A DNA stretch of 34,290 bases from Methanosaeta sp. PtaU1.Bin112 (GTDB lineage Archaea > Halobacteriota > Methanosarcinia > Methanotrichales > Methanotrichaceae). The stretch lies in NCBI GenBank assembly GCA_002067705.1, contig MVRL01000178.1, positions 1 through 34,290 on the forward strand. The letters run 5' to 3'. Position numbers and translations under genes: made by a program. Position 1 is the first letter of the stretch; the number at the start of each line of letters is the position of its first letter. Below are positions 1-34,290 of this stretch, one piece after another. The notes under the pieces were generated by a model. It was not told the origin of the DNA, did not search any database, and was given only the letters and a program-made list of their open reading frames with translations.

Positions 1-48
1 AACCAAGCCTGGCAGATCTTCCTGATCACCTGGGCCGATTATCTCTGA
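1..48 (+). CDS. C-terminal tail of a gene cut by the window edge (unknown)
   Basis: Frame 1 is open from the first base to a TGA at 46-48 and reads NQAWQIFLITWADYL before the stop. The residue mix (Trp, Phe, Leu, Asp) looks protein-like. Only 15 codons are visible, so neither reality nor function can be established. The following 198 bases up to the end of the DUF166 gene show no gene in either strand. Confidence 0.3.
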   Translation, partial: NQAWQIFLITWADYL

Positions 49-246
49 TGCGATTCAGATTCTCGTCAGAGCGGGGTATGTAGTCCAAAAAAGATCCGAG
101 CAGGAAGGTGGATAGGTCGCTACATCCTCCTTTATCGGAGTGCTTTCATGGTAAGAGAATCTGCCTCTCAGGGTTAATAGCTCACGGGGCAGATCTCAAA
201 GCGGATTTGTTTTCCTGGGCAAGACGATAAGGCAATTGAGGGCTGA

Positions 247-1032
247 TCAATCCTGCCTCTTCGCCCTCTTGAAGGCGTCCTCCACCGCATCGCGGATGAT
301 GTAGCCGCCCTTGTGCAGCACGGTGTCGCCCAGCTCCGTATCCCTCTCCATCGATCCTGTACAGGGATAAGCATGATGCGCCTCGGATATCCTCTCCCGG
401 ATGTCAGGCTGATCAGGCTCCAGGCCGAGAAGGCGCTTGGCCACAAACCAGGTGGAGCCGCAGGGCGCGCTGCGCAGCACATTGGCCGCCAGGATATGAT
501 CCTTCCCCGCCCGGCTGCTCTGCACCGTCACATCGATCAATGGGTCGCCAATGCCCGCTTCGGTCAGAAATGCATAGATGTTCGGCTTGGCAGGATCAGG
601 ACGAAGAGCGCAGAAAGGCTTGGCAAATGCCGCCTCCATGCCCAGCTCCGCTGCCTTCTCCTCCAGCTGCTTTCTCTGGCCCAGGGGCAGCTCCCGCGGC
701 GACTCAGACCCGCCCACAATGCCCTTCACTCCTGCCTCCTTGAGTTTGGGAAGAAGGCCGAAGAGGATGTCGGGATGAACATTGATGACCAGGGCGATGT
801 CCGCCTCAGGAATGTTCTGAGGGAGGAGCGGCTCGACATCATCTATGAAGTCCCCTAGAGAGGCAGGGTCTGGCATCTCTATCAGGGAGACGATATTCTC
901 GGCATATCCCGGCCGGACGTTGCGGCACTGGGAGCAGGCATCGGCACAGGAGATGCAGAAACCCGAATAGTTGATGAGGTTGCCCACCACCCTCTCGCCA
1001 AATTCGCCATTGTAGAATACTATCAGTTTCAA
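247..1032 (-). CDS. DUF166 family protein with N-terminal four-cysteine cluster
   Basis: 261 aa, matching the archaeal DUF166 family, which is sometimes labelled thymidylate synthase-like in databases; I do not know an established reaction. Visible features: an N-terminal alpha/beta start (MKLIVFYNGEFGERVVGNL); a cysteine cluster C26-X2-C29-X3-C33-X2-C36 that could bind Fe-S or zinc; a conserved APCGSTWFVAKRL segment and an AYPCTGSM segment near the C-terminus, giving two further cysteines. The start is TTG at 1032 with a GGTGA-type ribosome site about 8 nt upstream. A TATA-like stretch lies near 1043-1055 on this strand. The gene stands alone, after the terminator of the next minus-strand gene. 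A genuine ThyA-type enzyme sits at 8963-9628, so the thymidylate synthase label should be doubted here. Confidence 0.85.
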   Translation of the reverse strand: MKLIVFYNGEFGERVVGNLINYSGFCISCADACSQCRNVRPGYAENIVSLIEMPDPASLGDFIDDVEPLLPQNIPEADIALVINVHPDILFGLLPKLKEAGVKGIVGGSESPRELPLGQRKQLEEKAAELGMEAAFAKPFCALRPDPAKPNIYAFLTEAGIGDPLIDVTVQSSRAGKDHILAANVLRSAPCGSTWFVAKRLLGLEPDQPDIRERISEAHHAYPCTGSMERDTELGDTVLHKGGYIIRDAVEDAFKRAKRQD

Positions 1033-1201
1033 GCTCTATTCACCCCATCAATAAAAGCACCATTTCTATTTCCAGCAATGCAGCCAACATTTCTTGCTGC
1101 TATTATCTGGATATCAAGGTATTTAGAACTGAACGTTTCTGCAAAGATACCATTGCGTACAGCTGGCAGTTCAATTCACACATTCCGGCATAAGTGCAGG
1201 G

Positions 1202-1216
1202 AAAAAAATAAAATGG
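1202..1216 (-). terminator. T-rich terminator after the bactofilin-like gene
   Basis: Read on the minus strand, the bases just after the stop at 1228 run into an almost pure T tract (TTTTATTTTTTT). This is the usual form of an archaeal intrinsic terminator, and it lies between two minus-strand genes. Confidence 0.5.
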
Positions 1217-1227
1217 ATATGATGCTT

Positions 1228-2229
1228 TCAAGCAGCCTTCGCCCAGCCGGTCATCCTTCGAGCTGCATAGAGAATGGCCGAAAAACCCAGACTCATGGAG
1301 ACCAGTGAGACCAGACCACCCACAAAGGGCAGGAGCGAGAGCACATTGAGGATCACAAACCCGATTATGAAGTAGACCAGGTCTCCCTGATTGATCCGGG
1401 CCCTCTCTCCAATCCATTTGCCAAGGCTGAAGGAGATGAAGGTTCCACTGAGCATGATGGCGGCAAAGAACAGCAGAGCTGCAATCACTGCGATTGGCAG
1501 GCCCACCACGGTTACCGCCACCAGCAGCAGGGCGATAAATGTGGCAATGATCATCACAAAGCCCAGCAGGGTCTTGAGAAGAGTTGAGCTTCTCACCTCG
1601 CCGTCCACTGCCTGCATTATGCCCGGCATGCTCCTGACCAGGAGCAGCCCCAGGATGAAGTAGCCCAGCATGGACAGAAGGCTGAAGATGTTAAAGCCAT
1701 CCTCATAATCCTTCTTCTTGGGAGAAGAATCCTCTGCCTTATAGAATCTGACCAGTCCAGCCGATCCGGTATTATTGAACTGGTTGGCATGCACCGTGAT
1801 GGTGCCGTTGATGCTGCCGGCATTCACCACCTGGCCGCCGCCGATGAGCGCATCTCTTCCGATGCTCTTTCCGGGAAGGATATTCACCTGGCCTCCCGCT
1901 GCCACCAGATTGGTGCCCACGTCTGCTCCCAGGTTGACGTTTCCGCCTGCTGCCACCACCTTTCCGCCCACATCGGCATTGACATATACCTGCCCGCCTG
2001 CGGCGATGACATCTCCCTTCACCGGGGCGTTGACATTAACTGTGCCGGCTGCGACTATTGCCGAATCTACCGGAGCATTGATGCTCACCATATTTCCTGC
2101 GGCTATAATATCATCGGCCACAGCCGAGTCGATGGAGACCGTGTCTCCGGAAAAAGCCTGCAATGCCTGCCCGGCAGAGCAGAACAATGCAAGAACGATC
2201 AAAGCGATTATTAGTTCAGCAAACCTCAT
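1228..2229 (-). CDS. Membrane-anchored bactofilin-like / polymer-forming protein
   Basis: 333 aa from ATG at 2229. I chose this start because GGTGA lies 5 nt upstream; a TTG at 2241 would place four residues before it. An N-terminal signal or anchor segment (MRFAELIIALIVLALFCSAGQA) is followed by about 120 residues of short beta-helix-like repeats with a recurring VIAAGG/VAAGG core (for example DVIAAGGQVYVNADVGGKVVAAGG), as in bactofilin/polymer-forming domains. The second half holds several hydrophobic helices, including one block of roughly 35 apolar residues. The layout suggests an external or lumenal beta-solenoid attached to a multi-pass membrane domain, perhaps an envelope scaffold. The role is inferred from fold only. 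It is transcribed divergently from the 2408 gene. Confidence 0.8.
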   Translation of the reverse strand: MRFAELIIALIVLALFCSAGQALQAFSGDTVSIDSAVADDIIAAGNMVSINAPVDSAIVAAGTVNVNAPVKGDVIAAGGQVYVNADVGGKVVAAGGNVNLGADVGTNLVAAGGQVNILPGKSIGRDALIGGGQVVNAGSINGTITVHANQFNNTGSAGLVRFYKAEDSSPKKKDYEDGFNIFSLLSMLGYFILGLLLVRSMPGIMQAVDGEVRSSTLLKTLLGFVMIIATFIALLLVAVTVVGLPIAVIAALLFFAAIMLSGTFISFSLGKWIGERARINQGDLVYFIIGFVILNVLSLLPFVGGLVSLVSMSLGFSAILYAARRMTGWAKAA

Positions 2230-2407
2230 CCCATTCACCAAAATATTATTGCTTCTTCTCCAATAAATAACCCATGTATGCGCAGCAGGATGATTTTTTT
2301 GTCCGGATATTCAGGTTTGCTATTTTTGCCATTCATTTCCCTCAAGAAAAGATTTATCATATTATGATCGAAAAAGGAAAAAGAGCAATTTTTAGGAGAG
2401 GCATGGT

Positions 2408-2986
2408 TTGAAGATAGCAGTGGACATTGACGGGGTTCTGGCGGATCAGGTAAGTGCGGTTTTGCAGGAAATCGAAAAGGATTATGGAAGGAAATACTCC
2501 AAGAGCGAGATCAATTGTGCCCACTGGAGCTCTGATGGAATTGAGATCTGGACGGAGATTTCCAGGCTTCTGGCCGACCCTGAATATGTCCTGAGAGTAC
2601 CTCTGATCGAAGGCTCGCAAAAGGCCATAAAGCAGCTGTGCAAGCAGGATGTAATCGTGGTGACGGCCAGAAGGCCAAACACCGAAGAGGCGACGAGAAG
2701 ATGGCTCAGAGAGCATTTTCCCTGTCTTACCCAATACTATCATGCCAGGACCGGCACCAAGCACAACATTCCATCCGATGTGCTGATCGACGACCTGGAT
2801 ATGAACATCGTGGAATTTGTGAGGAGCGACCCGGACAGACGGGGGATTCTTTTTCAGCATCCCTGGAGCCTGAATGGAACGGATATCGGAGACTATGGCG
2901 ATCAGGTGTACTACTGTTCGCAATGGCAGAGCATAATGAAAGCCATTGATGATATTGCAGGCGATCAACTTGAAAAAGCTGCCTGA
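2408..2986 (+). CDS. HAD-superfamily 5'-nucleotidase, deoxy (NT5C-type)
   Basis: 192 aa. The N-terminal motif AVDIDGVLADQV is the HAD nucleophile DxDGxxAD of the deoxyribonucleotidase (NT5C) group; VIVVTARRP supplies the second motif and SDVLIDDLDMNI the C-terminal acidic motif. Such enzymes remove phosphate from (deoxy)nucleoside 5'-monophosphates; the exact substrate cannot be read here. Start is TTG at 2408, with AGGAGAG at 2394-2400 seven bases upstream; the ATG at 2403 reads straight into a stop. Its 3' end overlaps the start of the U32 gene, so the two are probably co-transcribed and translationally coupled. Confidence 0.85.
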   Translation: MKIAVDIDGVLADQVSAVLQEIEKDYGRKYSKSEINCAHWSSDGIEIWTEISRLLADPEYVLRVPLIEGSQKAIKQLCKQDVIVVTARRPNTEEATRRWLREHFPCLTQYYHARTGTKHNIPSDVLIDDLDMNIVEFVRSDPDRRGILFQHPWSLNGTDIGDYGDQVYYCSQWQSIMKAIDDIAGDQLEKAA

Positions 2987-5531
2987 GCTGCTCGCCCCTG
3001 CCGGATCGCCTGAAGCTCTGGCGGCAGCCATCGCCGCAGGAGCCGATGCCGTTTACCTGAGCGGTAAGAGATTTGGTGCCAGAAAGTTCGCAGCCAACTT
3101 TGATGAAGCAGCCCTGGCCAGGGCCATCGACTACGCCCACCTGAGAGAGGTACGGGTCTATGTGACTGTCAACACCCTCATCAGAGAAAACGAGCTTTGT
3201 GATGTCGCGGAATATCTTCTCAAGCTCTATCTAATGGGAGCAGACGCTGTACTCCTGCAGGACCTGGGAGCATCTCTCCTCGCGAGCCAAATAGTGCCTG
3301 AGCTTGAGAAGCACGCCTCCACTCAGATGACTATTCACAACCGACAGGGCGTAGCCTGGGCAGCCGACCACGGATTCAAGAGAGCTGTACTGGCTAGGGA
3401 GGTGGGCCTGGACGAGATAAAGGAGATGGACAGAGAGATGAGACAAGGGCCGAAAGACGAGATCAAGCGACCTGCAGTCGGCCTGGAGGTTTTTGTGCAT
3501 GGCGCACTCTGCTACTCTTATTCCGGGCAGTGCCTACTCTCCTCGGCCATCGGCGGACGGAGCGGCAACCGGGGAATGTGCGCTCAGCCCTGCAGAAAGC
3601 CCTACGTGCTTCTCAGAGGAGAAAAGGACCGATACGGCCGCCCGGCCTGCCTGGCAGCTGTGCCGCAAAAGGAAAGATATCTCATCTCCACCCGCGACCT
3701 TTGCCTCTACAGACATCTGGACAGGATCATCCGCGCGCCCATACAGTCACTGAAAATTGAAGGGAGGATGAAGTCTGCAGAGTACGTGGCCATAGTAACC
3801 AGCATCTACAAGAGAGCCCTGCTGGCTGCTGCTAGAGGCCAATGGTCGCCCTCCCCCCAAGATGAACGAGAGCTGGCTCTGTCCTTCAACCGAGACTTCA
3901 CCGAAGGCTACCTGCTGGGTGCCAAAGATGTCATGGGCAGGGAGATGTCGGACAACCGGGGGGTTCTCATCGGCAGCGTGGCCTCCTTCGACACCCAGAG
4001 AAGCGAAGCTGCCATCAGGCTCACAGGGCCGCTCTGCCCAGAGAAAGGCGATGGCCTGGTCATTCAATCACCCGGCCAGGAGACAGGCCTGGTAGTGCAG
4101 AGAGCAATGCAAAAAGACGGCCTGGTGAGACTGATTACGCCGGAGAGAGTGCGCCCGGGGGCAAAAGTCTACCTGACGGGCAGCAGCGCTCTGGCCAAAA
4201 AGGCGCAGGAGATCATCGCCTCTGCCAGAACGCAGATCCCACTGGATCTGACACTTGCCTGGCAGGATGAAAACCCTCTGCTCCAGGCGGCTCTGCCCGA
4301 TGGAAGCACAGTTCAGGTCAAAGCCTCCTTCAAGATGGAAAAGGCTAAAAGTCGGCCCACATCCCGAGAGCAGATCGAATCGCAGATGCGAAAGACCGGC
4401 CAGACGCCCTTCCTCGTCCGCAAGATTACCATGGACTACGCCGGAGACCTATTCGCCCCCCTGAGCGCCTTGAACCAGATGCGACGCGACCTGCTGGAAA
4501 AGGCGCAGGATGCACTCATCGAGAGGAGACGCCCCCCAAAGGAGATGGCGGACCGGGCTCGAAATAGATTGAAGGAGATCCTCGATGAGATGGTGCAGTC
4601 TGCTTCTGCCGACTCAGGCGCTTCTGCGGGCCGGGTGCCTTCTCTGGCGGTTTATGCCGACAGCCTGGAGACGGTGAAGGGAGCCGTGGAGGGCGGATGC
4701 CATCGGCTTTACTTTGAGCCCATTTTAGGGCAGGACGGGAAAGATCGAGCCGCAAAGGCTGCGAAGTTGATAAACGAGGCAAGAGCCATCTGCGGAAGAG
4801 TGCCGCTCATCTGGAAGTGGCCCCGGATCACCCATGACCAGTTCTTCGCATTTGCCATGCCGCTGCTGACCCAGGAAGAAATCGATGCCGTTATGGTAGA
4901 GAATGTGGGCGCCATGCAGGCTGCTATGCAGGCCAGACCTGATATCCATATCCTGGGGGCCTCCGGCCTCAACGTCTGCAACCATCTGGCTGCGCAGGCG
5001 CTTGCTCCTCCCTTGGAGCTTATCACCCTCTCCCCAGAGCTCTCTTATCGGCAGCTTTCCGGCACCGTGGCCGCGGCGCGCCGCTGTTCAAACCCGGCAA
5101 AGATGGAGCTGATGGTGCAGGGCAGCCAGGAGGTTACGGTGTCGCGAGACTGCATGCCGCTGCCAGCCAGAGCAGAATATGATCCCGGGGAATTCTGGGG
5201 ACTGCAAGACATGAGACGGATCTTTCCCCTCCGTCTGGACGATGATAAGAGGACGCACATCTTTAACTCCACCGAGACCTGCCTGCTGGACCAGATGCCT
5301 GAGATCTTCGCCATCGGCCTAGACGGCGTGGCCCTGGATGCACGAGGGCGGACGGAAGAGTATGCCCGGGAAATGACGGAGATCTACCGAAGAGCCATAG
5401 ACCTGACAGAGATAGGGAGCCCAGCTCTCCGCAGGGATTTGGAGAGCCTGAAAGAGTCCATCAGACCTCTGGCCCTGGGCGGCATAACCCACGGCCACTT
5501 CCAGAAAGGGCTGAAGGACGAGATATCTTAG
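2949..5531 (+). CDS. Long U32 family protein (probable RNA hydroxylase, annotated as peptidase U32)
   Basis: 860 aa from ATG 2949; TTG at 2970 (MKKLPELLAPAG) is an equally plausible start because family members begin near ELLAPAGSPEAL. The U32 signature EVFVHGALCYSYSGQCLLS is present, with cysteines 188, 195, 211 and 215 (C-X6-C-X15-C-X3-C) followed by QPCRKPY. Characterised relatives TrhP and RlhA act in hydroxylation of tRNA U34 and 23S rRNA, and these cysteines are thought to hold an Fe-S cluster. A DUF3656-like middle part (about 390-520) and a second barrel-like half beginning near SLAVYADSLETVKGAVEGG follow. Peptidase activity is not supported by any classical protease motif. It overlaps the upstream nucleotidase gene by about 38 bp (or 17 bp with the TTG start). 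Confidence 0.85.
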   Translation: MILQAINLKKLPELLAPAGSPEALAAAIAAGADAVYLSGKRFGARKFAANFDEAALARAIDYAHLREVRVYVTVNTLIRENELCDVAEYLLKLYLMGADAVLLQDLGASLLASQIVPELEKHASTQMTIHNRQGVAWAADHGFKRAVLAREVGLDEIKEMDREMRQGPKDEIKRPAVGLEVFVHGALCYSYSGQCLLSSAIGGRSGNRGMCAQPCRKPYVLLRGEKDRYGRPACLAAVPQKERYLISTRDLCLYRHLDRIIRAPIQSLKIEGRMKSAEYVAIVTSIYKRALLAAARGQWSPSPQDERELALSFNRDFTEGYLLGAKDVMGREMSDNRGVLIGSVASFDTQRSEAAIRLTGPLCPEKGDGLVIQSPGQETGLVVQRAMQKDGLVRLITPERVRPGAKVYLTGSSALAKKAQEIIASARTQIPLDLTLAWQDENPLLQAALPDGSTVQVKASFKMEKAKSRPTSREQIESQMRKTGQTPFLVRKITMDYAGDLFAPLSALNQMRRDLLEKAQDALIERRRPPKEMADRARNRLKEILDEMVQSASADSGASAGRVPSLAVYADSLETVKGAVEGGCHRLYFEPILGQDGKDRAAKAAKLINEARAICGRVPLIWKWPRITHDQFFAFAMPLLTQEEIDAVMVENVGAMQAAMQARPDIHILGASGLNVCNHLAAQALAPPLELITLSPELSYRQLSGTVAAARRCSNPAKMELMVQGSQEVTVSRDCMPLPARAEYDPGEFWGLQDMRRIFPLRLDDDKRTHIFNSTETCLLDQMPEIFAIGLDGVALDARGRTEEYAREMTEIYRRAIDLTEIGSPALRRDLESLKESIRPLALGGITHGHFQKGLKDEIS

Positions 5532-5592
5532 AGCGAAGCGATCATATATTCATTTATCTGCAATTCATGTATCAGCAGCCGCTATTGAAGAC

Positions 5593-5856
5593 CTAGGCGC
5601 TCTTTCCGGATATAAACTGGCAATAGCCGTAGCTAATCGGCCCAAGCTTTGTGGTTTCGCAGGGAAACTGCGGGCAGCGGAAGCACAGATCCATACCTTT
5701 TCGAAACGCACAGGTGGCAATCTGACACATCTTGTTCTCCTGAGCAGTGCAGCCCGCCTCACCATGAGGGCACCGGCCCGAGGCCATGCGCGGGCAGGCC
5801 TGACAAGCGATGCCGCATACGCCTATTTTCATTGAAAAATCCGGATCAAGGCACAT
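5593..5856 (-). CDS. DUF3795 cysteine-rich small protein
   Basis: 87 aa. The spacing of cysteines (IGVCGIACQACPRM, then GRCPHGEAGCTA, CQIATC, CFRCPQFPC) matches the DUF3795 family, likely a metal-binding or Fe-S protein of unknown function. Start ATG 5856 is supported by GGTGG about 4 nt upstream; an internal ATG at 5832 (MKIGVCG) has no ribosome site. The start lies inside the last codons of the upstream Dabb gene (11-bp overlap), so expression is probably coupled. Its 3' end faces the end of the U32 gene 61 bp away. Confidence 0.8.
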   Translation of the reverse strand: MCLDPDFSMKIGVCGIACQACPRMASGRCPHGEAGCTAQENKMCQIATCAFRKGMDLCFRCPQFPCETTKLGPISYGYCQFISGKSA

Positions 5857-6148
5857 AATCCACCACTACTCGGCTGTCGCATACTTTTCCTACAAAGTCG
5901 GCCACCAGAAGGTGCTCAGGGTGCTTTTGATATCTGAAAAGAGCCTCTTTGCTCTCAAACAAAGAGACCAGGACCAGATCATAGGCCACGCTCGCTTCGA
6001 TAGTGTTTACTCCAACCTCGAAGGACTTTATCTCCTCAATCTGGGCAGGCAGAGCCTCCAGCTTTGCCTTCAGGGCAATGATATTCTCTGCCTTGCTGCA
6101 GCCATCTGCCAGATCCTTGAGCTTGAACATAACGATATGCTTGAGCAC
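5846..6148 (-). CDS. Dabb (stress-responsive A/B barrel) domain protein
   Basis: 100 aa. The sequence MLKHIVMFKLKD, a central VGVNT strand, then YDLVLVSLFESKEALFRYQKHPEHL and a C-terminal VVVDYV is the typical single dimeric alpha-beta barrel Dabb domain, of which many members bind small hydrophobic ligands or haem-like groups; no catalytic role can be inferred. The start is GTG at 6148. An operator-like inverted repeat (6160-6179) and a TATA box (6183-6193) lie just upstream, implying regulated transcription. It is followed with 11-bp overlap by DUF3795. Confidence 0.85.
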   Translation of the reverse strand: MLKHIVMFKLKDLADGCSKAENIIALKAKLEALPAQIEEIKSFEVGVNTIEASVAYDLVLVSLFESKEALFRYQKHPEHLLVADFVGKVCDSRVVVDYVP

Positions 6149-6159
6149 TCTTAAAACCC

Positions 6160-6179
6160 CGAATAGTCTTTCCTATTCG
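6160..6179 (-). promoter_or_regulatory. Operator-like perfect inverted repeat in the Dabb promoter
   Basis: CGAATAG (6160-6166) and CTATTCG (6173-6179) form a perfect 7-bp inverted repeat around a 6-bp spacer. On the minus strand it sits between the TATA box (6183-6193) and the expected transcription start near 6160, where a bound archaeal repressor would block initiation. The regulator is unknown. Confidence 0.5.
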
Positions 6180-6182
6180 AAG

Positions 6183-6193
6183 TTTATAATGGT
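6183..6193 (-). promoter_or_regulatory. TATA box of the Dabb-DUF3795 operon
   Basis: Minus-strand CATTATAAACT, about 40 bp before the GTG start at 6148, fits an archaeal box A with a short leader. Confidence 0.45.
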
Positions 6194-6301
6194 TTTGAAG
6201 AAGGAAGAAGGCAAAAGTCACCTAGCTTGGGAGGGAAAATGCATGGTCGACTTTCGCCAACGCTTCTTACGTCAATCGACGTATTTAAGGATTTCGTTCA
6301 A

Positions 6302-7222
6302 TTAGGACGCATACTTCCACAGTCTATCCGCTTTTGCCACCGCATACAGCTGTCCACCCCCAGAATAGATGCTTTTCAGTGGGGTATTCAAGCCCGTCGT
6401 ATCAATCTGCGTCCATGCCTCGGGTTGGCCCTCCCATCGCCATATCTGTTTCCCGTCGCCGGACAGACCATAAAGAGTCTCCTTTGTGCCATATCCGGTG
6501 CCTTTGCCGATGACATCAATTGCCCACATCTTTCCGGGACCACCAATCGGCTCCCATGTGTCACCAGATACATAACGATAGATGTCTCCATGCACAGGAT
6601 CAGTTGCATATAGGGAACTTGACCCGGCATATATTAGCTCAGCGGGGCCTCCGATCTTGTACCAGGTCCATTCACCTATGCCTTTGGGATACCTCCAGAG
6701 GCTCTTTCCGTCCGGGGCTATCTTGTAGAGAAAGCCATACATGTCATTCCAGCAATTATGGCAACCACCGGCTACAAATGTCCTGCCGGAATCTCCGATC
6801 TTTGAAAAACTACTACCTGTAAATTCATAGATATCTCCATTGGGTGCCTTGGTGGCATAGAGCTTATTTCCCCCTCCGAAGATCTTCAGGGCGGCCCCGC
6901 CCGGGATGACCTCCCAGCTATTTGGACCGTTATACCGGTAGGTCTTCGTCCCATCCAAAGACAACTTGTATAATCCCTCGCCGGTTGAAACAAAATATTT
7001 CGAGGGGCCGCTCACCTTTGTCCAGCTATTTGGGACATTATCATACCTGTACAGATCACCGGTTGATTTTTCTGTGGCAAAGAGCCTTGTTGTTCCGTCC
7101 ATTAGATTCTGGTCAACTACGACTATGCCCACCTCCTTATCCCAGAGCTTGTCCCATCTGGCTTGAGAACCGATGGACAAAAATACAAGTCCCACCAGGA
7201 AAATGGCAATTAGCCTCTTCAT
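6302..7222 (-). CDS. Secreted tectonin-like beta-propeller protein
   Basis: 306 aa. A clear signal peptide (MKRLIAIFLVGLVFLSIGSQA) precedes repeated units of about 40 residues with the pattern G-x-LY..., GDIYRY, W..I/V.GP, for example GDLYRYDNVPNSWTKVSGPS and GDIYRYVSGDTWEPIGGPG. This resembles tectonin/WD-like propellers that display carbohydrate- or surface-binding faces. A CHNC pair (GGCHNCWND) in the middle may form a disulfide. Start ATG 7222 has GGTGA 6 nt upstream; TATA-like sequences lie at about 7240-7268. No membrane anchor is visible at the C-terminus, so it is probably released or bound to the sheath. Exact ligand unknown. Confidence 0.8.
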   Translation of the reverse strand: MKRLIAIFLVGLVFLSIGSQARWDKLWDKEVGIVVVDQNLMDGTTRLFATEKSTGDLYRYDNVPNSWTKVSGPSKYFVSTGEGLYKLSLDGTKTYRYNGPNSWEVIPGGAALKIFGGGNKLYATKAPNGDIYEFTGSSFSKIGDSGRTFVAGGCHNCWNDMYGFLYKIAPDGKSLWRYPKGIGEWTWYKIGGPAELIYAGSSSLYATDPVHGDIYRYVSGDTWEPIGGPGKMWAIDVIGKGTGYGTKETLYGLSGDGKQIWRWEGQPEAWTQIDTTGLNTPLKSIYSGGGQLYAVAKADRLWKYAS

Positions 7223-7344
7223 GAAGAATCACCAGATAATAGCTTATATGTTTAATCATAATAAACGTTGCCCATCATCGCACTAATTCCGAGAAGATAT
7301 GTTAGATTTTATTGGCCAATAGCTCAATAGGAAATCTCAAGAAA

Positions 7345-7355
7345 TGATTATATAG
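7345..7355 (+). promoter_or_regulatory. TATA box of the PsiE-like gene
   Basis: The sequence ATTATATAGAA lies about 75 bp before the ATG at 7428, in an AT-rich stretch between divergent genes. An AGGAGG at about 7409-7414 is the only strong ribosome site and is somewhat far from the ATG. Confidence 0.35.
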
Positions 7356-7427
7356 AAACATGCCGCATTTTATCATCTAGTACAGACTAGCATAAAGATC
7401 CAGGATTAGGAGGCAGGACTCAGATTC

Positions 7428-7838
7428 ATGACATACATTGAGCGGTTTCAGAACGCAATAAGGACCATCCTGGCATGGACAATGACTCTCGTAACTCTTT
7501 TAATAACGATAGATGTAATCTACTCACTGGCCAAATACCTACTAACGCCTCCCTTGGACCTGCAAATCAATGAGCTTTTGAACTTTTTCGGGAGCATATT
7601 GTTGGTGCTTATAGGAGTAGAGCTTCTGGAGACATTCAAGAACTATAAACAGGATAAAACGTTCAATGTGCTGATTGCCTTGCTGGTGGCCCTGATCGCA
7701 ATATCCAGGAAAGTCATAATAATGGAGATCGAAGGGGATCCGAATGAGATGGAGCTGATCGGATTGTCTGCTCTAATAATAGCGCTATCCTTGGGATACT
7801 ATTTGGTCAATCGAAGCGGATCGATAAAAGAGAAATAA
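7428..7838 (+). CDS. PsiE-like small membrane protein
   Basis: 136 aa with four predicted membrane helices: about 14-36 (ILAWTMTLVTLLITIDVIYSL), 47-66 (LLNFFGSILLVLIGVELLET), 78-96 and 107-126. The charged segment ETFKNYKQDKTFNVLIALLVALIAISRKVIIME after the second helix matches the phosphate-starvation-inducible E (PsiE) family. The biochemical role of this family is not known; involvement in phosphate stress is only by family name. The gene stands alone and converges on the pentapeptide-repeat gene with a 15-bp gap. Confidence 0.75.
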   Translation: MTYIERFQNAIRTILAWTMTLVTLLITIDVIYSLAKYLLTPPLDLQINELLNFFGSILLVLIGVELLETFKNYKQDKTFNVLIALLVALIAISRKVIIMEIEGDPNEMELIGLSALIIALSLGYYLVNRSGSIKEK

Positions 7839-7853
7839 TATCGTCCGCTATGG

Positions 7854-8876
7854 TCACCGCAACATCACCCTGCTGAGCGTCACCAAAAAGAGGGCCATGA
7901 GCAGCCATCCCAGCAGCGTCTCGATTACCGTCAGCACCTCATAGCCCTCAACGATGCTGAAATTCTGGGGAGTCTTGCCTAAAAATTCCATGCTGCTGAA
8001 ATAGAACGCATCACTCTGCGATACGATGGCCTTAACTTGCAGGTGATCATTCGCAGCGATCGGCTGAAGGGCATCACCTGCAGAGAAGATGCCAGCGAAG
8101 AGGAGAATTATGGCCAGACTGAGAAGAATGGTATGCGATGGACGCACCCCATAACCGCAGGAGAACCAGGCAAGATAATCGAATATCTTGGGGAAGAACT
8201 TGTGCGAAAGCGCCTGCTTTTCCTTTCGATATTGATAATAGCAGTTGTCCTGATCCTCGAACTGCTCCAGGTTCCTGAAGTTTCTGGTGAGCGTCAGGTA
8301 AACCGAACCATTAAAGGGAATGTGATCTTTGATGATATTCCAGCGGACGACTATGCGGCTGAAATTGAAGTCCTTGAGGTGGATGCTCGATCCTTCCGAG
8401 AAGACGGCATCCGATAGATTCAATGTGTACACTTTGGCATTGGTCAGGTAAAGGAATGTATCGAACCTTGCCCGGCCAAAGTCGGCATCATTGAACTTGG
8501 CCCGCGAAAAATTGGCATCGATAGCAAAGTGGGATCGAGTGAAGTTGGCTTCCCGCTGGAATTGTGCATCGGAAAAGCCGGCATCCTCATGAAAGTGAGA
8601 GCCTGAGAAATTGGCAGCTCTGGTAAAGGTGGTGCCATCAAAGTCCACCAGGCCGGCAAAGGCTGCGTGATCGAAGAATACATCGCCCTTGATGACCGAG
8701 TATTCGATTTTTATTATCGATTTTACGATCTTCTGCTTGGCCCTATTCAATGGCAAATCCAGCCGATGCAGATCCAGGTCGCCGTAAATGATTACGTTCT
8801 CATACTCTACCGGCTTTCCCTTCTCGATCTTTTCCAGGATCTCCTCTGCCTTGACCATCAACAGGGTATCGACCAT
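7854..8876 (-). CDS. Pentapeptide-repeat protein with C-terminal channel-like membrane domain
   Basis: 340 aa. An N-terminal segment (KAEEILEKIEKGKPVEYENVIIYGDLDL) leads into pentapeptide repeats at about 70-165 (ANFSGSHFHEDAGFSDAQFQREANF, ANFSRAKFNDADFGRARF), which fold as a right-handed beta-helix. The C-terminus has two hydrophobic helices (ILLSLAIILLFAGIFSAG and VIETLLGWLLMALFLVTLSRVML) around DAFYFSSMEFLGKTPQNFS. This is the layout of two-helix ion-channel domains fused to pentapeptide repeats, but the GYGD/GFGD filter is absent, so potassium selectivity is unlikely. An internal ATG at 8858 is an alternative start; neither has a strong ribosome site. Confidence 0.8.
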   Translation of the reverse strand: MVDTLLMVKAEEILEKIEKGKPVEYENVIIYGDLDLHRLDLPLNRAKQKIVKSIIKIEYSVIKGDVFFDHAAFAGLVDFDGTTFTRAANFSGSHFHEDAGFSDAQFQREANFTRSHFAIDANFSRAKFNDADFGRARFDTFLYLTNAKVYTLNLSDAVFSEGSSIHLKDFNFSRIVVRWNIIKDHIPFNGSVYLTLTRNFRNLEQFEDQDNCYYQYRKEKQALSHKFFPKIFDYLAWFSCGYGVRPSHTILLSLAIILLFAGIFSAGDALQPIAANDHLQVKAIVSQSDAFYFSSMEFLGKTPQNFSIVEGYEVLTVIETLLGWLLMALFLVTLSRVMLR

Positions 8877-8962
8877 AGACGAATGGAGAATTCGACCAAA
8901 GCAGATATTCTTTGCGGTACGTTAACTCCGGGCGGCCCATTTGCAGACAGCCGGGGTTGCCC

Positions 8963-9628
8963 TTAAATGCATTCAGATCCTGCCCTCAACAGCATCTTCT
9001 CCACAAAGTCCCAGTCATGCTCATAGATATGCGCCGAAGAGCTGGTGGTCGAGATCGATCCCGGATCGGCCCCTACCTCGCAGCTGACATACTGCAGCAG
9101 CCTGGCCAGACCATAGAGGTTGGCAGGATAGGCTCCGGCAAAATCGTGACTTCGAAAGAAGATAGACAGATGCAAGCGACCATCGCGAAGCTTGAAGTCG
9201 TCCACAATCATGCAGGGGACCTCATCTTTGCCCGAATCTACAGGCACGATCCAGGTCACGGCTGTTGCCCGGCGAGTATTGGCTGAAGCCTTGAGCCGCA
9301 TTATCGCCTGCTCGATTTGATCCTGTGCGGGCATGCCAGGCAGATGCCAGGCACGCAGGCGCTCCCCATAGGTGTACTCAAAGCCTGGATTCTGGCCGGA
9401 TAAAAGCTGCTCTGCATACTCCTCCAGACGCTCCTTATTCCAGGAGTACTGGGCGGGAATCATATCCCGGTAGGGGTCCTCAACCACTACCTGCAAAGAT
9501 AGCAGCTCTCTTATCCTGGTGCCTCTCTCATCGGTAATCTCCGCCCCCTGCCGCCAGATGAGGCCCAGACCCCTCTGCCAGGCATCGGAGATCGTCTTCG
9601 CTCGAATAAATCTCCCCAGTATCGCCAT
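8963..9628 (-). CDS. thyA: Thymidylate synthase, methanogen type
   Basis: 221 aa from ATG 9628, chosen because AGGAG stands about 8 nt upstream; an ATG at 9667 would add 13 residues without support. ThyA landmarks occur in order: NTRRATAVTWIV (arginines that bind phosphate), EVPCMIVDDFKLRDGRLHLSIFFRSHDFAGAYPANLYGLARLL with catalytic Cys139, and the RSxDxxxxxPxN nucleotide site. The residue after the cysteine is Met rather than the His of bacterial ThyA, and the protein is shorter, as in the methanogen-specific family thought to use a tetrahydromethanopterin-type methylene donor. It makes dTMP from dUMP. A TATA-like TTAATGTATC lies near 9668-9680. Confidence 0.88.
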   Translation of the reverse strand: MAILGRFIRAKTISDAWQRGLGLIWRQGAEITDERGTRIRELLSLQVVVEDPYRDMIPAQYSWNKERLEEYAEQLLSGQNPGFEYTYGERLRAWHLPGMPAQDQIEQAIMRLKASANTRRATAVTWIVPVDSGKDEVPCMIVDDFKLRDGRLHLSIFFRSHDFAGAYPANLYGLARLLQYVSCEVGADPGSISTTSSSAHIYEHDWDFVEKMLLRAGSECI

Positions 9629-9691
9629 GAAAAAGCTCCTGTTGTATTGTTCAGACTTTTTTTGCATGATACATTAAGCTTCTTCAGGCAC

Positions 9692-9943
9692 TCAGGCTTT
9701 CGGTGCTGAGGCTTGGCTTGGATGACAGATATTTGTCAATGCCAGAAGGACTGCGAATTGGCCCAGCTCCAGACCCAGGCCGCCATAGTTGAATTTAAGG
9801 TCGAGGAGACCATTGTGCGCCATTAATAATATTAAGATCAACAGAATCTCAAATAGTGTGAGCAGAGCTATGAGGATGATTGCCACGCCCGGAGTCTGAA
9901 TTGCTTCCGCCACAAAGTCCCACAGAGTTCTTCCCACTACCAT
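9692..9943 (-). CDS. Small membrane protein of unknown function
   Basis: 83 aa from ATG 9943, which has GGGAG 5-6 nt upstream; a GTG at 9955 would add four residues. One long hydrophobic stretch (VAIILIALLTLFEILLILILLMA) is followed by LDLKFNYGGLGLELGQFAVLLALTNI, a possible second membrane segment. I recognise no family. It precedes thymidylate synthase on the same strand, 63 bp upstream, and may share a transcript with it. Confidence 0.55.
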   Translation of the reverse strand: MVVGRTLWDFVAEAIQTPGVAIILIALLTLFEILLILILLMAHNGLLDLKFNYGGLGLELGQFAVLLALTNICHPSQASAPKA

Positions 9944-10068
9944 TGCATCTCCCACCAGAGCGCATCGGAAGGGATTTCTTTGCGGGATAATAAATTAAAG
10001 GAATGAGCGCGGAGCGAAAGTAATCGGAGGAAAAGATATTTTTAGAGATCTGTTGAAGACGATAGGCA

Positions 10069-10608
10069 ATGCCCGACTTTGAGTGGGCGCTGGTCAGTGC
10101 CCTCAACTCATTCTTCGAGGAAGAGGACATCGCTGCCATCGCCTACCGGCTAAAGCAATCTCGCTTCTCAGCCCAGTTTATTGACATACTGGTAGACTCC
10201 AAGATACCAGAGTACTATTTGGCTATCGAATGCAAGAGCCTGGATGCACGCAAGACAAAATCACTCTACTTCAAGCAGCACTTCAGCCTTGCCGCCGGAG
10301 GGCATCAAATGATGCGAGAGACAGATTTCATCACCCGCTCAGGAAGACAGGGCATCCTGGCTGTAGAGTTGCGCCACGGCACAGGCAAAGCGCGTACTGC
10401 GCACCTGGTTTCCTGGGGAGAGATCATGCAGAGATACAACGCTGGAGAGACGGGCATCTCCTTGCTAGAGATTGAGAACAATCCGCCTCTGGAGAGAAAG
10501 AACGGAGCTTACAGAATCTCTCGGCTGGACATCATACGCATCTCCGGATACTTTGATTTAGCCGGCGATGACGACAACATGGAAGAGGATGCAGCTGCTG
10601 ATGAATAG
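10069..10608 (+). CDS. PD-(D/E)XK nuclease-like / Holliday-junction-resolvase-fold protein
   Basis: 179 aa. Residues 37-56 read QFIDILVDS...YYLAIECKS, giving Asp39/Asp43 on one strand and Glu54-x-Lys56 on the next, the core of the PD-(D/E)XK nuclease fold. The surrounding helix (MPDFEWALVSALNSFFEEEDIAAIAYRLKQSRF) and the following KSLYFKQHF fit archaeal resolvase-like proteins. The C-terminal half after about residue 120 has no known domain and ends in an acidic tail (GDDDNMEEDAAADE). A DNA-processing role is inferred from the motif; substrate is unknown. It stands alone, divergent from the small membrane protein gene. Confidence 0.7.
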   Translation: MPDFEWALVSALNSFFEEEDIAAIAYRLKQSRFSAQFIDILVDSKIPEYYLAIECKSLDARKTKSLYFKQHFSLAAGGHQMMRETDFITRSGRQGILAVELRHGTGKARTAHLVSWGEIMQRYNAGETGISLLEIENNPPLERKNGAYRISRLDIIRISGYFDLAGDDDNMEEDAAADE

Positions 10609-10975
10609 AGAAAGCCAGACCGCCAAAGAGCTTTCTGAGCCGAAATAGCAAAATACAGGGAAAAAACTGCGTCAAGGCAAGATATTGACAGAACATAAAA
10701 AAGACATCCGCCTATTTTTGTTTTGGCATGTTTTCTTGAAGTTTGCGATATAAGATTTTTAGAATTTATAAGGTTAAGCCCTTTCACGAACGGATGGGAG
10801 ATTTACATTTTTCTCAATCTATGAATTAAAGGATATATTATGCTTTCTAGAAGATAAGATCTTTACGCAGTTGCATATTTGTATCATAATCATAGACTCC
10901 AAATAATCAAAGTCGAGAAAAAAACTATTTATATCATTGAGTAATTCTTATATCCAAAAATAGAATGAGGTTATT
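10609..10975. other. 367-bp AT-rich intergenic region upstream of the HTH regulator
   Basis: No protein-coding signal was found. The region is unusually AT-rich for this window and carries several TATA-like stretches: GAATTTATAAGG near 10761-10772, GGATATATTATG near 10831-10842, and the likely promoter of the next gene at 10928-10934. A small untranslated RNA starting near 10795 is possible but unsupported. Confidence 0.5.
10928..10934 (+). promoter_or_regulatory. TATA box of the HTH regulator
   Basis: TTTATAT preceded by an A-rich BRE-like run (GAGAAAAAAAC). The predicted start of transcription near 10958 would give a leader of about 18 nt holding GAGG at 10967-10970, five bases before the ATG. 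Confidence 0.6.
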
Positions 10976-11371
10976 ATGAGGCAATTCTCTGTAAAAGTTC
11001 TTGATGATTCCGACCGAGAGTTCGTAGAGGTTCTGCGGGAACTCGACATACCAAGAAATGTTGCCAGCATGATCACCTATCTAGCCAATGTGGAGGAAGC
11101 TACCTCTCGGGAGATAGAGATCGGCTCGAACTTGCGCCAACCAGAGGTGAGCATTGCTATGCGCACGCTTCGCAGCAACAATTGGGTGGAAGAAAGGGAG
11201 ATCAAGAAAGATGGGAAGGGTCGGCCCATGAAGGTTTACAGGCTCACTATATCCTTAGATGAGATCATAAAGCACTTTGAGGATGAGAAGCGAAAAGAGT
11301 CAGCAAAGACACAGGAGAGCATTGAGAAGCTCAAGGAGTTGAGCAGGGGCTTGAGCGTAACGCCATCCTAG
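10976..11371 (+). CDS. Winged-helix transcriptional regulator (ArsR/TrmB-like)
   Basis: 131 aa. Residues about 20-95 form a winged helix: NVASMITYLANVEEATSREIEIGSNLRQPEVSIAMRTLRSNNWVEEREIKKDGKGRPMKVYRLT, where the recognition helix is RQPEVSIAMRTLRSNNW and the wing is KKDGKGRPMKVYRL. The C-terminus (about 98-125) is a charged coiled-coil-like helix, probably for dimerisation. Similar short regulators occur across Methanosarcinales-type methanogens; their targets are not known to me. Start ATG 10976 follows GAGG. It has its own TATA promoter and no partner gene, so self-regulation through the AT-rich leader is likely but unproven. Confidence 0.8.
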   Translation: MRQFSVKVLDDSDREFVEVLRELDIPRNVASMITYLANVEEATSREIEIGSNLRQPEVSIAMRTLRSNNWVEEREIKKDGKGRPMKVYRLTISLDEIIKHFEDEKRKESAKTQESIEKLKELSRGLSVTPS

Positions 11372-11378
11372 ATGATGA

Positions 11379-11455
11379 GATGGCGATCATTCATGGAACT
11401 CCTCCCACGCCCTGAAGGGCGGAGCTTCCCTGCCGCTTCATCGTTTTTCGCCATC
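11379..11455 (-). mobile_element. Orphan IS200/IS605-like end hairpin (possible omega-RNA/right-end remnant)
   Basis: On the minus strand 11398-11429 reads as GGAAGCTCCGCCC, TTCA, GGGCGTGGGAGGAGT, with a perfect CGCCC/GGGCG stem. From memory this resembles the hairpin that follows tnpB in many archaeal IS200/IS605/IS1341 elements. An outer perfect 8-bp inverted repeat GATGGCGA (11379-11386) / TCGCCATC (11448-11455) encloses it. No tnpA or tnpB reading frame is present on either side. A structured terminator between the convergent flanking genes is the main alternative. Confidence 0.4.
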
Positions 11456-11519
11456 ATAACCCTCAGGCATCGGACTTTGGGTAGAATCCTATCAGCAAAA
11501 AAAATCATTGGCAGAGTAT

Positions 11520-11723
11520 TTATTTCAGTTCTTCTCCTCTGCCCCGGAGGTCATCGAGATTATCTTCCATGAGCTTCTTGCTTTTGATCTCTTCCTTTTT
11601 GCCACCCTTTCTCTCGGTATTTCGTTTTTTAAAATCAGCCAAGAATCTCACCAATTCTATCCATCCAGGGGGACTGTAATTAACCTTTCCGTTCAGCCTT
11701 GCTTCTCTGCCAAATAAGCCCAC
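11520..11723 (-). CDS. Small charged protein downstream of the methyltransferase (hypothetical)
   Basis: 67 aa from GTG 11723. The start overlaps the last 31 bp of the methyltransferase gene in another frame. The body NYSPPGWIELVRFLADFKKRNTER followed by a Lys/Glu/Arg-rich tail looks protein-like, and codon use is similar to the neighbours. There is no good ribosome site and the exact start is uncertain; a later non-ATG start near the LNGKV residues is also possible. No family recognised. Confidence 0.45.
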   Translation of the reverse strand: MGLFGREARLNGKVNYSPPGWIELVRFLADFKKRNTERKGGKKEEIKSKKLMEDNLDDLRGRGEELK

Positions 11724-12580
11724 TGATCATAAATTCCCTTTGAGTCACGATTATCGATTACCATGCCCTGCCACCCGGCATCCCCAAGTGCTTTCGCGAT
11801 GAGTTCCGCTTCTTTTTTCGTATAAACAGTAAATAGAACCCTATTTTTCGCAAGGCGAGAGGCTTTGAGAATAATTTCTCTCCAGAGAGGCCAGTTGAAA
11901 TCGTCGATTAGCCCTACCATAAATCCCAAGACAGTATGGAAAGAGCATTCTGGAAAGATATGAGGCAATAGCCTGGCATCCAGGACGAAGCTGCTCTTGG
12001 CTACCATAAGACCGCTCTTCAGACTCTGGCATAGATCGCAGCGATCGTAGTCCATGCAAATAGGACTATATCCCTGACGAATGAGCGCCTGTGTGGCCAT
12101 GCCGCTGCCACAACATATCTCCAGTATGTTCTCGTCGTGGGACAGTATCGGCTGCAATAGCTGCATTAGCCTCGTGATCCTCTCTTCGACATAAAGGGGC
12201 GCTCCTTTCACAGAGCAGCTCTCGCAAAAGAGCTCTGCGGCAAGGGAATTGGAGAGATATTCCGATAAAGCGGAGAAAAAATCCGTCTCACTTGCCCGTA
12301 CCCTCTTGATGATCCTGCTGCGCCATCTTCCGGCATGATCAGACAAGATTTTTGAGGAAGAATAGTGATCTGTAAGAAGCAGCCAAAGCCCCGCAGGCTT
12401 GGACAGATGCAGGGCAACTCCCATATCTTTGATCTCAATGCAGGCATCCGCATCCAGATCTTCCTGCAGTATCTCCCTGGTAACGGTCAAATCCAACAGA
12501 TCTTGCCAGGACTCTTCTGCGAGAAATATGTCCTCGTTATCCCCCAGGTCCAACAGACGATTTAGCAGCACAGCACCCAT
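11693..12580 (-). CDS. Class I SAM-dependent methyltransferase
   Basis: 295 aa. The Rossmann motif I HDENILEICCGSGMATQALIRQG lies around residues 148-170, followed by the acidic loop ICMDYD and a motif-IV-like stretch FHTVLGFMVGLIDDFNWP. The N-terminal 130 residues (LNRLLDLGDNEDIFLAEESWQDLLDL ... FCESCSVKG) match no domain I know and contain a CESC pair. The substrate cannot be inferred. It starts at ATG 12580 and shares a short intergenic region with the divergent MutS-family gene; the pair could be co-regulated. A small charged reading frame follows and overlaps its end. Confidence 0.8.
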   Translation of the reverse strand: MGAVLLNRLLDLGDNEDIFLAEESWQDLLDLTVTREILQEDLDADACIEIKDMGVALHLSKPAGLWLLLTDHYSSSKILSDHAGRWRSRIIKRVRASETDFFSALSEYLSNSLAAELFCESCSVKGAPLYVEERITRLMQLLQPILSHDENILEICCGSGMATQALIRQGYSPICMDYDRCDLCQSLKSGLMVAKSSFVLDARLLPHIFPECSFHTVLGFMVGLIDDFNWPLWREIILKASRLAKNRVLFTVYTKKEAELIAKALGDAGWQGMVIDNRDSKGIYDQWAYLAEKQG

Positions 12581-12638
12581 CTTTCTTGCCCCAGCATATC
12601 AATCTTATCGCATCCGTCCCGCCGGGAGACTGGCGGAA

Positions 12639-12652
12639 CAATTATATTATAT
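12639..12652. promoter_or_regulatory. AT-rich core between the methyltransferase and mutS-like genes
   Basis: CAATTATATTATAT is the only AT-rich block in the 92-bp divergent region and could serve as the TATA element for the plus-strand gene. A 5-bp inverted repeat CCGCC/GGCGG (12619-12623, 12632-12636) lies beside it. Confidence 0.4.
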
Positions 12653-12672
12653 TCCTGGCTAAATGAGGTTGT

Positions 12673-14676
12673 TTGAAGCTGGTAGATCTTCCCGGTGTAG
12701 GCTCTCGGATCAGAGAGCGCCTCATAGAGCAATATGGCGATGAGGAAAAGTCCCTGCATGCGATATTGAACGCCGATGTAGCAGGCTTGTGCAGAACATT
12801 GAGCGAACGCCAGGCCCTACTCCTGGTATCGCATGCTCGCGGCATGAAGTTCGCTATAACCCCTGAGCAGTTCCTGGCTACGGATGAGGCGACCAGGATT
12901 CAGCAGATTCTTCTCACCCGTCTGGCAAGCTATGCGCATACTGAATACGCCAGGCTCAAGATCGGCACTCTTTTTGCCAGCTCCTCCGGGGCGCTTCTGG
13001 CCGAGAACCGCAAGGCTGCCTTGGAGGCTTTCCAGACTGCAAAGATGATGCAGGGACGGGGCCTGGAGAAGCTGCTGAAAGATATCCGGCCGCTGAGAGA
13101 GAAGGCTGCAGCCAGAGTTCGAGAGAGAGCGGTGGCTGCGACCTCCGCAGAGGATTTTCAGAAGCTTAAGTCGAAAGGACTGGACAGGCTGATCGATCTG
13201 CATCTGGCTGAGAGCCCGGCAGAGCTTTTAGACCTGGCCAGGAGCTACAGCCACGTCTGCCTGATCGGCGATGAGGTGAGCGGGCAGGCGGCGGAGGATA
13301 TGGAAAGGGCCGAGTCTCTGGAGGAATGGTATCTGGTGCCGGAGGCGGTCCTGGGATTTTATGAGGAGAATTTAGAGACCCTGCTGGCAGCTGCCCAGAC
13401 GGCCCAAAAGCTGCATGAGGCAGGCATTGCCGGATTTGCAGAATGGCAGAGCCTTCATAAGCTGCTCGCCAGGCTGAATGAGAGCGCGGACCGGGAAGGA
13501 GAACGGCTGGAGAGGCTGTCTGCGAGCCTGGGCAGATGCGCGGAGGAGGCGGCAGCCTGGGCCAATGAGCAGCTGAAGAGCAAGATTGAGAAAAGCTCCC
13601 TAACCCTGGGCGGCACTGACCTGCTCCTGGTCATGAGCCGGGGAGAAGGAGTGCGAGAGATCCTGGAGGCGCAGATGAAGAGCGTCTTTGCCCAGGTCCT
13701 TAAAGACGCTAAGGCCCGAGCCGCAGGACAGCTCGATCTCGCGGGAGCGGAGACCGTATGGCTCGACGAGATCTTCTCAGAGCAGATCAGCTATCCTCTG
13801 GAGCTGAACCGGCATGCTCTGCGCTCCTTTGAGCTGGATCTCCAGAGCCGCAGGGAAGGCCGGGGCCTCACGAGAAAGAGGGAGATCGCCCGGAGCCTGG
13901 CGGACAAAAGGGATGAAGCGGCGGCGCTGGTTCATGCCCTGATGGAGTTTGACTATTCCTACGCTCTGGGGCGATTTTCCCTGGAGGAGCGCCTCACCTT
14001 CCCTGAGATCGCAGAGGAGCCTTGCCTCTCCTTTGCAGAAGGCCGCCACCTCTTCCTGGACAGGCCGGAGGCGGTGAGCTACTCCCTGGGCAGCGCGGAT
14101 CATCCCGAAAAGGTAGCCCTGCTCAGCGGCGTGAACTCAGGCGGCAAGACCACCCTCCTGGACCTGATCTCCCAGATTGTCATCCTGGCGCACATGGGAC
14201 TGCCCGTGCCAGCCAAAGACTGCAGGCTCTCTCTATTTGAGGAGTTTTACTACTTCAGCAAGAGCCGGGGAACTCTCTCCGCCGGGGCCTTCGAGACCGC
14301 GATGAGAAAGTTTTCCGTGGTCGAGAATGAAAAGAGAAAGCTGGTCCTGGCGGACGAGCTGGAGGCCATCACCGAGCCTGGAGCCTCGGCGCGCATCATC
14401 GCCTGCATGCTCGATGAGCTTAACCGGCGGGGATGCGTGGCGGTCTTCGTGAGCCACCTGGCTGAGGATGTACGCCGCTGCGCGGAGACGCCGGTGCGGG
14501 TGGACGGGATTGAGGCGGAGGGGCTGGATGAGAACAACAACCTGCGCGTCAGCAGAAGCCCCCGCTACAATTACCTGGCCAAGAGCACCCCAGAGCTGAT
14601 ACTGGACCGGCTGGTGCGATCCACCCAGGGGCGGGAGCGGGAGTTTTATGCCAGGCTGCTCGCGAAGTTCAAATGA
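12673..14676 (+). CDS. MutS-family ATPase with N-terminal helix-hairpin-helix (archaeal MutS-related)
   Basis: 667 aa. The N-terminus (KLVDLPGVGSRIRERLIEQYG) is a helix-hairpin-helix DNA-binding element. Residues about 180-440 are helical and resemble the MutS lever/core. The ATPase domain has Walker A GVNSGGKTT at 486-494, a signature region FYYFSKSRGTLSAGAFETAM, Walker B KLVLADELEAIT, and the H-loop VAVFVSHLAEDVRR. There is no mismatch-recognition domain I and no Smr nuclease domain, so it differs from both MutS1 and MutS2. A role in recombination control or DNA repair is inferred. Start is TTG 12673 with GAGGT 5 nt upstream. Confidence 0.85.
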   Translation: MKLVDLPGVGSRIRERLIEQYGDEEKSLHAILNADVAGLCRTLSERQALLLVSHARGMKFAITPEQFLATDEATRIQQILLTRLASYAHTEYARLKIGTLFASSSGALLAENRKAALEAFQTAKMMQGRGLEKLLKDIRPLREKAAARVRERAVAATSAEDFQKLKSKGLDRLIDLHLAESPAELLDLARSYSHVCLIGDEVSGQAAEDMERAESLEEWYLVPEAVLGFYEENLETLLAAAQTAQKLHEAGIAGFAEWQSLHKLLARLNESADREGERLERLSASLGRCAEEAAAWANEQLKSKIEKSSLTLGGTDLLLVMSRGEGVREILEAQMKSVFAQVLKDAKARAAGQLDLAGAETVWLDEIFSEQISYPLELNRHALRSFELDLQSRREGRGLTRKREIARSLADKRDEAAALVHALMEFDYSYALGRFSLEERLTFPEIAEEPCLSFAEGRHLFLDRPEAVSYSLGSADHPEKVALLSGVNSGGKTTLLDLISQIVILAHMGLPVPAKDCRLSLFEEFYYFSKSRGTLSAGAFETAMRKFSVVENEKRKLVLADELEAITEPGASARIIACMLDELNRRGCVAVFVSHLAEDVRRCAETPVRVDGIEAEGLDENNNLRVSRSPRYNYLAKSTPELILDRLVRSTQGREREFYARLLAKFK

Positions 14677-14715
14677 TCAGGTGCTCCTTTTATATTCAAG
14701 AGAGAGACTATTTTT

Positions 14716-14931
14716 ATGGAACTGTGGCATATAGTCGTGATCTGCATTCTCATGTTTCCCCTTTTTCTCATCGCCAACTACATCGTCGTCAAGAAGGCGG
14801 CAATGGAGCGGAGAATGCGCGACGAAAGGATCGAGCGGGCGGTTTCCGACAGCGTGGCGGCCAGCTACGCCAACAAGGGGATGGCCAGGCAGAACTGGCC
14901 GAAGTACAAGGCACCGAGGAAGAGAGAGTAA
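14716..14931 (+). CDS. Small single-helix membrane protein (hypothetical)
   Basis: 71 aa. One N-terminal membrane helix (LWHIVVICILMFPLFLIANYIVV) is followed by a basic, soluble tail (KKAAMERRMRDERIERAVSDSVAASYANKG...YKAPRKRE), the topology of a small inner-face anchor. It lies 39 bp after the mutS-like gene on the same strand, so it may be part of that transcript. No family recognised; the upstream GAGAG is only a weak ribosome site. Confidence 0.6.
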   Translation: MELWHIVVICILMFPLFLIANYIVVKKAAMERRMRDERIERAVSDSVAASYANKGMARQNWPKYKAPRKRE

Positions 14932-15335
14932 GGTTAAGATTTCAATTTTCGGGGACGTTTTTTTCGAGTTTTAGAGATCTCTGCTCCCTCGCAGAGGCTT
15001 CCGTCCGGCTGCTCTCGCACGCATGTGGGCAGTGATGTGCCGCGGGCAGCGATCGGGGCGAATGGATTCGCGACCTCTTCTGCCTTCGCATGAGACTAGA
15101 ACAGGGCCGATTTATGCCCGGTAAGTAAGCGCTTGTATGTCCAAGACTTCAGGAATCGTGGCTATCCTTAACGCTCTGAACTGAGACGGCTAAAGGTATG
15201 CATTGCGATTTTCCATTTTTCTCGTAAAAAACAGAACCTGATTCGATCCAGCACTCTTACAGAAAAAATTAAATAAGTAATTCTAACTATTGATCCGTAC
15301 TAAAGATACGAAATAAATTTCAGGGCGATTCATCT
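14932..15335. other. 404-bp intergenic region before the large surface-protein gene
   Basis: No coding signal was found on either strand. The first half is GC-rich and featureless apart from a T-run (GTTTTTTTCGAG, about 14957-14968) that may end transcription of the upstream gene. The last 80 bp turn AT-rich, with a TATA-like AAAATTAAATAAG near 15264-15276 that would suit the gene at 15336. Confidence 0.5.
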
Positions 15336-18068
15336 ATGAAGACAAAATACATTTCAAAAAAATATAACATAAAAAATAATTATAAATTATGTGATTTTAG
15401 TAAATTAAATCGATGCATCTGCAGTTTGAGGGCCATCTTTATGCTGTTACAGCTTATCCTCATCCCGGCTGCTGCCTCTTCTTTGAGCCTCTCCGGCCCG
15501 CACGATGCAGATATATCAGGAGAGGACGCATACGAGATGTATTTCCTCTCCAGCGAGGATGCGAGCAGTCTGTCTGCACTGATAGAGCTTCCTGAGGGCT
15601 TCAGTTATAGTGGAAATGCGGAGCTTATTTGGGGCGGCCATAGATCTTCAATTCCGCCCGTGCAGAGCGAAAGTTCCCTGCAATGGGACCTCTCCCCAGC
15701 ATTAAAATCCTGCCGGCATATCGTAATCAATGAATGGGAGCCCAATCCCCCTGGCAGTGACACCAAAAAGGAATGGATTGAGCTGTACAATCCATCCGCC
15801 CAGGCAATCAATATCGGCGGCTGGAAGCTTGTCGACAGCTATTACGGCAAGTCGGTTTCCATTCCATCGAACGCAGTCATCATGCCGGATGGCTATCAGC
15901 TCATAACCTGGACCAACGGCTCGCTCGTCAACTCTTACAAGGCCAGCATCTCCCTTCTGGACAGCTCAGGAAGCGAGATTGACCGCACCTCCTCGGTCAA
16001 AGACGAAAAGAACAATGACCTCTCCTCTTCGCGCAATCCCAATGGCAGGGATCTTGACAATGACCTGGATTGGATATTTCAGGCGGCCACGCCCGGATGC
16101 AGCAATGGCGGAAATTCTGCAGACATCTATGCCGGCGAGTCTCTCGGTTTGAAGTTCAATCTCACCGCCGGATGCAGCGCACCAGGTCAGGAGCAGATAT
16201 CAGCAGAGATCCGCTTCTCAGCTGGCAGGACGCAAGCTCCGCCGCTTCCCTTAACCGTCAGAAAAGCCAATCTGAGCCTCTCCACTGCCCCGGATCGATT
16301 CGATGTCGCCCCAGGTGATGAGATCATCTGGACCATTTTGCTGGAAAACAATGGAGATGGGACGGCCCACAATGTGGCTCTCAACTTGACAATAGATAAG
16401 GGCCTGCAGCTTGTAGAGATCGATTCTCCTAACAAAGACCTGGACTGGGGCTATGCATCCCTGGCGCCAGGCCAAGGGAAGAGGATCACTCTAAAAGCCA
16501 AAGTGACTTCTGCCCAGAAGAGCTACATCAGCGCCTTTAGGGCTCGCTGGGGCCCCGATCCATGCCAGGAGACCACTCAACTCTCTCTGCTTGGCGCAAG
16601 AACGGCTCTTCGAAAGACGCCAGACCAACCTCGCAGCCTCACCGTGGGCGAATCGGTCGGCTTTGAGATCTCCGCCGACCTGCCTCGCGGCGCTCGCAGC
16701 CTGTGGATCAATGATACCATTCCTTCGGCACTGACCTACAATGAGAGCAGCCTGTCCGTGCAGGGACGGGCACCTCTAGAGATGATGGTCGCCGCAAATC
16801 CCGACGGCACCCAGAGGATAGGCTGGTTTTTCGGAGACTGCGGCCCCGCAGAGACAATAGACATCTCCTATGACTGCCAACTGGACAATTCGCCCGAAAA
16901 CCAGGACGGAAGGGTCCTGGCAGGAACTACCGCCCGCATGAGCTGGAATGAGGGCGCAGCCGGCAGGGCAGATGCCGATGAGTGCGGCCCTCTAAACGTG
17001 GTCGAGCCGGACCTGGTACTGGAGATGCAGTCCGCCCGGCCTTTTGCCGCTCCGCAAGACAGCGTCGCCTTCACCCTTCTCCTCTACCACTCCAACCAGA
17101 GCCATGCCACGGCCCATGACATCGATCTGCAGCTGCTCCTGCCCGCGGCCCTGAATTACAAGCCGGGCTCAGCACAAGTATTGGCGGGACCGTCCGCTGC
17201 ATTTGATGAAGAGAGCCTCAGATGGAAGCTGGACAGTCTGGATCTGGATTGGAGCGCGGACGGAAAGGCCATACTGAGATTCAATGCGACTGTGCATGCC
17301 ACGCCTGGAGAGACGATTGAGGGGCGCGCTCGGGCCACCTGGACAAGCCTCGCTGGCGCTCGCGCCCAGGAGCGCACAGGGGCAGGAGGAGAAAACGACT
17401 ACCTGAGAGAGGCTAATGCCAGCGCGCGAGTTATGAGCCTGAAGCTTACCAAAACCGCCGATCCGCAGCCTGTGCCGGTGGGCGAGCTTCTGACCTATGC
17501 CCTCACCTTCGAGTGCTTTGGCAGTGCAGCCCATAATGCAATCATTCGCGATCGCCTGGACCCGCGCGTCACCCTCCTCTCCGCCGAACCGCCTGCCGAT
17601 GAGGACGGAGCCTGGAAGATCGCAGAGCTCTCCCCGGACGGCCCGCACACCATCCTTCTTACAGTGCGGGTGAACGAGACCCTGCCTGACGGGGCGCTGC
17701 TGGAAAACCGCTATTCCATCGGCTGCGATGAGCTGGAGACCAAATCCGGCCGCCTTTACACTCCGGTCCTGAATGGAACGCTTCTTTCCGTCAACAAGAC
17801 GCCGCTACAAAAAGCAGTGCACCGGGGCGAAGAGGCCAGCTATCTCATCACGGTCTGCAACCGGGGCGGCCAGCCGGCAACCAACGTCACCGTGCGCGAT
17901 GTCTTCGACTCCTCAGTGGAGATGGTCTCTGCCTGGCCGGAGATGGCAGAGGACGGGGCCTGGCACTATTCGTCTCTCGCGCCGGGCGAATGCGTGCAGA
18001 TGGGCCTCACCGTGCGGATTCCCAGAACAGATGTACTCTACTGCAGCCAGGAGAACGTCGTGGGCTAG
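15336..18068 (+). CDS. Secreted surface protein, lamin-tail domain plus DUF11 repeats (N-terminal part, ends at in-frame TAG)
   Basis: 910 aa to the TAG. A long basic N-region precedes a hydrophobic signal core (IFMLLQLILIPAAAS). A lamin-tail (LTD) domain spans about 128-257 (IVINEWEPNPPGSDTKKEWIELYNP, GGWKLVDSYYG, NDLDWIFQAATPG). Four or five DUF11/CARDB-like beta-sandwich repeats follow, starting near RKANLSLSTAPDRFDVAPGD, LVLEMQSARPFAAPQD, LKLTKTADPQPVPVGE and LSVNKTPLQKAVHRGE. Such proteins build the methanogen cell surface; several NxT/NxS sites could be glycosylated by AglB. The TAG falls inside the last repeat and the same frame stays open for 531 more codons, so this is half of a longer protein. 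The first 80 bp of the gene are strikingly AT-rich compared with the rest. Confidence 0.8.
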   Translation: MKTKYISKKYNIKNNYKLCDFSKLNRCICSLRAIFMLLQLILIPAAASSLSLSGPHDADISGEDAYEMYFLSSEDASSLSALIELPEGFSYSGNAELIWGGHRSSIPPVQSESSLQWDLSPALKSCRHIVINEWEPNPPGSDTKKEWIELYNPSAQAINIGGWKLVDSYYGKSVSIPSNAVIMPDGYQLITWTNGSLVNSYKASISLLDSSGSEIDRTSSVKDEKNNDLSSSRNPNGRDLDNDLDWIFQAATPGCSNGGNSADIYAGESLGLKFNLTAGCSAPGQEQISAEIRFSAGRTQAPPLPLTVRKANLSLSTAPDRFDVAPGDEIIWTILLENNGDGTAHNVALNLTIDKGLQLVEIDSPNKDLDWGYASLAPGQGKRITLKAKVTSAQKSYISAFRARWGPDPCQETTQLSLLGARTALRKTPDQPRSLTVGESVGFEISADLPRGARSLWINDTIPSALTYNESSLSVQGRAPLEMMVAANPDGTQRIGWFFGDCGPAETIDISYDCQLDNSPENQDGRVLAGTTARMSWNEGAAGRADADECGPLNVVEPDLVLEMQSARPFAAPQDSVAFTLLLYHSNQSHATAHDIDLQLLLPAALNYKPGSAQVLAGPSAAFDEESLRWKLDSLDLDWSADGKAILRFNATVHATPGETIEGRARATWTSLAGARAQERTGAGGENDYLREANASARVMSLKLTKTADPQPVPVGELLTYALTFECFGSAAHNAIIRDRLDPRVTLLSAEPPADEDGAWKIAELSPDGPHTILLTVRVNETLPDGALLENRYSIGCDELETKSGRLYTPVLNGTLLSVNKTPLQKAVHRGEEASYLITVCNRGGQPATNVTVRDVFDSSVEMVSAWPEMAEDGAWHYSSLAPGECVQMGLTVRIPRTDVLYCSQENVVG
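18066..18068 (+). other. In-frame amber codon inside the surface-protein reading frame
   Basis: The codons read GTC GTG GGC TAG GGA TTC GTC CGC. The preceding NVVG and following GFVRSYRDYSTRRQADVLTNHVFVSSD together make the natural end of a DUF11 repeat. The interruption is therefore a single codon, not a domain boundary; CAG (Gln), GAG (Glu) or TGG (Trp) are each one base away. Confidence 0.85.
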
Positions 18069-18137
18069 GGATTCGTCCGCTCCTACCGAGACTACAGCAC
18101 CCGCCGCCAGGCAGACGTTCTCACCAACCATGTCTTC

Positions 18138-19664
18138 GTGTCCTCTGATCAAATGCTTCGCTCTTCGTCAGCCAATGTGAAGATCCTGGCTGAAGAGGGA
18201 ACTGAGCTTTCCCAGCGCACGCACGGCAGCGGGGATTACGAGGAAGAAGAAGAGCTGCGGTTTCTTGCTGCCAACAAATCCATCCGCATGCAGAGGAGCA
18301 TGAGAGCAAGCTATCATCCCACAACTCTTCCCTTGCCGAAAAGCGGCTCGCAGAGGATCTCCTCCCTCTGGCATGACGAATCTCGGGCCAGGAACGGCAT
18401 CACCAACACCTCCTTCGAAGAATCGTATCGATATTCCGCAACGCTGGCAAGCGAGAGCCACTATGATCTGGACAAAAACCAGTCAAAGATGCAGACGGAG
18501 TCCGGCTTTTATGGATTGGCGCACCTTGGGACCCTGAAGAGACCGGACCCGGGGCGTGGAGCGGATATCACCTCTGTTGAGGACTTCGCAGGGGACTTTC
18601 AGCTATCGGAGAACGTTCATGACCTCGGCCAGGGATTGATGATGGACCGCTCCACCTCCGGCCAGGGATTTGTGGCCAGAGACTTGCAGGGCCCAAGGTT
18701 GAGGAGCTTTGATTTTGGCGCTGGACGCTATCGGTCTGAGGATAGCTGCGAGGCGTTTTCCGGCTTCATGACCAAGGACCTAGAGGCAGCCCATCATGGC
18801 CTCAGCCTGCAAGTCACACCGGACACATTTCTGAACATCAACCAGAAGTGGTCGGAGGGAATAGAGCTTCTAACTCCCTCCAGCCTCATCTCCGAGCAGT
18901 ACCGCAGCGCCTCCCGGCTGAAGATTATTGCCACATCTCCCAGCAGCAGAGAGCTTAATAGCGAGGCCAACTTCTCAGGGATAGCTACGCTAAAAGCGAT
19001 TGCGCTCAAGAACGGAAGCCTTGCTGTAGACCGGGAGGAGACGCTTATGGGCGACTACAAGGTCTCGCGCAGAATCATCATCTCCGGCTGCGCTAAATAC
19101 GATCGGCCGCACCTCTATCTTCGCAAAGATGGCCGGCAGGTCAAGGATGTGGCGGTCTATACTATCACCATTACCAACGACGGCAACACCACCATCGGGC
19201 CGCTCTTCCTTCAAGACATCTTCCCGCCCGGCGCCAGATTCATCAATGCCACATTGCAGCCCAATCAGATCGGCCAGAACTGCTCCAACTGGACTCTGCT
19301 GCATCTTTCCATCGGCGATACATTGAGAATCGGCATCAACCTGAATGTGGAAAGGTGCGGGGATGATATCGTCAACTGGGCTATTCTCAAGGGCAACTCT
19401 CGCCTGGGCCAGGTCTTCGCGCAAAACCGGTCGGCAATCAGCCGGGGATACCTGGGGTGCTGCCCGATTGCAAAGCCCGTGCGGGCAGAGGACACCCAGG
19501 GAGCAGGCTGCGCCTGCTGGGACGAGAAGGCGGCGAAGGCCAATGAGACCGACTATCTGAACGCGCTTCTGATGCAGATGCAGGGGGACGGCTCCGGGGA
19601 GGGGTCCTGCTCCCTGAACTGCGATGGGGCGAAAGAGGACTACACCCCAAGGGTGAGTCTCTGA
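18138..19664 (+). pseudogene. C-terminal part of the DUF11 surface protein, downstream of the TAG
   Basis: 508 aa if started at GTG 18138; the frame is open from 18069 and is the same frame as the upstream part. It has no signal peptide and no ribosome site, so it is unlikely to be an independent gene for a secreted protein. The middle (HYDLDKNQSKMQTESGFYGLAHLGTLKRPD...ITSVEDFAGDFQL) and the last DUF11 repeat (CAKYDRPHLYLRKDGRQVKDVAVYTITITNDGN...LFLQDIFPPGARFINATLQP) resemble, from memory, the C-terminal halves of Methanothrix DUF11 proteins. The end is cysteine-rich and lacks a membrane anchor or PGF-CTERM-type tail. It is either a pseudogene half or expressed by reading through the amber codon. 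Confidence 0.65.
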
Positions 19665-19738
19665 TTGACCTAAAAATCGATCGGAAGTTAGAAGTAGAAG
19701 CAGCAAACAATTATAACCATCAATGAGGTGAGATTTGC

Positions 19739-19972
19739 ATGCAACCGCGAGTTCTGAAGATCGGCGAGAAGGTAACCGGCAAGTACAGGGACATGGAGAT
19801 GGGCAAGAGCCGCAAATTCTTCCGGGTCAAGCTGGACAACGAAGAGTTCTATCTGCCCAAAGACGTGGGCAATTCCCTCCTCGCCAGCCGCCAGAAAGGC
19901 AATGAGATGTTCACCATCTGCCGCCAGCTGGACGTCTATGAGATCCGGCCACTGCACGCAGAGATGGACTAG
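19739..19972 (+). CDS. Small protein of unknown function
   Basis: 77 aa, MQPRVLKIGEKVTGKYRDMEMGKSRKFFRVKLDNEEFYLPKDVGNSLL..., a mixed beta/alpha sequence rich in charged residues with no membrane segment and one cysteine. GAGGTGA lies 8-9 nt before the ATG, a strong ribosome site. It sits alone 74 bp after the surface-protein frame. The beta-rich first half could be an SH3- or OB-like barrel, but this is a guess from pattern only. Confidence 0.65.
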   Translation: MQPRVLKIGEKVTGKYRDMEMGKSRKFFRVKLDNEEFYLPKDVGNSLLASRQKGNEMFTICRQLDVYEIRPLHAEMD

Positions 19973-20316
19973 GACGCGATCGAACTTCATCCTTTGGGGC
20001 ATGTAATCCCCTCCAAATGCAAGGCGAATCCTGAACGGCAGTTGGGCGAGATCGTAGAGAAAGATCGCGCCCCCCCTCTTTTAGCGTGCAGTTATCCAGT
20101 CGACTCGCCAGCATCACATAATATTATTTCCTTGGACATCAGCATCACAATAACGGTAACTGGTTGCAGTGCATATTTGCCTAGGCCTTCATGCACCCTC
20201 CCTGGAGATCTACCAAAAGGCCAATTGATGCAAATAATAATCATATTTTTGCCACTCAAAGATAGGAAAGTTTTTTATTTCTCTTTTGTTTAAGGCAATC
20301 GACAGGAGGAATAGAT
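19973..20316. other. 344-bp intergenic region before the carbonic anhydrase gene
   Basis: No gene was seen. It holds an AT-rich stretch AATAATAATCATATTTT near 20232-20248, a possible promoter element, and ends with the strong Shine-Dalgarno AGGAGGA at 20304-20310. The middle part (20060-20220) shows no clear structure. Confidence 0.5.
20304..20310 (+). promoter_or_regulatory. Shine-Dalgarno that decides the carbonic anhydrase start
   Basis: AGGAGGA stands 6 nt before an ATA codon at 20317 and 24 nt before the first conventional start (TTG 20335). The spacing points to initiation at ATA. Confidence 0.7.
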
Positions 20317-20982
20317 ATAAAATTATCACGAATATTGACAATAATAGTAGTACTGTCTGCATTAGTTGTTTCTGCTAATGCATCAGAGGAAAAATCGAGC
20401 ATTTCCGGCGACCAGGCCCTGCAAATGCTCATGGATGGCAACGAGAGGTTTGCATCCGGCAATGCCACTCACCCCCATCAGTCTGAGGAGCGCATGAGCG
20501 AGCTGCTCTCCGGACAGCATCCCTTTGCCATCGTTGTGGGTTGCTCCGACTCCAGGATCCCACCGGAGGTTATCTTCGACCAGGGGATGGGAGATATCTT
20601 CGTGATCAGGACCGCAGGGCAGGTTATGGACAACGTCACCCTCGCCAGCATTGAATATGCAGCAGAGCACCTGAATGTGCCCCTGGTAGTCGTTCTGGGC
20701 CATGATAGCTGCGGAGCGGTCACCGCCGTCGTAAAAGGCGGAGAAGTGCCAGGCCACCTGAACAGTCTCGTCGACTACATCCAGCCGGCAGTAGACGAGG
20801 CCAAAGCAGCAGGAAATGAGGACCAGCTCCTGAACAATTCCATTGACTACAACGTAAAGAACATCGTGGAACAGCTCAGCACATCCGAGCCTATCCTGTC
20901 TGAGGCAGTAGAGAAAGGCAAGCTCACCATAGTGGGCGCCCGCTACCATCTGGACAGCGGAGAGGTTGAGATTTTGGAGTAG
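20317..20982 (+). CDS. Exported beta-class carbonic anhydrase, apparent ATA start
   Basis: 221 aa if started at ATA 20317: MKLSRILTIIVVLSALVVSANA then SEEKSSI, a textbook signal peptide with Lys and Arg in the n-region. The first conventional start, TTG 20335, lacks the positive charges and a correctly spaced ribosome site, and no other start occurs back to a stop at 20263. Beta-CA zinc ligands and the active dyad are complete: VVGCSDSR (Cys76, Asp78, Arg80) and LGHDSCGAV (His129, Cys132). It interconverts CO2 and bicarbonate outside the membrane, where it could help remove CO2 produced from acetate; that role is inference. It has no close same-strand partner. Confidence 0.85.
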   Translation: MKLSRILTIIVVLSALVVSANASEEKSSISGDQALQMLMDGNERFASGNATHPHQSEERMSELLSGQHPFAIVVGCSDSRIPPEVIFDQGMGDIFVIRTAGQVMDNVTLASIEYAAEHLNVPLVVVLGHDSCGAVTAVVKGGEVPGHLNSLVDYIQPAVDEAKAAGNEDQLLNNSIDYNVKNIVEQLSTSEPILSEAVEKGKLTIVGARYHLDSGEVEILE

Positions 20983-21172
20983 GCTCTCTGCAATGCTCAG
21001 GGGCCAACCAGCCCCAATGCATCCTAATTTTAGATCCCAAAATTATCAATCGCATCCGTTGCATTGCATGGAAAAATTCTCCATGAGATATAATAAAAGT
21101 TAAACCTCGATCTCCAAGAGAATTTGTCGCAAACCTGTATCCTAAGTAAGATATAATAAGAAAATCGAGTAG

Positions 21173-21257
21173 CGCCGAGGGTGGGATTCGAACCCACGAT
21201 CTCCGGAGGAGAACAGGTTTAGCAAACCTGCGCCTTACCAGGCTAGGCAACCTCGAC
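21173..21257 (-). tRNA. tRNA-Ser(GCT)
   Basis: 85 nt. The acceptor stem GTCGAGG pairs with CCTCGGC and is followed by a G discriminator; no CCA is encoded. The anticodon arm CAGGT-TTGCTAA-ACCTG gives anticodon GCT; a long variable arm (TTCTCCTCCGGAGA) marks a class II serine tRNA; the T arm is GTGGG-TTCGAAT-CCCAC. A TATA box lies 30 bp upstream. Confidence 0.95.
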
Positions 21258-21283
21258 TTACCTCAAGCCCTTTCCCCTGGGCC

Positions 21284-21294
21284 TATTTAAATTC
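21284..21294 (-). promoter_or_regulatory. TATA box of tRNA-Ser
   Basis: Minus-strand GAATTTAAATA is centred about 31 bp before the first base of the tRNA, the standard archaeal spacing. Confidence 0.7.
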
Positions 21295-21348
21295 TGCGTT
21301 CACCAGACAGATAAAAGCGAGAAAATGCCGCATTCCTTTCCCGCAGAA

Positions 21349-21729
21349 TCACTGCACGCAGGCCAGCAGATCCTTGCTGGTGATGATCCCCACCAGCGTC
21401 CCATCCTTCATCACCGGCAGCCTTCGTATGCCGTGCTCTCGCATCAGCTTCGCTGCCTCGGCTGTGGTTGCATCCAGGTCGATGGTGACCAGTGGGCTGG
21501 GCGTCATGATCTCCCGAACACCCACCTTTGCCGGATCCCGGCCTTCTGCAAAGATCCTGAGAAAGACCTGGCTGGTGGTAACAATTCCCAGGCACTCCTT
21601 GAGAAGGCCATCCCTGGCCACGAGAACGCTGCCCTTCTTTTCCGCCGCCATCTTTCTTATGGCCTGCTGCACCGTAGCCTCCGGGCGCACTGTGGCGATT
21701 GGATAGCTCATCAGATCTCGAACCTTCAT
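21349..21729 (-). CDS. Two-CBS-domain protein
   Basis: 126 aa from ATG 21729; a TTG at 21741 would add four residues. It is made only of two CBS motifs: KVRDLMSYPIATVRPEATVQQAIRKMAAEKKGSVLVARDG...LGIVTTSQVF and VREIMTPSPLVTIDLDATTAEAAKLMREHGIRRLPVMKDGTLVGIITSKDLL. Stand-alone CBS pairs bind adenosine nucleotides or SAM and act as sensors; the target is unknown. It lies between tRNA-Ser and pheT, all on one strand, but is 140 bp from pheT and probably separately controlled. Confidence 0.88.
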   Translation of the reverse strand: MKVRDLMSYPIATVRPEATVQQAIRKMAAEKKGSVLVARDGLLKECLGIVTTSQVFLRIFAEGRDPAKVGVREIMTPSPLVTIDLDATTAEAAKLMREHGIRRLPVMKDGTLVGIITSKDLLACVQ

Positions 21730-21881
21730 AGCCAACCACAATCCTGCAATCCAGCTATTTTATGTGGCTGCTGGATGATAAAACTGATGCACTACCGGGA
21801 TCTAAAATTAAGAGAACTGCAAAGTGAAGACCAGAGATCGAAAGACCTTAACGAAAAAAGAAATCAAGCGGGCAGCGCCCC

Positions 21882-23498
21882 TCAAAGCACTCCCCACTCG
21901 ATCTCCAGCCCCACCGCAGGCTGCTCCAGGCCAAAGCTCTTCAAGACCAGTGGATGAAGCTCTCCAAAGCAGCCGATCTTCCGGCCGCTGGCGATGAGAT
22001 CCCCGCCCCGCCCGGGCAGAAGCGCTCCATCCAGAGAGGGCACGATCTCCGCGGCGATCGCCAGCTCCCGCAGCACAACATCCAGAGCGGAACGAATCTC
22101 CGAGAAATCAGCGCCGCTGTGAATGCTGGCTGCGGCTAGATGCATGCGGGTCTTCTTCTCTATCACCACATCGCCCACGGCAAATATCCTCTGAGGCAGA
22201 GGATGATGCTGGTTCATGGCAAAGATCTCCAGGAGGCTGGAGAGTAGAGAGGTGCGAAGGATGGTGTGCAGCTCGCTGATAGGATGCATCACATGCACTG
22301 CCCCCGCGCCCTGCCTCCGCATCCACTGGAAATGCACCTTCTCATTGGTAAGGGTGAAGGGCATGGTCTCCAGATATCCCAGGCCAGCCATGACCTCGCG
22401 AATCTCGCCCTTGCGAAGCTCCGAAGGGTGAGCGCGGCCTACCGTCACCGTACCGGGAAGACGGGCATCCAGCCGGTCAAATCCGTAGGCCTTGGCCGCA
22501 TCCTCGAAGATGTCCCAGCTATGCATTATATCCGCCCGGTAAGCCGGAACCAGGACCTCAACTTCGCTGCCATTCGCGACTGCCCCAAAGCGCATCCTGC
22601 GCAGGCACTCGGCCAGCTCCTGGGAGGAGAGGTCAAATCCGATCAGGCTGTTGGCCTCTGCGGCGCTCACCGTCCAGGAGGAAGGCCGCAGGTTCGGCGA
22701 GACAAGATCGCCTTCGCTTCTCTTGACCAGAACGCTCTCGATCTGTCCACCTCTCTCTGCCAGGGAGGTTACCACGATGTTCAGGGCCTTGTGCACCATG
22801 CCGTCCATTCCCGTGACATCGATGAATAGATCCTCGGTCTCCTCGGTTACCGAGGTCAGCTCGCCGTTGATGATCGGCGGAAAGGAGAGAACCTGATCAT
22901 TGGCATCCACGATAAGCGGATAGCGCTCGCAGCCTTTGAGGATATGACCATAGCCCTTGCCCTTGGGATGCTTTTCCAGGATCTCATGCATGCTCATCTC
23001 CTCCGCATAGTCCAGGGGCACGAACTTACGCGCCGGGTCCTCACCGAAGTAGCGGAACGGCGGTGTGACCCGAGAGATATCGTGCACACCTATGGCCACC
23101 TTGCGCCTATTTCTGCCCAGGCCCCAGTGCAGATCCTCTTGCAGGCCCATCAGGGACTCAATGGCCTCGCTGGTAAACGACAGGCCGCGCACCACAGCAC
23201 AGCCGATGATGGGGCGGACCGATTTCACCGACTCCTCAACCTGCAGGACGATGGGGCCCTGCCTTACTTCGTACTCCACCAGCCCGGTCTTCAGGCCTAA
23301 AAAGCCCTGCATTGCCCTGGCCACGCCCTCGGCGCTGTAGAGATCGGGCCGATCCGGGAAGAACTCCACATCCACATACTCCTCCTCAGCCCTCTTTCCA
23401 ATGTCTGCACCCATCATGGCCAGGCGGCCCATGATGGTATCTCGGGAAGCTCCAATCAGCCTCTCCATATCATCGTAATAAATTCTCACAACCGGCAT
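21882..23498 (-). CDS. pheT: Phenylalanine--tRNA ligase beta subunit
   Basis: 538 aa, the archaeal/eukaryal short form without the bacterial tRNA-anticodon extensions. The N-terminus PVVRIYYDDMERLIGASRDTIMGRLAMMGADI, a B3/B4 region (VRGLSFTSEAIESLMGLQEDLHWGLGRNRRKVAIGVHDI, PPIINGELTSVTEETEDLFIDVTGMD), a B5 segment (NSLIGFDLSSQELAECLRRM) and a class-II-like core lacking the catalytic residues are all visible. With PheS it forms the (alpha-beta)2 enzyme that charges tRNA-Phe. ATG 23498 follows a G-rich ribosome site. It is 13 bp after pheS, in one operon. Confidence 0.95.
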   Translation of the reverse strand: MPVVRIYYDDMERLIGASRDTIMGRLAMMGADIGKRAEEEYVDVEFFPDRPDLYSAEGVARAMQGFLGLKTGLVEYEVRQGPIVLQVEESVKSVRPIIGCAVVRGLSFTSEAIESLMGLQEDLHWGLGRNRRKVAIGVHDISRVTPPFRYFGEDPARKFVPLDYAEEMSMHEILEKHPKGKGYGHILKGCERYPLIVDANDQVLSFPPIINGELTSVTEETEDLFIDVTGMDGMVHKALNIVVTSLAERGGQIESVLVKRSEGDLVSPNLRPSSWTVSAAEANSLIGFDLSSQELAECLRRMRFGAVANGSEVEVLVPAYRADIMHSWDIFEDAAKAYGFDRLDARLPGTVTVGRAHPSELRKGEIREVMAGLGYLETMPFTLTNEKVHFQWMRRQGAGAVHVMHPISELHTILRTSLLSSLLEIFAMNQHHPLPQRIFAVGDVVIEKKTRMHLAAASIHSGADFSEIRSALDVVLRELAIAAEIVPSLDGALLPGRGGDLIASGRKIGCFGELHPLVLKSFGLEQPAVGLEIEWGVL

Positions 23499-23511
23499 AG
23501 ACTAACCCCCT

Positions 23512-24993
23512 TCAAAGCTTGATGGAAACAGGCGTCTCCCGCAACCATTCGATATCAGACTGGTACAGCAGCCTCAGGTCTTTGAGCCCCAGCTTGAGCA
23601 TGGCCACCCGGGAAACACCCAGGCCCCATGCCAGCACGGGATGCTCAATGCCGAAGGGCGCAGTGACCTCTTTGCGGAAGACCCCCGCTCCGCCCAGCTC
23701 CACCCATCCCAGGCCTTCGATGAAGACCTCTGGCTCGACCGACGGCTCGGTGTAGGGGAAGTACCCAGGCCGGAACCGGACCTCCTCAAATCCCATCTTG
23801 TTGTAGAACTCCTTGAGTATCCCCAGGAGATGAGAGAATGTCACATCCCTGTCCATCACGATGCCCTCCAGCTGCTCGAACTCCGGGGTGTGGGTGGCGT
23901 CTATGGCCTCCCGCCGGTAGACGCGATCTATGCCGAAGGCCTTGACCGGCGGCTCTGGGTGGTCGGCAAGATACTTTATGGTGACACCCGTAGTGTGGGT
24001 GCGCAAAACCTCCTGGCGGGCCACCTCCGGCCTCCAGCATCCGCCCCATCCCGAGGACCCGGCACCTCCGCATTCATGCATCTCCTTGACCCGGGTGTAG
24101 TCGGGAATGTCGGCCAGGCTGTCCAGGTAGAAGGTGTCCTGCATCTCCCTGGCGGGATGGTCCTGGGGCTGGAAGAGAGCATCGAAGTTCCAGAAGCTGG
24201 ACTGCACAATCTGGCCCTTGATCTCCACAAAGCCCATCTCCAGCATGATCGACCGCATGAAATCGATGATCCTCTGGTAGGGGTGCATCTTGCCTGGGAT
24301 GATGCGGTCGGCGGCGAGGGTGACGTCGTAGGGACGGGCGCGATAAGACGAGCCCATATAATCCAGATACAAGATCCCATCCACTTCCTTCCACGAACCG
24401 GTCTTGATCATATCGGATGAAAGGGTCGGCATCTCCTTAGCTGCGGCCGCACTTATTCCAGAAGAGGCAAATTTCGTCCCTTCCTCTGTGATCTCATAGC
24501 GCCACTCTTTGCTCTTGCTGCTTGTCACCAATCCCCGACTCTTGAGATCGACAAGGCCTTTTTTATTCAGATCGGCGCTGCCCTTCGGCCCTGCCAGCAG
24601 ACTTTCCAGCATCTCCTCATCCTTGCCCTTCGGGGCGCTGCCCGTAGGCTTGATCATGCCGGCCTGGATGGTTGCCCATCCCTTCTTCCTCAGCCATCCC
24701 AGAGCGATCTTGTGGGAAGGATCCTTCAGTTCAGACACCGCTTTGCCTGCGCCAAGGGAGGAAAACAGTGCCCTTTCCGGAAGACCCTCCTGAGCATATT
24801 TTCTGCCCTCTTCCGTCAGAGAGACTGACTCCACTACCGACTTGGTCACCTTAAGGAATCCCTGCTCCTCCAATGCATCTGCCGTGGCTCGAACCGCTTC
24901 CACCTTCATCGCAAGCAAATCCGCTATGCTCTGCGGATCGCAATGACCCTGCAATATCGATTTTAGAACTTTGACATCGTTTTCCGATAACAT
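23512..24993 (-). CDS. pheS: Phenylalanine--tRNA ligase alpha subunit
   Basis: 493 aa, catalytic subunit. The first 200 residues hold winged-helix-like tRNA-contact domains (LLAMKVEAVRATADALEEQGFLKV; GLVDLKSRGLVTSSKSKEWRYEITEEG). Class II motifs follow: motif 1 MHPYQRIIDFMRSIMLEMGF, motif 2 GIDRVYRREAIDATHTPEFEQLEG, and motif 3 GLGVSRVAMLKLGLKDLR. ATG 24993 has GGTG 5 nt upstream. A TTTTAAAC element near 25050 on the minus strand may be its TATA box. It heads the pheST operon. Confidence 0.95.
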   Translation of the reverse strand: MLSENDVKVLKSILQGHCDPQSIADLLAMKVEAVRATADALEEQGFLKVTKSVVESVSLTEEGRKYAQEGLPERALFSSLGAGKAVSELKDPSHKIALGWLRKKGWATIQAGMIKPTGSAPKGKDEEMLESLLAGPKGSADLNKKGLVDLKSRGLVTSSKSKEWRYEITEEGTKFASSGISAAAAKEMPTLSSDMIKTGSWKEVDGILYLDYMGSSYRARPYDVTLAADRIIPGKMHPYQRIIDFMRSIMLEMGFVEIKGQIVQSSFWNFDALFQPQDHPAREMQDTFYLDSLADIPDYTRVKEMHECGGAGSSGWGGCWRPEVARQEVLRTHTTGVTIKYLADHPEPPVKAFGIDRVYRREAIDATHTPEFEQLEGIVMDRDVTFSHLLGILKEFYNKMGFEEVRFRPGYFPYTEPSVEPEVFIEGLGWVELGGAGVFRKEVTAPFGIEHPVLAWGLGVSRVAMLKLGLKDLRLLYQSDIEWLRETPVSIKL

Positions 24994-25212
24994 AACACCA
25001 TCCCACTGCCGGGCGGATCAGAGCAAGGCTCTCCTGCCCCTTCGCCCCGTTTAAAAGAAAGAAAAGACTAAGTTTCCGAAGATGCCCGAAGCTAGCCTCT
25101 CCGGCTTTAAAAGCCCTTTTTTATGATTTACAAATGAACATTTCCCAATCTTACCAGGCACGGTTTTTTTGGTTAGATTTATGAGTTATAAACCTGTCGA
25201 ATAACAGAAAAT

Positions 25213-25236
25213 GAGTTGAAAAAAGAAAAGAAAAAT
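25213..25236 (-). terminator. T-rich terminator after the creatininase-family gene
   Basis: On the minus strand the 40 bases after the stop at 25251 read as several T-runs (TTTTTCTTTTCTTTTTTC), a typical archaeal termination signal for the aglB-creatininase transcript. Confidence 0.5.
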
Positions 25237-25250
25237 GAAAGGAAGACGTT

Positions 25251-25967
25251 TCATTTCCGCCAGGCATCGCTCTCCAGCTCGTCCAGCGCTCTCATGACGC
25301 CGCCGACCGCCATCTGGAAGAACTGCTCTCCCTTCTCAGGGGTCGCCGGCAGGGGATTGCCCATGATGCCGTTTCCCATGAGGTGGCGCACGTCCTTCAT
25401 GACCATAAACTTAGGCCTTTTGGGAAAATGCTTCTCGGGCGTCCCCCTGACCAGATGAGGACGGATGACCATCATGAGAGAGGTCTCAATCTCTCCCGCA
25501 TGTCCATCATGCGGGGTCTGTACCGCCTTGTTGTCGATCAGATCGAACAACGATACCAGGCTCACAGAGAAATCCCGCACCTCCACCGCCATCTGACAGG
25601 CCTCTTCGAGGGCGGCCATGTGCTGCCCGCCGGCGTGCCCGGTCAGAATCAGCACCCTTACAAAGCCGCTTTCATAAAAAGAGAGCAGCAGATCCCGGGC
25701 ATAGGCGCGCAGGGCATCGTGCCCCACGGTGATGGTGCCGGGAAACCTTCGCGTGCTGCGGCAGACTCCGTAATGAATGGGCGGAGCCAGGAAGACCTGC
25801 CGCTTCTCAGCAACCGCCCGCGCCACCTCCATCGCCTGGATAGTATCGGTTATCGTGGGAAGATGAGGCCCATGCTCCTCGGTTGCTCCCACGGGGAGGA
25901 TCACAGTCTGCGTCTGCCGCAAGCCTGCCTCGATCTCCGGCCAGCTCATCTCCTCCAGGAGCTTCAT
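25251..25967 (-). CDS. Creatininase-family metal-dependent amidohydrolase (possibly ArfB-like)
   Basis: 238 aa. Family metal-site motifs are all present: VILPVGATEEHGPHLPTITDTIQA (Glu, His, Asp), YGVCRSTRRFPGTITVG, LTGHAGGQH, and DGHAGEIETSLMM (Glu). Members hydrolyse amide bonds in small cyclic substrates; in archaea one branch is ArfB, the formamide hydrolase of the F420/riboflavin pathway. Motif details such as RRFPGTITVG are general creatininase features, so I leave the substrate open. Its ATG overlaps the stop of aglB (ATGA), so it is translated with the oligosaccharyltransferase. Confidence 0.8.
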   Translation of the reverse strand: MKLLEEMSWPEIEAGLRQTQTVILPVGATEEHGPHLPTITDTIQAMEVARAVAEKRQVFLAPPIHYGVCRSTRRFPGTITVGHDALRAYARDLLLSFYESGFVRVLILTGHAGGQHMAALEEACQMAVEVRDFSVSLVSLFDLIDNKAVQTPHDGHAGEIETSLMMVIRPHLVRGTPEKHFPKRPKFMVMKDVRHLMGNGIMGNPLPATPEKGEQFFQMAVGGVMRALDELESDAWRK

Positions 25968-28756
25968 AGAGCGATGACATCTCCGGAGAGGACGTACTCC
26001 TCGGGCACCTTCAGCTCGTAGGTCTTGTCGCCCACAGAGAGCTGGTAGGCGCTCATCGGCTTGGTATCGAAATTGGTGCCCGTAGCAATCGGCCCTTCTG
26101 TAGAGTAAGGCAGCACCAGGATAAACCTGCCATCAGCATCGGTGGTGTTGGACTGCTGATAGAGGAAAGCCCGGTTCTGATTGGTCATGATGGGCACTGC
26201 CGCTATTACCTTGGTCCCTGGCGGAGCATTTCCGCTGACCACCGCGCCCGGAACATGCTCGAAGGTCTTGACGAACTTCTGGCCTGCGGTAATAGTGTTT
26301 TCCGACTCATGCACCAGGCGGTAATGCTGCAGAGCCTCAAGCGGGAAGGCAGGATTGGCAGGGCTCATAGCCGCAATCTCAGCATTGTCGCCGTTTGCCC
26401 GGCTCTCATCGATGAACGCCTCCAGCTCAGTGCGATTGCGAGTGATCATGGGCGCTTCGGTCAGCACGGTAACCATATATCCATTTCCTGCATCCCTGGC
26501 GCGATAGGCCAGTCCCACGCCCATATCACCTGCAGTCTCGCTTCCATCGAAGAAGTACAGACGAGCAGCCATGGTCTTGAAGTAAGGCTCGCGCCAGATC
26601 TGCACCGGCACCCAGCTCTCGCCTTGCTGCTGGTATACTGCCGCCATGTACCTGGTAGTGGGAATGGAGCTCCAGGCAGCCATGGCATGAAACTTGCCTA
26701 CCGCCATCGGCTGATCGATCATAACATACTTGGTGTTCATATACCCGGAACGGTTCCAATCAAGGCCGGCCAGCACTGCATCTGCCTGGCTCTCATTCTC
26801 AGCCAGGAAGAATGGCGAAGAGCCAGAGGAATTGCGGGTAACGCTGCCAATTCCCTGCTGGAAAGGATTGGCATTGGGAATCCTGTGGCCAACGCATTCA
26901 ATGAGGTGTCCGTAATCCCACCAGGACATGATGCCATAGGCCGTTGCCGGATAGATATACTTGCCATCGGCAGGGCGCACATATTTCTCATAAAGATCCA
27001 TGCCAGGCTGTGGCGTATTATTTTCCAGCCATGCCGTTGAGGTCAGCCAATCGGAATCCGGGCCTCCGGCGCTCTGAGCATATACGATGCTCCAGCTGAG
27101 ACTTGGCGAGATGATAAATGAGAATATCAAAACTGCCGCCACAATGGTCTTGAGGTTTGAGGTGATCAGCTTGGCCGGATCTTCGATTGAATTCAGGTCC
27201 AGATCTGTGATGCCAAACCGGTCAAGCAGCCAGGCCACCAAGAAGCCGGTGAGAATGGCTACATTTATGGCATAATAATAGGTGAATCTGTTCTGGGCAA
27301 GAGCCATGACGAGAATTACCAGAGACCAGGTGAGGATGAAGATCTCCGATGGCTTTTGGCGCTTGACATTTCTGTAGAGGAGCAGGATCATCGCGATCAA
27401 GGCCAATGAGAAAGTGGTAAACAGGATGGCGAGGATCTCTGGCAGCCGGAAGACCGCGGACGGATCAGGGCTGTAGCCTATGCCGGGAAACGAAGAGATC
27501 ACGCTGGAGAAGGAGAACTGCCCCCCGCTGGAAAACAGTGCCGATGCCTCCCCAACTGTTGCTGCGCCGCCCGTCTTTTGCTGAAATATGCTCAGACCGG
27601 ACAATAGCGGTTTGGTAAATTGAGGAAGGGCAAAGTAGAGTATGGTCATGCCTACTGCCGCCAACCCAAACAATGCTCCCGGATAGTAATAGCTCTCGAA
27701 TCCCTTTTCTCGGATAAATTTGGATAGGATGGTGAGGAAGATGACAGCCACCACGCCCAGGAGAAGAATGGTAGGCTGGAAAAGGCTGTAGAGGTAATGG
27801 TTGAAGCCGTAATAGGAATCAACGAATGGGAGCACCAGGAGAGTGGCCACGAAGAATGTTATTGCTCCGGATATCCCCAGGTATTCCACATTCTTTCCTC
27901 TTATGTGGTCAAAGATGCTCTGCAGCATAACGAAGAGCAGAATTATTCCTTCGAAGAGAAATCCGGATGACCAGGCATCTATGTACAGGCCGAGGGAAAC
28001 GCCTGCCAGAGCCGAATAGATAAGTGGTTTTTTGTAAGCAGACCAGTCCCTCTGCACCGCGGAAAAGGTCATGCTCTTTCCTGAGCCAAGAGCAAGCAGC
28101 AAGAACATCATAGTGAGGCTGCTAAAAAGGATCTCAGCAGCATGATGATCTGTGAATCCCAGGGTTGTGCGGCTCAATACCTGACCAGGCAGCACGGCTA
28201 TGATTAAAGCCGAGACGAGACCGCAACTCTTGCCGTACAGCTCCCTGCCGATAAAGTAGACCGGGAAGACAAGCAATGCGCCGAGGACAGCAGGCAGGAA
28301 TGCGCCCACTACCTCAACGAGATGATTGCTGGGATGTCCTAGCCCGAATATGTAGGAGAATATAGCTATGGCCCAGCTCAGAAAAGGACCGAAATGCAGC
28401 GGTGTCCCATGAGGGAAATAGGTCATAGGATCAAACCATAATCTTTGCAGGTTGAGCACCGTGCCTTTAGCCAGCATCATATGATACCAGGCATCGGTCT
28501 CGCTGCTGAAGATGACGCCGCTTGCCGAGAAGACCCGGTTCCAGGGAACAACGGCACGCAGATAAAATGAGAAGAGCGCCGCAACTATCAATCCTGCATA
28601 TAAATATAAATCGCTACTCTGCCAAATGGCGGACTTAGCCGCCGCATTGGACTTCTTTTCCGGGGGGACAGATGAGGCCTTCGGAGGCTTGGCCTCGCCA
28701 GGCTTCACCGTGGTTTTTTTGCCACTCTCACCCTTATCCACAGATCTCTTAGACAT
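25964..28756 (-). CDS. aglB: Dolichyl-phosphooligosaccharide--protein glycotransferase AglB (STT3 family)
   Basis: 930 aa from ATG 28756; a TTG nine bases earlier is less likely. A Lys-rich cytoplasmic tail of about 45 residues precedes some 13 membrane helices. First acidic motif SSETDAWYHMM, second FTDHHAAEI, and the catalytic signature SWWDYGHLIECVGHRIPNANPFQQG are clear; a DK-like variant appears at IDQPMAVGKFHAM. The last 200 residues form a beta-rich outer domain ending PEEYVLSGDVIAL. The enzyme transfers lipid-linked glycans to Asn-X-Ser/Thr of surface proteins such as the DUF11 protein in this window. It shares an ATGA stop/start overlap with the creatininase-family gene. Confidence 0.93.
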   Translation of the reverse strand: MSKRSVDKGESGKKTTVKPGEAKPPKASSVPPEKKSNAAAKSAIWQSSDLYLYAGLIVAALFSFYLRAVVPWNRVFSASGVIFSSETDAWYHMMLAKGTVLNLQRLWFDPMTYFPHGTPLHFGPFLSWAIAIFSYIFGLGHPSNHLVEVVGAFLPAVLGALLVFPVYFIGRELYGKSCGLVSALIIAVLPGQVLSRTTLGFTDHHAAEILFSSLTMMFLLLALGSGKSMTFSAVQRDWSAYKKPLIYSALAGVSLGLYIDAWSSGFLFEGIILLFVMLQSIFDHIRGKNVEYLGISGAITFFVATLLVLPFVDSYYGFNHYLYSLFQPTILLLGVVAVIFLTILSKFIREKGFESYYYPGALFGLAAVGMTILYFALPQFTKPLLSGLSIFQQKTGGAATVGEASALFSSGGQFSFSSVISSFPGIGYSPDPSAVFRLPEILAILFTTFSLALIAMILLLYRNVKRQKPSEIFILTWSLVILVMALAQNRFTYYYAINVAILTGFLVAWLLDRFGITDLDLNSIEDPAKLITSNLKTIVAAVLIFSFIISPSLSWSIVYAQSAGGPDSDWLTSTAWLENNTPQPGMDLYEKYVRPADGKYIYPATAYGIMSWWDYGHLIECVGHRIPNANPFQQGIGSVTRNSSGSSPFFLAENESQADAVLAGLDWNRSGYMNTKYVMIDQPMAVGKFHAMAAWSSIPTTRYMAAVYQQQGESWVPVQIWREPYFKTMAARLYFFDGSETAGDMGVGLAYRARDAGNGYMVTVLTEAPMITRNRTELEAFIDESRANGDNAEIAAMSPANPAFPLEALQHYRLVHESENTITAGQKFVKTFEHVPGAVVSGNAPPGTKVIAAVPIMTNQNRAFLYQQSNTTDADGRFILVLPYSTEGPIATGTNFDTKPMSAYQLSVGDKTYELKVPEEYVLSGDVIAL

Positions 28757-29061
28757 TAAAGCCAAGAAACCGTTCTATCCTCATAAACGTTTTGAATCGT
28801 GACCGGCACGCTCGCGCGATGAGATGCTCTCTTGCGCGCACCAATTATCCTGGATTTCTACTGCCAGATGCTCTCTTTTAGCTGTATCAGCAGATAAGTG
28901 CCTATTTTGCATATCACATTCGTAAGGCTTTGCCTCGGATTCATTCTCATTCAGACGCGAAAATCCCTCTGCTTACAGAATGGATATATTATCCAAATGC
29001 CATTGTTCCTTGACAATCCCTGTAACGCATTGCTTAGAGGGATTACCGGAGAATGGTCACT
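28757..29061. other. 305-bp divergent intergenic region with a 12-bp direct repeat
   Basis: No gene is supported; a 61-codon frame across it lacks coding character. AGATGCTCTCTT occurs twice (28822-28833 and 28866-28877), 44 bp apart. A TATA-like GGATATATTATCC (28982-28994) with matching ends GGATA/TATCC precedes the DUF2124 gene. Confidence 0.5.
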
Positions 29062-29514
29062 ATGGAGAAGATACAGGACATAAAAGGCCTAGGCGGAATG
29101 CTCAACGGATTTAGAGATCTGGTAAAAGATGACAAGAAGATCGTCTTCATTGGATCACCAGGGTTCTGCACCCCGTTTGCCCTATTTCTCGGCTATCCGG
29201 TGCGAGAGAAAGAGCTGGCGTTTCTGCCTGGATTGAATATGGATAAAGCACGAAAGATTATAGCCACCGAGTATGGAATGGAGCTGGCAGACGCTACAGC
29301 CGCCGACGCAGATGTCGTCGTTGTACTGGGCGGCATGGCCATGCCCAAGATCGGCGTAAAGCCTGAGGAGATGCGGGAATTTTTGGGAAAAATGAAATAC
29401 AAGAAGCTCATCGGCGTATGCTTCATGTCCATCTTTGAGAAAGCAGGATGGTGTCAGGCCCTGCCTTTCAATTCCGTCATGAATGTGATAATAGAAGGAG
29501 AGATATCTCGCTAA
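29062..29514 (+). CDS. DUF2124 family protein
   Basis: 150 aa from ATG 29062, chosen because GGAG stands 10 nt upstream; ATG 29053 is too close to that site. The sequence KIVFIGSPGFCTPFALFLGYPVREKELAFLPG, DADVVVVLGGMAMPKIG and KLIGVCFMSIFEKAGW matches the archaeal DUF2124 family, a Rossmann-like alpha/beta protein of unknown role. Two conserved cysteines (GFCTP, GVCFM) could be functional. Its last two codons plus stop (TCTCGCTAA) are repeated twice more after the gene. Confidence 0.85.
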   Translation: MEKIQDIKGLGGMLNGFRDLVKDDKKIVFIGSPGFCTPFALFLGYPVREKELAFLPGLNMDKARKIIATEYGMELADATAADADVVVVLGGMAMPKIGVKPEEMREFLGKMKYKKLIGVCFMSIFEKAGWCQALPFNSVMNVIIEGEISR

Positions 29515-29548
29515 TCTCGCTAAATTAAGAATCTCGCTAAATTGAGAA
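29506..29548 (+). repeat. Short tandem repeat at the DUF2124 3' end
   Basis: TCTCGCTAA occurs at 29506, 29515 and 29532. The last two copies belong to a 17-bp tandem unit (TCTCGCTAAATTAAGAA / TCTCGCTAAATTGAGAA, one mismatch). The repeat ends three bases before the 3' end of tRNA-Ile. Confidence 0.8.
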
Positions 29549-29550
29549 AA

Positions 29551-29624
29551 TGGGCCCGACGCGATTTGAACGCGTGACCTCACGGTTATCAGCCGTGCGC
29601 TCAACCTGGCTAAGCTACGGGCCC
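29551..29624 (-). tRNA. tRNA-Ile(GAT)
   Basis: 74 nt. Acceptor GGGCCCG pairs with CGGGCCC, with A as discriminator and no encoded CCA. The anticodon arm CACGG-CTGATAA-CCGTG gives anticodon GAT; T arm is ACGCG-TTCAAAT-CGCGT. A TATA box is centred 30 bp upstream. Confidence 0.95.
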
Positions 29625-29650
29625 GGTCCGCACTTTGCATTGATGATCCC

Positions 29651-29658
29651 ATTAATAA
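29651..29658 (-). promoter_or_regulatory. TATA box of tRNA-Ile
   Basis: Minus-strand TTATTAAT lies about 30 bp before the tRNA 5' end, as expected for an archaeal box A. Confidence 0.65.
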
Positions 29659-29806
29659 CTGTTTCCCTTCCTAAGCCCTCAGACCGATCTTGAGAAGAGG
29701 AAAAAGGAGGGATCAAAACACTCTTTTTGGGCCAAAAGGATATCATCCGATCCAATCCCTCCGCAACGCCCCAACCTATGGCGCCGCTCTTCGATAGACT
29801 TAAATC

Positions 29807-29822
29807 AAGGCAAGATTGCCTT
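29807..29822 (+). promoter_or_regulatory. 16-bp palindrome just before a start codon
   Basis: AAGGCAAGATTGCCTT is a perfect 7-bp inverted repeat around GA, ending 6 bp before ATG 29829. It overlaps the place where a ribosome site would lie, so it could be an operator or a leader hairpin. Confidence 0.5.
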
Positions 29823-29828
29823 TTTATC

Positions 29829-30218
29829 ATGGAAAATAAAGACTCACCCCAAAAAGAGAATGCTGAAGATCTCAAAGGGCTATATGACCTGATGATCCCG
29901 CTGAGCATGCCAGTATCAGTAATCCGCGAGATCGTAGAGAATTTTGAACTGGACCTTGTCCGCCGTCCCGGCAAAATGGACATGACGGGGGAATCAATGG
30001 ACAGAGAGATACTGGTGTTCAGAGGAGACCTTGAGACAATTCAGGCCGCAGAGAAGTACATGTTCGAAGCCCTGGATAGAAAATTAGCAGAGTGGAAGAA
30101 TCGCGAAAGAGAAGAGAAATATAAAAAATATTATGAGGAACAGGCCGCAGCCAGGCTGAAAGAGCTGAAGGAAAATCCGGAAGCGGCAAAATCCTGGGAC
30201 CTGACCGCGACCCAATAA
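29829..30218 (+). CDS. Charged helical protein of unknown function
   Basis: 129 aa from ATG 29829. Earlier in-frame starts reach back through a sequence without coding character, so I reject them. Residues about 10-80 (DLKGLYDLMIPLSMPVSVIREIVENFELDLVRRPGKMDMTG...ILVFRGDLETIQAAEKYMFEALDRKL) look like a small alpha/beta domain; the rest is a Lys/Glu/Arg-rich coiled-coil-like helix (EWKNREREEKYKKYYEEQAAARLKEL). I do not recognise a named family. It has no usual Shine-Dalgarno and is preceded by a palindrome. It converges on queD. Confidence 0.7.
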   Translation: MENKDSPQKENAEDLKGLYDLMIPLSMPVSVIREIVENFELDLVRRPGKMDMTGESMDREILVFRGDLETIQAAEKYMFEALDRKLAEWKNREREEKYKKYYEEQAAARLKELKENPEAAKSWDLTATQ

Positions 30219-30232
30219 TCGATCGACCATCA

Positions 30233-30580
30233 TCAGTCGATCATCACCCATTTGTTCTTTCCTTCCCAGAGTTTCAAGGAAAGAAGCCGGATTGAAGTGC
30301 CCAGCATATCTCTCTTCAGTCTATCCGAGATCCACTGGGCAATCGTCTCTGCAGTGGGATTTGGCAAAATATCATTCAGATAGCTGTGATCCAGATCCTC
30401 AAGTGCGCCTGCAATTAATTTTTTTAGTTTATAAAAATCCATGACAAAGCCGTCTTCACCCACCTCTCCCACAACAACGACCTCCACCTGGTAGGTATGG
30501 CCATGCAGATTGACGCATTTGCCCTGATAGCCGGGAAGGCTGTGGGCTGCATCAAACTCTGTGATAAGTCCGAGCTTCAT
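30233..30580 (-). CDS. queD: 6-carboxy-tetrahydropterin synthase / 6-pyruvoyl-tetrahydropterin synthase family (QueD)
   Basis: 115 aa. The family signature is complete: FDAAHSLPGYQGKCVNLHGHTYQVEVVV holds the zinc histidines and the catalytic cysteine; VMDFYKLK, LDHSYLND and NPTAETIAQWI follow, and a C-terminal glutamate is present in LKLWEG. QueD makes carboxytetrahydropterin on the way to preQ0, the precursor of archaeosine in archaeal tRNA; PTPS paralogues can act elsewhere, so substrate is likely but not certain. Its ATG overlaps the stop of a 56-aa ribbon-helix-helix gene (ATGA), so the two are translated together. Confidence 0.9.
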   Translation of the reverse strand: MKLGLITEFDAAHSLPGYQGKCVNLHGHTYQVEVVVVGEVGEDGFVMDFYKLKKLIAGALEDLDHSYLNDILPNPTAETIAQWISDRLKRDMLGTSIRLLSLKLWEGKNKWVMID

Positions 30581-30747
30581 TCCTGAGCGCGCCCCTTGCG
30601 TCTGTCAATCTCATCCAGCTGATCCAGCATCTTTCGTATAGCAGTCCTTACGGCGTCCGAGAAGCTTACGAACTTCTTTCCGTCTCCCACATGCGCCTGG
30701 ACATCGTCAATGATGTGCTGAGGTATTTCCACTGTGATCTTCGGCAT
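30577..30747 (-). CDS. Ribbon-helix-helix (CopG/Arc-like) DNA-binding protein
   Basis: 56 aa, MPKITVEIPQHIIDDVQAHV then GDGKKFVSFSDAVRTAIRKML and a charged tail DQLDEIDRRKGRAQE. The N-terminal beta strand (ITVEIP), first helix and the SFSDAVRTAIRKML second helix are the standard RHH dimer unit. No metal site or second domain is present. The stop overlaps the queD start, and a TATA-like ATTAATATGG (30781-30790) lies 40 bp upstream, so it has its own promoter just after dphB. It probably regulates queD or itself; no operator is identified. Confidence 0.85.
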   Translation of the reverse strand: MPKITVEIPQHIIDDVQAHVGDGKKFVSFSDAVRTAIRKMLDQLDEIDRRKGRAQE

Positions 30748-30780
30748 ATAGAGTATTCCCCAGGCATGCTTGAGAGAATA

Positions 30781-30790
30781 CCATATTAAT
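30781..30790 (-). promoter_or_regulatory. TATA box of the RHH-queD operon
   Basis: Minus-strand ATTAATATGG lies 34-43 bp before the ATG at 30747 and only 7 bp past the end of dphB. Confidence 0.45.
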
Positions 30791-30796
30791 AGCTTT

Positions 30797-31600
30797 TCAG
30801 TCCACGCATTTCAGGGCATCTTCAGGCGCACCAGCCAATACTGCCAAGGCCTGTGCTTCCATGAAGTGCAGCCTGGCAGGGACGATCAGAATATGCAAGG
30901 GTCCGCCAAAGTCAAAACCCTGCAGACGTGCAAGCAGATCTGCCTTCACCGTAGCACCATCAGATCCCGCACGAGCAATTCCTATCGCCAGAGCTCCATC
31001 GAGCCGCTTCCCTCCCGAGATATCCTCCATCTCCATGAGAAGCGAGACGCCTTCATTTACGGTCATATACCGCTCCGTGGAATCGATCTGGATATCGAGA
31101 AAGAGCATGGTATGCAAATTGCGGTCCAGGTTTTCCGTCAATACCTCGTAGGGCGTCTGGGCAATTATGCGCTTGCCTCGTGAGACATAGGGAAAGGGAA
31201 TTGTTGTCGATCGGCCGAAACGGTAGTTCTGCAGGCCGCACAGCCCAGATACGGCAGTGACAATGGAAGAGGAATGAATCACCCGCGTCCTGATCCCCAT
31301 CCTGGCTGCGCGCAGCCGCAGGTCCAGATGAGTAGTGGAGACCATGGCATCGCCACCCACCAGGAAGGCCACGTCCTTATCCCGAGCATCCTCCATCCAG
31401 GCAGGATCCACCTCCACCTGCTTTCTGGAGAGAAGATGGACCCTGCGACCGTAGAATGCCTCCAGGGTCTCAAGAGCCGCCCCCATCAGCCGGGAGGTGT
31501 AAAACTCAGCATAAACCAGATCTGCGGCGCGAATCGCATCCAGACCTTTAACCGATATATCCCTCTCGTCGTACAAGCCGAGACCAATGAAGATTAGCAT
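30797..31600 (-). CDS. dphB: Diphthine synthase
   Basis: 267 aa from ATG 31600. The frame can be extended 73 codons upstream, but that would cross the divergent mcrC promoter and the extra residues resemble no Dph[59 protein letters not shown] and [30 protein letters not shown] are the SAM-binding motifs of the tetrapyrrole-methylase fold as used in DphB. It methylates the diphthamide intermediate on elongation factor 2. A TATA-like CGTTTTAAAC (31620-31629) 25 bp before the ATG implies a leaderless transcript. Confidence 0.93.
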
Positions 31601-31619
31601 AGCTGTTTCTCGTCGCTTC

Positions 31620-31629
31620 AGTTTAAAAC
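31620..31629 (-). promoter_or_regulatory. TATA box of dphB (leaderless)
   Basis: Minus-strand CGTTTTAAAC is centred 25 bp before the ATG, so transcription should begin at or next to the start codon. Confidence 0.5.
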
Positions 31630-31686
31630 GCTGCTGACTATCATTTCTGAGCATCTCTCCGCTCCTTTTGCCAGCTCCATTCGTCA

Positions 31687-31695
31687 AATCTATAT
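31687..31695 (+). promoter_or_regulatory. TATA box of mcrC (leaderless)
   Basis: AATCTATAT is centred about 29 bp before ATG 31720, and no Shine-Dalgarno is present, consistent with a leaderless mRNA. Confidence 0.5.
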
Positions 31696-31719
31696 CCCAT
31701 CCCACCGCAAATAGATAAC

Positions 31720-32370
31720 ATGATCGGCAGGGCAACTCAGGTGGTGGATTGCCGGGAGAGCATGGGCCTGGCAAAAGGCGGCGGGCTGGCCCAGAGAGGC
31801 ACGCTCTCCGAGGCTTCAAAGCCGGATGTGATCGCCATAGCCATGTCTCCAGGAAGGCGGCATATCACCAAACCGGTTTGCGAGATGACATACGGGCTTC
31901 GCAGGGAGGGAATTCAGACCAGCGTACTGGTTTTGGAGGCTGGGACGGGAGTTCCGGAGAGCTTTCCCCAGGCTTCGCGAGGCTACGGCCCCACCTTCGG
32001 GCTGAATGAGAGGGAGCTGGAACAGATAGCACGCCATAAGATTGCCGTCCTTCATCTGGGCAACGTGCGCTCCCATGTCATCTTCAAGGCTAAAGAGGTC
32101 CTGGCGCAGATCGATATCCCAGTGGTGGTAGTTGCCCAGTGCCCTATGGACATGGAAGACTTTGCCAAGGAAGGCATCCGGACGCGCGCCGTAAAGCCAC
32201 CTCACCAGAAGACCGAGACCAAAGGCGAGGTAGTGGATATTGTCACCGGCATAACTCGCGGTGCCACCTGCACCAGAGTCAAGCTCAATACCCTGGCCAA
32301 GGTCCTGAACAAGCACCTTGCCGAGATCAACGCCCGCGAGGAAGAGGAAGCCAGGAAAAAGAAGAAATAG
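31720..32370 (+). CDS. mcrC: Methyl-coenzyme M reductase operon protein C (McrC)
   Basis: 216 aa. The N-terminus [29 protein letters not shown] and the block [44 protein letters not shown] are hallmark McrC sequence, followed by [47 protein letters not shown] and a Lys-rich tail. McrC belongs to the complex that reductively activates methyl-coenzyme M reductase. Here it stands alone, without mcrB, mcrD, mcrG or mcrA, divergent from dphB. The start ATG 31720 is leaderless by spacing to the TATA box. Confidence 0.93.
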
Positions 32371-32607
32371 CCGCGTTCAGATTCAATTCCTTTCGCAAAC
32401 CATTAGGATGCGTTCCATGTGGTTTCCCTTACCGCCTAGCCTTGGAAAGAACACCTTTCGCAGCTTCCTGACTTTGAAGGCCCTGCATGAGCCTGCCGGA
32501 TATCTCCATAGCCTCACCCAAAACTTGAAGCGCAGGCGGGCAATTTTCATTGGAGGAAGGTGCTTATCCGTCATTCGAGACTTCACTTTTATTCGAGACG
32601 AAGACAA

Positions 32608-32617
32608 TTAATACTAT
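32608..32617 (+). promoter_or_regulatory. TATA box of apgM (leaderless)
   Basis: TTAATACTAT is centred 24 bp before ATG 32636 and no ribosome site precedes that ATG. Confidence 0.5.
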
Positions 32618-32635
32618 TTTCCCGATCTACCCTCG

Positions 32636-33811
32636 ATGAAGCTTGTAATTCTCTTAGGTGACGGCATGGCAGACCGGCCTCTGGAAGCTCTGCAGGGCAA
32701 AACACCCTTGCAGGCGGCGAAAAAGCCCAACATGGACCGCCTCGCCCGTCTGGGCCGGAGCGGCCAGGCCCTGACAGTTCCGGAGGGCTTCCCGCCGGGA
32801 AGCGATGTCGCCAACCTGTCGGTTATGGGATATGCGCCCGGCCACTACTACTCCGGCCGCGCACCTCTGGAGGCAGCGGCCATGGGCGTCGCACTGGGCA
32901 AAGCCGATATCGCCTTCCGCTGCAATTTTGTGACCATCGTTGAAGGAGTCATGCAGGACTACAGCGCCGGGCACATCTCCACCGAGGAGGGACGGGAGCT
33001 GATTGAAGCCCTCAAGCCCCTGATGCCGGAGCAGCGGATCTACGCCGGCGTAAGCTACCGAAACCTCCTCGTATTGAAGGCGGGAGCAAAGGCCATCTGC
33101 ACGCCACCGCACGACATCAGCGACCAGCCTATAGCGGGGCACCTGCCCCGCGGCCCGGACGCCGAGCTGCTCACCAGGCTCATGGATGCGGCCCGGCCCA
33201 TTTTGGCCGCCCATCCGGTGAATGCCAGACGGGCCGCCGCAGGAAAACGCCCCGCCAACGCCATCTGGCTCTGGGGGCAGGGCCCGGCTCCGGCCATGCC
33301 CTCATTTGCAGAGAGGTTCGGCAAGAAAGGGGCGATGATCAGCGCCGTGGACCTGCTCAAAGGAATCGGCAGATACGCGGGATTGCAGGTCATCGATGTT
33401 CCCGGCGCCACTGGAAATATCGATACCAATTACGAGGGAAAGGTTCAGGCGGCGCTGGAGGCCCTGAAGAGCTGCGACTTTGTCTATCTGCACATCGAAG
33501 CGCCTGATGAAGCAGGCCACGAGGGAAATATCGATCTGAAGGTGAAAGCAATTGAGCTTTTCGATGAGCGGGTCGTCGGCCCGGTGATCGAAGGGCTGGA
33601 GAGGAGCGGCGAAGAGTGGCGGGTGCTTCTCCTGCCGGACCATGCGACCCCCATCTCCATCAAGACCCACAGCTGCGATCCGGTGCCCTTCACCATCGCA
33701 GGTGCCGGTGTGGCGCCGGACGGGGTGCAGACCTTTGACGAAGATGCCGCAAAGCAGGGCGGATACGGGCTGGTGGAGGCGACGAAACTGGTGGAGATGA
33801 TTGTGAGATAA
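32636..33811 (+). CDS. apgM: Cofactor-independent phosphoglycerate mutase, archaeal type
   Basis: 391 aa. The alkaline-phosphatase-fold metal sites are visible: MKLVILLGDGMADRPLEAL (metal Asp), PPGSDVANLSVMGY (nucleophile Ser), YLHIEAPDEAGHEGNIDLKVKAIELFD, and LLPDHATPISIKTHSCDPVPFTI (metal Asp/His). It interconverts 3- and 2-phosphoglycerate in glycolysis/gluconeogenesis. Length is as usual for archaeal ApgM. The TATA-to-ATG distance suggests a leaderless mRNA. A T-rich stretch follows the stop. Confidence 0.95.
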   Translation: MKLVILLGDGMADRPLEALQGKTPLQAAKKPNMDRLARLGRSGQALTVPEGFPPGSDVANLSVMGYAPGHYYSGRAPLEAAAMGVALGKADIAFRCNFVTIVEGVMQDYSAGHISTEEGRELIEALKPLMPEQRIYAGVSYRNLLVLKAGAKAICTPPHDISDQPIAGHLPRGPDAELLTRLMDAARPILAAHPVNARRAAAGKRPANAIWLWGQGPAPAMPSFAERFGKKGAMISAVDLLKGIGRYAGLQVIDVPGATGNIDTNYEGKVQAALEALKSCDFVYLHIEAPDEAGHEGNIDLKVKAIELFDERVVGPVIEGLERSGEEWRVLLLPDHATPISIKTHSCDPVPFTIAGAGVAPDGVQTFDEDAAKQGGYGLVEATKLVEMIVR

Positions 33812-33828
33812 TTGGGTGCGGATGATGC

Positions 33829-33848
33829 TTTAATTTTTACTTTTTTAA
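33829..33848 (+). terminator. T-rich terminator after apgM
   Basis: Two T-runs (AATTTTTAC, CTTTTTTAA) begin about 18 bp after the apgM stop, the usual form of archaeal terminator. Confidence 0.5.
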
Positions 33849-33881
33849 TCAATTTACTAGGGAAAGTTATGAAGGAAGGGA

Positions 33882-33888
33882 TTTATAC
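33882..33888 (+). promoter_or_regulatory. TATA box of the terminal secreted-protein gene
   Basis: TTTATAC lies about 53 bp before ATG 33938; transcription from about 33910 would give a leader of some 28 nt holding GGTGA at 33927-33931. Confidence 0.45.
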
Positions 33889-33937
33889 GTTATAACCGTG
33901 CATATTCTAGGAATGGAATTGAGAAAGGTGAAGTATT

Positions 33938-34290
33938 ATGATCGATCTGGATTACAGAAGGTCTAACTATCACAATAAATTGAAATATGGAGTAAATATA
34001 AAAAAATTGATAATTTTAAATTTGCTGAGTTCTTTGCTTATCATTCCTTCAGCCTTGGGAGCGGCGAGCCCCTTTCCCCTGGAATGCTCCTACCAATGCA
34101 GCGCCAATGACGTGCAAATAACCGGAGCGCAGATATCCGATCAGAACGGCAACGACCTGCCCTGCCGCTTCTGCGAGCCTGGCAATCCCGCAAGCGCCTA
34201 TTTGGCTTTAACGGTGTATAACCAAGCAGCTGCGGCCAGATACAATATCTACATGATCTATACCCTCTCTCTGAACGGAGTCGACCAGCC
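33938..34290 (+). CDS. Secreted protein, N-terminal part (cut by the window end)
   Basis: 117 codons are visible from ATG 33938, which has GGTGA 6-7 nt upstream. A long basic n-region (DYRRSNYHNKLKYGVNIKKL) precedes a hydrophobic signal core (IILNLLSSLLIIPSALGAAS). The exported part starts PFPLECSYQCSANDVQITGAQISDQNG and has paired cysteines (CSYQC, CRFC), with a beta-rich DUF11/CARDB-like pattern (YLALTVYNQAAAARYNIYMIYTLSLNG). The first 100 bases are much richer in A+T than the rest, as in the surface-protein gene at 15336. Likely another envelope protein; the rest lies outside the window. Confidence 0.75.
   Translation, partial: MIDLDYRRSNYHNKLKYGVNIKKLIILNLLSSLLIIPSALGAASPFPLECSYQCSANDVQITGAQISDQNGNDLPCRFCEPGNPASAYLALTVYNQAAAARYNIYMIYTLSLNGVDQ

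Follow-up and report, generated by a model that had tools for sequence, protein, structure and literature searches.

A private in-frame amber codon, probably a recent nonsense mutation, in a predicted DUF11/LTD surface-protein gene of Methanothrix

Placing an in-frame stop codon among the systems already described is useful for deciding what such a codon might mean. In bacteria, in-frame stops are mostly short-lived and belong to the scale of population polymorphism (PMC7918605). In methanogens, single in-frame TAG codons are known from the pyrrolysine-containing genes mtmB, mtbB and mttB of Methanosarcina, and in Methanosarcina with constitutive pyrrolysine genes TAG makes up 4-5% of stops (PMC4153887). 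As for the encoded protein, the "sheath adhesins" described for Methanothrix are archaeal sheath (SH) proteins that contain several Ig-like domains (PMC11576556). Here, we examined an amber codon inside a long frame of Methanosaeta sp. PtaU1.Bin112 (GCA_002067705.1); "the window" denotes the whole stretch of DNA analysed, i.e., the 34,290 nucleotides of contig MVRL01000178.1.

The locus resembles the recent nonsense and in-frame stop polymorphisms of prokaryotes in that a lone TAG stands against CAG in relatives, while the downstream frame is preserved and under selection (PMC7918605). It differs from the cases in that study in being archaeal rather than bacterial and in having one carrier genome, so that persistence or reversal of the stop is not traceable. 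The likeness to mtmB, mtbB and mttB lies in the single in-frame TAG within a methanogen gene; unlike those genes, the one interrupted here is not a methylamine methyltransferase, its amber is not conserved, the residue at that place is variable, PylS was not found and TAG is a common stop. With the sheath adhesins it shares the genus, a long exported protein, a chain of Ig-like DUF11 domains and several copies per genome, although sheath adhesins are defined by an amyloid-like SH core and the likeness here is one of domain architecture only (PMC11576556). Overall, we regard the TAG as most probably a recent nonsense mutation, private to this genome, which cuts a DUF11/LTD surface protein short at residue 910.

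Translation of the frame at 15336-19664 on the forward strand yields 910 residues (15336-18065), the TAG at 18066-18068 and a further 531 residues (18069-19664) closed by TGA at 19662-19664. The first-pass annotation had pointed to a single amber within an otherwise open frame, and the TAG is indeed the sole interruption. Both parts align unbroken to one open frame of ~1430-1510 codons in relatives. Conserved small genes flank the gene on both sides in these relatives, showing that synteny is kept: upstream a small conserved ORF (14673-15035, forward strand) and downstream a conserved ORF of 77 residues (19739-19972, forward strand; 76-92% identity), each found beside the orthologue in seven relatives' loci. 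The downstream ORF itself terminates with TAG as a normal stop. Further upstream, at 12673-14676, lies a 667-codon archaeal MutS-domain-V protein that starts with a helix-hairpin-helix, and its position is kept in several relatives.

The first start-type codon 3' of the TAG is a GTG at 18138, 23 codons in, and a check of the sequence found no ribosome-site motif ahead of it. This agrees with the earlier observation that the second half has neither a ribosome site nor a signal peptide of its own. Re-initiation at this GTG was considered and rejected, as the codon has no ribosome site, no signal peptide follows it and the start would fall inside a conserved strand. Because the two parts match one uninterrupted gene, synteny is kept and the downstream part is devoid of a ribosome-site motif, 15336-19664 is one gene with one in-frame amber rather than two genes. 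A naive gene caller would report two genes here, the second without a start. The annotated start (15336) possibly lies too far upstream, since similarity to relatives first appears at about residue 31-36 in the N-terminal alignment; ATG 15441 is an alternative start.

Translation, Pfam and the orthologues together describe the upstream part as an export-signal-like N-terminus followed by LTD and several DUF11 (Ig-like) domains, the N-terminus being hydrophobic and signal-like as read from sequence alone. The Pfam matches in the interrupted gene are DUF11 (3.8e-39, several copies) and LTD (7.5e-15), and the gene is predicted to encode, in this Methanothrix strain, a large exported surface protein of the DUF11/LTD type. 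The Pfam DUF11 match stops at residue 896, 14 residues ahead of the TAG. Since conservation nevertheless continues across the codon and the TNHVFV strand comes after it, a DUF11-like unit spans the TAG, in keeping with the earlier proposal that the sequence on both sides belongs to one DUF11 repeat. The downstream part consists of a conserved module with one further DUF11 domain. The module after the TAG recurs as the C-terminal unit of several long open-frame surface proteins of the same genome (contigs C119, C89, C175, C136, C143, C193, C112 and C123), where at least seven further loci carry it, all of them open. This recurring module is possibly the sheath (SH) core, and "sheath protein" is only a possible label for the interrupted gene. 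A comparison of the second half with PDB sequences gave no match, and an AlphaFold2 model of it, built from a two-sequence alignment only, reached a pLDDT of 27. Relatives of the gene were not found in viral contigs and phage records.

To characterize the amber position, we compared 18 genomes of the same genus (Methanothrix) with an orthologue covering the TAG column, as the first-pass annotation had suggested. A variable sense residue occupied the column in 18/18: Q in six, R, H, F and E in two each, and K, S, I and D in one each; TAG occurred in none, making it private to this genome. The flanks are constant, with G before and GF after the column in all 18 orthologues, and the column itself is a freely variable position. 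At the codon level, covering 17 of the 18 orthologues, the six Q were all CAG and belonged to the genomes closest to the pair formed by the window and G019, i.e., its sister clade. G019, the nearest relative (Methanothrix sp. STF2_18, JAQVZT010000226.1; 81% identity), carries CGG. On the protein tree, the simplest history starts from CAG in the ancestor, followed by a C-to-T change in the window and an A-to-G change in G019; because the sister clade has CAG, one C-to-T change suffices for the TAG. In one of these orthologues (L078, G014:C64, minus strand), a 1-base deletion splits the frame ~130 codons before the TAG column; this may be a second break of the gene, independent of the TAG, or else an artefact of assembly.

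Purifying selection acts on the second half along the window branch, and its frame has been kept. A codon model with the window, G019 and five outgroups gave a window-branch omega of 0.21 upstream of the TAG and of 0.32 downstream (95% interval about 0.19-0.55), against a background of about 0.22; the downstream excess did not reach significance (2dlnL about 2), and neutrality (omega = 1) was rejected on the window branch both before and after the codon. The 531 downstream codons contain no further stops and no gaps relative to G019. A random mutation in the second half has a probability of approximately 3.2% of making a stop. Neutral evolution along the entire branch should have produced about 9-13 further stops there, and none is present; at most about one quarter to one third of the branch could pass under neutrality without another stop. 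With no further stops and neutrality rejected, the stop is therefore recent, or not real. Polarised parsimony counts after the TAG (17 synonymous and 45 nonsynonymous changes in the window; 40 and 28 in G019) hint at extra amino-acid change on the window branch, which would fit some relaxation and, if real, would mean an older stop; by the likelihood test, this extra change is not significant.

That the stop is not real is the alternative that survives best, and we consider it unlikely. Either the true codon of the genome would be CAG or a different sense codon, the TAG being an error of the consensus or of the metagenome assembly, or a minority strain allele would have been called as the consensus. 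The fully intact and selected remainder of the frame would fit this, as would the state of the assemblies: that of the window's genome is fragmented (200 contigs, 3.7% contamination), and others flawed in this gene include those with the 1-base deletion (G014) and runs of N (G017). However, it is uncommon for a single base to be wrong deep within a long clean contig, and the surrounding sequence shows no disturbance.

Functional readthrough, in which a near-cognate tRNA passes the TAG in some ribosomes to give two protein lengths, seems improbable. It could account for the purifying selection on the second half along the window branch, and readthrough has been proposed in bacteria for frequent in-frame stops with selection downstream. 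Yet a nonsense mutation of recent origin would leave the same signal of selection, and the same study finds such stops mostly short-lived (PMC7918605). Moreover, the absence of TAG from the 18 orthologues counts against a maintained signal, as does the RNA in the 100 bases after the TAG, where no structure was detected (z = +1.8, i.e., less stable than shuffles). Also improbable is a leaky TAG acting as a dosage or length switch, with mostly a 910-residue chain lacking the C-terminal module and a small full-length share, through which selection on the second half would be maintained.

We also searched for the means to decode TAG as an amino acid. A profile search recovered the PylS N-domain in 0/16 Methanothrix genomes (the window's and 15 others) as opposed to 9/9 other genomes of the class, taken as the outgroup. 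The PylS C-domain gave only matches far below cut-off in the window's genome, to other class II synthetases, so that the search for pylS called for by the first-pass annotation found no such gene in this genome. The accompanying search for a tRNA with anticodon CUA found none among 44 Rfam covariance-model tRNA matches, none with ARAGORN over 1.5 Mb (44%) of the genome, and none with a whole-genome pattern covering the anticodon and T arms, a longer pattern chosen because a short one for the CUA loop lacked specificity. tRNA-Tyr and tRNA-Asp were also not seen, indicating that this tRNA inventory is incomplete and that an intron-containing CUA tRNA could escape it.

Stop usage was assessed in coding-like frames called by a phased Markov scan, which recovers the known positive that a codon-usage scan missed. 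TAG terminates 331 of 1260 such frames (26%) across the 1.5 Mb scanned, 44% of the genome. All three stop codons are followed by in-frame continuations at similar frequency; those without a nearby start codon number three after TAG, two after TGA and one after TAA, giving no excess for TAG, and the TAG of the window is the strongest among them. A Pfam search of four of the other five continuations (those other than L213) found no stop-spanning domain, and these four look like neighbouring genes. An amino acid at the TAG, whether pyrrolysine or one delivered by a CUA suppressor tRNA, has in its favor the open frame and the pyrrolysine machinery of other genomes of the class, and is scarcely credible given the PylS and tRNA results and a TAG share of about 26% compared with 4-5% in Methanosarcina (PMC4153887). 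Of the possibilities raised by the first-pass annotation, the comparisons favor nonsense mutation or sequencing error and count against programmed readthrough and an inserted amino acid, considering the 0/18 orthologues with TAG, the searches for PylS and CUA tRNA and the unstructured RNA. Its ranking of pyrrolysine as least likely was sound, as PylS was not found and TAG is an ordinary, frequent stop here.

As a recent nonsense mutation, the TAG would have arisen most simply from CAG (Gln) by a single C-to-T transition. The ribosome would be expected to stop there and release a 910-residue product that, as predicted, retains LTD and most of the DUF11 domains but lacks the end of one DUF11 unit, the conserved module of ~300 residues, the final DUF11 and the C-terminus (531 residues in all). 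The second half would still be intact because the mutation is young. Probably the cell tolerates losing it, because several related proteins encoded in the genome have the same C-terminal module. We infer the presence of the mutation in living cells, the truncated product and compensation by these related proteins. The other module loci and the frameshift in G014 fit an accessory surface protein, and the interrupted gene would be one more disrupted member of a multi-copy, apparently dispensable Methanothrix surface-protein family. The case shows that pyrrolysine need not be behind a solitary in-frame TAG in methanogens. Beyond annotation, it is of little consequence.

The LTD (lamin tail domain) also occurs in small stand-alone proteins of ~160 residues, which adjoin in pairs in most Methanothrix genomes searched. 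In the window's genome, this pair lies on contig C112 (48687-49603), and it occupies similar places in relatives (e.g., L022, L023 and L026).
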